Shown here in pieces: positions 1 to 64,000 of a stretch of DNA of 64,000 bases. The notes under the pieces were generated by a model. The model saw nothing but the letters and a program-made list of their open reading frames with translations. It had not been told where the DNA came from and did no database searches. The stretch is from Malassezia japonica (taxonomy: Eukaryota; Basidiomycota; Malasseziomycetes; Malasseziales; Malasseziaceae). The position numbers were made by a program, and so were the translations under genes. Location of the stretch: the NCBI RefSeq assembly GCF_029542785.1, contig NC_083376.1:372001-436000 (forward strand). Reading direction: 5' to 3'. Every line of letters starts with the position of its first letter. Positions within the stretch are counted from its first letter, which is position 1.

Positions 1-4
1 CGTC

Positions 5-1273
5 ATGGCGTCTAGTTGGAGGAGTGCGCTGCATGCGCTGCGTGCGGTGCGGCCGCAGGCGCGCCCGTACTCGTCCTCGCCGCGCGCTTTTGCGCCGGTG
101 CGGGTAGGCTCTGCGGCGCCGGTGGCGGTCGGCGTCGCCGCGCCGCCGCCGGCCGCGACGCCGGCCGGCCCCTTCCGCCGCGAGCGCCGCGCAGCGCAAA
201 AGCGCCAGCGCAAGATGGCCAAGAAGCGCAAGGAGAGCGAGTCAATTGCTGTGCGCCTCGGTGTCACCGAAAAGAAGGTCGCGCCGCTCGTGCGGACAGA
301 CCACCAGTTCAAGACCTTTAAGCCGATTACCCCGTCGATCCGCTGGGTCCGGCACCCGCTCCAGGGCGATCTGCACCGCGGCCGCCCGGTGCGTGAGCTG
401 ACGCAGGCCAAGCGCAGCACGGGCGGCCGCAACCACCATGGCCACATCACGGTGCGTGGCCGCGGCGGTGGCCACCGTCGCCGCCTGCGTCTCGTCGACT
501 TTTACCGCTGGGAGTCGGGCGAGCAAAAGGTCGTGCGCCTCGAGTACGACCCCAACCGCAGCGCGCACCTCGCGCTGATCGAGCATACCGAGTCTGGGCG
601 CCAGAGCTACATCCTCGCGCCGGACGAGCTGTCGGTGGGCGACACGGTGCAGAGCTACCGCACGATGCAGGCCGGCGGCCCCTCGTCCAGCTCGAGCCTG
701 GACCTGGGTATTTTTCGTACGCACGCGATCCGCCCCGGAAACGTGCTGCCGCTGCGTCTGATTCCCATCGGCACGACGATCCACGCCATCTCGCTGCTGC
801 CCCTCGGCCCCGCCAAGATGGTGCGCGCGGCCGGCACGCACGGCCAGCTCGTCGCCTTTTCGTCGTACCGCAAAAAGGCGGACGATGCGCTGGTCGAGGA
901 CGTGTCGCCGAACGCCATCGGCACGCACGCGCAGGTGCGCCTGTCGAGCGGCGAGGTACGCCTCGTGCCGGTCGACTGCTGTGCGACGATCGGGGTGGTG
1001 GGCAACAAGGACCACCAGCACCGCCGCCTCGGCAAGGCTGGCCGCTCGCGCTGGCTCGGCCGCCGCCCCAAGGTGCGCGGTACGGCGATGAACGCGGTCG
1101 ACCACCCCCACGGTGGTGGCCGCGGCAAGTCCAAGTCGAACAAGGTCCCCCGCTCGATCTACGGCTACCCCAAGAAGTTCCAGCGCACGCGCAAGCCCGG
1201 CACGCGCGGCGGCAACCGCATGGTGCTCCGCGAGCGCCCGCGCCGCAACGGCAAGCGTGCTGGCAAGGCCTAA
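5..1273 (+). CDS. RML2: Mitochondrial large ribosomal subunit protein uL2m
   Basis: This 422-residue protein belongs to the universal ribosomal protein L2 family and should sit in the large subunit of the mitochondrial ribosome next to the peptidyl transferase centre. The first ~65 residues are Arg/Ala/Ser-rich with no acidic patch, as expected of a mitochondrial presequence (MASSWRSALHALRAVRP). The core carries the L2 landmarks: GGRNHHGHITVRGRGGGHRR near residues 138-157 and VDHPHGGGRGKSKSNK near residue 363. The second holds the invariant His equivalent to His229 of E. coli L2. The frame is intact without introns. It converges on the mitoribosomal mS38 gene 19 bp away. Confidence 0.93.
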   Translation: MASSWRSALHALRAVRPQARPYSSSPRAFAPVRVGSAAPVAVGVAAPPPAATPAGPFRRERRAAQKRQRKMAKKRKESESIAVRLGVTEKKVAPLVRTDHQFKTFKPITPSIRWVRHPLQGDLHRGRPVRELTQAKRSTGGRNHHGHITVRGRGGGHRRRLRLVDFYRWESGEQKVVRLEYDPNRSAHLALIEHTESGRQSYILAPDELSVGDTVQSYRTMQAGGPSSSSSLDLGIFRTHAIRPGNVLPLRLIPIGTTIHAISLLPLGPAKMVRAAGTHGQLVAFSSYRKKADDALVEDVSPNAIGTHAQVRLSSGEVRLVPVDCCATIGVVGNKDHQHRRLGKAGRSRWLGRRPKVRGTAMNAVDHPHGGGRGKSKSNKVPRSIYGYPKKFQRTRKPGTRGGNRMVLRERPRRNGKRAGKA

Positions 1274-1292
1274 ATAGCTGTTGGTATCTACG

Positions 1293-2261
1293 CTACTTCT
1301 TGAGGCGCTGGCGCTCCGCGCGCTGCGCCTTGCGCAGCTTCTTGTACTTGTGCTTGTTCATCTTTTTCCTGCGCTTCCTGCGCACACTGTCGAGGTGCAC
1401 AGGCGCAGCAGGCTTGGGCGCGTCGCCTTGCATCTGCTCCAGCACGGCGTTCCACTCGCGCTGCGCCTGGACCTGCGTCTGGACGAGGCCGTGGGACAGC
1501 CAGAGGTGCGCATCTTGGTCCGCGTGCTCCTCGTTCAGCGCGGGCTCCATGGCAAACGCCTTGGGCGTGCGCGCGGCCGACGGAGGCACGTAGGGCTCGG
1601 TATGCGCGCCGAGGTGCGTCGCCACGCCGCGGCCCCACTCTTTTTGCGAGCCGCTGGGCTCGCCGAGCACCACGAGCTCGGCTTCGTGGCCGAGGCGCTC
1701 GGCACGCGCGACGTCCTCGCCGCGCTCGAGCGCGTTGGCAATCGCCTCTTCGCGCGCGTCTTCGTCGCGCTCTCGTCGCTCGATGCGCTTCGACTCGGCG
1801 TGGACGACCGGCGATGCGGGCGGCGTCGCGCGGCGCATGCCCCTGCGCATGCGCTTCGTACGCGGCGCCACGTCCAGCTGGCTCAGGCGGTCGAGCATCT
1901 CGCCAAACGTGGCGCTGTCCACGCCGCGCGTCCGGCGCCGCCAGTGCCCTTCCGGCGCCTCTTCAAACTCGGACAAGAGCATGTCCGGCTGGATCAGGCG
2001 CGACGGGCGCACAGGCAGTGTCTCGTGCTCCAAGAGCGGACGGTGCTGCGCGTAGAGCTGCTGCAAGTGCAGGCTGCGCTCGCTCGTCGGCGGCGGCACG
2101 GCCCGGGGCTGCATCGGCATCGAGAACGGCGGGCGGCGCGCAAGCGACACCGCCTGGCACTGCATCACGCACTGAGCACGCCCACACGCCACAGGCGCCG
2201 CGCTGCTCACCGCCTGCGCCACGCGCACCGGCAGCCGAACGGCCATCGCTCCCTTTCGCAT
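1293..2261 (-). CDS. COX24: Mitochondrial small ribosomal subunit protein mS38 (Cox24/AURKAIP1 type)
   Basis: The extreme C-terminus RRKRRKKMNKHKYKKLRK is the diagnostic basic block of the mS38/Cox24/AURKAIP1 family, a component of the mitochondrial small ribosomal subunit that is also linked to COX1 mRNA handling. The rest is low-complexity and poorly conserved, as is normal for this family. I chose the ATG at 2261 (MRKGAMAVRLPVRV, 322 residues) because it has a CCACC context and yields a basic presequence. An upstream in-frame ATG at 2336 (MSALLARARPHV) is also possible. The gene is divergent from the LAMMER kinase and convergent with uL2m, so two mitoribosomal genes lie tail to tail. Confidence 0.8.
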   Translation of the reverse strand: MRKGAMAVRLPVRVAQAVSSAAPVACGRAQCVMQCQAVSLARRPPFSMPMQPRAVPPPTSERSLHLQQLYAQHRPLLEHETLPVRPSRLIQPDMLLSEFEEAPEGHWRRRTRGVDSATFGEMLDRLSQLDVAPRTKRMRRGMRRATPPASPVVHAESKRIERRERDEDAREEAIANALERGEDVARAERLGHEAELVVLGEPSGSQKEWGRGVATHLGAHTEPYVPPSAARTPKAFAMEPALNEEHADQDAHLWLSHGLVQTQVQAQREWNAVLEQMQGDAPKPAAPVHLDSVRRKRRKKMNKHKYKKLRKAQRAERQRLKK

Positions 2262-2275
2262 GGTGGAAGAGAGTC

Positions 2276-2281
2276 CACGTG
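2276..2281. promoter_or_regulatory. CACGTG box between mS38 and LAMMER kinase
   Basis: The sequence TCCACGTGAT lies in the divergent gap between starts 2261 and 2392. It has the E-box core bound by Cbf1/USF-type bHLH factors in fungi, and it recurs in many promoters of this window. Confidence 0.4.
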
Positions 2282-2391
2282 ATACCTCCACCGGCTCCGG
2301 CACGTGAGGACGTGCCCGAGCCAGCAGCGCGCTCATCCCCGCACGGTGTGTGTGACGAAGGCGCTTGCAGAGCGCGTCTAGGGCGCGAACG

Positions 2392-4149
2392 ATGGCCACA
2401 GTAGTGCCCCGCTTGAAGAAACGGCGTCTATCGCCTGGAGGAGGAATGGACGCGTACGCACCGTCGTACTCGTCGCTCGACCCGTCGCAGAGCTCGCTGA
2501 GCGACGGCTTATCGCCCCGTGCGCATGCCGCGCCGGCGTCCATGACGAGCGTCAAGGAGATGATCGATGGCAAGGAACGCCAAGTATATGTAATCAGTGA
2601 CGACGACGACGACGACACGCCGCCCGCGTCGCCGCTGCGCAACCCACCGGTGGTGGCTGCGGCGCGGCACAACGGCAAACGCAAAGCGTCGGCGCCGTGG
2701 AGCGGCTCCGACGAGGCGAGCGCCAAGCGCCAGCGGCATGATGCGAATACCGCGGTGCTCGACCAGCTCGCCGCGTCGCTCAATGCAAATGGAATGCGGC
2801 AGGCCTATGCAGAGCAGCCTGCCTATGCCGATCCCGAGGCGTACGGCTACGCCAACGCGCTCCCGGCGCCCTATACAATGCCGTCGCCCGCCTATCCCGA
2901 GATGTACGCGGCGGGGAGCCAGAACCTGTCGTTTGCGCCGGCGCAGGACAATGCTATGCTTCTCGCGCGGGCGAACAAGGTGGATCCCTACTACCCCTCG
3001 GCCAAGCCCCGGCAGTCGTATTACGATACCCGGCCTGTCGAGCCGTGGGCGAGTACGACGCAGGTGGACGGGCCCGAGGCGCTGATGGTCGACGACAAGG
3101 ACGGCCACTTTATTGTACGCGAAGGCGACCAAATCACGCCGCGCTATCAGATCCGAGGCATGCTGGGCCAAGGCACCTTTGGCAAGGTGGTCAACTGCTA
3201 CGACCGCAAGCTGCGCAGGTGTGTCGCAATCAAAGTCATCCGGGCCGTGCAAAAGTACCGCGATGCAAGTCAGATCGAGATCCGGGTACTGCAGTGCCTG
3301 CGCCAAAACGACCCGCTAAACGAGTACCAGTGCGTGCAGCTGCTCGAGACGTTTGATTTCCGGAATCACGTCTGCATCGTGTCGGATCTGCTGGACCGCA
3401 GTGTGTTTGATTTTCTCAAAGACAACCACTTCCAGCCCTTCCCTTGCCGCAATATTTGGTACTTTGCCAAACAGCTCTTCAAGAGCGTCGCATTTCTGCA
3501 CGGCCTCTCGCTGATCCACACGGATCTAAAGCCCGAGAATGTGCTGCTTGTGGACGCTTCGTACGACGTCGTTGCCACCTCGCGGCGCGCCAATGCACGC
3601 AAGAAGCGCGTCCTGCGCAACGCAGACATCCGCCTGATCGACTTTGGCAGCGCGACCTTTAACGACGAATACCACTCGGGCGTCGTTTCCACACGGCACT
3701 ACCGTGCCCCAGAGATTATCCTGGGGATGGGGTGGTCCTACCCTTGCGATGCATGGTCCTTGGGATGCATACTCGTGGAATTCTTTACCGGAGATGCCTT
3801 GTTCCAGACGCACGACAACTTGGAGCATTTGGCGATGATGGAAATGGTATTGGGGGGGTTGCCAGACGACTACCGGCGCAAGGCAGAGACATACAAGCCA
3901 GAATACTTCCGCAACGGCCACCTCGACTATCCGAAACCCGAGACGAGCAAGCAGAGCCGGCGGTACGTGCAGAACATGAAGCGCCTGCAAGACATTGTCG
4001 CAGCGCCCGCCGCCTACGCGAAACACAACCAGGCGTTTGTCTCGCTCCTGCGCCGCCTACTCGAGTTTGACCCGGCCAAGCGGATCACCATGCAGGAAGC
4101 GCTCTTGCACCCATACTTTGACCTCCAACCCAATGAGATCCCGCCCTAG
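2392..4149 (+). CDS. LAMMER (CLK/Kns1/Lkh1-type) dual-specificity protein kinase
   Basis: This is a 585-residue CMGC kinase. An unstructured N-terminal ~240 residues, with an acidic DDDDDD stretch, precedes the catalytic domain: GQGTFGKV (near 258), HTDLKPENVLL, DFGSATF, and the family signature EHLAMMEMVLG near 477, a variant of EHLAMMERILG. LAMMER kinases phosphorylate SR-type splicing factors and act in nutrient and stress responses (Kns1 in budding yeast, Lkh1 in fission yeast). The start is the ATG at 2392 (MATVVPRLKKRR); the frame is open upstream only through a TTG. A downstream ATG at 2446 would remove 18 residues. No intron is needed. Confidence 0.92.
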   Translation: MATVVPRLKKRRLSPGGGMDAYAPSYSSLDPSQSSLSDGLSPRAHAAPASMTSVKEMIDGKERQVYVISDDDDDDTPPASPLRNPPVVAAARHNGKRKASAPWSGSDEASAKRQRHDANTAVLDQLAASLNANGMRQAYAEQPAYADPEAYGYANALPAPYTMPSPAYPEMYAAGSQNLSFAPAQDNAMLLARANKVDPYYPSAKPRQSYYDTRPVEPWASTTQVDGPEALMVDDKDGHFIVREGDQITPRYQIRGMLGQGTFGKVVNCYDRKLRRCVAIKVIRAVQKYRDASQIEIRVLQCLRQNDPLNEYQCVQLLETFDFRNHVCIVSDLLDRSVFDFLKDNHFQPFPCRNIWYFAKQLFKSVAFLHGLSLIHTDLKPENVLLVDASYDVVATSRRANARKKRVLRNADIRLIDFGSATFNDEYHSGVVSTRHYRAPEIILGMGWSYPCDAWSLGCILVEFFTGDALFQTHDNLEHLAMMEMVLGGLPDDYRRKAETYKPEYFRNGHLDYPKPETSKQSRRYVQNMKRLQDIVAAPAAYAKHNQAFVSLLRRLLEFDPAKRITMQEALLHPYFDLQPNEIPP

Positions 4150-4240
4150 AGGGCATGCATCACGATAGATACCACGGCCATTCACGACTAAGTAATGTGG
4201 AAACCACGTTTTTTTTTTCTACCAAGCCAATGCTACGCAC

Positions 4241-4726
<486 letters not shown>

Positions 4727-4870
4727 CTAACCAAACAAAGTGTGGTGTCTTCTGATGGTTAGATGCCGCACGGCAAAAAGAATACGCACTGCTAAGCCAA
4801 ACAAGTGAGGAGCAAGAAGGCGGCGCGCCGCCCTTTCCTTTTGTACGCCCAGCGTGGGAAAAAAAAGTAG

Positions 4871-4878
4871 TCACGTGA
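4871..4878. promoter_or_regulatory. TCACGTGA palindrome upstream of RPS31
   Basis: A perfect 8-bp palindrome with the CACGTG core lies between the RBM8A stop and the RPS31 start. It is the same box seen before many other genes here. Confidence 0.4.
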
Positions 4879-4895
4879 AAACTAGGTCGATCGGG

Positions 4896-5479
4896 CTATG
4901 ACCGCATCGGGCTCCGGCTCCGCGCACGCTCCGCGCGGCGGCGTGGAGGTGCGTTCCGGGGGGGCTGCACAAACGCATAGTCCGCCTCGAGCGGCTGCTC
5001 GAGCAGCGTGAGCCCTTTTTTGCACGCGTCAATCGCTTGCCGCGCTTCGTCTTGCGTCTCGTATTGGAGAAGAGCATAGCCCTAGGAGTTAGCCAGAAAA
5101 CCTACCTTGACATAGCCCGTGCGCCGATCTAGGTTCAGGTGCAGGTCCTTGACCTTGCCGAAATCGAGAAAGAGGTCCATTACATCGTCCTCGGTCGCTT
5201 CTTCGTGCACATTGGTCACGACGACAATCCACCCTTCGACGGCTGCGTTAGACGCTCAACGTACATCGCGCAGCTTGCTCCTCCGCATCGCCAGCGGCGC
5301 CATCCAGGCGCTCAAACGTGCCCGACTTGACCCCATCGAGGTCATCGGACGCCCCAGGTCCAAAGCCGCGCCCGCGCCGCCGCACACTGGGATCTACAGG
5401 TGAGAAAAGAGAACATACCGTCGTCCAGGTCCATCTCCGCACCCCCGTCGCGCTCGTACCGCTCGCGCGCGTCGCTCAT
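4896..5479 (-). CDS. RBM8A: Exon junction complex RNA-binding protein Y14/RBM8A
   Basis: Removing three introns (5394-5418, 5243-5264 and 5082-5105; 25, 22 and 24 nt) gives 170 residues with one RRM. RNP-like segments are [39 protein letters not shown] and [13 protein letters not shown]. The tail is [10 protein letters not shown]. The run [20 protein letters not shown] closely tracks metazoan Y14. Y14 pairs with Mago in the exon junction complex deposited on spliced mRNA. The acidic N-terminus ([13 protein letters not shown]) is also typical. All introns have GT..AG ends and a CTAAC-like branch site close to the acceptor. Its start is 45 bp from the divergent THOC1 start. Confidence 0.93.
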
Positions 5480-5490
5480 CGTGGTGTGGT

Positions 5491-5500
5491 GTCACGTGAC
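5491..5500. promoter_or_regulatory. GTCACGTGAC palindrome shared by RBM8A and THOC1
   Basis: A perfect 10-bp palindrome lies inside the 45-bp gap between the two divergent start codons (5479 and 5525). With so little space it is the best candidate for a shared control element of an exon-junction-complex gene and a THO-complex gene. Confidence 0.5.
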
Positions 5501-5524
5501 ACAGCGCACGGCTTGCCCAGAAGC

Positions 5525-8028
5525 ATGACGCTGGGCGGGGGCGTCGCAACCGTCGCGCAGGCGCTGGACGAGCGCCTGCCGCAGATTCACGCTGGAGTGC
5601 ACGCTTCTAAGCCGCAGAATGTCGATCGGCTCGCGCCGCAGGATGCACTTGCGTGCGTCGAGCGCGAGGCGGCGTCGCTCGTCGACGCCCATCGCCAGGC
5701 GCGCGACGCGTGCGTCGCGGCAAAGGAGACGGACAGCACCGACGCGCCGGCACTGTACGAAGAGGCGCTGGCGGGTGTAGTGTGGGCCAAGGTGCACAAC
5801 TACCTCATGCAGGGCTCGGTAGAGCAGCTCGACGATCTCGTGGAGCGCTTCGACATAGCGCTGGCTTTGCAGCGGCTCGGTACGTCGCGCAACTAACGCA
5901 GGTGTCGCGGACCCTACGCTTCCTATGGCAGCTCTGGAAGACTGGATGGAGCGCTCGACGATCGCCGAGTGCATGGCGCTCTTTGACTATGCGGAATCGC
6001 GCGCGGCTTTCCTGACCGAGGTACGTCGTGCTCCTAACGCAGAATATGGCTGCCAATGGAGGCAAAGGACTGGTCCTTCTGCGGCTGTGTAACGAGCTGC
6101 TTCGTCGTCTGTCCAAGGCGCATCAGTCGCAAGCCGTCTTTGCGGGGCGCATCCTCACCTTTCTCTCCTCGCACTTTGCCATCGGCGAGCGGAGTGGTGT
6201 GAATCTCAAAGGCGAGTTCCACGTCGAGAATGCCACGTCCATCGAGGCTGTGGAAGTGCCGGAATCCATGGACGAGGACGACGCATCTGCCGAGGGCCAG
6301 GCATCCAACCCCCACTTTTATACCCTGTTTTGGAGCCTGCAGCAGTTCTTTGCGCGGCCTGTGCACCTCTTTGACCAGGCGACCGACACGCCTTGCGCCG
6401 AGGCCGTCGCTGCGATGCACCTCGGCGACGATGTGCGCGCCCCGATGAAGGCTTTCCAGCTCGCATCCGAATGTGTCCTCTCGGTGCTGCAACACTACAA
6501 CAAGGCAGAGGCACACCCGACGAGCGAGGCCAAGCTCGACACGTACAGCACCGAGGCGTTTTACCCCAAGTACCTCAGCGGCCGCCCGCTGCTGGCCTAT
6601 GAGCTGAGCGACATCTTGTTCCGCCGGCACATCCTCACGCAATTCCTCGTCCTCTTCCAGTTCCTCCTAGGATGCACTGCGACGAGCCGCGAAAAGAATG
6701 GGGGGTGGGCCAACAAGCTCCTCATTCCGCCCCACGAGCTGTCCGAAGCCGACGAAAAGTGGACGCGCCGCGCGTGGCGCCAAGTGCAGACGCAGCTGAA
6801 GGAGACCGGAAAGGACGGCCGCGAATTTCTGGGTACGGTCCTCGGCGTGCTCAAGCGCGAAAACAGCTGGATCCAGTGGAAGGGCGTTAGTGCGCCAGCA
6901 CTAGAGAAGGAGGCGCTGCCGCCGACCGACTCGGAGGCATGGGCCGAAAAGGCACACGCTGCTTTTTCGGCGCGCCTGGCTCAGTACCCTCACGCGCTGG
7001 GCACACCGGCGCTGAGCATGCTATGGGAGGACGGGTTCGTGCCGCAGGCGCCGTCGAGCGTCCAAGTGACCGACGAAGAGGGCAATCCCAAGACGCTCGC
7101 GACCGACGGTCTCGAGGAGCTCGAAATGCCGCCGATGCTGCCTTCTCTTACGTCGCTCAGTCGCTCGTTGCACATGGAAGAGCAGCGCGCGAAGCAGCGC
7201 CGCGCTGCGTTGGGCGACGAAATGGCGGACGAGGCAATGGCGCATATCCAGAATACCAAGCAGAGTCTTACCTGGCGCGCGCTGCGCAGTGCAGGCAATG
7301 CGCGCCTGCATTTGATGGCGCACATGAACGGCATCGACGATATTCCAGGTCTGCTGCAAGCTATCCACGACGAGGAGCAGAACGAGCCGTACGACGCGCC
7401 AATTCTGCGTGAAGCCAACGAGGCGGAAGAGAAGGCTCAGCGCGATGCCGAGGCGGAGGCCAAGGAGAAGGAGGAGAAGGAGCGGGAGGAGAAGGAAAAG
7501 GCCGAGAAAGAGGCCAAGGAGAAGGAAGAGAAGGAGAAGGCGGAGAAGGAGGCGAAGGAAGAGGCAGAAAAGGAGGGCGGGGAGGCCCAGGGCGAGGAGG
7601 ATGAGGCGGAGGCCGAGGATGTCGATGCCGATGCCGACGCCGATGCCGATGCCGACGCCGATGCTGATGCCGATGCCGACGCCGATGCCGATGCCGACGC
7701 CGACGCCGACGCTGATGCCGACACCAACACCGACAATGCACACGAGCACGACGACTCCCAGCCCACAAGCACCGAGCCTGCGACGTCGGCTGACCCGTCT
7801 GACACGGCCGATCCCTACGCTGATCACGATACCGATGACGAGGCCGGCGACGTCTCGCACATGCACGTCGACCACGAGACCTCGTCCGTGCATACGGCCG
7901 ACGAGCGCTCGGTGGACGAGACGCACGATGCGGACGCGACCTTTATGACCGCCCCCCACGCCGGCCGATCGAGCGATGTGGAATCCTCGCGCGAATCGAC
8001 GCCTGTTCCTCTACGGTCGGAAGCCTAG
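5525..8028 (+). CDS. THOC1: THO complex subunit 1 (Hpr1/THOC1)
   Basis: There are three exons (5525-5879, 5902-6020 and 6043-8028) with two 22-nt introns, for 819 residues. The segments LPMAALEDWMERSTIAECMALFDY, NGGKGLVLLRLCNELLRRLSK, GRILTFLSSHFAIGERSGVNL and HFYTLFWSLQQFF follow metazoan THOC1 closely. THO couples transcription elongation to mRNP export and suppresses R-loops in the nucleus. The C-terminal ~250 residues have diverged into a Lys/Glu-rich region (7420-7600) and an Asp-Ala dipeptide repeat (7620-7725). The stop TAG overlaps the stop of the convergent demethylase gene in a shared CTAG. Confidence 0.92.
7618..7725 (+). repeat. Hexamer-like microsatellite coding Asp-Ala repeats
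   Basis: Repeats of GCCGAC/GCCGATGCCGAC-type units encode about 17 consecutive Asp-Ala pairs inside the THOC1 tail. Unit variation is mostly GAC/GAT in the third codon position, which keeps the dipeptide while breaking nucleotide identity. Confidence 0.85.
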
Positions 8029-9557
8029 TGATTCCGCTGCCGCTTGCGTGGAGCGTCGTCTACAAAGTTGTGTAGTTTTTGTACGAGAGCACGAGGATCC
8101 GGTACAGCATCGTGCGGCACGGAATCGTGCGCCTTGCGTGCTTTAACTGTGCGCTGTCCCTCTGCATCGGTCTCTAGCATCGTTTCGAGCTCCTGTGCGA
8201 GGCGGCGGCACAGGTGCCGAATCCCGTCGCGCACGCGCGGCGCGAGCTCCATCGGCAAGCGCTCGGACCACCCCTGAGCCACATACCACGCAAGGCGCAT
8301 CAGGTGCGGAAACCGAAACTTGCGTGGAACGCGAGTCGCGATCTCGAGTTCCTCCAGACGCCAGTGCATCGCGACGTTAAAGTCCGAGAGGAAATTGCCG
8401 CCAATGACCAGCGTGTCCTGCGGCGTGTGTACGGCGTGAATCCAGCCGGCGGGAATCAGCATCGTCTCGCCCGCAGCGATTTCGACGCGTGCAAGGCGCT
8501 GCAAAGAGTCGCCGAGCCATTCGGCTTCCTGCCGCGCCGACGACGTCCACGCGCGGTACGCGTTGAGGTTGGCAGGCGTCGGCGGAGCAAAGAGGAACAC
8601 CTTTTTCCCCCATATCACATGGTAGTATACGTAACTTGCGGCAAAGTCGATGTGAAAGTCGGTAAACGCGCCTTGCACGCCCATCAGGACGTACCGCTGG
8701 ACTTTGGGCCACTTGCTTGCATCCTCCGCGGCAGGCCGCTTGTCGCGTGGCCAGTCGCGTTCGACCCAGTCGCTCTCGGCGACCATCGCAGGTGCCGCGA
8801 CCATCTCTTCCATGCGTGTGCCGGTGACCTCGAGACTAATCACGTTCAGAAGTTTTTCGCGCTCTGCCGCCGGCGTCTCAAAGTAAGATGCCCAGTCGTC
8901 CAGCGTCCAGGATGAAGAGGACATTTGCGTGCGCACGTCAATCACCTCGACGTTCGTCTCGGGGCCGACCCAATTGGCAATGTCGCGGATCGACGTCGTG
9001 CGGGGCGGCGCGCGCATGCCGCGAATCTCTGGGACGCCGTCTGGCGACGAGGGGACAATAGTCGGCGTGTCGAGCGCGTACGCGTCGTTCGCGAGCCATT
9101 CGCGTGTCCATGTGCTTGCAGGTACGCGCCGCGCGATATCAGGCAGCGGCGCACAGTGCGCCATGTACTCTTCCCAGCGGCGGAGCGGGTCCGGGGGGCG
9201 CCCTTCTTGGATGGCCGCATAGTCGGTTGTCGCGTGCTCGCGCTTCGATCGCCGCCGTGGGCCGCGCATCTTGTGCGAGTATCCACGCGCCTGGCACGGC
9301 GCACAGCACCACTTGTCGTACGCCTCGACGTCGTCCAGACCGAGGCACACGACATGAAACCAGGTCTTGCATTGGAAGCACGCGACCCACAGCTCCTTGT
9401 CGCGCTCGTCTTTGGGCGTGCACAGCGGGCACGTTTCCTCCTCTTCGGCCGCCTCGGCACTCGCCTCCTGCTTCACATCGAGCGGCTCAGCCTTGCAAGG
9501 CGGGCGCGCGTCTAGCGCCATGAATGTGGACCGTTCGCCGTTCTCCTCCACTTTCAT
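8025..9557 (-). CDS. PHD finger-JmjC histone demethylase (Jhd1/KDM2-7 type)
   Basis: This is a 510-residue protein with an N-terminal PHD finger (CPLC...CFQC...WFHVVCLGL...WCCAPC, about 43-90) and a JmjC domain in the second half. The Fe(II) ligands are visible as DFHIDFAASYVYYHV (His-x-Asp, near 302) and GWIHAVHTP (distal His, near 376); KVFLFAPPTPANL lies between them. Proteins of this layout demethylate lysines of histone H3 with 2-oxoglutarate and oxygen. The start is either the ATG at 9557 (MKVEENGERSTF) or 9521 (MALDARPPC). Each ATG shares a CATG with a candidate start of TRIP4. The stop shares CTAG with THOC1. Confidence 0.88.
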   Translation of the reverse strand: MKVEENGERSTFMALDARPPCKAEPLDVKQEASAEAAEEEETCPLCTPKDERDKELWVACFQCKTWFHVVCLGLDDVEAYDKWCCAPCQARGYSHKMRGPRRRSKREHATTDYAAIQEGRPPDPLRRWEEYMAHCAPLPDIARRVPASTWTREWLANDAYALDTPTIVPSSPDGVPEIRGMRAPPRTTSIRDIANWVGPETNVEVIDVRTQMSSSSWTLDDWASYFETPAAEREKLLNVISLEVTGTRMEEMVAAPAMVAESDWVERDWPRDKRPAAEDASKWPKVQRYVLMGVQGAFTDFHIDFAASYVYYHVIWGKKVFLFAPPTPANLNAYRAWTSSARQEAEWLGDSLQRLARVEIAAGETMLIPAGWIHAVHTPQDTLVIGGNFLSDFNVAMHWRLEELEIATRVPRKFRFPHLMRLAWYVAQGWSERLPMELAPRVRDGIRHLCRRLAQELETMLETDAEGQRTVKARKAHDSVPHDAVPDPRALVQKLHNFVDDAPRKRQRNH

Positions 9558-10810
9558 GCGCCGTGGCAAATTGGACGAGGCGCTCGGCGCGCTGCTGGGG
9601 CTGGGTAGGTAGCGTAACTGACGCAGATCATGAGACGGTCACCGAGCAAGTCATTCCTTACCTTTCTACGCATACCACGCCCAAGATGCTCCGGTTATAC
9701 CTGCAAGACCTGATCGGGACGTCGCCCGAGGCCAAAGAGCTCACCGAGCAGTACGTCGCCGACCGATTCCCGAAGGAGGCGCCGCCGCAGCCGACGGTGG
9801 AACCGAAGCACGAGTCGCCGCGGAAAGCACACGCAAAGCCCGTGCGCGTCACACCGAGTAATGTCGCCTCGGCGCTCGCGGCGTCCGAATCGTCGGCGCC
9901 AAGAAGCTTGCCGCCGACCAAAGAGATGCTCGAGCTGGACGCGGCCTTTGCGATGCTCTCGATGGAGCCCACGTCCAAAGAGGCTGCAGCACATATTCCC
10001 ACATCGCGCCGACTATGCCTGTGCCAAGGCGAGAAGCACGCCCTTGCGCCGTACGCGCCGCTGTGTGTTTCGTGCGGACTGATTCTCTGCTCGGCGCTCG
10101 TGCCGGCCCCGATCTCGCCGCACTCGGCATGCCCGTCGTGCAGCGCAAGCCCCATCGTGCCCCCCCACACGCGTACTCAGCTCCTCTCCGAGATGGTCGA
10201 CACGCGCGAGCAGCTCGTCGAGGAGCAGCAAAGCCGCGAGGCCGAGCGCCGTGCAGAGGTGGCACGGCAGCGCGGCGCGGGGGTCGACTCGGCCTTTCCC
10301 ACGCTCGGCCAAGCGCCGGCGCCGACGCCGGCGGCGGGCGCCAGCAAGCGCAGCCGTGTGCTGCATCTCGATATGAAGACGCACAAGGTGACTGTGTCGC
10401 GGCCCAAAGAAAAGCCGAAAGCGAAGCAGGCCGCTGTGCCGACTTCCCACACCGCCGAGCTGCATACTACCGCCGAAGACGGCTCGGGGCTCGTGCACGA
10501 CTACGAAGACGACGGATTCCGCACTCACTATATCACGGCCACACCCGCGCCCGCCGCGGGACCCGCCCACGGCTGGGCCGCCGTGCAGCCGACGCCGCTA
10601 CGCTATGTTGCGGCCGAGTCGCGGCCAGCGCCCCTCGCGCCGATCTGTTCCGAGGTGTATACCGAAGTGCCGGACCTCGCGACACTTCTCCAGCGCAAGC
10701 CGCCGGGCAGCTCTGCCGATACGCAGCGGCGCAGCAAGAACTCGGCGATCAACGCAGGCGTCGCACGCGCCCAAGGCCGCAAGACCGGCAAGCCGAGCAA
10801 AAAGCGGTAG
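9520..10810 (+). CDS. Activating signal cointegrator 1 homolog (TRIP4/Rqt4), C2HC5 zinc finger
   Basis: Exons 9520-9604 and 9627-10810 (intron 22 nt) give 422 residues. The zf-C2HC5 module is CLCQGEKHALAPYAPLCVSC ... CSALV ... CPSC, near 170-215. It matches the TRIP4/ASC-1 family, which works with the ASCC3/Slh1 helicase in ribosome quality control and transcription coactivation. The N-terminus (LDEALGALLGLDHETVTEQVIPYL) fits the helical start of the family and supports the exon join. A coiled segment REQLVEEQQSREAERRAEV follows the finger. Start choice is open: ATG 9520 (MNVDRSPFSSTF) has G at -3, while ATG 9556 (MRRGKLDEAL) would give 410 residues. Confidence 0.83.
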
Positions 10811-10817
10811 CCCCGTA

Positions 10818-10826
10818 GTCACGTGG
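10818..10826. promoter_or_regulatory. GTCACGTGG box upstream of MIC19
   Basis: A CACGTG core lies about 70 bp upstream of the MIC19 start, just after the TRIP4 stop. Confidence 0.4.
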
Positions 10827-10895
10827 CAGCCCGCACGGAGCAGGGCCGTGGGCCGCGGCTCGTCCAGAACGCTCGCCGCGCTTCGGTAGTCTAGA

Positions 10896-11501
10896 ATGGG
10901 TGCTGTTCCGTCGAAGCAAGATAGCACGTCGCCTGCGACCGAGCCTATCGACAAGGTCGATGTAGGTACACTTTGTCAATCATACTAACGCAGCTCGGCA
11001 ACACGCTGGCCAAGAAACTGAGCGAGGCGACGCCCGACCCCAAGGCGCCGACGCCGGATGCCAAGCGCCAGGAGACGCTCGACTCTGCGATCCAGGACAA
11101 GATCCACGAGGAGCTCAGTAAGCTGCGTAAGCAGGAGCAGGAGATGCAGAAGAAGATCGAGCTCGCCCTCGAGAAGGAAAACATCGAGCGCCAGGGCAAG
11201 CCTTGGTTCGGCAACGACAAGGGCCAGAGCAGCGAGCTGCTGCAGCAGGAGCTTGACCGCGTCAAGTCGCAGATCGAAAAGTACTACAAGCGTGACCTGA
11301 ACTCGTTCCCGAGCCTGAAGGAGGCCCGCGACAAGGTCATTGCGTGCTACCGGTACGTTCCCTTCCCTAACGCAGCGCCGACAACAACCGGACGCTCGAC
11401 TGCTGGCGCGAGGTCGATGCTTTCAAGCAGGCAATCAAGGGCGCGGAGAAGGTATGTGACGAGGAGCTGACAACTAGGAGCTGATGGCCGCGTGGAAGTA
11501 A
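10896..11501 (+). CDS. MIC19: MICOS complex subunit Mic19
   Basis: Four exons (10896-10961, 10994-11352, 11376-11451 and 11478-11501) with introns of 32, 23 and 26 nt give 174 residues. The start MGAVPSKQD is a likely N-myristoylation site. A charged coiled coil (KIHEELSKLRKQEQEMQKKI) occupies the middle. The C-terminus VIACYRADNNRTLDCWREV carries the Cys-X10-Cys pair of fungal Mic19, followed by EVDAFKQAIKGAEK. Mic19 lies in the intermembrane space and links Mic60 to crista junctions. The last coding exon is only 24 nt (ELMAAWK-stop). Confidence 0.9.
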
Positions 11502-12362
11502 TCTGGTAGCTATAATACTGCCAACGCAACTGCAGCATCGAGAAGCACCGCAAGAGGACACGCAGCGGGGATCACCGATGCGCCATGCAGCGATGCGCAC
11601 GAGGGTACGTGGCTCGATGCGGAGGAGCAATGAGGGGGTGGGGTGGTGTCAGGTCCACAATGACGCATCGGAATGCGTAAGAGTGTGCGGAATGGCATGC
11701 CGTATCGTACTGCATCGCGAAATACGCTTACACACGGAATCGCATCATCTCGCTACAACCCTTCCGAGGTGCCGAATCGCACGCAGATGCAGTGCATGCT
11801 GCAATGCCTTGCCATGTCAGAAGCAGCAGCGCACACCGGCCGCACGAGGCCGCGTACATCAGCACATGCAGGGAGCCACTACGTTCCTACACACACACAC
11901 ACATGTCAGTTCAGCCGGCCCACTAGTCTATTTCTGCTACAATCGCCCCGCCGCACCCAGCTCTGCGCGTTCTCCGCATGCCGCGGCGACTTTGGCGTGC
12001 GGCTCGCGCTCCAGCCACGCCCACGGTCCTCGGCCGAATCTGCTCGGAGATGCCCGGAAGGTGCGCGCTCCGCGCGCGCGTACCACGGCGAAGGGTGCGG
12101 CAGAGCGCGTCGTAGATCAGCATAGTACCCTCCTAGATTGCCATACTAGTTCCTGTACACTTTGCGCCGACGCTCCTCGCGCTTTCCCGCGTCGCGGGCC
12201 GGGCGCGTGTCGTCTGGGCCGCCCGGATCAGCAATACCCCGAATTTCATTGGCCGGCGCAAACCGGCAGGAAATTCCCCAATCCCCTCCCAGCCGCCCTT
12301 CTGTCTCGGCACCTGTAACGAGCACGCAGCAGGCCACCGACCCTTCGTTGTCGTCCTTCGCT
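11502..12362. other. Gene-free stretch upstream of SDH1
   Basis: About 860 bp without a recognisable gene. Open frames here have no conserved character and use non-ATG starts. The only local structure I see is a short (CA)n run at 11889-11903. It probably holds the SDH1 promoter and a long 5' leader. Confidence 0.6.
11889..11903 (+). repeat. Short (CA)n microsatellite
   Basis: About seven CA units lie in the SDH1 upstream region. Confidence 0.8.
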
Positions 12363-14333
12363 ATGATCGTTGGTAGTGCGCTTCTGCGCAACGTGACCCG
12401 CACGGCGGCTCACCGCGTGCCCTCTACTCCCCTTGCTCTGCGCGCCGGCTTCCACAGCACCGCGCGGGCTTCTCGTGTTGTGAACACGCAGCCTCTCAAC
12501 GCCAAGGCGGTTCACTCGCAGGGTGGTGTGCCCGACCTGTCGAAGGGCTACCCCGTCATTGAGCACGAGTACGATGCTATTGTCGTCGGTGCCGGTGGTG
12601 CCGGTCTCCGTGCCGCTTTCGGTCTTGCCGAGGGTGGTCTCAAGACCGCCTGTATCACCAAGCTCTTCCCCACTCGTTCGCACACGGTCGCTGCGCAGGG
12701 TGGTATCAACGCCGCGCTCGGCAACATGACCGAGGATGACTGGCGCTGGCACATGTACGACACCGTCAAGGGTTCGGACTGGCTCGGTGACCAGGATGCC
12801 ATCCACTACATGTGCCGCGAAGCGCCGAATACCGTTCTGGAGCTTGAGCACTACGGTCTTCCCTTCTCGCGTACCAAGGAGGGCAAGATCTACCAGCGTG
12901 CCTTTGGTGGTCAGTCGCTCGACTACGGCAAGGGTGGCCAGGCCTACCGCTGCGCCGCGGCTGCCGACCGTACCGGCCATGCGATGCTTCACACCCTCTA
13001 CGGCCAGTCGCTCCGCCACAACACCAACTACTTCATCGAGTTCTTCGCCCTGGACCTCATCATGGAGGACGGTGAGTGTGTCGGTGTGATGGCCCTCAAC
13101 CTCGAGGACGGTACCATCCACCGCTTCCGCGCCCACCAGACTGTGCTGGCCACGGGTGGTTACGGTAAGGCCTACTTCAGTGCCACGAGCGCCCACACCT
13201 GTACCGGTGACGGTCTCGCGATGGTTTCGCGTGCCGGCCTTCCCCTGCAGGACCTCGAGTTCGTGCAGTTCCACCCCACCGGTATCTACGGTGCCGGCTG
13301 CCTGATCACCGAGGGCTCGCGTGGTGAGGGTGGTTACCTCCTCAACTCGGAGGGTGAGCGTTTCATGGAGCGCTACGCGCCCACCGCCAAGGACCTTGCC
13401 TCGCGTGACGTCGTGTCGCGTTCCATGACCATGGAGATCCGCGACGGCCGCGGTGTCGGTCCCGAGAAGGACCACATCTACCTCCAGCTGTCGCACCTGC
13501 CCGCCTCGGTGCTGCACGAGCGTCTCCCCGGTATCTCGGAGACGGCCAGCATCTTTGCCGGTGTCGATGTGACCAAGGAGCCGATTCCCGTCCTGCCCAC
13601 GGTGCACTACACCATGGGTGGTATTCCCACGCGTTACACCGGTGAGGTCATCACCGTGGACGAACAGGGCAACGACAAGGTTGTCCCCGGTCTCTACGCC
13701 GCCGGTGAGACGGCCTGTGTGTCGGTGCACGGTGCCAACCGTCTCGGTGCCAACTCGCTGCTCGACATTGTCGTGTTCGGCCGTGCTTGCGCCAACCACA
13801 TCCGCGAGAACATGGAGCCGGGCAAGCCCCACAAGGAGCTCAAGGGCGACGGCGGTCAGCAGGCCATCGACGACCTCGACGCCGTCCGCAACGCTAGCGG
13901 CCCCCGCAGCACTGCCGACATCCGTCTCGACATGCAGCGCGTCATGCAGAGCGACGCTGCCGTCTTCCGTACCCAGTCGACGCTCGAGGAGGGTGTGGAG
14001 AAGATCGACAAGGTCGTGGCCGACTTCCCCAACGTCTCGGTCAAGGACCGCGGTATGATCTGGAACACGGATCTCACCGAGACCCTTGAGCTGCGCAACC
14101 TGCTCAGCAGCGCCACGCAGACCATGCACTCTGCCGAGGCCCGCAAGGAGTCGCGTGGTGCCCACGCCCGCGAGGACTTTACGGAGCGTGACGACGCCCA
14201 CTGGATGAAGCACACCCTCTCGTGGTTCGACGAGACCAACAACAAGGTCGACCTCAAGTACCGCCGCGTCATCGACACGACCCTCGACGAGAGCGAGTGC
14301 AAGCCCGTGCCGCCGTTCAAGCGTAGCTACTAA
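12363..14333 (+). CDS. SDH1: Succinate dehydrogenase flavoprotein subunit, mitochondrial
   Basis: This is a 656-residue flavoprotein of complex II. After a mitochondrial presequence ([19 protein letters not shown]) come the FAD dinucleotide fold [16 protein letters not shown] and the segment [16 protein letters not shown], whose His covalently carries FAD. The substrate region [16 protein letters not shown] and the end [19 protein letters not shown] also match. It oxidises succinate to fumarate on the matrix side of the inner membrane. There are no introns, and codon use is strongly biased (GGT, CTC, ACC), as expected for high expression. The frame is open upstream of the ATG at 12363, but only from a non-ATG codon. 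Confidence 0.97.
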
Positions 14334-14376
14334 GCACCCTGGCATAGTGAGGACGTAGCGGAATCTTGTCCTGTAC

Positions 14377-14382
14377 CACGTG
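14377..14382. promoter_or_regulatory. CACGTG box upstream of UBC9
   Basis: The sequence ACCACGTGAT lies 58 bp before the UBC9 start. Confidence 0.35.
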
Positions 14383-14439
14383 ATCGCGTGGAGGGTGTCA
14401 ATCGCCAGTGGCGCATCGCAGCGAGCGAGGGATAGGAGC

Positions 14440-15036
14440 ATGTCGGGCATTTGTCGAACGAGGTACGGTGTGCGAAGCTGACATACAGGCTGCAAGAGGA
14501 GCGTAAGCAGTGGCGTCGCGATCATCCATTTGTGTGTATAGCCAGCGTATGCTGACCGCAGGGGTTTTATGCTCGCCCAGAAAAGGAGGCGGATGGCTCG
14601 CTGAACCTGCTCGTGTGGGAAGTCGGTATCCCAGGCAAGGCCAGTGTACGTCGATTTACACTTACAGCAGACTCCATGGGAGGGTGGAACGTACAAGCTC
14701 AAGATGTTCTTCCCGGAAGAGTACCCGTCCAAGCCGCCCAAGTGCAAGTTCACGCCGCCGCTCTTTCACCCAAACGTCTTTCCTTCAGGCACAGTCTGCC
14801 TCTCGATTCTAGGTACGTTATTTTTTTTATCTGACACAGATGAGGAAAAGAGCTGGAAGCCGGCAATTACCATCAAGCAGATCCTGCTGGGTGTCCAGGA
14901 CTTGCTCAACGACCCGAACCCGGGCGACCCCGCCCAGGCCGACGCGTTCCACCTCTTCAAGCAGGACCGTGCCGCCTACGAGCGTCGCGTGCGCCAGATT
15001 GCGCGCGAGATGCAGGCGCAGGGCCAGCTTGCTTAG
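14440..15036 (+). CDS. UBC9: SUMO-conjugating enzyme Ubc9
   Basis: Five exons give 162 residues: 14440-14462, 14489-14531, 14562-14645, 14671-14812 and 14840-15036. The spliced start [20 protein letters not shown] matches Ubc9 throughout. The active-site Cys in [10 protein letters not shown] falls at residue 93, the same number as in human UBC9, when the distal of two tandem acceptors (CAGCAG, ending 14670) is used. The proximal one would insert a Gln before TPWEGG. It accepts SUMO from the E1 and transfers it to targets in the nucleus and cytosol. Introns are 26, 30, 25 and 27 nt. Confidence 0.93.
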
Positions 15037-15222
15037 CCCATGCACGTTGTACCATAGGCGGAATATAGCACGCGTTGAAAAGGCATGGCATCGTCGAGTG
15101 ACTGAAATACATTCGGCCAATACTAACATAACAACCAAGGCATGTTATCTACAGCCGAGCACCGCAATCGAGGCTTGTACACCGCAATCGAGGCATACAC
15201 AACAGGGCGTGCACAGCAAGGC

Positions 15223-15784
15223 TTAGAGGCTCTCCATCTGCTGCACCACCTCGTCGAGCTCCCTCTTCGACTCCTGGTACTTCTCCTGGGCCTCTTCGTA
15301 CTTCTGCTCCCATTGGTCGCGCTCCTGCTCGGCACCCTGGATCTGGCGCTCGAGCTGCTCGGCACGCACGTCGGTCTGGCGGAGCCTGCTGTCAGTAGGG
15401 AGGAAACATACTGCTCGGTGGTCTCCTTGAGGTTCTTCTCGGCGGCGTCGAGCTGCTCCTCCAGCATGTCGATACGGCGCTGAAGGATGTCCACGTTGGA
15501 CTTGTGGCTCTCGCCCTCCTCCTTGCCGACCTTGGCCTCGGACAGCTTCGACTCGGCAGACTCAAGGTCGCCCTCGAGGATCGAAAGCTTGTGCTGCAGG
15601 CTCGCAATCTCCTGCTCCTTGGACAGATTGTCCTGCTCGAGCTCCTTGTTCTTCTGCTCGGCAGTCTCGGCACGCTCAAGAGCAGTGTCGGCCTCCACGC
15701 GGAGCGAGTTCAGCTTCTCCTTAATACGATCCTGAAGTGGGGGGTTAGCCTCTGCACATGATATGGCACTTAAGCACGTACCAT
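15223..15784 (-). CDS. Tropomyosin
   Basis: Splicing 15732-15781 and 15386-15411 gives 161 residues, the standard short fungal tropomyosin length. The protein is one uninterrupted coiled coil: MDRIKEKLNSLRVEADTALE ... SKEQEIASLQHKLS ... TTEQLRQTDVRAEQLERQ ... DEVVQQMESL. It polymerises head to tail along formin-nucleated actin cables and the cytokinetic ring. The first coding exon is only the ATG; the next begins GATCGTATT. The second intron ends in CAGCAG, and the distal AG restores TTEQLRQTDV, the family sequence. Confidence 0.92.
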
Positions 15785-16998
15785 TCTGCTCAAGCCAGTG
15801 TTACTTGGTCGACGACCGCGCCACGCCGGTCGCGCCGGGCGCCCACGCACTCGTGTCACTCACGTGACGTGCCCGCGACGCGTGGCACTCTGGCCGCTGG
15901 CACAAAGGAGCGCGCGTCTCGCACGCGCTCCGCCGCACGCGGATGGGTGACAGGATTTGCGCGGCGGGGAAATACTCTATGGCCTCTAAATGCCTTGGTG
16001 TTTTTGTTATGATTTTTGTTTGGGACATGCCGGCGAGCGATCGAGCATGACCCTTCCTGACCTGATTAAACCTGAATTTGCTTGTCCGGAGACCCGCGCC
16101 GCAGGCACGCCCGGTACGCCATGAGACGTCATTGGCCTTGCCGCAGTCAGCTGCTCACATTCGGTATACACAAACGACGTCATAAAGGGTTTTGCGAGGG
16201 ATCATGTGTAGGGTCCCCATCGTACCTGCATTAGGCAAAGGTAGTGTGACCCGCTGACTAAACCAAAACGGCGCTAACCCCGCACCATGGTCGTCCGAGA
16301 GGGAGAGGAGCGCGGAGAGCAGTGTTCTAATGCGCCAGGTCGTGGATAGCTCAATGACAATGCGTTCACTCTTGCTCTATTTTTTTGGCATCGAATAAGC
16401 TTGGCATGATGCGCGCCGCTACACCGGGTCGCACTTTGGGGGACTCCGGGGTTAGTCCACCCTTGGGCCGCGAGCCAGCCAAATTTTCGATGGACAATTG
16501 CCACGTGACAAAAGCGGACCTACTGGCACGATTTCCGAAGCGAGCCGACGTAATACCTGCATCGTACTTGCAGGAATTGACTAAATCCAGGCACTTGGGC
16601 GGTGGCTGCCCTTTCTATGATGCAAGCTTTTCGATGATTGGTCCAAAAGAACGAGGTATTCGTGCACTGTCCAGGTAAAACACCTATTTCCACGCGTGGC
16701 CTAACAAAAATCCCCGGCGGAATAAGGACCCGGGCAAAGCGGGGTGCGGTGGCTCTACGCGAAAGCCGTTTTCCATCTTGCGCCGTCGTGCAAGGCCACT
16801 CGTGGCGGCCTTGATTGACTTTAGGCTCCTTCTCTTCTTTCTCCTACTGTTGGGTAGCTCGTTGTTCGTGTTACCCAGAGCGCTACAAAGCAAGCCAAAC
16901 GCGTACCGTGTTTAGTACTCCTATTTTGGGATCAGCTTAACCGCGTCGCGGTGTGCTGAGTGCCCTCTCCCTACACCACTTTCCTTATCGCCCCCACG
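15785..16998. other. Long intergenic region between tropomyosin and MAP kinase genes
   Basis: About 1.2 kb without a supportable gene; a 97-codon frame at 16385-16678 has no features I recognise. It contains TCACGTGAC at 15860-15868 near the tropomyosin start, CCACGTGAC at 16501-16509, and two GACGTCAT boxes 51 bp apart at 16125 and 16176. It probably holds regulatory DNA of the kinase gene. Confidence 0.6.
16125..16183. promoter_or_regulatory. Pair of GACGTCAT (CRE/ATF-like) boxes
   Basis: Identical octamers lie at 16125-16132 and 16176-16183. They contain the ACGTCA half-site bound by ATF/CREB-type bZIP factors, which often act downstream of stress MAP kinases. Confidence 0.3.
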
Positions 16999-19104
16999 AT
17001 GTTGTTAGGGGCGGCTAACATCGCCAACCTGTTCCAGTCACAGGCGGCATCGCCTACGCCACAGGTACCCCCGGTACCCCCGGTACCGGGAACGGGTCCC
17101 TCGGAGGAGCGGAGACCCTCGCATGACGATATCCAAGTGACCCGGACGTTGGGCCACCGCCACGCCACTCGCTCGCGCACGCGCACCCGCTCGCGCGTTC
17201 ACCTGCGTGGCGCGTACGAACGCGGAACACATGCACCAGCAGGTTGGTCGCGCTACTCCCCCGAGGAGCACCCTCTTGCGCCACACAACCTCGCAAAGCG
17301 TGGCTACCACACATTTACGTGTCTCCGCGTGCCTTTTCATGTGAACAAGCGCTACACCTTTGTGCGCGAGCTCGGTGTGGGTGCCTACGGGTGTGTGGCG
17401 CTCGCACACGACTCCGAGACCGACCAAGAAGTGGCGATCAAGAAAGTCGCTAATGTGTTTGGTCGCGAAGTGCTCACACGTCGTGCACTGCGTGAGGTGG
17501 CGACGCTGGAGTGCTTGGTCGGATGCTCGAATGTCACGGAACTCCTCGAGTTTGATACGAGCTTTGTTGAGTTTTCCGAGATCTATCTTGTGCTGCGCGC
17601 CAGCGATGCCGATCTTTCTCAAATTATTCGGTCGAACCAGACGCTGACGGAGGCGCACATTAAGTATTTTATGGTACAGCTTCTTCGTGCCATCCACTAC
17701 ATGCACAGCATTCACATCCTTCACCGCGATCTCAAGCCGGGCAACCTGCTCGTGAACGCGGACTGTACGTTGCGCGTGTGTGACTTTGGCATGGCGCGTG
17801 CCTTTGCGTGCCAGCCCTGCGAGCACAGCGCGATCAGCAAGGTCAAGGACCACCAAGGCTGCCGCCTTTCCGACTCGACCGGGACGCCCGATAGCGCTGG
17901 GTCGCAGAACTCTGATACCACCCTCGACGTGCGCAATGAGTATGCAGGACAATCCTCGCCACGCACGCTCGAAATTAATGGAAGTCGTCCGCCGTCGCCG
18001 TACGGTGCGTCTTCGCGTCAAGTCTCGTCGCGTTTCCCGTCGCCCAGCGTCACCGAGGACGAGGATCCGATGCTCAAGCAGATTGACACGTCGGGCCCGA
18101 TCCAGTTCCCAGGTGGACCGCTGACCGAGTACGTTGCCACACGTTGGTACCGTGCCCCTGAGGTCATGCTTTGCTTCCGTGGCGGCTATGGCCCTGCTAT
18201 GGACATGTGGAGCGTCGGATGCATCTTTGCCGAGCTGCTCGGTGGCAAACCGCTGTTTCCCGGCAAGGACTACATGGATCAGCTCGCATTGATCCGCAAC
18301 GTGCTTGGATCGCCCTCCTCGCAGGTTATCGAGAAGATCGGCTCGCAGAAGGCGAAAGAGCACATGGAATCGCTTCCGCCTTGCGAGAAACAGTCCTGGT
18401 CGTCGCTCTTCCCCGACGCGCCTGAGCCGGCCATTGATCTTCTCTCGCGCATCCTGCACTGGGACCCCAGCAAGCGCATCAGCGCTGGCGAGGCCCTGGC
18501 ACATCCATGGCTCAAGCGTTACCGCCAGGCGTCGTTCTCGGTCAAGTTCCCCGAGCCCTTTAGCCGCTTCCACGATGTGGAGCTGATCCGCACGCCCGGC
18601 GAGTTTAAAGAGGCTCTGGAGCACGAGAGCGCCCTGATCCGTGAGACGCAAGCTGCGCGCAAGGCCGAGTCGGACAAGCTTGCCGAGTCGGCTATGTCGG
18701 AAGACGAGCAGAAATCCCCTGGCCGATCCGACCAGGAGATGACCCACCCACCTTTTGCCACAAGCGCTTCCCCGAAGCACGAGTGGGGTGCGCATACGCG
18801 TCCCAGCAGCTCGCAGAGTGGAAGCACTTATGAGCCCAGTCTGGGCATGCAGCCATATGACTGGACGCCACCTTCGTCCTTTGACTCAGAGCCCGGGATG
18901 CCAGTGTACCTGGACCATACCGAGTCAGCGGCCAAGCATGTACAGGCGCCGCCTTTCTCCGATCACCAGCCCACGGAGCGTGTCAGGAGCGAACATATTG
19001 TAACCCCTCCGGAAGAGACACCGGATCAGAAAAAGGTCCAACGGAAGAAGTCGAGCGAGTTTTCTATCCTCAACCGAGCCCGTGCGTTGATGAGCTGGAC
19101 ATAG
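16999..19104 (+). CDS. MAP kinase with TEY activation motif, Slt2/Mpk1-like, long activation-loop insertion
   Basis: This is a 701-residue kinase. The domain starts at YTFVRELGVGAYGCVALAHD and has VAIKKV, HRDLKPGNLLVNADC (identical to Slt2 in this stretch), DFGMAR (262-264 for DFG) and TEYVATRWYRAPEVM (TEY at 376-378). GGKPLFPGKDYMDQL, after TEY, is also close to Slt2. The 111 residues between DFG and TEY are far more than the ~15-25 of usual MAP kinases. They form a Ser/Pro-rich insertion with several SP sites and no stop or clear intron. By family it would act in cell-wall integrity signalling. N-terminal (~115) and C-terminal (~190) extensions are disordered. The ATG at 16999 is the first in frame. 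Confidence 0.8.
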   Translation: MLLGAANIANLFQSQAASPTPQVPPVPPVPGTGPSEERRPSHDDIQVTRTLGHRHATRSRTRTRSRVHLRGAYERGTHAPAGWSRYSPEEHPLAPHNLAKRGYHTFTCLRVPFHVNKRYTFVRELGVGAYGCVALAHDSETDQEVAIKKVANVFGREVLTRRALREVATLECLVGCSNVTELLEFDTSFVEFSEIYLVLRASDADLSQIIRSNQTLTEAHIKYFMVQLLRAIHYMHSIHILHRDLKPGNLLVNADCTLRVCDFGMARAFACQPCEHSAISKVKDHQGCRLSDSTGTPDSAGSQNSDTTLDVRNEYAGQSSPRTLEINGSRPPSPYGASSRQVSSRFPSPSVTEDEDPMLKQIDTSGPIQFPGGPLTEYVATRWYRAPEVMLCFRGGYGPAMDMWSVGCIFAELLGGKPLFPGKDYMDQLALIRNVLGSPSSQVIEKIGSQKAKEHMESLPPCEKQSWSSLFPDAPEPAIDLLSRILHWDPSKRISAGEALAHPWLKRYRQASFSVKFPEPFSRFHDVELIRTPGEFKEALEHESALIRETQAARKAESDKLAESAMSEDEQKSPGRSDQEMTHPPFATSASPKHEWGAHTRPSSSQSGSTYEPSLGMQPYDWTPPSSFDSEPGMPVYLDHTESAAKHVQAPPFSDHQPTERVRSEHIVTPPEETPDQKKVQRKKSSEFSILNRARALMSWT

Positions 19105-19169
19105 ATTAATGTATATACCCTTCTAGGTTTTCATGTTGTTACTGGTATCCCTATACTACAAATGGCTCA

Positions 19170-19532
19170 TCACCCTCGCTGAAAACTGGATTGCTGCTGC
19201 CGGGAATTGAAGATATTGTCCAGGCGCGAGATGCCCATGTTGGCTGTCTTGGGGCAGCCGTCCCGGTCCTTTTCTAGACGCGTGCATTCCGCACAGTAGT
19301 ATGCATCAGAAACGCCGTGGTAGCCGCAGACAATGCAGCGGCCGCCGTAGGACCCAAAGTTGCACTCATCACAGATGTGCACCAGCGTCGCCGGGCGCAC
19401 ATACGAGTCACAAATAGGGCATTTTCCGTCGCACTTTTCGCACAGACGACCAATCGCGATTCCTGGCGTCTTTCGGCAGAGAAGCAAGTCGGGGTGGTGT
19501 CTGCGTTAGTCTCGCGGTACGTACTTGGACAT
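19170..19532 (-). CDS. SF3b subunit PHF5A/Rds3
   Basis: The first coding exon is 8 nt (ATGTCCAA). After a 24-nt intron (19501-19524) the second exon gives a 112-residue total that starts [20 protein letters not shown]. Cys pairs [28 protein letters not shown] and [16 protein letters not shown] form the knotted zinc clusters of PHF5A. It is one of the most conserved splicing proteins and part of the SF3b pocket that holds the branch-point adenosine. That is relevant here because branch sites in this genome lie only a few bases from the acceptor. Confidence 0.96.
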
Positions 19533-19570
19533 GGCGGTGGCGCTCCGAATGTCGCGATCGAAGATATTGC

Positions 19571-19576
19571 CACGTG
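19571..19576. promoter_or_regulatory. CACGTG box upstream of PHF5A
   Basis: The sequence GCCACGTGAT lies 38 bp upstream of the PHF5A start. Confidence 0.35.
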
Positions 19577-19801
19577 ATGTCTCAACCTACCTTTGGATAC
19601 GATTTGCAGCGAACGCTTACTATAGCCAATCAGAGACGCGCGGGGACCCTTTAGAGTGCCGTTTGAGGTCATTTTAGTGAGTAGCTCGACCAGACCACCT
19701 TCCCTGGGAAACCACGCACCGCTACTGGATTTGGGAGTAGTGGAGCATTGTGGCGGGAGATTCGACTTCCGGGTCAGACCGAGCTGCCTCCGTCAGGGAC
19801 A

Positions 19802-22340
19802 ATGCACGACAACTCGTTTGACCGAGAGGGCAAGAGCGACGACGATACCGAGCGCTCGCCCAAAAATCGCGGGCCGATGCGCCGGAACAGAGTCCATTTT
19901 GCTTGTACGTAAGGCTTGGCTTACCACCTAGGCACCGAATGTTATCGTCGGAAGCAAAAATGCAATCGCCAGATCCCATGCCAACACGTACGTACAAGAT
20001 CTGCTGACCTAGTGCATTGCGCGACGGATTCCGGACCAGTGTCGCACCTTCCAACAAAACGATGGGTCGGGCGATTTGTCCTTCCGCCTCTCTCGTCTCG
20101 AGAGCGCAATTGTGGCGGGCCTCTCGGACTGCAGCCAGCGTATTGATACGCTGCACAAGGAAGTGATGGGAAGTGATAAGAGCGCGGACCGGTCGTTGGA
20201 GGGACTGCGCCGGCGTGGAGACTCTGTCCATGCGATCCGCGAGTCCGGCTCAAGGAGTGACGATGGCAGCGAGGACAACTTTGGGGAATTCGAAGCACAC
20301 CTTAACCAAGAACCGCTGCCGGCGATGGTGCAGGCAGCTGGACAGATGCCCGGTAGTGCGCCCGTATCTTCTGCGCCTTCTTTCTGCCCTGTGGACTCGC
20401 GTGACATTCTCGACATGGAATCTGTGTCGCCAGCGATGCAAGAGAGCTTAGCAACGACCATGTACCCCCGGGAGGTGTCGAGGCGCTTGATTGAAGTGTA
20501 TCTCGACACCATCAACTTGTATCGTCATCCGATCCCGTCGAACTTGGTGTGGGAGGCGTTTGATAAGTTCTACGGGAAAGGGGGCGTGGTCGATGCGGAG
20601 CATATTACCCAATTCGGTCTGCTGGCAGCCATCTGTTCGATCGCTACGCTGTATGTCGCGGTTTCTCGGCCCGAGCTGATTCCGGAGCTGTCCAAGAATG
20701 GAGCGTACGACGAGCTCGAAGCTTCGAAGCATCTGTGCAATGCCTCGCAGATTGCATGCTTCACAGCGCAAAACATGTGCAAAGAGGATATATACACCGT
20801 CCTCACGTTTACGCTCCTCTCGCGTCTGCACTTTGTGCGCGGCCGGATTGAGCTTGCGTGGAATGCGACGGTGAACTCGGTGCGTGTTGCATTCGCACTC
20901 GGGATCCACCGCGATGGCGAGTCGCTTGGCCTGGACCCCGAAACGACCGAGCGTCGCCGGATTGTGTGGTCGTTGGTGTATCCTATGGAACGCATTAATT
21001 CGCTCGGCTTCGGCCGTCCGATGATCATCAGCGATGCCTTCTGTGACACCCGCCCTCCGCAGCTGAGCGCAAGCGAAGTTGAAGTGCCAGAGCCTCTGCG
21101 ACCGTTGTTTGCCAACGTGCGCCCTCCTAATGTGCTCTTGATCAACAATCTCCGCAGCCGCCTCGCCTACTTTATTGGTGATTTGGCGTTCGAGGTGCAG
21201 AACGTCAACAAGGTGGTGTCCTATTCGCGCATTCTGCAGATTCACGTGGCCTTTAATCACTTTGTGATGGACGAGCTGCCCTTCTACTTCCGAATCCGAC
21301 TTGGCAACGACGAGCTCGTCCAGAACACACACTGCGACAACTTCTATCCGCACATTAAGGTCCAACGCTACCAGCTCTGGCTCGACTTTAACTTCTTTAT
21401 TCTGTCACTGCACTGTCCCTACTTGGTACGCTACAACGCTCGTTCGCGCGAAAAGTATGAAACGTCCTACGAAGCATGTCTCGAGGCGGTGAAGCTCAAC
21501 CTTGCTCTCCGCCGCGAACTCCTTTACGATGACTCACTGCCCCAACGCTATCGCGACAGTATGGCCGGCTTCCGCTGGTTCAACACGGTTGTCGTTGCGG
21601 GTTTTATTCTGCTCAAAGGGCCCACGCAGAGCGATGCGGCGCTCCTGACGCAGTACATGAACGAATTTATGGAATGGCGTGCCAACCACCGTGGTATGCA
21701 GCGCAACCAAGATCTCAACAGAGAGATCGACATTGTTCGAGCCTTCCTCGAGCAATCGAAGCTATCGGCAGATGATTCCCATGGCGATCCGTCCGAGACG
21801 CCTACCAGCACCTCTTCCGATGGGGTGCATCCCAAACGTCAGCGGCTCAGCGCGACTGAAAACCGCGGTCCGTTCTCGGTGAGTTCGCTCGTTTCCGATG
21901 CTCCCCCAACGACTTCCCAACCAATGACCGAGTTTGCGGGAGTCGATGTGAATGCCTGGCGCCAACCTTCGCACTTTTTAATGCCAGGCTCAGACGCATC
22001 GACTGCAAACGAGCTTCCCTGGTCTCAACCGGGGGAGTCTGCTCGCAACTCCATGTCAGGGACGGCGGGTGCCCCTCCCAACATGCTCAACTCGATGGGC
22101 GTGGGCGGCGCATCCCACATACCTTACACCTCCCCACTCATTCCGAACGCTGCCGGTGGCGCTACGAACTTGAACAACATGTACGGCATGCCGATGATTA
22201 CCCCCAACGTTGGTCTGAATCCGCAAACCCTCATGCCGGTTTGGCCGATGAATGCGGCGGGCACAATGCCCGCAGCGAACAATATGCCGAACGATGTGCA
22301 ACGTAGCCAGGATACCCAGCAATTGCTGGACCTTTGGTAG
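19802..22340 (+). CDS. Zn2Cys6 fungal transcription factor with middle homology region
   Basis: Exons 19802-19904, 19932-19987 and 20013-22340 (introns 27 and 25 nt) give 828 residues. The binuclear cluster is split over all three exons: C35-x2-C38-x6-C45-x5-C51-x2-C54-x8-C63 (CTEC, YRRKQK, CNRQIPC, QHC, IARRIPDQC). Both introns fall inside it, and the motif is only complete after splicing, which supports the model. The middle (~220-560) fits the fungal_trans regulatory domain (ARVAFALGIHRDG-like VRVAFALGIHRDGESLGLDPE; RRRIVWSLVY-like ERRRIVWSLVYPMERI). The C-terminus is Asn/Met/Pro-rich. The target genes cannot be inferred. Confidence 0.88.
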
Positions 22341-22344
22341 AAGA

Positions 22345-23226
22345 TTATGTACTTTGTTGACTCGCTTCTGCCGCTTTGCGCTGCAGCACCTGAAGCGCTT
22401 TGGTGCGTGCGAGCAAAAGTCGCTCGGCACGATCCAACGTCAGATCAGCGTAGGGATCCGGGGGCGGGGGTTCCTGGTCGGGATGCCGCGCCCGCGCAAG
22501 GCGCCGGTCGAGCGCCTGGAGCTGCGTGCGCTTCTCACGCACCGTCTCGTCTTGGAGGTAGTGCTGCAAGGCGGCCCGTGCGACGTTGGTAATGTGATCG
22601 AAGCGCGCCGGACCCAGCAGCTGCCCGCCGTACCAGCGGCTGACGACAACCAATACATCGCTCGCGCCGAGCTCGCGAATGACACGCATAATCTTTTCGG
22701 CGCCGTACGCCTCGCCGTCGTCTTCCTGGCCGTGCTCCATCCCGAAATCGCTCGGGCCTCCGAGGCCCGTGCGTCCCGGCTTGAGCTGGAGCACGCGGTA
22801 GGCGTACATATCGTGTGTGCTCCCCCGGCGATTCGGCGCCGAGTGCTGAAACTGGGGAGGGAGCATGCCCACGGGAATCGAGGGATGCACGACGCGCGTC
22901 AGATTATCGAGCAACGCCGCAATCTTAGTCGGCGACGCAGTCGTGAGCGGATATACGTAGCCGACAAACACCGAGCTGCGGTCCTCGATGCGCGCCGCTG
23001 CACACGTCGACGGGGGCGGTAGCTGCTCCGGATCCGCGCTTTCGCCGGAGGAGGTGAGCCACATGGACAAGGATATCGACGGCTTGGCGCGCTTCGCCGG
23101 CAGCTCAACCGCATCGTGTGCTCTCTTTGCGCGCAGTGCACCACTCTCGGCGGTGTTGGTATCCTCTATCGCGTCTGTCGGCGCGTCCGACGCCCCCGCC
23201 ACTGGCTTGGGAGCATGCTCGTGCAT
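22345..23226 (-). CDS. IMPACT/YigZ (UPF0029) family protein
   Basis: This 293-residue protein carries the IMPACT N-terminal-type domain: KIAALLDNLTRVVHPSIP, DDGEAYGAEKIMRVIRELGA, and SDVLVVVSRWYGGQLLGPARF. The last contains the family's RWYGG..LG.ARF signature. A C-terminal charged helix follows (DLTLDRAERLLLARTKAL). No RWD domain is visible, so it is not a full Gcn2-regulating IMPACT/Yih1 by layout. The ATG at 23226 is used; upstream in-frame codons are GTG only. Its stop is 4 bp from the stop of the convergent Zn2Cys6 gene. Confidence 0.82.
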   Translation of the reverse strand: MHEHAPKPVAGASDAPTDAIEDTNTAESGALRAKRAHDAVELPAKRAKPSISLSMWLTSSGESADPEQLPPPSTCAAARIEDRSSVFVGYVYPLTTASPTKIAALLDNLTRVVHPSIPVGMLPPQFQHSAPNRRGSTHDMYAYRVLQLKPGRTGLGGPSDFGMEHGQEDDGEAYGAEKIMRVIRELGASDVLVVVSRWYGGQLLGPARFDHITNVARAALQHYLQDETVREKRTQLQALDRRLARARHPDQEPPPPDPYADLTLDRAERLLLARTKALQVLQRKAAEASQQST

Positions 23227-23235
23227 CGCGAGAAG

Positions 23236-23241
23236 CACGTG
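23236..23241. promoter_or_regulatory. CACGTG box between IMPACT and FUN14 genes
   Basis: The sequence AGCACGTGCC lies in the 64-bp gap between divergent starts 23226 and 23291. Confidence 0.4.
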
Positions 23242-23290
23242 CCATTACGTCACGCGTCGCACAGACCCTCGGGCCCGCGCTTGCCTTACC

Positions 23291-23923
23291 ATGTCGATGT
23301 CGATGCTCTTCCCCCGCGTGCGCCTGGGTGCGCAGACTACGCTGCGCAGTGTCGCGCCTGCGCGTCTGAGCGTGCGCCCCGCTGTTCGTGCGTACCGCAC
23401 GCAGGCGGCTACCATGCCTGTGCAGAGTGGCCGCTTCATTGCGTCGGCTGGCCTCATGGCCGGCACCTCGGCGCTGCTGGCCGGTGCGTACACCTGGAGC
23501 ATGCAGCCCGTTGCGTGCGAGGCACGTATCCAGAACCCGCCTCTGCCTGAGCCAAAGACCAAGGAGGAGGCCAAGAGCATCGTGAACCTGTACGAGCTCT
23601 CGTTTGGCACCGTGTGCGGCCTGTGCGCCGGTATCTTTATCAAGAAGGGTCTGAAGCTTGTCGCGATTCTGCTGGGTGGTACCTATGTACTTCTGCAGTA
23701 CCTCGCCTCGCGCAGCTTTATCAAGGTGAACTGGTCGAGCATCGAGTCGGTGTACAACTCGTCGCTGAACGGCCTCGCGGGACCCGCCGATGCAGCCAGC
23801 GGCAAGGCGCAAAACTACCCCCTGGTGCGCATCTGGCGCCGCACGGTCAACTTCCTCACGGCCGACTTCCAGCAGCGCGCGACGTTCATCGCCGGTCTCG
23901 TCCTGGGTCTCCGCCTGGGATAA
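23291..23923 (+). CDS. FUN14 domain mitochondrial membrane protein
   Basis: This is a 210-residue protein with a basic presequence (FPRVRLGAQTTLRSVAPARL), a first hydrophobic segment (ASAGLMAGTSALLAGAY), and a FUN14 core. The core is ELSFGTVCGLCAGIFIKKG followed by LKLVAILLGGTYVLLQYLAS, with a C-terminal hydrophobic stretch ATFIAGLVLGLRLG. FUN14 proteins lie in the outer mitochondrial membrane; the animal member FUNDC1 is a mitophagy receptor. I see no clear LC3-interacting YxxL motif in the N-terminus, so a mitophagy role is not supported by sequence alone. Confidence 0.85.
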   Translation: MSMSMLFPRVRLGAQTTLRSVAPARLSVRPAVRAYRTQAATMPVQSGRFIASAGLMAGTSALLAGAYTWSMQPVACEARIQNPPLPEPKTKEEAKSIVNLYELSFGTVCGLCAGIFIKKGLKLVAILLGGTYVLLQYLASRSFIKVNWSSIESVYNSSLNGLAGPADAASGKAQNYPLVRIWRRTVNFLTADFQQRATFIAGLVLGLRLG

Positions 23924-23940
23924 ATAGAATACAGTAGCTA

Positions 23941-24410
23941 CTAGAGTCGCGTAATTGCCTTGGAGTCGAGGGGCAAGCCGGTCTGGGGGTCGATGTTGTT
24001 CTTTTTCAGCAGCGCACGGTGCCGCCGCAAGCGCGCCTCGTCAAACGTCTGTGTGAGTAGAGCGACGTACAATGCCTTGCTGCTGCATCATCTGGTGCAC
24101 CTCTTGCATCCCTGCTTCGTCGAGGCCGGCGCGCGAGTCGCCGTCGCGGATGTTGGCCTCGATATCAAAGAGCGAGCTCGAGAGCCCCACATTTGCCGCC
24201 GTGTTCCAGTCAAACACTTGGAGGGGGGCATAGGAGCCGAGCCACCGCGGCGAGATCCGCGCTAGCCCCGTGCGCAGCGACTCTTGCGACGACGGGGACA
24301 AGAGCGAGACGATGCGCTCACGCTGCCAGTACGCCACTATATCAGACAAGGCACATACCAATTAGGACGCAGAGCAACACAAAGCACGCTACCGACGAGT
24401 ACAGATACAT
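23941..24410 (-). CDS. DUF2015 family membrane-anchored protein
   Basis: Splicing out 24337-24358 and 24049-24070 (22 nt each) gives 141 residues. The first exon encodes a signal-anchor (MYLYSSVACFVLLCVLIVAY). The body has SSSLFDIEANIRDGDSRAGLDEAG, the FDL..N...GDSRAGLD core of the fungal DUF2015 family, then FDEARLRRHRALLKKNNID. The function of the family is unknown. The model is supported because both joins preserve frame and complete the family pattern. Confidence 0.75.
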
Positions 24411-24447
24411 GGTGCGCCACCCGTCGTGGGGTGCCGAAACCTCCACA

Positions 24448-25613
24448 TTACGCCATGCGGCTGTCGACGGCGGTCGGATCGTCGCCGGCGGCCTCGACGA
24501 CGTGGCGGATAATGCGCTGGCGGTCGTGTGCGCCGCTGGGTGAGTAGAGACACGTACTTGTGAGGTCCCATGGTATGGAGCGTGACAAGGTTGCCGCCGA
24601 GACCCCGCGCCATAGCAAACGTCGTAGGATGCGCCTGCATATACTTTTCGAGGAACGCCGTCCCTTGGTCGAGGTCGCCGCGATAGAATGCGTCGACTGC
24701 GGCCGCATTGGCAAGCGACTGGTCGGCGTCGTCCGCGTACGCGTCGAGGACGTGGGTATGCGGCTCACGCACGAGGCGCGCGAGCGCCGCGTGGCCGTCG
24801 TACGCGTTTTTCGGCGCGTGGGACGCCGCGGCGACGAGCTCGTCGGCGGACGCGAGGCAGCCCATCTGTATATAGATACGTGCGAGGGTCAGCGCTGTCA
24901 GCGCGTCGCTCTCCACCAGCGGGCGGGGGAGGCGCTCAGACAGCGCGTCGGCGACCGATGCGGCCGCGTCGTATGCCTCGATCTCGGCGAGTGCCGACGC
25001 AAGAAGGAGGCCGACACGGACTCTGCGCCCGTTCCACACTGCGCTGTCGTGCGCAGCGGCGCGCTGGCAGTGTGCGTACCGCGCCCAGAGCATCTCGATG
25101 CCCCGCCGCTGCTGGCCGCAGGCAAAATAGGCTTGCGCGTAGAGCACCGTCAGTGCAAACGGCAGCTGCACCGTCAGCGGCTGCCCGTCGCCGTCGATCG
25201 ACGCGTCGAGCACATGCCACACGCCCGTCATCTCCTTCTGCACGAGCGTAAAGAGGCGCAGTTTCCACAGCGCCGTCCAGCGCAGGTGCCACCATGCCAA
25301 GAGGTGTTCGAGATCCGCTTCGTTCACTTCGCCTTTCTCCGCCTGGATGCACTCGGCAGCCACCACCGCGACGCGGCGCCAGTGGTCCGCGTGGATCGCC
25401 TCGGCCGCCGCCTCCGCCGGCGCCGCGGATCCCCGTGGGAGCGCCTCGCTTCGCGTCCGTTTGTAGCTCGGCACATGGCGTGCGAGGAGCGCATTCAATG
25501 TATCCGACTGCATTAGCTAGCGCACGTACCGGCGGCAACTCGTCCAAGAGCGCCGCATGCTGCAGTGCGCGCACGGCCGGAGCGGCGGCCATCACGTCGC
25601 GCGACAAAAACAT
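24448..25613 (-). CDS. TRAPP complex subunit 12-like TPR protein
   Basis: Exons 25613-25530, 25507-24558 and 24535-24448 (two 22-nt introns) give 373 residues. The segments WTALWKLRLFTLVQKEM, VQLPFALTVLYAQAYFACG, SLANAAAVDAFYRGDLDQGT and GLGGNLVTLHTMG align in order with the TPR half of TRAPPC12, ending in a helical QRIIRHVVEAAGDDP. TRAPPC12 belongs to TRAPPIII, a tether and Rab GEF in ER-Golgi and autophagy traffic. It lacks the long disordered N-terminal part of the animal protein. Confidence 0.72.
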
Positions 25614-25653
25614 AAATCCTCGATAGCAAGCTATGGTATCTAGTGCGTCGTGA

Positions 25654-26385
25654 TCACGAGGGCATGTCGACGCGCGCGCGTTTGGCCGTGTGCGCCGCGT
25701 CTGGGGCGTTGTTATTCGGCTCCAGGGTGGTATCGTCGTGTCGGTAGTGCGGCGTGTGCGCCGCGGCATGGGCGCCGTCGGCCGCAGCGGGCGACGGGCG
25801 TACTGGGTGCGATGGCGCCGCCGTCGGCGACGCACGTACTGGGTGCGCTGCTGCGTGGTCGTTGGATGTGCTGGCTTCAAAGAGGTGTCCGTGGCTCGGC
25901 GCGGGTGGCGCCGTCCGTGCCGCCCCCCCCTCGCTCTCCCACGCCGGCGGCTCGCGCTTGGCCGGCACGCTCTGTGCCTGAGCCGGGCGTGCGCCGGGTA
26001 TATTCTGCGTAGGCGCATGCCCCGGCTCAGGCGCCTGGCTCGGCGAGCCCTTGGCGGTGCCCAGGCGGCTCCAAAAGTCGGCGTACGTTGCCGATTCGGC
26101 ATTTTCCTGCCCCCGCTCCACCGACGGCGAGGAATTCAGGCCGCCCATCGCACCCACCCGTGCTTCGTGCGCCTTGCGGTCCTGGGGCGTCTTGGGCGCA
26201 TTGCGCTGGCGCCGATAGTACAAATTTTCGACCTCGGACAGCGACTGCCGCGTCCACCCGTTTTCGATCTTGAATAGCGCGTACTGCAGCCGCATAGACA
26301 GCATGTTTTTCCAGCCCAGCGCACGCTGGCGCTCGGCGTGCGCCTGGCGCTTGGACTTCCCCCCCGGCGGCGTCTCGTGGGACAT
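25654..26385 (-). CDS. Uncharacterised protein with short conserved helix; possible Whi5/Nrm1-like repressor
   Basis: This is a 243-residue protein. Only residues ~25-55 look structured: NMLSMRLQYALFKIENGWTR followed by SLSEVENLYYRRQRN. A basic start precedes it (GGKSKRQAHAERQRALGW), and a Pro/Ala/His-rich disordered tail follows. The RLQ.A.FK pattern resembles the short GTB motif of Whi5/Nrm1 G1/S repressors, but the match is too short for a firm call. The ATG at 26385 is used. Two CACGTG boxes lie between it and the divergent myosin V gene. Confidence 0.55.
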   Translation of the reverse strand: MSHETPPGGKSKRQAHAERQRALGWKNMLSMRLQYALFKIENGWTRQSLSEVENLYYRRQRNAPKTPQDRKAHEARVGAMGGLNSSPSVERGQENAESATYADFWSRLGTAKGSPSQAPEPGHAPTQNIPGARPAQAQSVPAKREPPAWESEGGAARTAPPAPSHGHLFEASTSNDHAAAHPVRASPTAAPSHPVRPSPAAADGAHAAAHTPHYRHDDTTLEPNNNAPDAAHTAKRARVDMPS

Positions 26386-26422
26386 GCGGTTCAGAGGAGC
26401 CTTCTCCACACACGACGCGGTA

Positions 26423-26441
26423 TCACGTGCTGGTCACGTGG
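26423..26441. promoter_or_regulatory. Tandem CACGTG boxes upstream of myosin V
   Basis: TCACGTGC (26423-26430) and GTCACGTGG (26433-26441) are spaced about one helical turn apart in the divergent promoter between starts 26385 and 26555. Confidence 0.45.
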
Positions 26442-26554
26442 ATATGCAGGGGATGGGAGGGCGTCGCCCCTAGCGGTCCCTGCGAGGTGCGTCTTTTGTT
26501 CCGCGACTCGCCTGTGCTGGACCGCAGGTGTATCGAGAGACCTACACTGCGGCT

Positions 26555-29500
26555 ATGGCGGTGCCTACTTCCAAGCCGCTCGACGCATACGTGTCCGGGA
26601 GCAAGGCATGGTTCCCCGATGCGACCGCTGGGTGGGTCAGCGCGACACAGTCGGCTGACCCGGTGCTGGATGCGTCCGGGAATGTCACGCTGACCTTTGT
26701 TCTGGACGAGTCTGGGGAGGAGCAGGTGGTGAATGTGACGGCCGCTGCGCTTGAAAAGAGCGGAGTGGATGCGCTCCCTCCCCTCCGCAACCCTCCTTTG
26801 CTAGAGGCGGCCGACGATCTGACGAGTTTGAGTCACCTGAACGAGGCGTCGGTGTTGCACACGATTCTGAACCGTTACCAGCAGCGCACGATCTACACCT
26901 ACTCGGGTATCGTGCTGATCGCTGTGAATCCTTTCTTTAACCTGAATCTGTACAGTCCCGAGATTATCCAGGCGTACGCCGGGCGCCGGAAAGGCGAGCT
27001 CGAGCCCCACCTGTTCGCCGTCGCCGAGGACGCGTACCGCTGCATGATCCGCGACAGGAAGAACCAGACGATCGTGGTCAGCGGCGAGAGCGGTGCCGGC
27101 AAGACCATGTCGGCCAAGTACATCATGCGCTACTTTGCCACGGTCGAGGACCCCGAGCGTCCACAGGCGCGCCGCGCGTCCAAGGATTCCGGCGGGATGA
27201 GCGCAACAGAGATGGCGATTCTCGCGACAAACCCGATCATGGAGGCGTTTGGTAACGCCAAGACGACGCGCAACGACAACTCGTCGCGTTTCGGCAAATA
27301 CCTCGAGATCATCTTTGACCAGAACCAAGAGATTGCCGGCGCGCGCATGCGCACCTATCTCCTGGAGCGCTCGCGTCTCGTGTATCAGCCCGAGGTGGAA
27401 CGCAACTACCACATCTTTTATCAGCTGTGTGCCGGCGCCTCGGACGAACTCAAGACGGCGCTGCGCATCGGCCCAGCCTCCTCGTTCAACTACCTGAACC
27501 AGGGTGGCGAGGCGAATCTCGCGATCCAGGGCGTGGACGATGCGGAAGAGTTTGCTGCTACGCAAAAGGCCCTCGGCACGGTCGGCATGGACGCCGCCGC
27601 GCAGGCGCACATCTTCCAGCTGCTTGCTGCGCTGCTGCACCTCGGCAACATTGCGGTGAGCGCGACGCGCAACGACGCCAACATTGCGCCGGAAGACGAG
27701 AGCCTGGTCTTTGCCGCGCAGCTCCTCGGCATTGACGCGGCCGAGCTGCGCAAATGGACGCTGAAGCGCCAGATGCAGATGCGTGGCGAAAAGATCGTGT
27801 CGAACCTGTCGCAGGCGCAGGCCGTCGCCGTGCGCGACTCGGTCGCGAAGTACGTGTACACGTGCCTCTTTGACTGGCTCGTGGTGCAGATGAACAAGTC
27901 GCTCGCGCCTGCCGAGGCGCTCGCGCACGAGTCGATGATCGGTGTGCTGGACATTTACGGCTTCGAGTGCTTCAAGGTGAACTCGTACGAGCAGTTCTGC
28001 ATCAACTATGCGAATGAGCGCCTGCAGCACGAGTTCAACCGCCACGTCTTTAAGCTCGAGCAGGAGGAGTACGTCGCCGAGCAGATCCCGTGGGAGTTTA
28101 TCAGCTTCTCGGACAACCAGCCGTGCATCGACATGATCCAGAGCAAGTTTGGTATGCTGTCGCTCCTCGACGAGGAGTCGCGTCTGCCGTCCGGCACGGA
28201 CAGCGGCTTTTTGCAAAAGGTCTACACGCAGCTCCAGAGCAAGAAGGAGTTTGAGCCGTTCCTGGCCAAGCCGCGTTTCGGCGCGCAGTCCGCGTTTACG
28301 GTGCGCCACTACGCGCTGGACGTCACCTACGAGGTCGAGGGCTTCAACGAGAAGAACAAGGACACAGTGCCGGACGAGCTCCTCGCGCTCCTCTCGGGCT
28401 CCAGCAACGCGTTCCTGAGCCAGGTGCTCGCGAGCCGCGCCGACGACGCGGCTGCTGCGCCGGCCCCGGCAGCGGCCGCGCCAGGCCGCAAGGCCGCGCC
28501 GCCGGCCAAGAAGCCGACGCTCGGCTCGCAGTTCAAGTCGTCGCTCGGCGCACTGATGGACACGATCAACAGCACCGAAGTGCACTACATCCGTTGCATC
28601 AAGCCGAACGACGTCAAGGTCGCGTGGGAGGTCGAGCCGCAAAACGTCCTCGGCCAGCTGCGTGCGTGCGGTGTCTTGGAGACGATCCGCATCAGCTGTG
28701 CGGGCTACCCGTCGCGCTGGACGTTTGCCGACTTTGTCGAACGCTACTACCTCGTGACGCACTCCAAGCACTGGGACATGAGCTCGATGGAAAAGGTCGC
28801 AGACCTCGCGAAGCACATCCTCTCGACGACGCTCGAGCCGGCCATGTACCACGTCGGTCTCACCAAGATCTTTTTCCGCGCAGGCGTCCTTGCGTCGTTT
28901 GAGCAGATGCGCCGCAACGTGCTCAACAACCGCACGCGCCAGATCCAGACGGCGTGGCGCCGGCACAGCGCGCAGCAGCGCTACACGACGCTGCAACGCG
29001 GCGTGAGCGAGCTGCAGAACCACGGCCGCCGCGTCCTCGCGCAGCGCCGCTACACCGCGGCGCGCAACGAGCGTGCGGCGCTCTTGCTGCAGACGGTGCT
29101 GCGTGCGCGCGTGCACCGCCAGCGCTTCCTTAGCATGCGCCACGCCGTGACGGCGCTCCAGACGGCGGTGCGTGCGAAGCAGGCGCGGGTGCGCGCCATC
29201 GAGACGCAGCAGGCGAACGATGCCATCGGCCTGCAGCGCCTGATCCGTGGTGCACTTGTGCGCCGAGCGCTGGGCCAGCGCCGCAAGCATGTCACGACGA
29301 TCCAGTCGCTGTACCGCCGCCGCCTGGCGCGCCGCGAGCTGCAGTCGCGCCGCACCGATGCGCGCAGCGCGACGCACCTCAAAGAGGTGTCGTACCGCCT
29401 CGAGAACAAGGTCGTGGACCTCACGCAGAGCCTGCAGTCGCGCACGAAGGAGAACCGCGAGCTGCGTGCGACGCTCCAGGACCTCGAGAGCCAGCTGTCC

Positions 29501-31153
29501 ACCTGGCAGAACCGGCACGAGGAGCTCGACGCGCGCGCGCGCGGCCTCCAGGAGGAGGTCGAGCGCCCGTCTGTGCCGGCCGACCAGCACGAGCAGATGG
29601 CGCAAGAGCGCCTCACGCTCGTCGCGCAGCTCGAGCAGGCGCAGCGCCGCATTGCCGAGCTCGAGCACGAGATCAGTGTGCTGCAGCACCAGCTGCAGAC
29701 GCGTGCGTCGGAGGAAGGCGAGCGTGCGCCCGACTCGGTCGTGCAGTCGCTGCGCAGCGAGATTGCGACGCTGCGCGAGCAGCTCGGCCGTGCGAATGCG
29801 ATGAACGCCAAGAACGGCGGCACGGTGCCGCTCGCCTCGGCCGCCGCACGTGGCCGCAGCAGCGAAGGCAGCGACCACGCGCTGCCTCCCCTGCCCGACG
29901 CGGCCGAAGAGGCGCAGGAAGAGCTGCTGGACGAGCCCGAAGTGCCCGCGGAAGAGATCATCGAGCTGCTCGAGAACGAGGTGCAGCTCGACGAGGACGT
30001 GCTCGAGGGTCTGATCCGCTACCTCAAGGTGCCTGCGCCCTCGCTGCAGAACCCGCCGTCGATGAAGGAGGTGCTGTTCCCTGCGCACCTCATCTCGTTG
30101 GTGACCAACGAGATGTGGAAGTATGGGCTGGTGCGCGAGTCGGAGCGTTTCCTGGCGAATGTCATGCAGACCATCCAGCAGCATGTGATGGACTTCCACG
30201 GGGACGACGCGGTGATCCCCGGCATCTTTTGGCTGAGCAATGTGCACGAGATTTTGTCGTTTGTGTGCATTGCCGAGAGCGACATGCTCCAGGGTGTCGG
30301 CCCCGGCCTCGACGGATCCGCGCGTGAGTTTGAGTGGGGCGACTACGAGCGCCTGGTGACCATTGTGAAGCACGACTTGGACTCGCTCGAGTACAATATC
30401 TACCACACGTGGATGCAGCAGTCCAAGAAGCAGCTGAACAAGATGGTCGTTCCTGCGCTGGTCGAGTCGCAGTCGCTGCCTGGCTTTATCACGAACGACT
30501 CGGGCGGCCGTCTGCTGAACCGTTTGCTCGCCGGCAACAACGCGCCGACGTATACGATGGACGATATTCTCGCGCTTCTGAACAAGACGTGGAAGTGTCT
30601 CAAGAGCTACTATGTCGAGCCGAGTGTCACGCAGCAGGTCATCACCGAGCTGCTCAAGATGATTGGCGTGACGTCGTTCAACGATCTCTTGATGCGCCGC
30701 AACTTTTGCTCGTGGAAGCGCGCAATGCAGATCCAGTACAACATCACGCGCCTCGAGGAGTGGTGCAAGTCGCACGACATGCCCGAAGGCTCGCTCCAGC
30801 TCGAGCACCTTTTGCAGGCCACCAAGCTCCTGCAGCTCAAAAAGGCGACGATGGGCGACATTGACATTATCTACGACGTCTGCTGGATGCTCACCCCCAC
30901 GCAGATCCAGAAGCTGATCAGCCACTACCATGTGGCCGACTACGAGAACCCCATCTCGCCCGAGATCCTCAAGGCAGTCGCGAGCCGCGTCGTGCCAAAC
31001 GACCGCAACGACCACCTGCTCCTTCCGCCAGAGGTCGACGAGGCAGGGCCGTACGAACTCCCGGTGCCCCGCGAAGTCACCGGCATCGAGACGTACTGCC
31101 CGGCGTATCTCAACGTCCCGCTCCTTCGGAACCTCGCAAGCAAAGTGGCCTAA
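26555..31153 (+). CDS. MYO2: Class V myosin
   Basis: This is a 1532-residue motor. The N-terminal SH3-like part (AWFPDATAGWVSAT) is followed by the motor with P-loop GESGAGKT (near 175), switch I NDNSSRFGKYLEI, switch II DIYGFECF, and the actin-binding loop region. Six IQ-type repeats (about 790-925; IQTAWRRHSAQQRY, LQTVLRARVHRQRF and so on) are followed by a coiled coil to ~1110 and a DIL cargo-binding domain (about 1150-1525; LLNRLLAGNNAPTYTM, YNITRLEEWCKSHDM). It walks on actin cables to deliver vesicles and organelles, and partners with the tropomyosin encoded upstream. A TAG-free frame continues 5' only from GTG. Confidence 0.95.
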   Translation: MAVPTSKPLDAYVSGSKAWFPDATAGWVSATQSADPVLDASGNVTLTFVLDESGEEQVVNVTAAALEKSGVDALPPLRNPPLLEAADDLTSLSHLNEASVLHTILNRYQQRTIYTYSGIVLIAVNPFFNLNLYSPEIIQAYAGRRKGELEPHLFAVAEDAYRCMIRDRKNQTIVVSGESGAGKTMSAKYIMRYFATVEDPERPQARRASKDSGGMSATEMAILATNPIMEAFGNAKTTRNDNSSRFGKYLEIIFDQNQEIAGARMRTYLLERSRLVYQPEVERNYHIFYQLCAGASDELKTALRIGPASSFNYLNQGGEANLAIQGVDDAEEFAATQKALGTVGMDAAAQAHIFQLLAALLHLGNIAVSATRNDANIAPEDESLVFAAQLLGIDAAELRKWTLKRQMQMRGEKIVSNLSQAQAVAVRDSVAKYVYTCLFDWLVVQMNKSLAPAEALAHESMIGVLDIYGFECFKVNSYEQFCINYANERLQHEFNRHVFKLEQEEYVAEQIPWEFISFSDNQPCIDMIQSKFGMLSLLDEESRLPSGTDSGFLQKVYTQLQSKKEFEPFLAKPRFGAQSAFTVRHYALDVTYEVEGFNEKNKDTVPDELLALLSGSSNAFLSQVLASRADDAAAAPAPAAAAPGRKAAPPAKKPTLGSQFKSSLGALMDTINSTEVHYIRCIKPNDVKVAWEVEPQNVLGQLRACGVLETIRISCAGYPSRWTFADFVERYYLVTHSKHWDMSSMEKVADLAKHILSTTLEPAMYHVGLTKIFFRAGVLASFEQMRRNVLNNRTRQIQTAWRRHSAQQRYTTLQRGVSELQNHGRRVLAQRRYTAARNERAALLLQTVLRARVHRQRFLSMRHAVTALQTAVRAKQARVRAIETQQANDAIGLQRLIRGALVRRALGQRRKHVTTIQSLYRRRLARRELQSRRTDARSATHLKEVSYRLENKVVDLTQSLQSRTKENRELRATLQDLESQLSTWQNRHEELDARARGLQEEVERPSVPADQHEQMAQERLTLVAQLEQAQRRIAELEHEISVLQHQLQTRASEEGERAPDSVVQSLRSEIATLREQLGRANAMNAKNGGTVPLASAAARGRSSEGSDHALPPLPDAAEEAQEELLDEPEVPAEEIIELLENEVQLDEDVLEGLIRYLKVPAPSLQNPPSMKEVLFPAHLISLVTNEMWKYGLVRESERFLANVMQTIQQHVMDFHGDDAVIPGIFWLSNVHEILSFVCIAESDMLQGVGPGLDGSAREFEWGDYERLVTIVKHDLDSLEYNIYHTWMQQSKKQLNKMVVPALVESQSLPGFITNDSGGRLLNRLLAGNNAPTYTMDDILALLNKTWKCLKSYYVEPSVTQQVITELLKMIGVTSFNDLLMRRNFCSWKRAMQIQYNITRLEEWCKSHDMPEGSLQLEHLLQATKLLQLKKATMGDIDIIYDVCWMLTPTQIQKLISHYHVADYENPISPEILKAVASRVVPNDRNDHLLLPPEVDEAGPYELPVPREVTGIETYCPAYLNVPLLRNLASKVA

Positions 31154-31199
31154 CGCGCGAATGGCTCCTTGTCCACAGAGAGATAGCGTGCTGTACATC

Positions 31200-34100
31200 C
31201 TACAAAGACATGGTCATGGTAAGGGTCGTCGCATGGACGCCCATCACGGGGGGGCCACCGCCATAGAGCCGCTGCAGCTGGTGCAGATAGGTCTGGCTGC
31301 TCTCCGCACTCGTCGAGGTCCCGGGCTCGGGCGCAGGCAGCGCCGTGAGCACCACCGAGGTGCTCGTCCCAGAATTGGTGCGGATCAGTTCGTTGAGAAT
31401 CATGTACTGCGCGAGATTCGGCAGCTCGTTAAAGCTCAGCTGGTACGCATCGCCGCCCATCTCGTTAAACAGCGGAGGGACGCCCTGCCCACTCGCACGC
31501 GACGGGGGGCGCGACGGGCTCCCGGGCTCGCTGCCAGCGCGGCTGGGGCCCCGGCTGGTCGACTCGCGCCGCAGGGGGGGGTGCATGAGCAAGTGGCGTG
31601 TATCGCGCGAGTGCGAGCCGGCACGCGCCGACGTGCCAAAGCGCGAAGTGCGCGCGGGCGGCGTCTGCACGCTCTCGGCCAAGCCGGGCGACGCCGCGCG
31701 GCCGGGACGCACCATCGAGGGGGTCACGGTGCGCTGCGACGAGCTCAGCGTGCCGTACGACGCGGGCGTTGCGTCCGCCTCGGCGAGCGGCTGCTCGGGG
31801 CGCGCCGACTTGCGCCGCAGCAGATACTTGGGGTCCCAGTTGATCGCGAGGCTCGCGAGCTCGCTCTCGAGCTCGTCGTACTCCATCTCGTCAATGTCCG
31901 ACTCGTTCATGTCGCTGTCCGAGTCGCCCGTACTCTGCGACCGCGGGTGCGCAAGGCCGAGGCGGATATTGTTGTAGTGGTAGTCGAGGTGCTCTGCCGG
32001 CAAGCTCACGCCAAACTGGCGCTGGCTGTGCCGCGCGCGCCGCACGGACGGCGCGCTCTGTTTGCGTGCGAGCTCGATCGGCTCCGAGCGCGGGACCGAC
32101 GCGTGGTCCTGTGCCTGGCGTGCGGCGCACACACGTGCCCACCACGGGTCGTCGCTCAGTGCCTCGGTCACCTCGGCGTCGAGCGTGCGCTTCCCGAGCA
32201 CGATCGCATCGTACCGCGGCACGCCGCCGGTCGACAGGCAAAACACGCGCAGCGACGCGGGGATACGTAGGTTGTCGAGGAGAGTACGCACGCGCGTGCG
32301 CTCCGACTCGATCTCTTCCTTGTGCTCGACAAAGACACTGACACGCAGCTTGTGCTGGTTCCATGTGCCGGTGAACGAGAGGATTGTGCCCAGCTGGAGC
32401 ACCATGGTATAGGTATCCCACGTCGGCGCGTCGGCGTGCGAGTGGTTCGCGATCTGGATCGGCCACAGATCAATGTACTGGTCCTTGGCCGGGCGCTCGT
32501 AGTGCGCGACCTTGGACGGCCCTGGGAGGCGCATCGCGTCGAAGCCGTAGGCGACGGCGAGCGCCTTGTTCAGCGCGAGCGCATCCTCCAGAATGCCGAC
32601 GTACGTCTCGCAGTTGATCGGCGTCTCTTTACGCGAGGTGTCAGTCGGGAGCGCGCGCACGTCGGGCGGGATGCTGCAGCTCGCCGTCCCGATCGGGCCC
32701 CGCGGCACGGTGCTCGGACGCTGCAGCTCGGCAGGGAATCCCAGCACAATGATATTCGGGCGCATGCCGCCGAGCCCGCACGACAGAATCAGGTTGCGTG
32801 CACCCTCGCGCTCGTTCGGCGCAATGACGACGTCGACAAACGACTTGACGCCGCTCACGTCCACGAGCTTGAGCCACGCAAGGTGCTGCTGCCGCAGCTC
32901 GGGCAGGCACGACTGGAACTCGCCTTTGAGGACGTGGCCAAGGACGTACAGCGCGCCCTTTTTGAGCGAGTTGCAAAAGATGATCAGGTTCCACTCGGTG
33001 CGGGGATTGTTCGCGAGGAGGAGGATCTGCGGCCGCCAGTACTTGACGTGGCCTTTGCGCTCGTCGAGGCGCAAGAGGTACTTGCGCACAAAGTGGTAAG
33101 TCACATTGTGCGAGACGTCGCCCCAGGGCTTGGGCGGGCACAGGACCTGGATCAGGATAAAGAGCAAGACGGTCACCGCGATGCAGACGCACGCGACGTA
33201 GGCATCCGTAAAGAGCATCGCGGCAAACGACACAATTGTCCCTGCGCCCGCCGTCCAAATGTTCCAGTACTGGAACGAAGGGCGAAACGAAGGTGCGCCG
33301 CCCGCTTTCAGTGCAAACGTCGCCGCGCAGAGCACGCCAAAGGTGAGGAGCGTCGTCATCGTGACGAGATGCGCGATCAAGTTGATCGAGTCGAGCAAGA
33401 GGACGAGCTGGCAGAGCGCGCACGTCGCGAGCACCGCGTAGGTCGGCACGTCGCCCGACGCGGTGCCTTGCGCAAACGGCGCGAGGATCGGCAAGAGGTC
33501 GTCGCGTGCGATCGCCTGCAGCACCTTGGCGCACGCCATGACGCCCATCAGCGCAGAGAAGGAGCACGAGGCGACCTCGCCGAGCACGACAATCACCGGC
33601 CAGAGCGACACGTCGCCCACAATGCCGACGTCGCGGTAGAGCGACTCGCGCGGGATCGTCGAGGCCATAATCACAAACGCGGCGACGTACACGCCAAACG
33701 TAAAGATCAGCGACCAGTTGGTGCCTTTCGGGATGCTCTTGCTCGGCTTGCGCAGGTCGCCCGACATGGACGCGCCCGCGAGGATGCCGCACACCGCCGG
33801 AAAGAGCACACCAAAGACCGAGCGCCAGTTTTCGCTCGCCGGCGTGGTCGACGAGCCGGCAGCGCCCGCAGTAAAGTGCGGCCACATGTTCTCTGCGAGT
33901 GTCGTCCAGGACCAGCCGGTGTAGTACAGGTCGCGTGCAGGGTCCTCAAACGGCTGTACAAACATGGCCGAGAGCGGCATGCTCGTCACTGCCACGCTCA
34001 GAATCACGGCCAGGAGGAGCGTCGCACGCGAAAAAAGCGACGAGCCAAAGAGGCACACGAGCGTGCAGAGCCACAGCACAATGGAGCCGTAGGTGTACAG

Positions 34101-34781
34101 GAACCAGCTGCCTTCGGGCAGGAAGCCGTGCCCGCGCGACTCGCCGAGCGCGCCAATGAGGCTCTCAACGCAGCCGAGCACGTTCATCGCCGCGTTGAAT
34201 GCCTGGCCAAAGAAGAACACCAGGCCGATCGACCCGCCAAACTCGGGCCCGAGCGAGCGCGAAATGAGGTAGTACGCGCCGCCGCCACGCACCTGTCCGT
34301 TGGTGCTGATGGCGTTGAGCGAGAGGACCGTGAGCGTGTCCACCCCGTAGCTAATTACCAGCAAAAAGAGCGAGCCCAGCAAACCCGCCTGGCCCAGAAT
34401 AAAGCCGAAACGCAGAAACAGAATGATACCGAGCACGTTGAGCGTCACAGGCATAAAGACGCCGTCCCACGTCCCCAGCTTGCGTGGCTGCCCGTCAGAA
34501 TGCAGCATGCCAGGTACTTTGCGGTACCCTGCAGCGGTCTCGCGCCCCTCCTCGACCTCGGCGGGAACAGGCACGCCCTCGTCCGCGTCAGAGTTGCGGC
34601 GCGTCGGCGCGGCACTCGCCTCTGGACGCTTGGGCGACACGTCGATCTGCGCCTCTTCATCGTTCGGCGTAGACTGCTGTCCGGGTGCCGGCCCCTCTGA
34701 TTCCTCGACCGTCTGCCGCTCGAGGAGCTTCTGCTCGAGCGACACGTAGTCAGCCTCGCCCGCCGATACGAAACGCGACAT
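31200..34781 (-). CDS. VHC1: Vacuolar cation-chloride cotransporter (Vhc1/SLC12 family)
   Basis: This is a 1193-residue SLC12-type transporter. The amino-acid/cation-chloride permease domain starts at GTWDGVFMPVTLNVLGIILF, contains GQVRGGGAYYLISRSLGPEFG and GASMSGDLRKPSKSIPKGT, and has about 12 membrane segments. A long soluble C-terminal half follows (CNSLKKGALYVLGHV; the SLC12 regulatory domain) with a disordered tail. The layout fits yeast Vhc1, which moves K+ and Cl- across the vacuolar membrane. The stop lies 46 bp from the myosin V stop, and the start is 42 bp from PRP38. Confidence 0.87.
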   Translation of the reverse strand: MSRFVSAGEADYVSLEQKLLERQTVEESEGPAPGQQSTPNDEEAQIDVSPKRPEASAAPTRRNSDADEGVPVPAEVEEGRETAAGYRKVPGMLHSDGQPRKLGTWDGVFMPVTLNVLGIILFLRFGFILGQAGLLGSLFLLVISYGVDTLTVLSLNAISTNGQVRGGGAYYLISRSLGPEFGGSIGLVFFFGQAFNAAMNVLGCVESLIGALGESRGHGFLPEGSWFLYTYGSIVLWLCTLVCLFGSSLFSRATLLLAVILSVAVTSMPLSAMFVQPFEDPARDLYYTGWSWTTLAENMWPHFTAGAAGSSTTPASENWRSVFGVLFPAVCGILAGASMSGDLRKPSKSIPKGTNWSLIFTFGVYVAAFVIMASTIPRESLYRDVGIVGDVSLWPVIVVLGEVASCSFSALMGVMACAKVLQAIARDDLLPILAPFAQGTASGDVPTYAVLATCALCQLVLLLDSINLIAHLVTMTTLLTFGVLCAATFALKAGGAPSFRPSFQYWNIWTAGAGTIVSFAAMLFTDAYVACVCIAVTVLLFILIQVLCPPKPWGDVSHNVTYHFVRKYLLRLDERKGHVKYWRPQILLLANNPRTEWNLIIFCNSLKKGALYVLGHVLKGEFQSCLPELRQQHLAWLKLVDVSGVKSFVDVVIAPNEREGARNLILSCGLGGMRPNIIVLGFPAELQRPSTVPRGPIGTASCSIPPDVRALPTDTSRKETPINCETYVGILEDALALNKALAVAYGFDAMRLPGPSKVAHYERPAKDQYIDLWPIQIANHSHADAPTWDTYTMVLQLGTILSFTGTWNQHKLRVSVFVEHKEEIESERTRVRTLLDNLRIPASLRVFCLSTGGVPRYDAIVLGKRTLDAEVTEALSDDPWWARVCAARQAQDHASVPRSEPIELARKQSAPSVRRARHSQRQFGVSLPAEHLDYHYNNIRLGLAHPRSQSTGDSDSDMNESDIDEMEYDELESELASLAINWDPKYLLRRKSARPEQPLAEADATPASYGTLSSSQRTVTPSMVRPGRAASPGLAESVQTPPARTSRFGTSARAGSHSRDTRHLLMHPPLRRESTSRGPSRAGSEPGSPSRPPSRASGQGVPPLFNEMGGDAYQLSFNELPNLAQYMILNELIRTNSGTSTSVVLTALPAPEPGTSTSAESSQTYLHQLQRLYGGGPPVMGVHATTLTMTMSL

Positions 34782-34805
34782 GGTCCTACCGTGGAGAGCG
34801 TTGCG

Positions 34806-34811
34806 CACGTG
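34806..34811. promoter_or_regulatory. CACGTG box between VHC1 and PRP38
   Basis: The sequence GCACGTGAC lies in the 42-bp gap between divergent starts 34781 and 34824. Confidence 0.4.
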
Positions 34812-34823
34812 ACTTTCGCCGCC

Positions 34824-35822
34824 ATGGCGAACACGACAGTGCGCGGTGCGCTGACGATCCATGGCACCAATCCGCAGTTCCTGATCGAGCGCGTGGTGCG
34901 TGCGCGCATCTACGACTCGATGTACTGGAAGCAGGACTGCTTTGCGCTCACCGCCGAGTCGCTCGTCGACAAGGCCGCGGACCTGCAGTACGTGGGCGGC
35001 ACCTACGGCATGCTGCGCCCCAGCCCGTTCCTGTGCCTCGTCTGCAAGCTGCTCCAGATCCAGCCGGAGCGGGAGATTGTGCTCGAGTACCTCGCGGCCG
35101 AGGACCTCAAGTACTTGCGCGCACTCGCAGCCATGTACATCCGCATGACCTTTCCCGCGATCGAGGTGTTTGAGCTGCTCGAGCCGCTCCTGAATGACTA
35201 CCGAAAATTGCGGTACAGAGACACCGCGGGGCAGTACTCGCTCTCGCACATGGACGAGTTTGTGGACGACCTGCTAAAAGAGGAGCGCGTATGCGACTTG
35301 ATCCTGCCGCGCCTCACGCGCCGCAGCGTGCTCGAAGAAAACGAGGGACTGCGGCCACGTACGTCGCGCCTCGAGGATGCACTCGTTCTCGGCGACGCAC
35401 AGGGCCTTGACGAGGCGGACGATAGCGACGACAGCCTCGGCGCAGTTCGCCGCGAACGCGAAGCGCGGCGCGCACACGCGGACCAGACACGCGAGGCGCG
35501 GCGCAGACGCGAGGCCCATGCGCGGGGGTACGCGGTCGAAGAGGAGGAGTACGCGTCGCAGCAGTCGGAGGACGAGGAGGAGCGCCTCCGCGCGCTGTAT
35601 ATGCGCTCGCGCAGCGTGTCGCCTGATCGGGAAGATCGGGGGAGTGTGTCGCCCGATCGGAGTGTTTCGCCCGATCGCAGCATCTCGCCGGACCGCAGGA
35701 GTGTGTCGCCCGACCGCGCCATCTCGCCGGATCGGCGGAGCGTGTCGCCCGACCGTCGCAGTGTGTCGACCGACCGCGACATTTCGCCCGACCGCATGAG
35801 CATTTCGCCCGACCGTCAATAG
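34824..35822 (+). CDS. PRP38: Pre-mRNA-splicing factor 38
   Basis: This is a 332-residue protein. The PRP38 domain fills residues 1-~175: VRGALTIHGTNPQFLIERVV, YWKQDCFALTAESLVD, GGTYGMLRPSPFLCLVCKLL, and DYRKLRYRDTAGQYSLSHMD. Prp38 is a B-complex tri-snRNP protein needed for spliceosome activation. After a charged linker the C-terminus becomes a run of S-[V/I]-SPDR repeats (about 35,620-35,818), an SR-like tail. It is adjacent to and convergent with the Kip2-like kinesin gene. Confidence 0.92.
   Translation: MANTTVRGALTIHGTNPQFLIERVVRARIYDSMYWKQDCFALTAESLVDKAADLQYVGGTYGMLRPSPFLCLVCKLLQIQPEREIVLEYLAAEDLKYLRALAAMYIRMTFPAIEVFELLEPLLNDYRKLRYRDTAGQYSLSHMDEFVDDLLKEERVCDLILPRLTRRSVLEENEGLRPRTSRLEDALVLGDAQGLDEADDSDDSLGAVRREREARRAHADQTREARRRREAHARGYAVEEEEYASQQSEDEEERLRALYMRSRSVSPDREDRGSVSPDRSVSPDRSISPDRRSVSPDRAISPDRRSVSPDRRSVSTDRDISPDRMSISPDRQ
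35620..35818 (+). repeat. SVSPDR/SISPDR-coding repeat array in PRP38
   Basis: About a dozen hexapeptide units [S-(V/I)-S-P-D-R] are encoded by GTGTCGCCCGAC/CGG-type units. Every unit offers an SP phosphorylation site. Confidence 0.85.
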
Positions 35823-35926
35823 ATACCAGCCTATACCACCTTGTTCTTTCGCCGGATGGCAGCCTGCTTCCATCCATCCCTCGATTGTCTCCTCCCCTCT
35901 TCCATTAACTATACCTACATAATCGA

Positions 35927-38900
35927 TTATTCGAGCACCTCGTCGAGATCGCTACTCGATAGCGTTTCGCTCTCCGTCCCGTCGATCGAGATCGGCGCAT
36001 CCCACGCCTTGTTCGGCGTACTCGGCACCGACGCCGGCATCCCAAGCGGCGCGCGGCCAAGCACGGTGGCCGGCCGCAAGTGCGGCGCAAAGAGTGACAT
36101 GACTGGGCGCTCCGGACGTGCGGTGAGCGACGCCACCATCTTTTCGGTATCCTGGTGCGCGAGGCGAACGAGCTGCTCGTTCGCGCGCCGCAGCCGCGCA
36201 CACTCCGCCGTGACTTCGGCGAGAAAGGCGTCGCGCTCGGCAATGCGCTCCGCCGCCGCGTCGAGCTCCTGCTGGAACTCGGCTTGGACCTCGTCGCGAA
36301 GGGCGTCCGGCGCCGCGGGCGTCTGCGCTGCAAGCACCGTCTCGAGCTCGCGGACCTGGCGCTGGAGCGCCTCGATGCGTGCGTCCTTGTCTGCGTCGCC
36401 CGGCACACCCGGCATCGAGAGGCGCGTCGCGAGCTTGCGCTCGAGGCGGCTGATCTTGGACAGCGCCGCGTGCAGCTTTTCCTGGACGATGGGCAGAGGA
36501 TCGTCAAACGCAAAGCCGCGCTGCTTGGCCGGCGAGACGGGATGCGGCTCAGACGGGCGCGGCCCGTCGCCCCCACGGAGGATGAGCGTGCCGAGCTCGT
36601 CGAGGCGCTCCTGCAGTGCTTCGATCGAGGCCGGAGTCGGGGCCGTGGCCGTAGCCGTGGCCGTGGCCGTTGCCGGCGACGCCGCGCGGCGGGGCGGCGT
36701 CGAGGACGGTGCCGGGGCCTGCTGCAGCTGCGCGACCTTGGCACGCAGCGCGCCCATTTCTGCGCGGTAGCGCACAAGGAGTGCGTGCGTTTCGGCGCTC
36801 GGCGCGCCGACCAGCAGCGAGAGGTCGCCGTCGATCTCGTTCGGCTCTGCACGCACGGCGACCTTCTTGATGCGCTTGGCAAAGTTGAGCGTGCCGAGCG
36901 ACTCTTCGACCATCGCCGGCGAGGGATTGAGCGTGCACACAACAGCAATGCGTGCGTTGCCGTTCAGGCTATTTTGGAGGATGCGTGTGAGTTTCGAGTC
37001 GCGGAACGGGACGTGGATCGCTGTCGTGCGGCTCCGCTCGCTCTTTTCCGCAGCGCTGCGCTCCGACAAGGCGTAGATTACTTTACCGAGACTCAGGAGA
37101 CTCTTGTTGATGTTGGCGCCTTCGGAGCGCCCTCGTGCGCCCCACGTATGCCGCTCGCTGCCCGCGAGATCAATGAGGCTCAGCTCGCTGATGCGATAGT
37201 GCCGCCCGACGTGGTCCGCGGCGCCGCCTTGCGAGCGTTCCCACGACTCGACCGTGATCTTGAAGCAGGTATGACTGCGGCTCGAGCGCTCGTTCCAGTC
37301 GGTCGCGCCGACGTGCCGATTCGCCTCGCCGCGCTCGAGCAGCGCAAAGACCTGGCTCGGGGACGTGACGACCTCTTCCTGCAGCGGCGCGACAAACACT
37401 GCATTCGCGCCGCGGCGGCGGTCGTCGCGCACCTGCGGCTGGCTCGTAGGATCCAACAAATCCTTCACGATCTCGTTCCAGATCTCGAGGTAGCTGACGC
37501 GCACGAGGTACTCGCGCTCGCTCGAGCCTTGGCAGATCCCTTGGAACACGTCGCAGATCGCACGGGGAATAATGCCGGGCTCGCCGCCGCCCTCGCCACC
37601 ACTCAGCGTAAAGGTCTTGCCGCTGGCCGTTTGGCCGTATGCAAAGATCACGGCATTGTAGCCACGCAAGACGCTCTGCACCAAGGGACGCGCAAGCATC
37701 GCATACACGTCGGCATTCGAACTGCCCGTGTGCAGGCCGTCAAACTGGAACGGCAGGCCGACATTCGGCTGGAGCTTGGTCGCAGCAATGCACGGATCGA
37801 GCATGACAGTGGCAGAGGTGGGCGTCGCAAGCCACGCACACTCTTCGTCGGCTTCAGTGGGGCGCAGGCGGATATGCACTTGCACCGAGTCGGGGCCGCT
37901 TTCCTCTGCATCGTCCAGGAGGAACGAGCTCTCGCCGAGCTCGTCGGCAATCGCATCGACGTCGACGCGCTCGGCAGCGACAGGCATGGGGCGCATCGCT
38001 TTGAGCGGCGACGGCGTCCGTGGGATCGTGCGGACAGGCGCAGACCGCACAGGCGACGCTTGGCCGAGCGACATGGGTGCGCGGCTCGCAACGGGCGCAA
38101 GAGCCGGCGTGCGGCCCGTAGCGGTCCCGAGCGACGTTGGTGCGCGGCTCGCCACGCTCTGCGGCGTCGGCGCACGGATCGGCGCATTGGCTGGCGCACG
38201 GCTCGGGCCCGGCGCGTCGTCGCGCTTGAGGCGCGGCCGCACGACGCCGTCGGTGATCTTGGCGCGCAGGACACGCGTCTGTGACCCCTGCATGGGCCGT
38301 GTTGGAGACGCGGCGCGGGCCGGCGGGCGTACCGGCGCGGTGCGTTCGGCAGCGCGCATCGGCGACGCTGTCCGCTCGGGCACTTGGCGCACCGGCGACG
38401 CGGTCCGGTCGGGAACAGGACGCACCGGCGATGCAGTCCGCTCGGGTGCACGCACCGGCGACGCTGTCCGCTCGGGCGCGCGTGCGTCTCTCCGTGCACT
38501 CATCGATGTCGCTGGCCGTGCCATGGCGGTCCGTGCCATGGCCGTCGCTGGCCGTGGCCCGGCCGGCCGTGTATCCCCCCGTGCAAGCCCTCTATCGTCT
38601 TCGCGGGCGCGGCTCATGGACGTCGTCGGGCGTGTAAACGGATCGCGGCGGTGTGCATTGTGCAGCGGCGCATCCTCGAGCTCGTCCGGCGTATCAGCAC
38701 GCCGCGGCGCGATATCGTGCTGCGACGCGATGCGCACCTCGCGCACACGCGCCTCTTCCTCGCCCTTCCCGCCCCGCGCCTCGTCTTCGCGTGCATTGAG
38801 CGTGCTTTCGCCGAGCGGCACGCGTGTCACTTTCTGTGGAGTGCCCCTGGCGCGTTTCCGCGGCGACGGCATGAACGGCGCGCGCGGCGTCGCCGGCCGC

Positions 38901-38992
38901 GTGCCCGTCTCCATCAGGACGAACCCCGCGGGACGTTCGCGCGCGGCAACAGGACTTCGCTCGTGCGCGCTCGGCGCAGGCGCACTGTCCAT
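35927..38992 (-). CDS. Kinesin, Kip2/kinesin-7 type
   Basis: This is a 1021-residue kinesin. A 365-residue disordered, Arg/Pro/Ser-rich N-terminal extension with an ERTASPVR repeat (about 150-205) precedes the motor (about 368-708). The motor has VQVHIRLRP, P-loop GQTASGKT near 450, NERSSRSHTCF, and DLAGSERHTW. The neck and coiled coil follow (from ~725). Position of the motor after a long basic arm, and the closest family features, fit Kip2 and CENP-E-like kinesin-7, which move to microtubule plus ends and promote growth. The start is the ATG at 38992; nothing upstream in frame offers an ATG before a non-conserved stretch. Confidence 0.8.
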   Translation of the reverse strand: MDSAPAPSAHERSPVAARERPAGFVLMETGTRPATPRAPFMPSPRKRARGTPQKVTRVPLGESTLNAREDEARGGKGEEEARVREVRIASQHDIAPRRADTPDELEDAPLHNAHRRDPFTRPTTSMSRAREDDRGLARGDTRPAGPRPATAMARTAMARPATSMSARRDARAPERTASPVRAPERTASPVRPVPDRTASPVRQVPERTASPMRAAERTAPVRPPARAASPTRPMQGSQTRVLRAKITDGVVRPRLKRDDAPGPSRAPANAPIRAPTPQSVASRAPTSLGTATGRTPALAPVASRAPMSLGQASPVRSAPVRTIPRTPSPLKAMRPMPVAAERVDVDAIADELGESSFLLDDAEESGPDSVQVHIRLRPTEADEECAWLATPTSATVMLDPCIAATKLQPNVGLPFQFDGLHTGSSNADVYAMLARPLVQSVLRGYNAVIFAYGQTASGKTFTLSGGEGGGEPGIIPRAICDVFQGICQGSSEREYLVRVSYLEIWNEIVKDLLDPTSQPQVRDDRRRGANAVFVAPLQEEVVTSPSQVFALLERGEANRHVGATDWNERSSRSHTCFKITVESWERSQGGAADHVGRHYRISELSLIDLAGSERHTWGARGRSEGANINKSLLSLGKVIYALSERSAAEKSERSRTTAIHVPFRDSKLTRILQNSLNGNARIAVVCTLNPSPAMVEESLGTLNFAKRIKKVAVRAEPNEIDGDLSLLVGAPSAETHALLVRYRAEMGALRAKVAQLQQAPAPSSTPPRRAASPATATATATATAPTPASIEALQERLDELGTLILRGGDGPRPSEPHPVSPAKQRGFAFDDPLPIVQEKLHAALSKISRLERKLATRLSMPGVPGDADKDARIEALQRQVRELETVLAAQTPAAPDALRDEVQAEFQQELDAAAERIAERDAFLAEVTAECARLRRANEQLVRLAHQDTEKMVASLTARPERPVMSLFAPHLRPATVLGRAPLGMPASVPSTPNKAWDAPISIDGTESETLSSSDLDEVLE

Positions 38993-39036
38993 GCTCCGCG
39001 ATGCCAGTGTTGTGGGAAGCGCGCTCACGCGATGGT

Positions 39037-39042
39037 CACGTG
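39037..39042. promoter_or_regulatory. CACGTG box between kinesin and RPT5
   Basis: The sequence GGTCACGTGAG lies in the 91-bp divergent gap between starts 38992 and 39084. Confidence 0.4.
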
Positions 39043-39083
39043 AGTGATCGAGCGCGCTCTGGCCGCGTCGTCCCCTTGCCACG

Positions 39084-40349
39084 ATGAGTGCGGCGGATAC
39101 GCTGGAGGATTTGCCGCAGGATGTCCGCGACGCGCCTGTGCAAGAGGTGCAGATGCGGACGCGGCTCCTGGAAAATGAGCTCAAGGTGATGAAGTCGGAG
39201 CATATGCGGCTGCTGCACGAGCAGACCGTCATGAAAGAGCGCATCAAGGACAATGCGGAAAAGATCTCGCAGAACAAAGTGCTGCCCTATCTTGTGGGAA
39301 ATGTGGTCGAGGTTCTGGACATTGATCCTGATATCGACGAGGACTCAGAGGAAGGGGCGAATGTCGACCTGACGCAGCGCAAAGGCAAGTGCGCCGTGAT
39401 CAAGACGTCGACACGGCAGACCATCTTTTTGCCGCTGATCGGTCTTGTGCCTGCGGACGAGCTGCGCCCGGGCGACTTGATCGGTGTGAACAAGGACTCG
39501 TACCTGATCCTCGACAAGCTTCCCGCAGAGTACGACTCGCGCGTCAAGGCGATGGAGGTCGACGAGCGCCCGACCGAGACCTATACCGACATTGGTGGTC
39601 TCGACAAGCAGATTGAGGAGCTTGTCGAGGCGATCGTCTTGCCGATGCAGCAGGAGCAGAAATTCAAAAACCTCGGCATCAAGCCGCCAAAGGGTGCGCT
39701 GATGTACGGGCCACCGGGTACCGGCAAGACGCTCCTGGCGCGTGCGTGTGCGGCACAGACGAATGCGTGCTACCTGAAGCTTGCGGGGCCGTCGCTCGTG
39801 CAAATGTTTATCGGTGACGGCGCCAAGCTCGTGCGCGACGCTTTTGAGCTCGCCAAGGAAAAGGCGCCGGCGATCATCTTTATCGACGAGCTGGACGCGA
39901 TCGGCACGAAGCGCTTCGACTCGGACAAGTCGGGCGACCGCGAGGTGCAGCGCACCATGCTTGAGCTACTCAACCAGCTCGACGGCTTCTCGAGCGACGA
40001 GCGCATCAAGGTGATTGCGGCGACAAACCGTATCGATATCCTGGACCCCGCCTTGCTGCGCTCGGGACGCCTCGACCGCAAGATCGAGTTTCCGCTCCCG
40101 AACGAAGAGGCGCGTGCGCGCATCATGGAGATCCACTCGCGCAAAATGGCCGTCGGACCCGACGTCAACTTTGAGGAACTCGCGCGGTCTACGGACGAGA
40201 TGAACGGCGCACAGCTCAAGGCGGTGTGCGTCGAGGCGGGTATGATTGCCCTGCGCGAGGGCGCCACCGAGCTCGACCACGAGCACTTCTTGGGCGGCAT
40301 CCTCGAGGTGCAGGCGCTGAAAAAGTCGGACCACTTTTACTACGCGTAG
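39084..40349 (+). CDS. RPT5: 26S proteasome regulatory ATPase Rpt5
   Basis: This is a 421-residue AAA ATPase. It has an N-terminal coiled coil ([19 protein letters not shown]), an OB domain, Walker A GPPGTGKT (near 208), Walker [10 protein letters not shown] (near 265), and arginine-finger region [16 protein letters not shown]. The C-terminus ends FYYA, a HbYX motif that docks into the 20S alpha-ring pocket and opens the gate. It is one of six ATPases of the 19S base. There is no intron. Its stop abuts the stop of the convergent DUF202 gene with no base between. Confidence 0.97.
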
Positions 40350-41046
40350 TTACACTTCGCGCTGTACCAGCATCAGCAGTGCCGTAGCCATGACCATCAG
40401 ACCAATGACACACGAGAGGATCGTGACCATGGGGTGCGTATGCCCTTCGCACTCGTCCAGGTAGGTATGCTCCGCCTCCAGCTGCCGGATGCACGCATAG
40501 TAGTCGTGGGTCGAGACGACAAACGAGAGCAGCGCCAGCGCGAGGTAGATCGCGCCGAGCGCCGTGTCCTGGTGCAGCAGTCCTTTGTCACTGAGCTTGG
40601 TCATGTGCACCGAGGGATCAACAGCAGGCAGCGTATACGGCGCCTGGCTGCGGCGTGTGGGGTGCGAGAGCATCGCGCGCAGCGTCTCGATCTGCTGCGG
40701 CTGCTCTTTCTCATCCTGGAGCTGCAGCTGGAGAAACATGGCGCTCGCGAGAATCGACATGTACGTAAAGAACTTGACCCACGACATGTAGTTGCGCTCG
40801 CGCACTGAGTCAGCTGGGCGACGTACTGCAAAAATCGCGCGCGGCCTCGCCAGGCACCTCGGGGGACTTGAATCCGAACCAGTTGGCGCGCGTCAAGCGC
40901 GAGCGCTGCGACCGGCGCACCGCGTAGAGCTCGTCATCGTTCTGCCCGTGGGGCACCGCGATGTGCGAGCGGTCCGCGTCGCGGATGCGGTCCTCGAGCG
41001 ACTGCCACGGCATCGGCCCCGCGTCGCGCCGCTCCAGATCGGGCAT
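40350..41046 (-). CDS. DUF202 domain membrane protein
   Basis: Two exons (41046-40827 and 40804-40350, 22-nt intron) give 224 residues. The soluble N-terminus has RRSQRSRLTRANWFGF. The DUF202-like part starts MRERNYMSWVKFFTYMSILA and has three predicted membrane spans (the third HPMVTILSCVIGLMVMATA). DUF202 domains occur in Vtc1 and YidH-like proteins. The intron splits the Met codon of MRERNY (A|TG). An alternative shorter protein could start at that ATG genomically, but there an intron acceptor precedes it. The function is unknown. Confidence 0.72.
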
Positions 41047-41141
41047 GGTGGGCCAATCAGGGTCCCGGGCAGGGTCCGTGCCACGCCCTGTCGTATTGGG
41101 GTGTTTATGTACACAATGATTCTAAACCTATCATACAAGAA

Positions 41142-41233
41142 CCAGCCATAGCTCAGTTGGAAGAGCGAAGGTTTGTAATTGGTTACCGGTCTCAGACCAC
41201 CTTAGGTCCCGTGTTCGAATCACGGTGGCTGGA
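41142..41233 (+). tRNA. tRNA-Tyr (anticodon GTA) with 19-nt intron
   Basis: The acceptor stem CCAGCCA pairs with TGGCTGG, with discriminator A at 41233. The D arm is GCTC/GAGC, the anticodon stem AAGGT/ACCTT (41168-41172 with 41199-41203), and the T arm CCGTG-TTCGAAT-CACGG. Anticodon GTA is at 41175-41177. The intron 41179-41197 follows base 37 and contains TTAC, which can pair with GTAA of the anticodon loop, as in other pre-tRNA-Tyr. The C1-G72 pair is the eukaryotic Tyr identity element. The mature length is 73 nt before CCA addition. Confidence 0.95.
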
Positions 41234-41237
41234 TTCC

Positions 41238-41243
41238 TTTTTT
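41238..41243 (+). terminator. RNA polymerase III oligo-T terminator
   Basis: Six T residues start 5 bases after the tRNA 3' end. Confidence 0.8.
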
Positions 41244-41309
41244 GCTCCGCTCCCATTTTATGTGGAGGTCTTGGCAAAAAATGAGGCCGATTTTGTATTT
41301 TGGTCAGAA

Positions 41310-42935
41310 TTAATCCAGAGCATATTCACCTACGGCAAACTGGGGGGCAGGGTAGTACTTGCTGCGGATCGGACGTCCGCGGAAGACGTGCTGGTCGAGA
41401 GCACGTACGGTACGGTACGCTCCTGCCATGCCGGTGAACTGCACAAGGGCGCGTACGCCAGAGGACGTGGGGTGCAGCACCACCCGGTCGACATAGCCAT
41501 GCTCTTCACATAGTTGGGCTGCGTAAGGGCAGTGAGATACGTACCGATTTCCTGGGGGGTATCGCGGGTAATGTCCGCCTCCGTGTCCAGGACGTGGTCA
41601 AGGACAATCACCTCGCTTGGCTCGCCAAATTGCGCACGAGCCTGCGCATGGGCCTCGTCGGGATTGCGATTCACAATCGTGCCGCGCGCCGCACCTCGCT
41701 TGGTCGCACGGGCTTCGAGGGGGCGGACCATGCCTTTGTTGCCGTCGGCACCGAGACCTTCGCCTTGCTTGTACCCGTACCGCTCCATGAGGCGCTCGGC
41801 AAACTTGGTCGGATCCGGGGTATGGTCGTCAGGCGGAGGGGGGCGGTACGGCGCAGGTACGGCGCGCTTGGGCTGCGAAAACGCGGCCGCAATAGCTGCG
41901 GCAGCTTGCTTCTTCTTGTCCAGCACATTGGGGGTTGGCGCGTCGGTCATGCTGGGTGGGCGGGGCGGTGGGGGGCCTGGCGGAGCGAGGCGGTTCGGCG
42001 GCACAGGCGGAGGGCCGGGTGGCGGGGGGCCTGGTGCATGCGGCACGGGCGGAGGGCCGAGAGGCGCGCCCACAGCGTCGTCCACGTCCACCATCGGTAT
42101 ACTTGACGAAGGCACTCCATACGACGGCGGCGGCGCAAACTTTCGCAAGCGCTCAGGACGCTCGTCCTCCTCGTCCTCATGCGCCCACTGCTGCCACTCA
42201 CTACGCCGCCGCCGGCGATCCTTGACCAATGCAATATATACCGCGTACTCGTTGGGGATGGCAGGGTCGTAGTCCGCATCCAAGTTCATCGACAGTGTGA
42301 CAGGCGATACGGCGGGCCTTTGCTTGCGTTTCTAGGTCAGTCGCAGTACGTACGCGTTTCGGATGCGATGCATAGTACCCATTCACATCGTCGTCGACGT
42401 TCTGTGTCTGCCACGGCGCATCCCCCCGTGCCTCGGCGTCGGCGATGGACCGCGCACGGTCCTTTTCGAGCTCTGCATCTGCAAGGCGCATCGGCGGTGC
42501 GGGAATCCGCTCCGGCGCACCGTCAGTCCTTGCAAGCATCGGTGTCGGCGCCGATGGCTCGTGTGCGGCGGCGTGGAGATCGGTGCGAGGTGGTGCATGG
42601 ACCGTTTTTGTGCGCGGCATCCCGCCCGGCGGCGGCGTACCCTCTGCGTGCTCCTCTGAGAATGACGGCAAGAGGTGCACCGCGCTCGGTGCGGCCTTGG
42701 GCCGCTCTGCGGTCTTTTTGCGCGGCGCAAAACGCAGCGCGGTCGACCATTGTGGAGTGCGTGCAGCGGGTCTTGGCAGATCGGGCGCCTGCTCCTGCTT
42801 TTTCTCGGCGTCGTGCGTTTCGGTTGGACTTGCCTCCTCCCCCTGCTCCTCTCTCTTTTCCTCCCTGTCATCCCTTTTCTCCCTCTGCTCCCCCTCGTCT
42901 ACGATCGGAGTAAAGATGCCTGCATACAGCGACAT
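41310..42935 (-). CDS. SPF45: Splicing factor 45 (SPF45/RBM17)
   Basis: Exons 42935-42354, 42331-41545 and 41518-41310 (introns 22 and 26 nt) give 525 residues. The start MSLYAGIFTPIVDEG matches the conserved MSLY opening of SPF45. Later come ADYDPAIPNEYAVYIA, a G-patch (FAERLMERYGYKQGEGLGA, near 373), and a C-terminal U2AF-homology RRM (PSEVIVLDHVL...CEEHGYVDRVVLHP...VRALVQF...YRTVRALDQHVFRGRPI). Its UHM binds ULM motifs of SF1/U2AF/SF3b during 3' splice-site choice. A Pro-rich segment lies mid-protein. The first 20 coding bases overlap those of MED4 on the other strand. Confidence 0.9.
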
Positions 42936-43768
42936 CCCCCGCCGTCGTGGTCGGGTGGAGGTCCCGATAACCGATCTCTTTCCACGACGCATGGAGACGT
43001 TGGAAAGTGCGCTGCGCGGCGTGCTGGCGTCGCTGCGTACGCACGCCGAGGGCCTCTTTGATGACCTTGCAGAGAATGCAGCGCTCGACCGCCAAGGCGG
43101 GAGCCGCGGCGCGAGCGTGCACACGCACCTCGCTGCGCTAGATAAGCTCGATGCCGAGCTCGGCGCGGTGCTCGGCATGGCCGCGACGCATCAGGCCAAC
43201 GAGGCCCGCATCGCCCCCCTCCTAAAAGAGATCCAAGCGCGTGATACCCTGCAGCGCACGAGCATTGCCAAGGTCGCTTCGCTGCGTGCCGAGCTGCACG
43301 CGCTCGTGCTCGCCGCCGACGCGGAGCGCGACGAAATGCAGCATGCCGAGGACGGTACGTACTTCCACTAATTCAGACCCCCTCGACTACCACCGTGTGC
43401 TCGCATACGCACAGCGCCTTGCGCGCTATACCTCGGCGCCGCCCGGCTACCGTCTCGAGCCGCCCGAGGCGCCGGCCGCCGACGATGCCCCCCTGCACCT
43501 CGCGCCCGAGTACAACCAAAAAGCCGCGCGTGCGGCGGGATACTATGACCCTGCGATACCCCCCATGCCCCAGGAGCTTCCCTTTCCTTCGGACCGCCTC
43601 ATGCGCCAAGGCATTTTGTACGCGGACGCCGCGGGCGGCGTCCCGCCCCCCGAAGCGCCCGCGCCTGTACAAGAAACGATCGATGCGGCGCCCGCACCCG
43701 CGCCTGCGGCGCTCGATACGTTTGCCATGGACGACGAGGACGCCTTTGACCTCGACCTCAATCCGTAG
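42916..43768 (+). CDS. MED4: Mediator complex subunit 4
   Basis: Exons 42916-43354 and 43377-43768 (22-nt intron) give 276 residues. The N-terminal half is helical (ALRGVLASLRTHAEGLFDDL ... SIAKVASLRAELHALVLAAD). The MED4 signature follows at the exon join: DDPLDYHRVLAYAQRLARYT, SAPPGYR, and PFPSDRLMRQGILY. The tail is acidic (MDDEDAFDLDLNP). MED4 is in the Mediator middle module. The ATG at 42916 lies inside the SPF45 reading frame; a second Met at 42991 (METLESALRG) would avoid the overlap but remove 25 residues. Confidence 0.88.
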
Positions 43769-43789
43769 CTCTCCCGATCGGGCCCCGTG

Positions 43790-43795
43790 CACGTG
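43790..43795. promoter_or_regulatory. CACGTG box upstream of DYRK kinase
   Basis: The sequence GTGCACGTGGAG lies just after the MED4 stop. Confidence 0.3.
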
Positions 43796-43934
43796 GAGGC
43801 ATGGGACCTGACCTAGTAGGCCCCCCAACATGCATGATGCATGCCAATGCGTCTGGGGTGAGATCGACATTGGGTTGCGGCACTGCGTCCACCTCCTCTT
43901 TGTCTGCCAAGGACGCGTGCGTGCGGGTGTGGAA

Positions 43935-46900
43935 ATGGATACCCGTAGCCATTACGAGGCGAGCGAGTCCGTGGCAGGTCCCCTGCCGACGACTGACGCC
44001 CTCGGCCTCGCCCCCGCCCTGACGCCGTCGGCATATAGCAGCTCCGTGCCCCGGTACGCCGATACGAGCGTGCCGAGTGCGCCGCAGACTCCGGCACATA
44101 CGCAGCTTACACCCCAACGCTCACCAGAATCGAATGCGCCGTCGCCGCGCGTGTACGATCGGACGGGCCAGGTGGGCATCGGCGAGCTGGCGACTCCCCG
44201 CTGGTTCCAACAAAGCGTACCTGGCGCGACCCAGCGCTCGCCACAGGCGGCCTCGCCGAGCCGCGCGCGCAACATACCCCCGGAATCGCTCCCGGGCACT
44301 GCGCAGCAGACCGCCGCACGCCACGCGCGCGCGATTTCCTACTCCATGACGCCGGGCCAGCCCCGCAGCGAGCCGCGGGCGTCGCTGCCGACCTTTGCCT
44401 CGATGCAGCAGCTGAGCGAGCTGGGCGTCGACGAGTCGTCGGACGCATTCTTTAGCAGGCCTCTGCAGGATACTTCCACCGCCTCGGCGCTGCCTACGCC
44501 AGGGCGGCGCGACGCGAGCGGGACGGGCCCTGCATCGCCACAAGCCCGCGCGCGCAACGCGCCGCTGGGCAGCATGCGCACGCCGGATACGCGCGCGGAC
44601 AAGGCACCGCAGCGCCGATCGAACCGCATCTCCTCGTCGTCGTTTGTGCCTGCGTTCCTGCGGGGAAACAGCGGCGACTCACAGAGCGCACGCAAGTTCC
44701 TGGGGCTCAGCTCGACAGACGTTCTGCGCAAGCTCGACGGGCTCAGCGTGTCGCCCCGCGGTCGCGACGTGCCGGAAAAGGAGGAGGGCGATCAGAGCAC
44801 ACAGTCGCTTCCCGCCCGCATGCTCTTTTCGTCGCCCAAGGACGGGAGCGACCCTTTTCGTGTGCACGACGCTGCGCGTGCGCCCAATGCGTCGAGCGCA
44901 GAGGGGAGCACGAGCACGCAGGGCCCAGGTGCCGCGCCGGACGTGCACCGGCCCACGCGTGCGAGCGTCCCGACGGTGCACAGTGTAGGAGCAGCGCCAA
45001 GTGTCGTGCCGAGTGCCGCGCCGAGCGCCGAGCCGAGCACCGCACCGAGCACCGAGGCGCCGAGCGCGCCGCCGAGCGAGCCCCACACGTCGTACGCGCC
45101 ATCGAGCGAGGCCCACACGTTGCACGCGCCGCTGAACGAGCCCCGCGCATCGCACCCACCCGCTCCTTTTCCTTCGGATGCGCCCTCATCTGGCGTGCCT
45201 GCTGCAGCCGATGTACCGCCCGCAGCTGCGCCCCTTTCTGCACCGCTCTCGTCGGCGCCGGATAGCCTCTCTCCCGTCGGCACGGCCGGCCACTCGGAAG
45301 AGGCGTTCCCCCCCCGCTCCCAGCTCGTCGACACGTCGCGATGGCCGCGGCTCGACTCGACGTATACCGACGCACGCCCCGATTCGGCCGTGCATGCGAC
45401 GGCCGTCGCACCAGACACGTCGGCGACTCTCCCTCGTTCTGCCGTGCACGCCACGGCGCCGCCCGAGCTCTCTGCGGACGAGCTCGGTGTGATTTCTGGC
45501 CCGACGCCTCGCGATACACGCCGCGACTCGCGTACCCTGCGCCGGAACCGCGCATCGATGCAGACAGAGCCCGGCGAGGAGGACGAGCCGAGCGGGAGCC
45601 TCGCTGGCCGCCTCTCGCGCCGCTCGCTCGTGGCGCTCGGCGCGCTGTTCAAGGCGAGCCCTCGGCGCTCGGACGATGCTCCGTCCGACACGCCTCCCAA
45701 GCCGCGCTCGCGCCTCTCGTTCCGGCGGCGGCGGCAGAGCATGCCGAGCAAGCCCGACGGACTTGACGCACCGGACGCCACGCCGGTGCAGTCGCCCCCC
45801 CCCACGCTCCCTCCGAAATCGACGCTGCGGCGGACCGAAGGCCAGGATAATGTGCCGCCCATGCGTCAGGAGCCGTCCGCGTACCACACTGCCAAAGCGC
45901 AAGGTAGTCGCATTCCCCGCGCATCCTCCATGATGCGCCTCCTCTCGCGCAAGACGCCGGTCGACGAGCCGCGGCAGACGCCGTCGCGCATTCCCCAGAG
46001 CACGTCGATGCAGTCGGTGCGCACGCAGGAGCACGAGCCGAGTCTCCCGTCGGCAAAGAGCACGCACAGCGTGCACCGTGCCGAAGGCGAGACGCCGCTC
46101 AAGGCGCTCGCTCGCGCCCGGCAGCGGCGCACGTCGCCGGTCAAAGAAGAGGCCGTCAAGGTGCGCACGCTCCGCAAAGGCCAAAATGCAGAGGCGGCCG
46201 ACGCGCTGCGCCGCCAGCGCGCCGCGGCCGCCAAGACGCAGGTCGAGCGCAAGACACCGTCCGAGCGCAAGCCTGTGCCGTCCCGCGAGGAGCCGCCGCT
46301 GCGCTGGAACGTGCGCAAGAGCGCAACGATGGCCGCGGCGCCAGCTGCGGCGGCCGCAGCGGCGGCGCCGGCCGCGGCGCCCGTGAGCCGCTCGCCGTCG
46401 GTGCGCTCCATGCCGCGCTCGACGAGCGTGCACTCGCGCCTCTCGTCGCGCACGGCCGTGCCCAGCGCGCCGTCGCCGATGAGCATGGCCGCGCTGCGTC
46501 TCGACGACGAAAAGAATGGCGACGCAGAGATGGAGCGCCACATTGCGCGTGTGCAGCAGCGCAAGCTCGCCGGCGGCGCGCGCCAGGACGAGCTCGACCA
46601 GCAGCTCGAGTTCCCCACGAGCGTCGCGCCGTCCAAGCGCTTGTCGCCGCGGCAGGCCGAAGTCATCTACGGCAACCACCTCTGTCCTTACGAAGTCCAA
46701 GAGCTGTACGAGTACGAGTCGATCTACTACGTTGGTTCTTTTGCACGACACAAGCACTATGCGACGCCGGATAAGCCGGATCGCAACTTTGGGTACGACG
46801 ACGAGCGCGGCGACTACGAGGTGAACCTGCGCGACCACCTCGCATTCCGCTACGAGATCGTCAAACTGCTGGGCCGCGGCTCGTTCGGGCAGGTCCTGCA

Positions 46901-47870
46901 GTGCAAGGACCACAAGACGGGCGAGCATGTGGCGATCAAACTCATCCGCAACAAGAAACGCTTCCACCATCAGGCGCTCGTCGAGGTGAAGATCATGGAG
47001 AGCCTGACCAAGTCGGATCTCGCGGGCGAGCACAACGTCGTGCACATGACCGACTCGTTCACCTTCCGCTCGCACCTGTGCGTCACGATGGAGCTGCTTA
47101 GTATCAATCTGTACGAGCTGATCAAGGCAAACAGCTTCGAGGGATTCTCGCTGCACTTGATCCGCCGCTTTGCGATGCAGACGCTCCAGTGCCTCGAGCT
47201 GATGCGCGCCGCACGCATCGTGCACTGCGATCTAAAGCCGGAAAACATCCTGCTCAAGCACCCGCGGCGCAGCGAGATCCGCGTGATCGACTATGGCTCG
47301 AGCTGCTACGAAAACGAAAAGGTGTATACGTACATCCAGTCGCGTTTCTACCGCTCGCCGGAAGTGATCCTCGGCATGGACTACAACATGGCGATCGACA
47401 TGTGGTCGCTCGGTTGCATCCTCGTCGAGCTGCACACGGGCTACCCCATCTTCCCGGGCGAGAACGAGCAGGACCAGTTGGCGTGCATGATGGAGGTCCT
47501 CGGCCTACCGGACCGGCACCTACTCGAAAAGAGCACGCGCCGCAAGCTGTTTTTCGACTCCACCGGCGCGCCGCGGCCCGTTGTCAACTCGCGGGGACAC
47601 AGGCGCAGGCCCAACAGCAAGACGCTGGCGTCTGCAGTGCGGTCGCGCGACGAACTGTTCCTCGACTTTATTGCGCAGTGCTTGGCATGGGACCCAGAAA
47701 AGCGGATTCGGGCAGACGCGGCATTGCAGCATCCATGGTTTACGCATCCGATCGATGCACAGGTATCCTCGGCCATTCCGCGCGCCCAGGCACCGCGGCG
47801 GCCGCGTGCGACCGATGCCAATGGCTCCCTTTTGCCGCGTGCATCACTGCCGCCGGCCGCTGCGACATAG
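43935..47870 (+). CDS. DYRK-family protein kinase (Pom1/DYRK2 type)
   Basis: This is a 1311-residue protein. About 900 residues of Ser/Pro/Ala-rich disordered sequence precede a NAPA-like module (LSPRQAEVIYGNHLCPYEVQ, ESIYYVG) and the DYRK-homology/kinase region: DHLAFRYEIVKLLGRGSFGQV (near 978), HCDLKPENILL (near 1095), activation loop YTYIQSRFYRSPEVILGMDY, and CMGC insert. The YxY autophosphorylation site and NAPA module place it with class-2 DYRKs such as Pom1, which control polarity and cell-cycle entry. The frame is also open from an ATG at 43830, adding a Cys-rich 35 residues with no conserved look. Confidence 0.87.
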   Translation: MDTRSHYEASESVAGPLPTTDALGLAPALTPSAYSSSVPRYADTSVPSAPQTPAHTQLTPQRSPESNAPSPRVYDRTGQVGIGELATPRWFQQSVPGATQRSPQAASPSRARNIPPESLPGTAQQTAARHARAISYSMTPGQPRSEPRASLPTFASMQQLSELGVDESSDAFFSRPLQDTSTASALPTPGRRDASGTGPASPQARARNAPLGSMRTPDTRADKAPQRRSNRISSSSFVPAFLRGNSGDSQSARKFLGLSSTDVLRKLDGLSVSPRGRDVPEKEEGDQSTQSLPARMLFSSPKDGSDPFRVHDAARAPNASSAEGSTSTQGPGAAPDVHRPTRASVPTVHSVGAAPSVVPSAAPSAEPSTAPSTEAPSAPPSEPHTSYAPSSEAHTLHAPLNEPRASHPPAPFPSDAPSSGVPAAADVPPAAAPLSAPLSSAPDSLSPVGTAGHSEEAFPPRSQLVDTSRWPRLDSTYTDARPDSAVHATAVAPDTSATLPRSAVHATAPPELSADELGVISGPTPRDTRRDSRTLRRNRASMQTEPGEEDEPSGSLAGRLSRRSLVALGALFKASPRRSDDAPSDTPPKPRSRLSFRRRRQSMPSKPDGLDAPDATPVQSPPPTLPPKSTLRRTEGQDNVPPMRQEPSAYHTAKAQGSRIPRASSMMRLLSRKTPVDEPRQTPSRIPQSTSMQSVRTQEHEPSLPSAKSTHSVHRAEGETPLKALARARQRRTSPVKEEAVKVRTLRKGQNAEAADALRRQRAAAAKTQVERKTPSERKPVPSREEPPLRWNVRKSATMAAAPAAAAAAAAPAAAPVSRSPSVRSMPRSTSVHSRLSSRTAVPSAPSPMSMAALRLDDEKNGDAEMERHIARVQQRKLAGGARQDELDQQLEFPTSVAPSKRLSPRQAEVIYGNHLCPYEVQELYEYESIYYVGSFARHKHYATPDKPDRNFGYDDERGDYEVNLRDHLAFRYEIVKLLGRGSFGQVLQCKDHKTGEHVAIKLIRNKKRFHHQALVEVKIMESLTKSDLAGEHNVVHMTDSFTFRSHLCVTMELLSINLYELIKANSFEGFSLHLIRRFAMQTLQCLELMRAARIVHCDLKPENILLKHPRRSEIRVIDYGSSCYENEKVYTYIQSRFYRSPEVILGMDYNMAIDMWSLGCILVELHTGYPIFPGENEQDQLACMMEVLGLPDRHLLEKSTRRKLFFDSTGAPRPVVNSRGHRRRPNSKTLASAVRSRDELFLDFIAQCLAWDPEKRIRADAALQHPWFTHPIDAQVSSAIPRAQAPRRPRATDANGSLLPRASLPPAAAT

Positions 47871-48204
47871 GTCTTGTAGCAGAATCGCGTATTGCTATGG
47901 CTCGGGCTTCAAGGACACGCAGGGTCGGGAGCAGAACAGATGGTTTTCATGCTCAGGACACTTCTCTTTCCGTCGTCCCTCCACCTTATACTTCACACTC
48001 AGCTGCACTATGAGACACATTCGTTGGCTCGGACTGCATAGCTCTGGGAGAGGGTAGCTGGTGCTCGGATTCCTTGAGCGGGCAGATAGTTGGTACTAGC
48101 AAGATGTAGGTGCCAGCTAGGTTTCAATATATACCTTTTCCGAGAGATGAACAGTGTTGATTTTGGTTTACGCATCCGCTCAGGGCGTCCATCCTTCCAT
48201 GCAA
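47871..48204. other. Gene-free stretch between DYRK gene and the island arm
   Basis: About 330 bp. I see no gene; open frames have no recognisable content. Confidence 0.6.
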
Positions 48205-48627
48205 CACCCTTGCATGCATGACCAGCTATGCTGGCATACTGGGGCCAGCGATGAAATAAAGTTATCACCACATATATCATCGCGGAACCACACGCCACGG
48301 TCAGTCGCCACGTGGGCAGTATTGAGATGAGACTCTGACACAGTCAGGAGGGATTGTGCAGCAGAGGCGCGCGTGCCGGAAAATTTCAAAACTGAATAGC
48401 CGGATATGGAACTGCTTGTGGCTGTGCTCAGGGGAATGCTACTGCTGTGTTGTTTTTCTACTGTCTTTACTAGGCCCTTGTATACTGGCCAAGTACCTGC
48501 CTGGCAATGCTACGGTCTCCCGAACTCGAATTGTGGATCGCCAACGCTCTGAAAAGTTTACGATTGGTATGAAACAGTGAGATTCAGGAAAATAGTGGCG
48601 CAACCTCGTTTTGGGATCCATGGTGTA
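48205..48627 (+). repeat. Left inverted repeat arm of the island
   Basis: About 423 bp that reads, on the + strand, like the reverse complement of 57655-58086. Shared landmarks are CACCCTTGCATGC at the outer end; CAGTCGCCACGTGGGCAGTA; AATAGCCGGATATGGAACT; CTGCCTGGCAATGCTACGGT; and TTTTGGGATCCATGGTGTA at the inner end. Identity looks to be about 80% by eye. Confidence 0.85.
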
Positions 48628-49428
48628 CCTATGGTGTACGCACGGGCCTCTAGCGACTCCTACGTGTCTATGGGGCTTGGTTCAGGCTCAAAGTGAACTG
48701 GGCTTAGCATGGTTGTCGCCATCTGACCTAGTGAACAGTGGGAGGGCGTGCAGAAGCGGGAGACATACAGAGACGACAGAGGGGCAGCGATCCCCAATCT
48801 GCTTTAGTCAAACATCAGCTGAGCTATCGTCGTCATGCATTGGAGACAGCGACGGGTTCTGTGGACCGACATGTAGCCTTTTGCCCTGTACACTAAGAAT
48901 TCAACGAGAAATGATGGATTCTTAGACATCAACAGTACTGTACAGTTGTGCTTTAACAGCTGGTCGGGTTAGCTACACCAACACAGCGAGAATGCATCCG
49001 TTGCTCTCACGTGTTGAGAAAGATATCATATGGAGATACCAAGCAAACCAGCAATGAAGCTGGCTCGAGTGCCATGTAAGAAACTTAATTCTTACAGGCG
49101 AGGTGATTTAGAGCCATAGATACTCCTGAGAGAGCTGTATATAGAAGTATGGACCCTTGTAGGCAGAGGGTACGGGAGACGAAGCCATACGCAGACCCAG
49201 AGTGGTGATACATGCAACCTCTCTGGACGAGCAGCTGTAACGCATGGCCACGACCTCAATCGATTAGTCATTAGGAATGGTACAGTACAAGATGCTTTAT
49301 TGCATAGGTGCATGTATTGTTACCACCTGCGACACCCACGATTGCACAGTACCCCATGTGAAATTGCGTCGTCAAGTTGACTGCACCGCCATAGCAAGCG
49401 CCTCATATAGTTCAACTAAAGCTGCTTG
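48628..49428. other. Gene-free stretch inside the island, left side
   Basis: About 800 bp of AT-richer DNA. A 104-codon frame (48611-48925) shows no conserved feature. I see no RNA gene. Confidence 0.5.
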
Positions 49429-50384
49429 CTACCCATCGCTACGCTTAGGCGGGTCATAGATAAAGACATAGTTAGGACGTTCATCCTCTTCATCCTCTTC
49501 GTCGTACTCGTCATCGTCGTCCACCGCACGCTTGGTGCTCTTGACGTCGTGGTCAACGTCATCGTCATCACTGCCATCATCCTCGTCCTCGTCTTCGTCC
49601 TCATCCCAAGGACGAATCTCGACACGATAGTCTAGGGCTCCAAAAATATCCTTGTCGGATCCACGGCATTCAAGCATTTTGTCGATCCAGCAAAGGTCCA
49701 GGTACTCGTCTGATATGAGCAGTGCAACGTACCACGCGGCGGGAGAGACTTGATGTACTCGGGAGTCGGCCAAAACACGTTGCCAAGCTCCGTCTTGAGC
49801 TCGTCGCTGATCGGCACGACCTTGCTGAGCTGGTCAATGTCCTCCTTCGTGGGCTTTTTAAAGCAGCTAACACTGTTCTGTTAGTACGGCTGAGGGCTCA
49901 TGATAACATACATCTTGAACACACGTTCCCAATCCCATCCAAGCTTTTCCCTGACAGCCGTTCGGAACGTATCCTCACTGTAGACAACCATGTTCAGTTT
50001 AAAAATGGCGCTAAGCTGATCAATGTTGGGGATGTACTCAAACTTGATGGTGATGAATGGATCATCCATCCATAGCTCACAGAGGAACTCACGGTAACTC
50101 TCATACTTGCTGGAACATCCCGGAATGCTGATCAGCTCGTTTGGACATTCAGCCGATGGGTTGGTAACAGCAGCCGCAGGAGAGGTGTCCGCAAGAGCCG
50201 CTTGGTTGAGACTGGTTTTGCTTGAGGGCGAAGCAGGAATAACATTAGCAGGCCGAGAGGACTTGGCCGAGCGTGGGGAGAGGATAGACGGAGTATCATG
50301 TTTCAGCAAATGCGAATGCTTTCGCGGGTCGTCCATGCCAAAAGCAGGCGACGAATTGTTACGCATCAGTGCAGGGGCAGCCAT
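49429..50384 (-). CDS. Island gene A: divergent cyanase-like protein
   Basis: Three exons give about 295 residues: 50384-49912, then from 49866 (or 49872) to 49733, then 49709-49429. An Ala/Ser/Pro-rich N-terminal ~90 residues is followed by a helix-turn-helix part (FRTAVREKLGWDWERVFK, then CFKKPTKEDIDQLSKVVPIS). The linker is ELGNVFWPTPEYIKSLPPRD and the C-terminal block is DIFGALDYRVEI. Order and spacing follow fungal cyanases ('YGQ.KPT.EDI..LS.VL.I', 'LPP.DP', 'GIMSAIDF..DV'). An acidic insertion (about 35 Asp/Glu) interrupts the last strands before RPNYVFIYDPPK. The Ser of GIMSAIDF is Gly here. A TATATAT lies 45 bp upstream. Family assignment is my inference by motif. Confidence 0.6.
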
Positions 50385-50744
50385 TGTGGTGGTAGAGAGT
50401 GGGGTAGAGGAAACGACTTTCTGCAACTTATATATGTTTGTATTTCGGTGGCTGACGACGGGATACACCGCCACGTATACACCGATCCCGTGGCTGTACC
50501 ATGTTGAATGTCTACCTTCCGCATACGTGCGCAAAAGGCACCGCAGCGCTCCACACAAGTGCTCCCCAGCTGGCCGTAGTATTTAATTTCTGGTGGGGAG
50601 CCAATGGAGCGCGGAAGTTAATATGCACAGGCCACTACTGCAGCAGCACTGCAGAGCATAGAGTGTACTGTTTTTAGAGAACCATCTACATAAATAACGC
50701 CCCGCCTCTATCCCCCTTCATCTCTTTCACCTCTTACACCCATC
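50385..50744. promoter_or_regulatory. Divergent promoter of island genes A and B
   Basis: This 360-bp gap between the two starts contains TATATAT at 50429-50435 (45 bp from gene A) and ACATAAATA at 50688-50696 (50 bp from gene B). Similar spacing on both sides suggests TATA-type promoters. I see no coding content. Confidence 0.5.
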
Positions 50745-51884
50745 ATGTCGGTAGTGAATGACCCTGCGATTGACCTTGGCAAGACTCTTGTCCAATCTCT
50801 GCGTACGAGTGGCCTATCGTATGATGAGTCTGTTGCTCGTTCTCGTCAAGCGGGTATTGAACAATGGAGTTTTGAACGAATGTATGTCAAGTTTGTTTGA
50901 TCTAATCTGTCAGCTGGACTGATTCTAAGCGTCCCTCTCCGAAGGAGGCCGAGATTATCTTGCAGACCTTTGGTGTTCACTTGGACAAACGAGCCACTTG
51001 TTGCATGCTGGAAGAAGTGTACGAGAGGAGGGATTCCTACAGGCCCAAACAGCTAGGTATGTCTCTTTACTGACCAAGACAATCACGCTCACATTCTCCT
51101 GGGCGCCTTGGGCGACAATAGTGTCACTATTGCCAAACGGGTGAATGATTTCCTAGGGGAAAACTCTCGAGTTGACCACAACAGCTGGTCTTGCAAAACC
51201 ACGCGTCCCAACAAGGTCAAATTCACCTTCAGCGCCCATATGCATCGGTCCAGGGAAACACGAGCCCCTGTCCCTGATGCCGTCAAGAAAGAGTACGCGT
51301 ACCTCAGCGCGATGAAGACGATCAGTGGAGTATGTGCTCTGATTCGCAAGCGCATGAGCGAGAGCAACATGTCCAGTACCGCGCTAGCAGCCAAGCTGAG
51401 TCTCTCTGAAAAGGAAGCGAGTAGCATGTGAGTATCCATACGCAATCAGTCGCTGACCTCTCAGCGTCTATGGCGCTACGGTGCCAAACTTCTTGGTTAT
51501 CTGTCTTCTCGTTGATATCTTCAACCTGCACAAAGACGGAGACTTTATCAAACTCGTAATCAAACGGTGCGCCGATGTGGATCAGAACTCGGGTCGCCGA
51601 GGCTTTTACAGTATGTGGTCTCGCTGACGAGTAGATCCAGCGGTGATCAGTCTCCGTAACTATGTGAAGAAGCATCCGTATCAAGCCACTCTCCCAATTT
51701 ATCGCTGCAATGTACGTTCAGTCCATTACTTCCATGCTAATACCAGACCGAGAACGTCACTCTCCGAGAGGACCTCTTTACCTGCGAGCGCCCCAAGAAG
51801 GACCGCAAGGACTACAGGGTGTTTCATCTCCCCGTGACCATGAGCTGTACCTGCAACAGCACTATTCCTGTACCTGATGTCTAA
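50745..51884 (+). CDS. Island gene B: tandem two-module cyanase-like protein
   Basis: Six exons (50745-50881, 50914-51056, 51079-51427, 51465-51610, 51635-51711 and 51747-51884; introns 32, 22, 37, 24 and 35 nt) give 329 residues. Module 1 (~10-170) has LGKTLVQSLRTSGLSYDESV, KRPSPKEAEIILQTFGVHLD, and HILLGALGDNSVTIAKRVND. Module 2 (~185-329) has ALIRKRMSESNMSSTALAAK, LSLSEKEASSIVYGATVP, and NPAVISLRNYVKKHPYQATL. Each module parallels a whole cyanase (HTH bundle, then C-terminal strands), so the protein looks like a fused dimer. The catalytic Arg/Glu/Ser positions are not kept. No start-proximal targeting signal is visible. Confidence 0.6.
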
Positions 51885-52569
51885 TCAGGACCAATGTATC
51901 CAGTCTAAGGAGCCCTAGCTGTCTCATTGGCTCTCTCTTCACGATACGGCGCCCGCCCTCCAATGGACTGCTGCACTGTTCGTTGCCAGGCAGCAAGCCA
52001 CGGCTGGTGTTATGCGTTGCAATAGTGATCCCCCTACCCCCGATAGTTATTATATCTTGCGATATTATTCTCTCTTGCTCCTGAGCCATACGTGTGTAGA
52101 TGGGCCTCGGCACTATGTGTCGCAAGCATACAAGCACGTTGACTGTCCATTGCCCTGCAAGGCTGTATTGGATACTTACCGAGCCAGGTTGAAGCCAAGT
52201 TCCTTTCATTGCATTGTACAAGTCGCTATTTCGTTCAAAAGTGGGCTGATTCAAACGCTTAGACAAGGGGTGTGCGCCGTACAGCGACAATACTGCACTG
52301 TCCTTGCGACAGGGGCGTGGAGGTTGTGGTGATGTAAGCGTGTGGAGCCATGTCGCTGCCGTTCAGCTGTACCAACTGCGCGGACGTCAAGTCAGGTCGT
52401 GACCCAAGCGTAATCTGAAATCCCGGCTACATACCACTACGACAAAATACATATCCAAAACCTTGCTTGAGCTAGTTCAATAGAGAGGTGAGACAAATCC
52501 AATAGTCATTCCATTCTCCCAAGACCTAAGCGAGGCACCCGGCCCCCCTCCACGTAGGTCATTGGTCCG
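51885..52569. other. Gap between convergent island genes B and C
   Basis: 685 bp with no supportable gene. Frames on both strands lack family motifs. Confidence 0.5.
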
Positions 52570-53637
52570 TTAGACTTGAAAGCTGTCCGAACGAGTGATC
52601 GAGCTTCCGGAGTAGACCAGCTTGATGTACACATAGTAGGAGGTCGATTGGCCAGGGATACGGCGAAGGTCGACTTCAAGGCTGTAGAAGTCCATACCGT
52701 GAGTGCCACCAGCCTTAGCCGTCTGAGCAATCGTTTCGGAGAAGTCGTTGATGATCGCGCGAAGACGAGCCATGGCGGGGTCTGAGTGAGTATGAGTGAC
52801 GTACGGCAGAAAGCCTCGAGGCACGTCGGGCTCAAGGCATAGGCGCTCTTGAGGTGGTGCAGCACCAGCTCCTTGTCCTTTCCTGGCTTCAGGACATTGA
52901 TCAGCTTGAACGCCACGAAAGCACACTGATAGCATCCATGCTTGAGGCTGGCGTTAGTTTACGCTGCTCTCGGCTGGTACGTACACTGCCTCGACATCGG
53001 CGGGGGCCACTCGAATCTCCTCGGCAAGGTCGGCGATGGTACGACCCTGTGCCTCCATGGCGCGGTTCATGGCGTCGATGAGATGGTAGACAGAGTTTGT
53101 CCACATCACCAATGCAGCCTCCTTGACCATCTCGGCTTCCTGGGAAACATGACTTTCGCTGCTGTCGTCCAAGTTGTGGACAGCGGATTCTCCCAGGTAG
53201 GAAACGAGGCGCAGCTCCAGTTCCTCCGAGTTGGACTTGCTAACCTTTAGCTTGCTCTGGTCCCAGCAAGGTGTGTCCCAGCTAGCAAGAGTCTCGTTCG
53301 AGCCGGACCCATCGGCATGCTTCTTCATCAGCATGTCAAGGATCATGGGGCCCTTGATGAGGAGAGAAACGTGCAAGGCGTTGACAATGCGACGTCCACT
53401 CACTTTGCATTGCTCATTCCACTGGGGAGTGGGCAGGGACCCGGTCACAACGTCGGCATGATACTTGAAAATGTCAACGACCTATTGGGCCGAGAGTTCG
53501 ATAGGCACAACGCCCATTATCCTCCTCAGTTCCGCGGGGTTTGGGATTAACTTTCCCTTTGTCATATCGCTCAGACCCGTCCTAGTCATCTGGAGCTGAG
53601 CGGCCAACACAGAGCCACTAGTCGGCAGACTACTCAT
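52570..53637 (-). CDS. Island gene C: two-module cyanase-like protein with in-frame TAG
   Basis: Exons 53637-52985, 52947-52805 and 52781-52570 (introns 37 and 23 nt) give about 335 codons. Module 1: VLAAQLQMTRTGLSDMTKGK, then LIPNPAELRRIMGVVPIELS. Module 2: HLIDAMNRAMEAQGRTIADL, AEEIRVAPADVEAV, HPAMARLRAIINDFSETI, and GMDFYSLEVDLRRIPG. The last two segments resemble the cyanase C-terminal 'DP..YR.YE' and 'GI.SAI.F..DV' blocks. A TAG at 53482-53484 interrupts module 1 in frame. Either a 27-nt GT-AG intron (53482-53508) removes it, or the gene is decaying. The 5' end collides with an inverted fragment of another family member. Confidence 0.5.
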
Positions 53638-53671
53638 GGCATCGGCCTCCGCTCGTTTGCGAAGTGCCTCT

Positions 53672-53857
53672 CTCGCTACTCTTCCACCGCGTGGTACGTT
53701 GTCATAATGTGGACTAACCACAGACCCCGTCAAGGATAAGAAATTTGAGGAGGTGATGCGCTTGAATATCTGCACTGGGAAGGGTGTAGTTGCCACTCTC
53801 GACCACCCCGTCGACGAAAATGGATATCCTCTCCAGTCTGAATCGTACTCTGCTTGA
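53672..53857 (+). pseudogene. Orphan 3' fragment of an E-like island gene
   Basis: On the + strand, LATLPPR, a 30-nt intron (53694-53723) and then DPVKDKKFEEVMRLNICTGK ... HPVDENGYPLQSESYSA-stop copy the 3' end of gene E (LATLPPR, 30-nt intron, DPVKDKKWEDAM ... HPVDENGYPL-stop), in inverted orientation. Nothing upstream continues the gene, so this is a truncated duplicate that preserves even the intron. Confidence 0.7.
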
Positions 53858-53963
53858 CATTGCGACCGTTCCAATGAAGCAAGTAAGCGATACTATCGCC
53901 CACGTATACCACATTGTTGCGCGACCGAGGTCGCATGTGTACCTTGGCTACGGGAATACTCCA

Positions 53964-55156
53964 TTACGTCAGGCCAAAGACAATTTGGATCTTCTCCTCC
54001 TTCACATTGGCATGACACTCAAAGGTGCTCTTCTCCAAATGAACGGTCATACCCTGGCGCTCGAGCTTGCTGATATCGTCCAAGATATAGCAGCTCGTGT
54101 TCTTCAGGTACAGGCGTAGGTCGATCATAACAGGTTCTGGTCATGAGCGAGACAAACATACCACAGTAGCTCGCAGCGGTCGAGGAATGCAGCGTGTCGT
54201 ACTCCTTGGCCAGGATAAAGTGAAAAAACTCCGGGGAGCGAGTGAGTCCAACAAAATCAATGATCTTGCGGGCCTGCTCGGCATTGGGCTTTACCTGTCC
54301 AGCAAGGCTGACCCGTTAATATGCATCCAAAAATGGTCGAGTACCTACATCAGCGTCATTGTCTCGAAGTCCATCTGGAGCTCATTGGCCGTCTGTTCAA
54401 AGGATGTGCCCTTCTTGATGAGACAGAACCGCATCATCTGGCACATGAAGTGAACCGAGAGCTGAGCATCGAAGGCTTCATACTCAGTCAGTGCCATGGT
54501 GCGGCGCTGAGCATCGCGCTCGTCATCAGCAGGACCATTCATCTGGGGATCTACCAGTGGTGCCTCCAAGATGAGCATCGTGGTAAGGCTTTGCCAGTCC
54601 ACTTTTTCGACTTGGTACGAGCAGCTCGTAAAGTCGATGCAGAATGCCCCGCCCAACTGGCGTCAGGAATCTACTCCGGTCTGGGACGTACCGTGCGGTT
54701 CAGCTGGCTCATGATCCCAGTAGAGTTCATGAAAAGATCATTGAGGACACAACTTTCGAGACGATCTTTGTTAGCAAGCATACGTACTCGTCGGAATCAC
54801 TTGGTTTGGCAAAGCAGAACCCCTACGGTTAAACTCGTCCATCCAGAAGGTGACGAGGACATCCGTGGGCAAGCGGACGTTGAAGGTTGATGCAACAGAG
54901 CTGACAAGATTTAGGGTGGGTTTGCATTCTCCTGAAATTCTGCTTGGTTAAAAACCACACGCTTGTTTTATGCGTACAGAGTGGCGACTTGATCGCGATC
55001 AGTGCTCGGAATAGGCACGCTGCTCGACTGTCGATTCTCAATGGCGCCATTCACCTCTCGAAAGAAGGCATCAACTACCTGGCGTACAGGCCTGTTACTC
55101 GTGATCAAAGCGTCCGTCAGCTGAGGAGCAGAGTCGTCATTCGTAATGGGTGTCAT
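53964..55156 (-). CDS. Island gene D: tandem two-module cyanase-like protein
   Basis: Six exons (55156-54978, 54900-54788, 54765-54692, 54656-54349, 54307-54162 and 54136-53964; introns 77, 22, 35, 41 and 25 nt) give 330 residues. Module 2 is the clearest cyanase match in the island: MRFCLIKKGTSFEQTANELQ, METMTLILAGQVKPNAEQAR-like MDFETMTLILAGQVKPNAEQ, ARKIIDFVGL, then EPVMIDLRLYLKNTS and KEEKIQIVFGLT. Module 1 keeps the C-terminal block GAFCIDFTSCSYQVEKVDW. In cyanases the GQ.KP turn follows the HTH and DPV..R..E starts the C-terminal domain. Here Arg and Glu of that motif are Asp and Leu. Confidence 0.62.
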
Positions 55157-55285
55157 GGTTTCGATGAGGTGGTGAGACAAATGTGGGTGGAGCACCTATT
55201 AGTGAGTTGTTCTGAGCAAGCAATGTCCATAGTTTTGTGGCTGTGCAATCGAGAAACGATCTTAGAACTAAGACTACGACACAGA

Positions 55286-56716
55286 CTAGAGAGGATATCC
55301 GTTTTCGTCGACAGGATGACTGAGAACAGCAAAGAGACCCTTTCCGGAAATAAGAGAACCTTGCATCGCATCCTCCCACTTCTTATCCTTGACAGGGTCT
55401 GTAATTAGTCCACACTAGGGCAACGTACCACGCGGCGGAAGAGTAGCAAGGTACTCAGGCGTCGGCCAGAACAAGTTGCCAAGCTCCGTCTTGAGCTCGT
55501 CGCTGAGCGGCACTACCGAGGAAAGCGCCTCAATTTCCTCCTTCGTAAACTTGGAGTAGATCCCATAGCTGAACGATTAGAGCCATAACACGCAGGTGGT
55601 AACGTACGCATTGCAAATCACGGCACCGTAGCGTCCAAGTTGCCTGCCCATTGAAAAAATGTCACCAGTAGCAGTAATTGCACAGGATACTTTCTTGAAT
55701 GCCGCTAGTTCCTCGATAGTGGGTATGTACTGGCGATACTTTGTGGGATCTTGACCATATGAGATTCCCATAGACGAGTACCACGCAAGACGACTAGTCT
55801 TGCCTTCCGCTTCCACACTAGTCTTGACATGAGCGTACTCGGTCGATGAAACCTTTCGACTGAGTCCCTCAGACGTTGAAGGAGCACAGTAGATATTGTC
55901 GTAGGAAAATCCCTTGTTAGGGATATGAGTCCTGTTTCCCATGTGCTTAAACACAAAAGTCGAAAACCCCTTCCGACATGTCGGTACCCTTTTGCTCGGC
56001 TGGTACTGAAAGATACCAGGTTTGCTTTCCTCCCGATTGGAGCGCATCGATCGACGTGAGTTGAGTGGTTCGACGAATCCAACTTTCTTTGGACGACGTT
56101 CAGGAGAGTCAGAGTCAGATACGCTAGTGACCGACACGGATGAGGCAGACACGGGCGAGGACTTGGACGAGACCAACTCGGGAGGAGACGACGTAGGCGT
56201 ACGGGACTTTGAATCAGAAGCTTTACGAGGCGTTCCAGGGTGGCGAGGGGTGCTTGTACGCTTGATGTGGGGCGCCGTGGTTGAAGCAGCCTTGGGGCGG
56301 GTATCGGCGCATGATGTGGCAGGGACAGGAGCGGAGAGAGTATTGTCGGTAGGAGCGACGTCGATAGCAGTATTGGTAGGAGAGGTGGTAGGGGCGTCAT
56401 TAGCAGCCGCATCCGGGATACCCATGACAGCTACCGAAGCATGTCCCTCCGTGTCATCGCCATGGCTTGCATCGGCAGGGTCACTTTCCAAGTAGACCAC
56501 ACCTGCCTCGCCCTCCCCAGCTGCGGGAGGCTCCGCAGCGTCACCATTCGTAATGCTCGGCACGGTAGAGCCGGCCCGGTCAAGCATCATACCGAAGGTG
56601 AGTACGTGGCTAGCCAGGGCACGGAGAGCCCTCTTTAGACAGCGGTCTAGTCCAAGAAAACTGGTGGCAAATCCATAGCCAGTACGTGCACTAACCGATT
56701 GAACCACAGGTTGCAT
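55286..56716 (-). CDS. Island gene E: cyanase-like protein with long disordered N-terminus
   Basis: Exons 56716-55608, 55568-55429 and 55398-55286 (introns 39 and 30 nt) give 453 residues. About 300 residues of Thr/Ser/Pro-rich sequence precede a C-terminal module: IPTIEELAAFKKVSCAITA, FSMGRQLGRYGAVICNAYGI, YSKFTKEEIEALSSVVPLSD, ELGNLFWPTPEYLATLPPRD, and PVKDKKWEDAMQG. LGR..V...YG...T.EEIE.LS.V and LPPRDPV...WE follow the cyanase HTH and linker; the Glu of the catalytic DP...R..E motif is kept but Arg is Lys. The C-terminal domain is short (ends HPVDENGYPL). A TATATA lies about 50 bp upstream (56765-56770). Confidence 0.6.
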
Positions 56717-57654
56717 GGTGTTGGAAGTAGTAGAGAAGGGTTGAAGAAGCACAGCCTCGGGTCATATATACTGTGCCCGTCTCCCTATTCAAATCTATTT
56801 AGAATTGCCACATGGAATTACAACCAATGCGCGCAGCTGAGATGTCCAATGAACCCCTCAAGTGCCGTGCCATAGTTCTCGATGAGCCCCGTACATGGAT
56901 TACACAATCCGATTACGTGTTTCTCAGAGTGGAGGCGATGGCTGCCAGGACCAAGAGCATGGCAAAGACCAGAAGGTGCAATGGCGATCGCCATGGATTC
57001 TGGTCTTTTGTGTATCATCCTAATGACCAGCTATCGTAAGTAACTGGTCGGGCCTCGAGAAAACTTTCTCCCTGAAGCCACTGTGAGTCAGTACCTATGT
57101 GGAGTAGCATGACTCTAATGACTACACCGCATGGGCGCATTGACTTGAATGCTCCCGCCTGAGGTCTATACCTTTCTTGCTCTCAATATAGGCAGCCATA
57201 GGCTGCGTCTACATTACTGATTGATGTATCATAATGACACGTAGCCTCTTCTCCTCCGCTTCCCTCCCGCACCACGCACCGCATAGGGATGAAGCGAGCG
57301 AGGACACAGGTCGCACTCTTTCTAACACCTGATCGCTTGGTCGAGCCCGTCTAAGATAACTAAAGTTTTCGCTAATCTAGGATGACTAGGAAAGACGAGT
57401 GGCTTTATGCGTTTCCTTGCCCGATGACCATCATCGTTTGCGACAATGGTTTATTGGCCTGCTACATTCGACAAGACACAGTCCATAGATGAATGGTAGA
57501 CATGTGTGCTGGTCGAGTAGCTTTTGTAGTCCACTTTACGTGGGCCCTACTCCAGCATAAGAAGCTGACAGGATAAATGGGATAGGACGACTTTGTTCTC
57601 ACACAACTGAGTCGCATAATGTAACTATAAGAGCTGTTTAGGCCTGACCATTCC
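56717..57654. other. Gene-free stretch inside the island, right side
   Basis: About 940 bp with only short non-conserved frames. It includes the presumed promoter of gene E next to 56716. No RNA gene recognised. Confidence 0.5.
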
Positions 57655-58086
57655 TACACCATGGATCCCAAAATGAAGTTGCACCACCTGGCTCTTGTAT
57701 CTCTGTTTTATACCAATCGTACGTTTTGATAACATTGGCGAGCCACAATCCGAGTTCGGGAGACCGTAGCATTGCCAGGCAGGTGCTTGGCCAGTATACA
57801 AGGCCCTAATAAAGACAGTATAAAAACACCACAGCAGTACCATTCCCCTAGACACAGCCACAAGTAGTTCCATATCCGGCTATTCCGTTTTGGAATTTTC
57901 TGGCACGCGCGTCTCTGCTGCACAGTCCCTCCAGACTGTGTCGGTGTCTCATCCCACTCACTACTGCCCACGTGGCGACTGGCCGTGATGGGTGGTTCCG
58001 CGTTAATTTATGTGGAGGCGATGGAATATTATGTCGGAATCGCTAGCCTCCCCATGCCTGTATAGAGGGGCCGGCATGCAAGGGTG
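57655..58086 (-). repeat. Right inverted repeat arm of the island
   Basis: Reverse-complement partner of 48205-48627. Both arms keep an open frame with the peptides NSRIWN.LWLC and LSLLGPCILAK.LPGNATVS, without an ATG in a shared position. Confidence 0.85.
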
Positions 58087-58435
58087 CTATTTCGCTTGGT
58101 ATGCAGCCTAAATTGGCTCAATGCTACGAATCCGGCTACTAAAGAGCGATGCACGCCATACGCGTGCAGATTCGACGCACTGATCGCACCCCCCACCTCC
58201 ACATGCCTCACCCTCTCCCATCAAGGGAGTCTGCTGACTAACCATCGCAAAGGCCAGATCCCAAAAATGGCCCATTTTTCTGATGCGCACGAGTTTTGCA
58301 TCCATCCCATTCTCATCACACCTCCGCTCGCGCCGGTCATGCTCCACTGCCATGACTAAACGACACCTAATCCCGCAGGTTCACTCCATGTGTCTTCGTA
58401 GAACACGACCGTGGCCGCTATAGAGCCGCTACTTC
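58087..58435. other. Gap between island arm and KAP123
   Basis: About 350 bp; nothing recognised on either strand. Confidence 0.5.
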
Positions 58436-61400
58436 CTAAACGAGGTACTGGTTCAGGCCGTACTGAGCGACCTTCTCCGGTGCTTGTGTGTTGAGCTGCG
58501 CCAAGAAAGCACAGAGCTGGCCACGCAGCTGGCCGCCCAGCACGTCCTCCTCGCTGCTCAGGACGTGGTGGAAGAGCTGGAGGATGGTATCCAGGTACTG
58601 CATGCCCACCGTGTTGTTCGTCTGCACGAGCTGCACCAAGCAGAGGAGTACTGGCGTCCACTCTGCGAGGTCATTGTCGAGCGGCAGCGACGAAAAGAGG
58701 ATCGGCAGCGCCTGGTCCAGCGGCACGGCGTCCGGCTTTTTCATGATCATGCGCGCAAGGCAGCCACAGGCGTTGTCGCGGGCCGTCTTGACCTCGTCCG
58801 CCTCGTCGCTGCTCTTCTCAAACAGCGGCTGGAGGGCAGTGAGGAGAGAGGTGTAGTGCTGCGAGAGGTCCAGCTCGCTGTTCTCGATCAGCACGCCCGC
58901 AGCAAACGCCGAGTTGGAGCGCACCGACGGCTCCTCGTCCACGAGCGAGCGCGAGAGGAGCGCGAGGATATCTTGGGTAAACGGCGTGATGGCGCCCTTC
59001 ATGCCCACAATCACCTCGCCCAGCGAGCCGACGGCCGTCGCGCGGTCGCTCTGCGAGCGGCCCGGCGAGTAGTACTTGGCGATCTGCGGGAGGAACTGCT
59101 GGAGGGGACCAGCAAAGTCGCTGCCGAGCACGTTGGCCATTGCGCCCACGAGATCCGTAGCAGCGCTGATGAGCACCGACTCGTACTCGCTGACCTCCTC
59201 CGTGTCCTCCTCGTCGCCCGCCTCCGGGTCGATCTGCGACGGGGCCTTCTTTTCGAGGATGAGGAGCGTGTAGGTGCACGTCACCTCGAGCCAGTCCGGT
59301 GCGATGATCGCCGGTCCGCACTTGTTCAGGCACGTCGCCAGCGACTGGCAGATCTCGATCGCAGCCGTGCGGTCGTCTTCGGCCTCCCATGCCTCCATAA
59401 TGTTGGGGATGATGAGCTGCACGATGTTCTGCACGTCTGCGTTGAGCGGCACCTTGACGGCGACGCCCGGCACCCACGGCTGCGGGTTGCTCAGGTCGTA
59501 GAGCGTGTTAATAAAGGTGAAGAGCGTGGCGATCGCGCTCTTGCGGATGCCCTGGTAAAAGTGCGAGGTGAGCGGGATGAGCTCCTCGGTCGCCTGCGCG
59601 ACGTACGGCAAAAAGGCCGAGCGCGTGTGGTTAAAGAGTTCGCCGAGCGAGTCGGCCGCGACCTCCTTCTCGACAGCGACCGCGGTGCTGACGTTGAGGA
59701 AAGCGTCGTTGAACTCCTCGAGGTCGACAAAGTCCTCGTCGTTCTCGTCCTCGCCCGGGACGGTCATGCCGGTGATGGTCCCGTCGCCCGGCGCGCCAGG
59801 GATCGGGTCGTGCTCCGACTGCTGGAACGAGGCGATCATCTTGGGCACGATGTGCTCCAGGTACGGCCCGAACTCGTCGCCAAACACGCGCGACATGACT
59901 GCAAAGAAGATGAAAGCGCACTCGCGGATGCGCGGCTGGTCCATCTCGAGCGACTCGACGGTGATCTTCATCATCTCGGGCAGGTACGGGCGGAAGTGTT
60001 CCTTGCCGACCGCCTCGGCAAAGGTGCCGATCGTGTCTGTAGCAATGCCACGCAAATCCATCTCCTCGCCCTCCTCCTTGAGCTGCAGGAAAGGCTGGAT
60101 GCGTTGCATGAGCGGCACAAAGTAAGGCACAAAGTTGGCCTTGGCGGCGTGCGCCGCGCTGCCAATCGCGCCCGTGATGGTCGCCTTGACGGCGATCGGC
60201 GCCGTGTCGAGCAGGCCCGTGAGGCGCTCCATGATCGCGGGCAGGTACTGCGCAATGTCGTCGCCCATCACCTCGAGCAGCGCGTCGAGGGCCGTGCACG
60301 CCTGGCGCTGCGTCTCGGACGCATTGATCAGCTCCATGATCAGCGGCAGGAACGTGGCGTGCTTCGCCGCGCACTCCTCGTCCAGCATCTCACACAGGCA
60401 GCCGAGCGTGATGCAGGCCGCCTTGCGCACCACCGGCTCCGGGTCGCGCATGCCGTTCTCGACAAAAGGCCAGAGCTCGTCCATGTGCGGGCGGATGTAC
60501 TCGGAGCATCCCTCGACGCTCACGCCAAAGGCCATCATCGCCGCCTTGCGGTGCATCGGGTCGGCGTTGGTCGCGTACGCTTGCACCTGCTCCAGGAGCG
60601 GCGGGAAGACGTGGCTCGGGGGGAGCTCGGTGGCGAGTATATCGATCACGCGCAGCGCGAGGCGTGCGGGCGTGTCCTCCTCGATGTCGTCCGACTCCTC
60701 CTCGGTCGCGATCGGCATGAGCTGCTCGAGCAGCGGCTTGGCGAGGCCGAGGCTCTGCACGCGCGAGCGCTTGTACTGGATCGTCCACACGAGCGAGTTG
60801 AGGCACATCAGACGCAGCTCCTCCTCGTGGTCGCGGTTCGCGCTGTTGCGCACAAAGAAGGCCATCAGCTCTGCGAGGTGCGTCGCGAGGATCGGTGTCT
60901 CGAGCATGCACAGGTTCTCAAACACATCGAGGATCTGGCGCACGCCCTCGTTGTGCGAGGTGTCGAGGCACTGCTGCAGGATCTCGACCATCTGCGGCAC
61001 GGCGCTCTGCATTGCCGCGAGGTCCGCCTGGTCCTCTGTCTCGAGGTTCTCGGCGACCTTGCCGAGGGCACGCACGGTGGTGATGCGCACCTCGAGCGAC
61101 TCGGGGTCCTGCAGGCTCTTGGCAAAGAGGCTCATGATGCGCGGCAGGTGCGACTTGAGTGCGTCGCCGCCGTCGACAAAGGTCTCGAGCACGATGAACA
61201 GCACGAGGATCGCAGCCTGGCGCTGCGCCGCGTTGGGCGACTCGGCAGACTCAAAGAGCCACGGGAGCAGCGCAGGCCACGCATTGTGCGGCAGCTCCTT
61301 GCGCGCGATCTCGGCAATGACACGCGCGAGGCCATTGCGCAGCAGCGCGCTCTCCTCGCGTGCGATCTGCTCGAGGAGGCGCGACTTGATGTTGTCGCGC

Positions 61401-61694
61401 ACCTCGACGCTGTGCTTCGTCCAGACCTTGGTGCTCTTGGCGAGCTTCTTGCGCATCTCAACGCCGGCCAGCTGACGCACAGCGAGGTCGGGCGAGGTGG
61501 CCATGATCTCAAAGAGCGCAGGCACCGCACTGGCATTCTTGAGGTAGCGCGACTGGAGCGCTTCCGTGGCCTGCGTTAGTCGCGATACATACCGCCTTGA
61601 CGGTCGCCGTGTCAGGCACATTGGCCTGCTGAAGCAGTCCGTGCAATTCCTGCACGTAGGCGGGCTGGGTAAGTCATTGTCTACGCACGTCCAT
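58436..61694 (-). CDS. KAP123: Importin Kap123 (karyopherin beta, importin-4 type)
   Basis: The first coding exon is 6 nt (ATGGAC). Introns 61665-61688 (24 nt) and 61571-61592 (22 nt) then join to a 3135-nt exon, for 1070 residues. The spliced start MDPAYVQELHGLLQQANVPD, then TEALQSRYLKNASAVPALFE, is the Kap123-type opening. The whole protein is HEAT repeats (AVRQLAGVEMRKKLAKSTKV; RKAAMMAFGVSVEGCSEYI). An acidic loop GEDENDEDFVDLEEF lies mid-protein. It imports ribosomal proteins and histones H3/H4 through nuclear pores. Confidence 0.9.
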
Positions 61695-61844
61695 CGTCAA
61701 TGCCCGCGGTCGTCAAAACCAACAGCCGCGCCGAAAAAAAATTCAAACTTGTTGCGGGCAGCCTATTAGGCCCACCACTCGAGGCGTCGCAGCCCGGCTG
61801 GTATATAGGTAGACTACGTAAGCGCCACGCGTATTCCACGCGGC

Positions 61845-62780
61845 TCAGAACAGCTTCCACTTTTTCCGGCGCGTGGTTGACGTGGGGTCCGAGCGCTGGG
61901 AGGAGTTGGAAGCGGTCTCCTCGTTTGCGATCATGTCCACGCTGGGGTGCTTTGGCGCCTCGATTGTGGACTGAAGTTGGCCGTTGACGTGCACCGTCTC
62001 GCCCTGCGGCGTGATGCGGCGCACGGTCTCGTTGCCTTGTGCGTCGCGCTTGGTGATGACCGTCTCGCGCTGGCCATTGACAATGGTCGTCTTGCGGCTC
62101 TCGCTGGCAAAGTTGCCCTGTGAGCCGCCCAACGTAGAAAAGTTGCTCGTACTCGAAAACGTCGACATGCCACGGCCGGCATGGCTCGTATGCATCGGCG
62201 GAAAGCCGCCCATCATCGAAAAGGGGCTCGTACCAGCGCCAAACGGACTCGCGCCGGTGTGGAAGTCTGCGAAGGGATCACTTGCGCTGCGTGCTGCGCT
62301 GCCGCGCATCTGCGCAAAAGGGTCGTCGAAGCTCGCCGACGCGTCGGCCGCCTCCATCTCGTGAAAGTCGCGCGCAAACATCGAGTTGAAGAGCTCAAAG
62401 GGGTCGAAAGCACCACGCGCGAAGCCCTCGGGGCCGTACCGCCCTTGCTGGGCACGCCGCGCCGAGTCGAAGCTGCTCTCCCACACGAACGAGTGGCCGT
62501 TGGGCGACGTCGACGAGTGGTTCATATCAAAGGCATCTGCAGGCATGCTACCATCCAGCAGAGGGTACTCGAACCGGTCGTATTCCCAGCGGCGGCGGTC
62601 GTCGCCGAGCACCTCGTACGCCTCGGCGACCATCTTGAACTTGGCGGTCGCCTGCTCTTTTTCCCCCGTCGGCGCACGGTCGGGGTGCGACCGGAGCGCC
62701 TGCTTCCGGTACGCCGATCGGATTTCAGCCGCAGAGGCCGTTGGCTCCAGCTCGAGGATCGCGTACCAGTTCGTGACCAT
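61845..62780 (-). CDS. J-domain protein, DNAJB6-like
   Basis: This is a 311-residue protein. The N-terminal J domain is NWYAILELEPTASAAEIRSA with HPD at 32-34, then YEVLGDDRRRWEYDRF. A Gly/Phe and Ser-rich middle (FARGAFDPFELFNSMF; GASPFGAGTSPFSMMGGF) and a strand-forming C-terminus (TTIVNGQRETVITKRDAQGN) give the layout of DNAJB2/B6-class Hsp40 co-chaperones. No zinc-finger or C-terminal peptide-binding DnaJ domains are present. Confidence 0.82.
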   Translation of the reverse strand: MVTNWYAILELEPTASAAEIRSAYRKQALRSHPDRAPTGEKEQATAKFKMVAEAYEVLGDDRRRWEYDRFEYPLLDGSMPADAFDMNHSSTSPNGHSFVWESSFDSARRAQQGRYGPEGFARGAFDPFELFNSMFARDFHEMEAADASASFDDPFAQMRGSAARSASDPFADFHTGASPFGAGTSPFSMMGGFPPMHTSHAGRGMSTFSSTSNFSTLGGSQGNFASESRKTTIVNGQRETVITKRDAQGNETVRRITPQGETVHVNGQLQSTIEAPKHPSVDMIANEETASNSSQRSDPTSTTRRKKWKLF

Positions 62781-62832
62781 CGCTTGGCTGGTGGCAATCA
62801 GGAACGGTGTTGTCGCGCAACGTGCCGATCAG

Positions 62833-62848
62833 CACGTGGCGCCACGTG
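62833..62848. promoter_or_regulatory. Two CACGTG boxes between the J-protein and next gene
   Basis: CACGTG cores lie at 62833-62838 and 62843-62848, 10 bp apart (one helical turn), in the 95-bp divergent gap. Confidence 0.45.
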
Positions 62849-62875
62849 CCACTCCATCGCGTCGCTTCTACCGCG

Positions 62876-63655
62876 ATGCGCACGGCCGAGCCAGGGATGC
62901 ATGTGCCGTCGACGCGGGGGCGCAAGCGGAAGAATCCGCTCCAGCCCTCGGCCTGGGACCCAGCCAGTGCCGCGAGGTCCAATATGCCGCGCGCATCGGG
63001 CATGCCGGGGCAGCAGACGCCGATCGTGAAGCGGCCCTACTACAACCTCGTGTTTGGCACCGAGCAGGACGAGGACGTGGCCGACTCGCTCGTCGGTACG
63101 TTGACCGACTCACAACAGACACGCTCGACGTAATCACACCGCGCGACCTCGCTGCGGCGCGGTATGCACAGAACCACGAGCTACTGGAAAAGGTGTTTGG
63201 TCCGCACCGCATGGGTACGTCGCGCCCCCCGTCCCCTCGCCACTAACGCAGATGCGATGCAGCCGCCTACGTCGCCGTATGCACACACCAGCAAGAAGCA
63301 GCTCGAAGACCAGCTTGCGCCGATCGATGCAGAGATCGCGGCTATGCAAGAAGCACACAAGGAACGTCTCGCTGCGCTCCAGGCCGAATCACGGCCGGAC
63401 GACGAAGAGGGGGGAGAGGCGTGGGAGCAGGCGCCGAGCCAGGGAAAGATCCTCGGTATCGGCCACATCCGCACACCGCCTTCGCCCGAGATCGCCGCGC
63501 AGCTTGCCGCACGCCGTGAGGCGGCGCCGCCCGCCGAGCCCGACGCGACGACCACGGCGTCCATTGCGCAGATAAACGAGGCACACGGCGTCGAGGCGCC
63601 GGCCGAGCCGGCACCTCCTGCAGCTCCGCAAGAGGCCACCGAGGGCGAGTCGTAG
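62876..63655 (+). CDS. Conserved fungal protein, possible SWI/SNF-associated Ssr4-like
   Basis: Exons 62876-63095, 63119-63214 and 63252-63655 (introns 23 and 37 nt) give 239 residues. The only distinctive motif is formed across the first join: DTLDVITPRDLAAARYAQNH, then ELLEKVFGPHRM. This 'LTPRD.A..RY..NHE..E' pattern recalls a C-terminal motif of fungal chromatin-remodeller proteins of the Ssr4 type. I am not certain of the family. The rest is a charged helix (KKQLEDQLAPIDAEIAAMQE) and a low-complexity tail. Splice signals are clear (GTACGT, CTAACGCAG). Confidence 0.55.
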
Positions 63656-63656
63656 T

Positions 63657-64000
63657 CTAAGGAGCCTTATCGTCGTCTAGGGAAAGCATCGCACGCCGGC
63701 GCTGGGTATCTTTGTCGCGCTGCTCGCTGCGCAGGCGGTCCTCGGCGCGTGGACTCCACGCAGGGGCGCTGGCCTCGCGCCGCTGAAAGGCGGCGAGGTG
63801 CGCGAGGCGCGCCGCGCCGCTCTCGGTCAGCTCGTACAGGCGGTCGCGCGCTTTTGCTGCGACGCTCGCCTCGGGCAGCGGCTCGGTCCGGTTTTCGCTC
63901 GCGATCGACGCGCCGGTCGCCGGCGTCGGTGCGGCGTGCATCGCCTCGGCCTGGTCGACGAGGCGCGCGGACGAGGTGTGCGCCTCGGCATAGTGCATCA
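63657..64000 (-). CDS. Partial gene, C-terminal end only, unknown
   Basis: At least 113 residues end DTQRRRAMLSLDDDKAP. An ATG at 63998 (MHYAEAHTSSARLV) is in frame, but the frame is still open at the window edge, so this is probably the 3' part of a longer gene. The content is charged and helical (VAAKARDRLYELTESGAARL). I do not recognise the family. Its stop lies 1 bp from the stop of the convergent neighbour. Confidence 0.5.
   Translation of the reverse strand, partial: MHYAEAHTSSARLVDQAEAMHAAPTPATGASIASENRTEPLPEASVAAKARDRLYELTESGAARLAHLAAFQRREASAPAWSPRAEDRLRSEQRDKDTQRRRAMLSLDDDKAP

Follow-up and report, generated by a model that had tools for sequence, protein, structure and literature searches.

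Five neighboring genes, which we call A to E, lie within a 64,000-nucleotide stretch of Malassezia japonica contig NC_083376.1 (the window) and appear, with good support from sequence and exon layout, to descend from cyanase. Taken overall, they probably form a cyanase-derived, fast-diverging and non-catalytic gene island, whose products would have an assembly or binding role. The segment concerned (49429-56716) runs from the stop codon of gene A to the start codon of gene E.

All five genes are predicted splice models. Gene A (49429-50384, minus strand; exons 50384-49912, 49872-49733 and 49709-49429) encodes 297 amino acids, arranged as an N-terminal part, one cyanase-like module and an acidic tail; its first acceptor is ambiguous by 6 nt. 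Gene B (50745-51884, plus strand; exons 50745-50881, 50914-51056, 51079-51427, 51465-51610, 51641-51711 and 51747-51884; 327 amino acids) and gene D (53964-55156, minus strand; exons 55156-54978, 54939-54788, 54765-54692, 54656-54349, 54307-54162 and 54136-53964; 343 amino acids) each carry two cyanase-like modules, and in-frame alternatives exist for the fourth and fifth acceptors of gene B. Gene E (55286-56716, minus strand; exons 56716-55608, 55568-55429 and 55398-55286) encodes 453 amino acids, with 326 N-terminal residues, 33% of which are Ser, Thr or Pro, followed by one short cyanase-like module. The deposited model MJAP1_003720 (P0002) is a fusion of parts of two genes, and also uses the fourth and fifth introns of gene D and the second intron of gene E.

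Gene C (52570-53637, minus strand; exons 53637-52985, 52947-52805 and 52781-52570) is broken. It lacks a start and carries one in-frame stop within the first of what are probably two modules, the second being complete. We rejected an intron spanning this stop and treat the stop as a lesion, since such an intron would need a poor donor and would excise sequence resembling A and E. Where the gene has lost its 5' end there lies, in inverted orientation, a piece from the 3' region of gene E (about 53672-53851, plus strand), recognized by its translation and by repeat matches of 88 nt at 85% and 75 nt at 77%.

The initial annotation had described a five-gene family with shared motifs in a fixed order. 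Once the genes are spliced, the motifs of A, C, D and E are present where they had been placed: IVSCFKKPTKEDIDQLSKVV, FWPTPEYIKSLPPRD and DIFGALDYRVEI in gene A, YSKFTKEEIEALSSVV and FWPTPEYLATLPPRD in gene E, LILAGQVKPNAEQ in gene D and GMDFYSLEVDLRRI in gene C. The five genes and the order of their motifs thus stand, but the doubling of the module in B, D and probably C had been overlooked. Nor had the first reading picked up the lost catalytic triad, the inverted repeats, the reduced GC content, the damage to gene C or the relatives in metagenomes.

The genome encodes a native cyanase at C6:249507-249721, on a contig other than that of the island. It is the sole PF02560 match in a six-frame search of the whole genome, reaches E = 6.7e-34 for this family when spliced, and matches solved cyanases (1dw9 and others); its PF21291 score is 17.7, below the cut-off of 27.1. 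Three introns of 22–23 nt interrupt it, in phases 2, 1 and 0. The 16 introns of the island (seven of phase 2, seven of phase 1 and two of phase 0) all occupy these same three places, with identical order and phase, and with spacings of 140–152 nt and 71–74 nt versus 137 nt and 74 nt in the native gene. For 15 of the 16, the frame is kept by a GTRNGT donor at one position only in a search within 25 nt, the exception being intron D1, whose donor is GTACGC; some island introns also have non-consensus in-frame GT-AG pairs.

Using the introns as anchors, modules were aligned to a profile of 11 cyanase sequences, with 150 shuffles per module; module 1 of gene C has no introns and falls outside this test. 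Each of the seven tested modules scored above all 150 shuffles (total z 3.5–7.9), and the similarity is co-linear over the cyanase domain order. With a bacterial-only profile, six of the seven remained above all 150 shuffles, and B module 2 was reached by a single one. Individual segments can be weak: the first was reached by 77/150 shuffles in D module 1 and 32/150 in A, the second by 57/150 in C module 2, and the third by 38/150, 23/150 and 16/150 in D module 1, B module 2 and D module 2, respectively.

Unanchored alignment was convincing for one of eight modules, D module 2 (18.1 bits, reached by none of 1000 shuffles). For the others, the shuffles scoring as high, per 1000, were 32 for A, 7 for E, 54 for B module 1, 3 for B module 2, 25 for C module 2 and 165 for C module 1, which is not significant alone; D module 1 received no score. 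D module 2 was also the only strong case in hhalign (P = 6.3e-8, probability 94.7), where P values were 0.0023 for B module 2, 0.0068 for C module 2, 0.046 for E, 0.053 for D module 1, 0.18 for A and 0.31 for B module 1, as well as 0.018 for the C family and 0.023 for the B family. The cyanase model PRK02866 covered D module 2 with E = 0.039 in an NCBIfam search of A–D, which gave no cyanase call above cut-off, nor did Pfam on ten unspliced and ten further frames. PF02560, to which the initial annotation had pointed, matched none of the five spliced proteins at E up to 10 (E being taken as its last 195 residues), and the spliced proteins gave no row for PF21291, for which the native cyanase is also below cut-off. 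Two AlphaFold2 models, one predicted from P0002 alone and the other from P0003 together with three relatives, were of unusable quality (mean pLDDT of 36.7 and 44.5). Profile or fold matches to both halves in most copies, as had been expected, were therefore not obtained. The cyanase link itself proved right, on the basis of intron places and phases that match those of the native cyanase, of the anchored profile alignment and of the profile-profile similarity of D module 2.

The island has a GC content of 50–53%, compared to 57–71% in the rest of the window. GC troughs below their surroundings also characterize Malassezia centromeres (PMC7025860); M. sympodialis centromere cores, however, average 78% AT and measure under 1 kb, whereas the island is 47–50% AT across 10 kb, and a centromere identity was set aside on these grounds of AT content and length. 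A promoter scan gave 6 sites versus 8.7 in shuffles, but its model is bacterial and uninformative for a fungus.

We consider it rather improbable that the island is decaying debris, left by a burst of cyanase duplication in a low-recombination pocket and now drifting without function. Such decay would fit the breakage of gene C, which counts against a functional reading, the leftover inverted E fragment, and a further relic with stops around it at C5:680372-680533. It is also consistent with GC3 values of 0.53–0.70, below the 0.81–0.89 of five neighbors, and with a rough dN/dS of 0.69 between A and E in exon 2 (0.56 without the first ten codons); the equally rough value for the E tail and its inverted fragment is 0.31. 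Against it, A, B, D and E hold long frames through two to five tiny introns with good splice sites, and metagenome relatives of A (one), B (six), C (four) and D (two), at 56–93% identity, have frames that are open over the parts seen, something one would not expect of neutral debris so far diverged. Among them, D-type P0011 repeats the window, the six B-type relatives all terminate at the codon where the window frame also terminates, which lies at the donor, and P0003–P0006 are intact relatives of gene C.

The gene C relatives suggest a mosaic, with the reservation that its borders were set after the alignment had been seen and that metagenome proteins could be assembly chimeras. P0003 and P0004 agree at 43/71 positions over the first helix-turn-helix and linker, versus 32/32 before and 148/150 after; the window gene C agrees with P0003 at 69/70 positions over the same region and at 132/150 after. 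A scan with P0003 returned three pattern-matched stretches in viral contigs, and one with the gene C alignment returned 40 in genome contigs, none of them a relative.

The genes are bounded by long inverted repeats, located by blastn of the two flanks and a repeat search. The left arm (48268-48627, plus strand, with fainter similarity extending to about 48205 and 48635) and the right arm (57655-58015, minus strand) align over 365 columns at 86% and enclose approximately 9.7 kb. Genes at 43830-47870 and 58436-61621 flank this interval. Together with the lower GC of the enclosed segment and the relic on another contig, they could be taken as transposon ends, the cyanase-like genes being cargo or the element's own replication or control genes. 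We regard this mobile element as unlikely: transposase or recombinase matches were absent from ten frames, the five island proteins and ten further frames (part of the island's frames), a genome search for the repeat gave two matches, both at the island, and thus no third copy, no target-site duplication was seen by eye in the flanks, and the 9.9 kb surrounding the relic contain no inverted repeat.

It is very improbable that the proteins are XRE/MBF1-type helix-turn-helix regulators with no more than a resemblance to cyanase. XRE/Cro-CI proteins, MBF1 included, do share the helix-turn-helix bundle, and HTH_3 gave sub-threshold matches on B module 2 (E = 4.7e-4, 20.6 bits, cut-off 23) and C module 1. 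Foldseek with the poor P0002 model returned 319 matches, all of them above E = 0.001; the 50 listed were mainly XRE-type helix-turn-helix proteins, with no cyanase. The island proteins differ from these regulators by a cyanase-like C-terminal part (in anchored segment 3, B module 1 reaches z = 4.3 and C module 2 reaches z = 4.7) and by the cyanase intron layout, and the resemblance would leave both unexplained.

In the alignment, the catalytic triad, which we take to be Arg96, Glu99 and Ser122 of E. coli cyanase, is complete in none of seven modules (gene C module 1 excluded), single residues being retained in some; since the site is not kept, A–E are predicted with high confidence to be non-catalytic and should not degrade cyanate. 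Working, divergent cyanases, although compatible with family descent, are thus extremely improbable in a genome that already has a normal one. Island genes have in common with cyanase (CynS, Cyn1; PF21291 and PF02560) the domain order, the three intron places and phases and the anchored similarity, but differ from it in their modules of 17–25% identity to the native enzyme without a complete triad, in the presence of two modules in B, D and probably C, in the extra acidic (A) or Ser/Thr/Pro-rich (E) parts, and in their clustering between inverted repeats.

The cyanase-derived, non-catalytic island that we favor would have arisen by duplication of a fungal cyanase gene into five fast-diverging genes, with internal tandem doubling in B, D and probably C. 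The genes retain the exon layout and the order of helix-turn-helix bundle, linker and C-terminal domain, but in the alignment the Arg-Glu-Ser site is lost. The proteins may be made and may still assemble through both domains as cyanase does, and they could act as assembly or binding modules without catalysis, either singly or in combination with one another or the native cyanase.

We can only guess at a role in recognition or regulation. Recognition or genetic conflict, which we propose tentatively, would fit the rapid divergence, the exchange of the first helix-turn-helix between relatives of gene C and the confinement of the genes to a private island. More speculative, and on balance doubtful, is a putative new locus of this kind, in which dead double-module proteins would form mixed rings whose fit is set by interchangeable helix-turn-helix cassettes, the population retaining and exchanging different versions in the manner of compatibility loci. 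Basidiomycete mating-type loci resemble the island, by analogy only, in holding diverged versions in a private island; they carry an STE3 receptor or a homeodomain pair, whereas the island proteins match neither. In a genome search STE3 lies on C3 and homeobox matches on C1, C3, C5 and C6, with neither on C7, and a mating-type locus was set aside.

Neither a cluster of cyanase paralogs nor this locus was found in the open-licence PMC titles and abstract starts listed, a weak negative that leaves the subscription literature outside. Cyanase is a conserved enzyme, usually of one small module. Here its fold would have been doubled, deprived of the active site and changed until hardly recognizable, with its intron places fixed, a housekeeping enzyme turned into something else, and intron phase is able to establish descent where profile searches fail. 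The five diverged paralogs and their metagenome versions provide material for asking what the island genes are for.

The initial annotation had linked the five spliced genes A to E (49429-56716) to cyanase by motif reading, and this link was borne out by intron places and phases shared with the native cyanase gene, together with an anchored profile alignment of seven out of seven modules. A search with PF02560, the cyanate lyase C-terminal domain, proposed as a check of the family link, did not recover the island: the sole match in the genome was the native cyanase on contig C6, found as two exons and reaching 6.7e-34 once spliced. This gene, which lies at one end of a 2.5-kb stretch where GC is 44-48% (C6:246500-249000), carries three introns, in phase 2 after the helix-turn-helix (HTH), phase 1 at PPE/D and phase 0 before FGDGIMSAID. 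The series fits all 16 island introns (seven at the first place, seven at the second and two at the third), with spacings of 140-152 and 71-74 nt in the island versus 137 and 74 nt in the native gene. Since the modules are paralogs, the 16 agreements are not independent.

In the splice models, A (297 aa), D (343 aa), E (453 aa) and the broken copy C lie on the minus strand, and B (327 aa) on the plus strand. The introns measure 22-41 nt, and 15 of the 16 have a frame-keeping GTRNGT donor at a single position within 25 nt, the exception being intron D1 (GTACGC). The acceptors of introns A1, B4 and B5 could each shift by a few codons without loss of frame, and several island introns also admit GT-AG pairs outside the consensus. 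Of the 276 residues of the deposited protein MJAP1_003720 (P0002), 262 lie in 8-residue words that also occur when the window is translated in six frames, and the remaining 14 are at or near splice joins; the deposited model shares three island introns (the second of E, the fourth and fifth of D). It fuses pieces of E and D (53964-56716), skipping exons, and is thus a poor model of both.

The profile was built from the native cyanase plus ten sequences from plasmid records, 11 in all. With intron points as anchors and 150 shuffles within segments, total z was 3.9 (A), 5.5 (E), 5.0 (B1), 3.9 (B2), 6.6 (C2), 3.5 (D1) and 7.9 (D2), numbers denoting first and second modules, and no shuffle equalled the real score of any module. 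Using the ten bacterial sequences alone, z ranged from 2.8 to 7.7, and B2 was equalled by one shuffle. Not every segment passed by itself: the first segment failed in D1 and A, the second in C2, and the third in D1, B2 and D2. Unanchored, D2 alone stands out (18.1 bits, 0/1000 shuffles; hhalign P 6.3e-8); the score was reached by 32 (A), 7 (E), 54 (B1), 3 (B2), 25 (C2) and 165 (C1) shuffles per 1000, and D1 received no score. C1, the intronless first module of C, is a probable cyanase-like module, judging from an HTH_3 match below the cut-off (E 3.1e-4), an hhalign similarity between the C family and B2 (P 1.9e-4) and its resemblance to the linker of A.

Identity of the seven modules to the native enzyme is 17-25% in the anchored alignment, where single positions are uncertain; the robust point is joint loss of Arg, Glu and Ser, the catalytic residues of cyanase, which occur together in none of the seven. 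On this sequence evidence the island modules are very probably not enzymes.

The genome, in which the window occupies C7:372001-436000, spans 8.43 Mb in nine contigs, the same number as the GC troughs predicted for M. japonica in PMC7025860. Between 48 and 58 kb GC is 0.50-0.53, versus 0.57-0.71 in the remainder of the window; third-codon-position GC is 0.53-0.70 in A to E, with 0.75 for the native cyanase and 0.81-0.89 for five further window genes. Two convergent frames, a kinase (43830-47870) and an importin-like one (58436-61621) by reading, enclose the island. Close to its ends lies a long inverted repeat (86% over 365 columns), whose left arm has two matches in the whole genome, both here. 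Elsewhere in the window, a six-base tandem repeat (7618-7734) encodes a long run of Asp-Ala pairs within a 660-aa frame, and another tandem repeat (35641-35817) encodes SVSPDR-type repeats ending a 332-aa frame, splicing-factor-like by reading.

Whole-genome searches with A, B, C2, D and the E module returned at least the island and one decayed A/E-type relic on C5 (about 680372-680551, minus strand; 44% over about 54 residues, E 4.8e-7), inside approximately 2 kb of 40-46% GC with ordinary genes on either side. Adjoining it (positions 6561-8948 of C5:675500-685400) is a tandem pair of genes that read as phosphoesterase-type, 73% identical over 300 nt. Relatives were also sought among 5.8 billion proteins with three queries: A, C, and a single exon of B aligned with one of D. 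Apart from P0002, the listed sources of the relatives are ena or lgn, with none given for P0011. Among the 8000 candidates sharing most words with A, which were those scored, P0002 was found together with one protein of 56% identity covering 54% of the query. C gave four relatives (66-93%), and the B and D alignment eight rows: six are B-type, at 58-82%, and the other two, P0015 (61%) and P0011 (a repeat of the window itself), are D-type. P0005 (C-type) and P0012 (B-type) each list just one contig, and its length is 3729 bases in both cases; B and C are therefore probably neighbours there too.

Intact C relatives exist; the window copy has one in-frame stop and lacks the start present in them, its truncated end bordering an inverted fragment of the E tail. 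The C-type relatives P0003 and P0004 agree at 43/71 positions across the first HTH and linker, versus 32/32 before and 148/150 after, and the window copy matches P0003 at 69/70 across that region and 132/150 after it. This pattern looks like cassette exchange, with the mosaic borders chosen after the alignment was seen and with metagenome proteins that could be assembly chimeras.

The fast change of these genes, the apparent exchange of a cassette and the private island hint at a role in recognition or conflict. The main rival is that the island genes are decaying, and approximate dN/dS estimates (0.69 and 0.56 when exon 2 is compared between A and E, 0.31 for the E tail versus its fragment) do not decide between decay and such a role. 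Cyanase assembles into a ring through both its domains. New parts have been added to the modules, namely an acidic tail in A and a Ser/Thr/Pro-rich front in E. Doubled dead modules with such additions could serve in binding or assembly, whether their partner is DNA, the native enzyme or one another.
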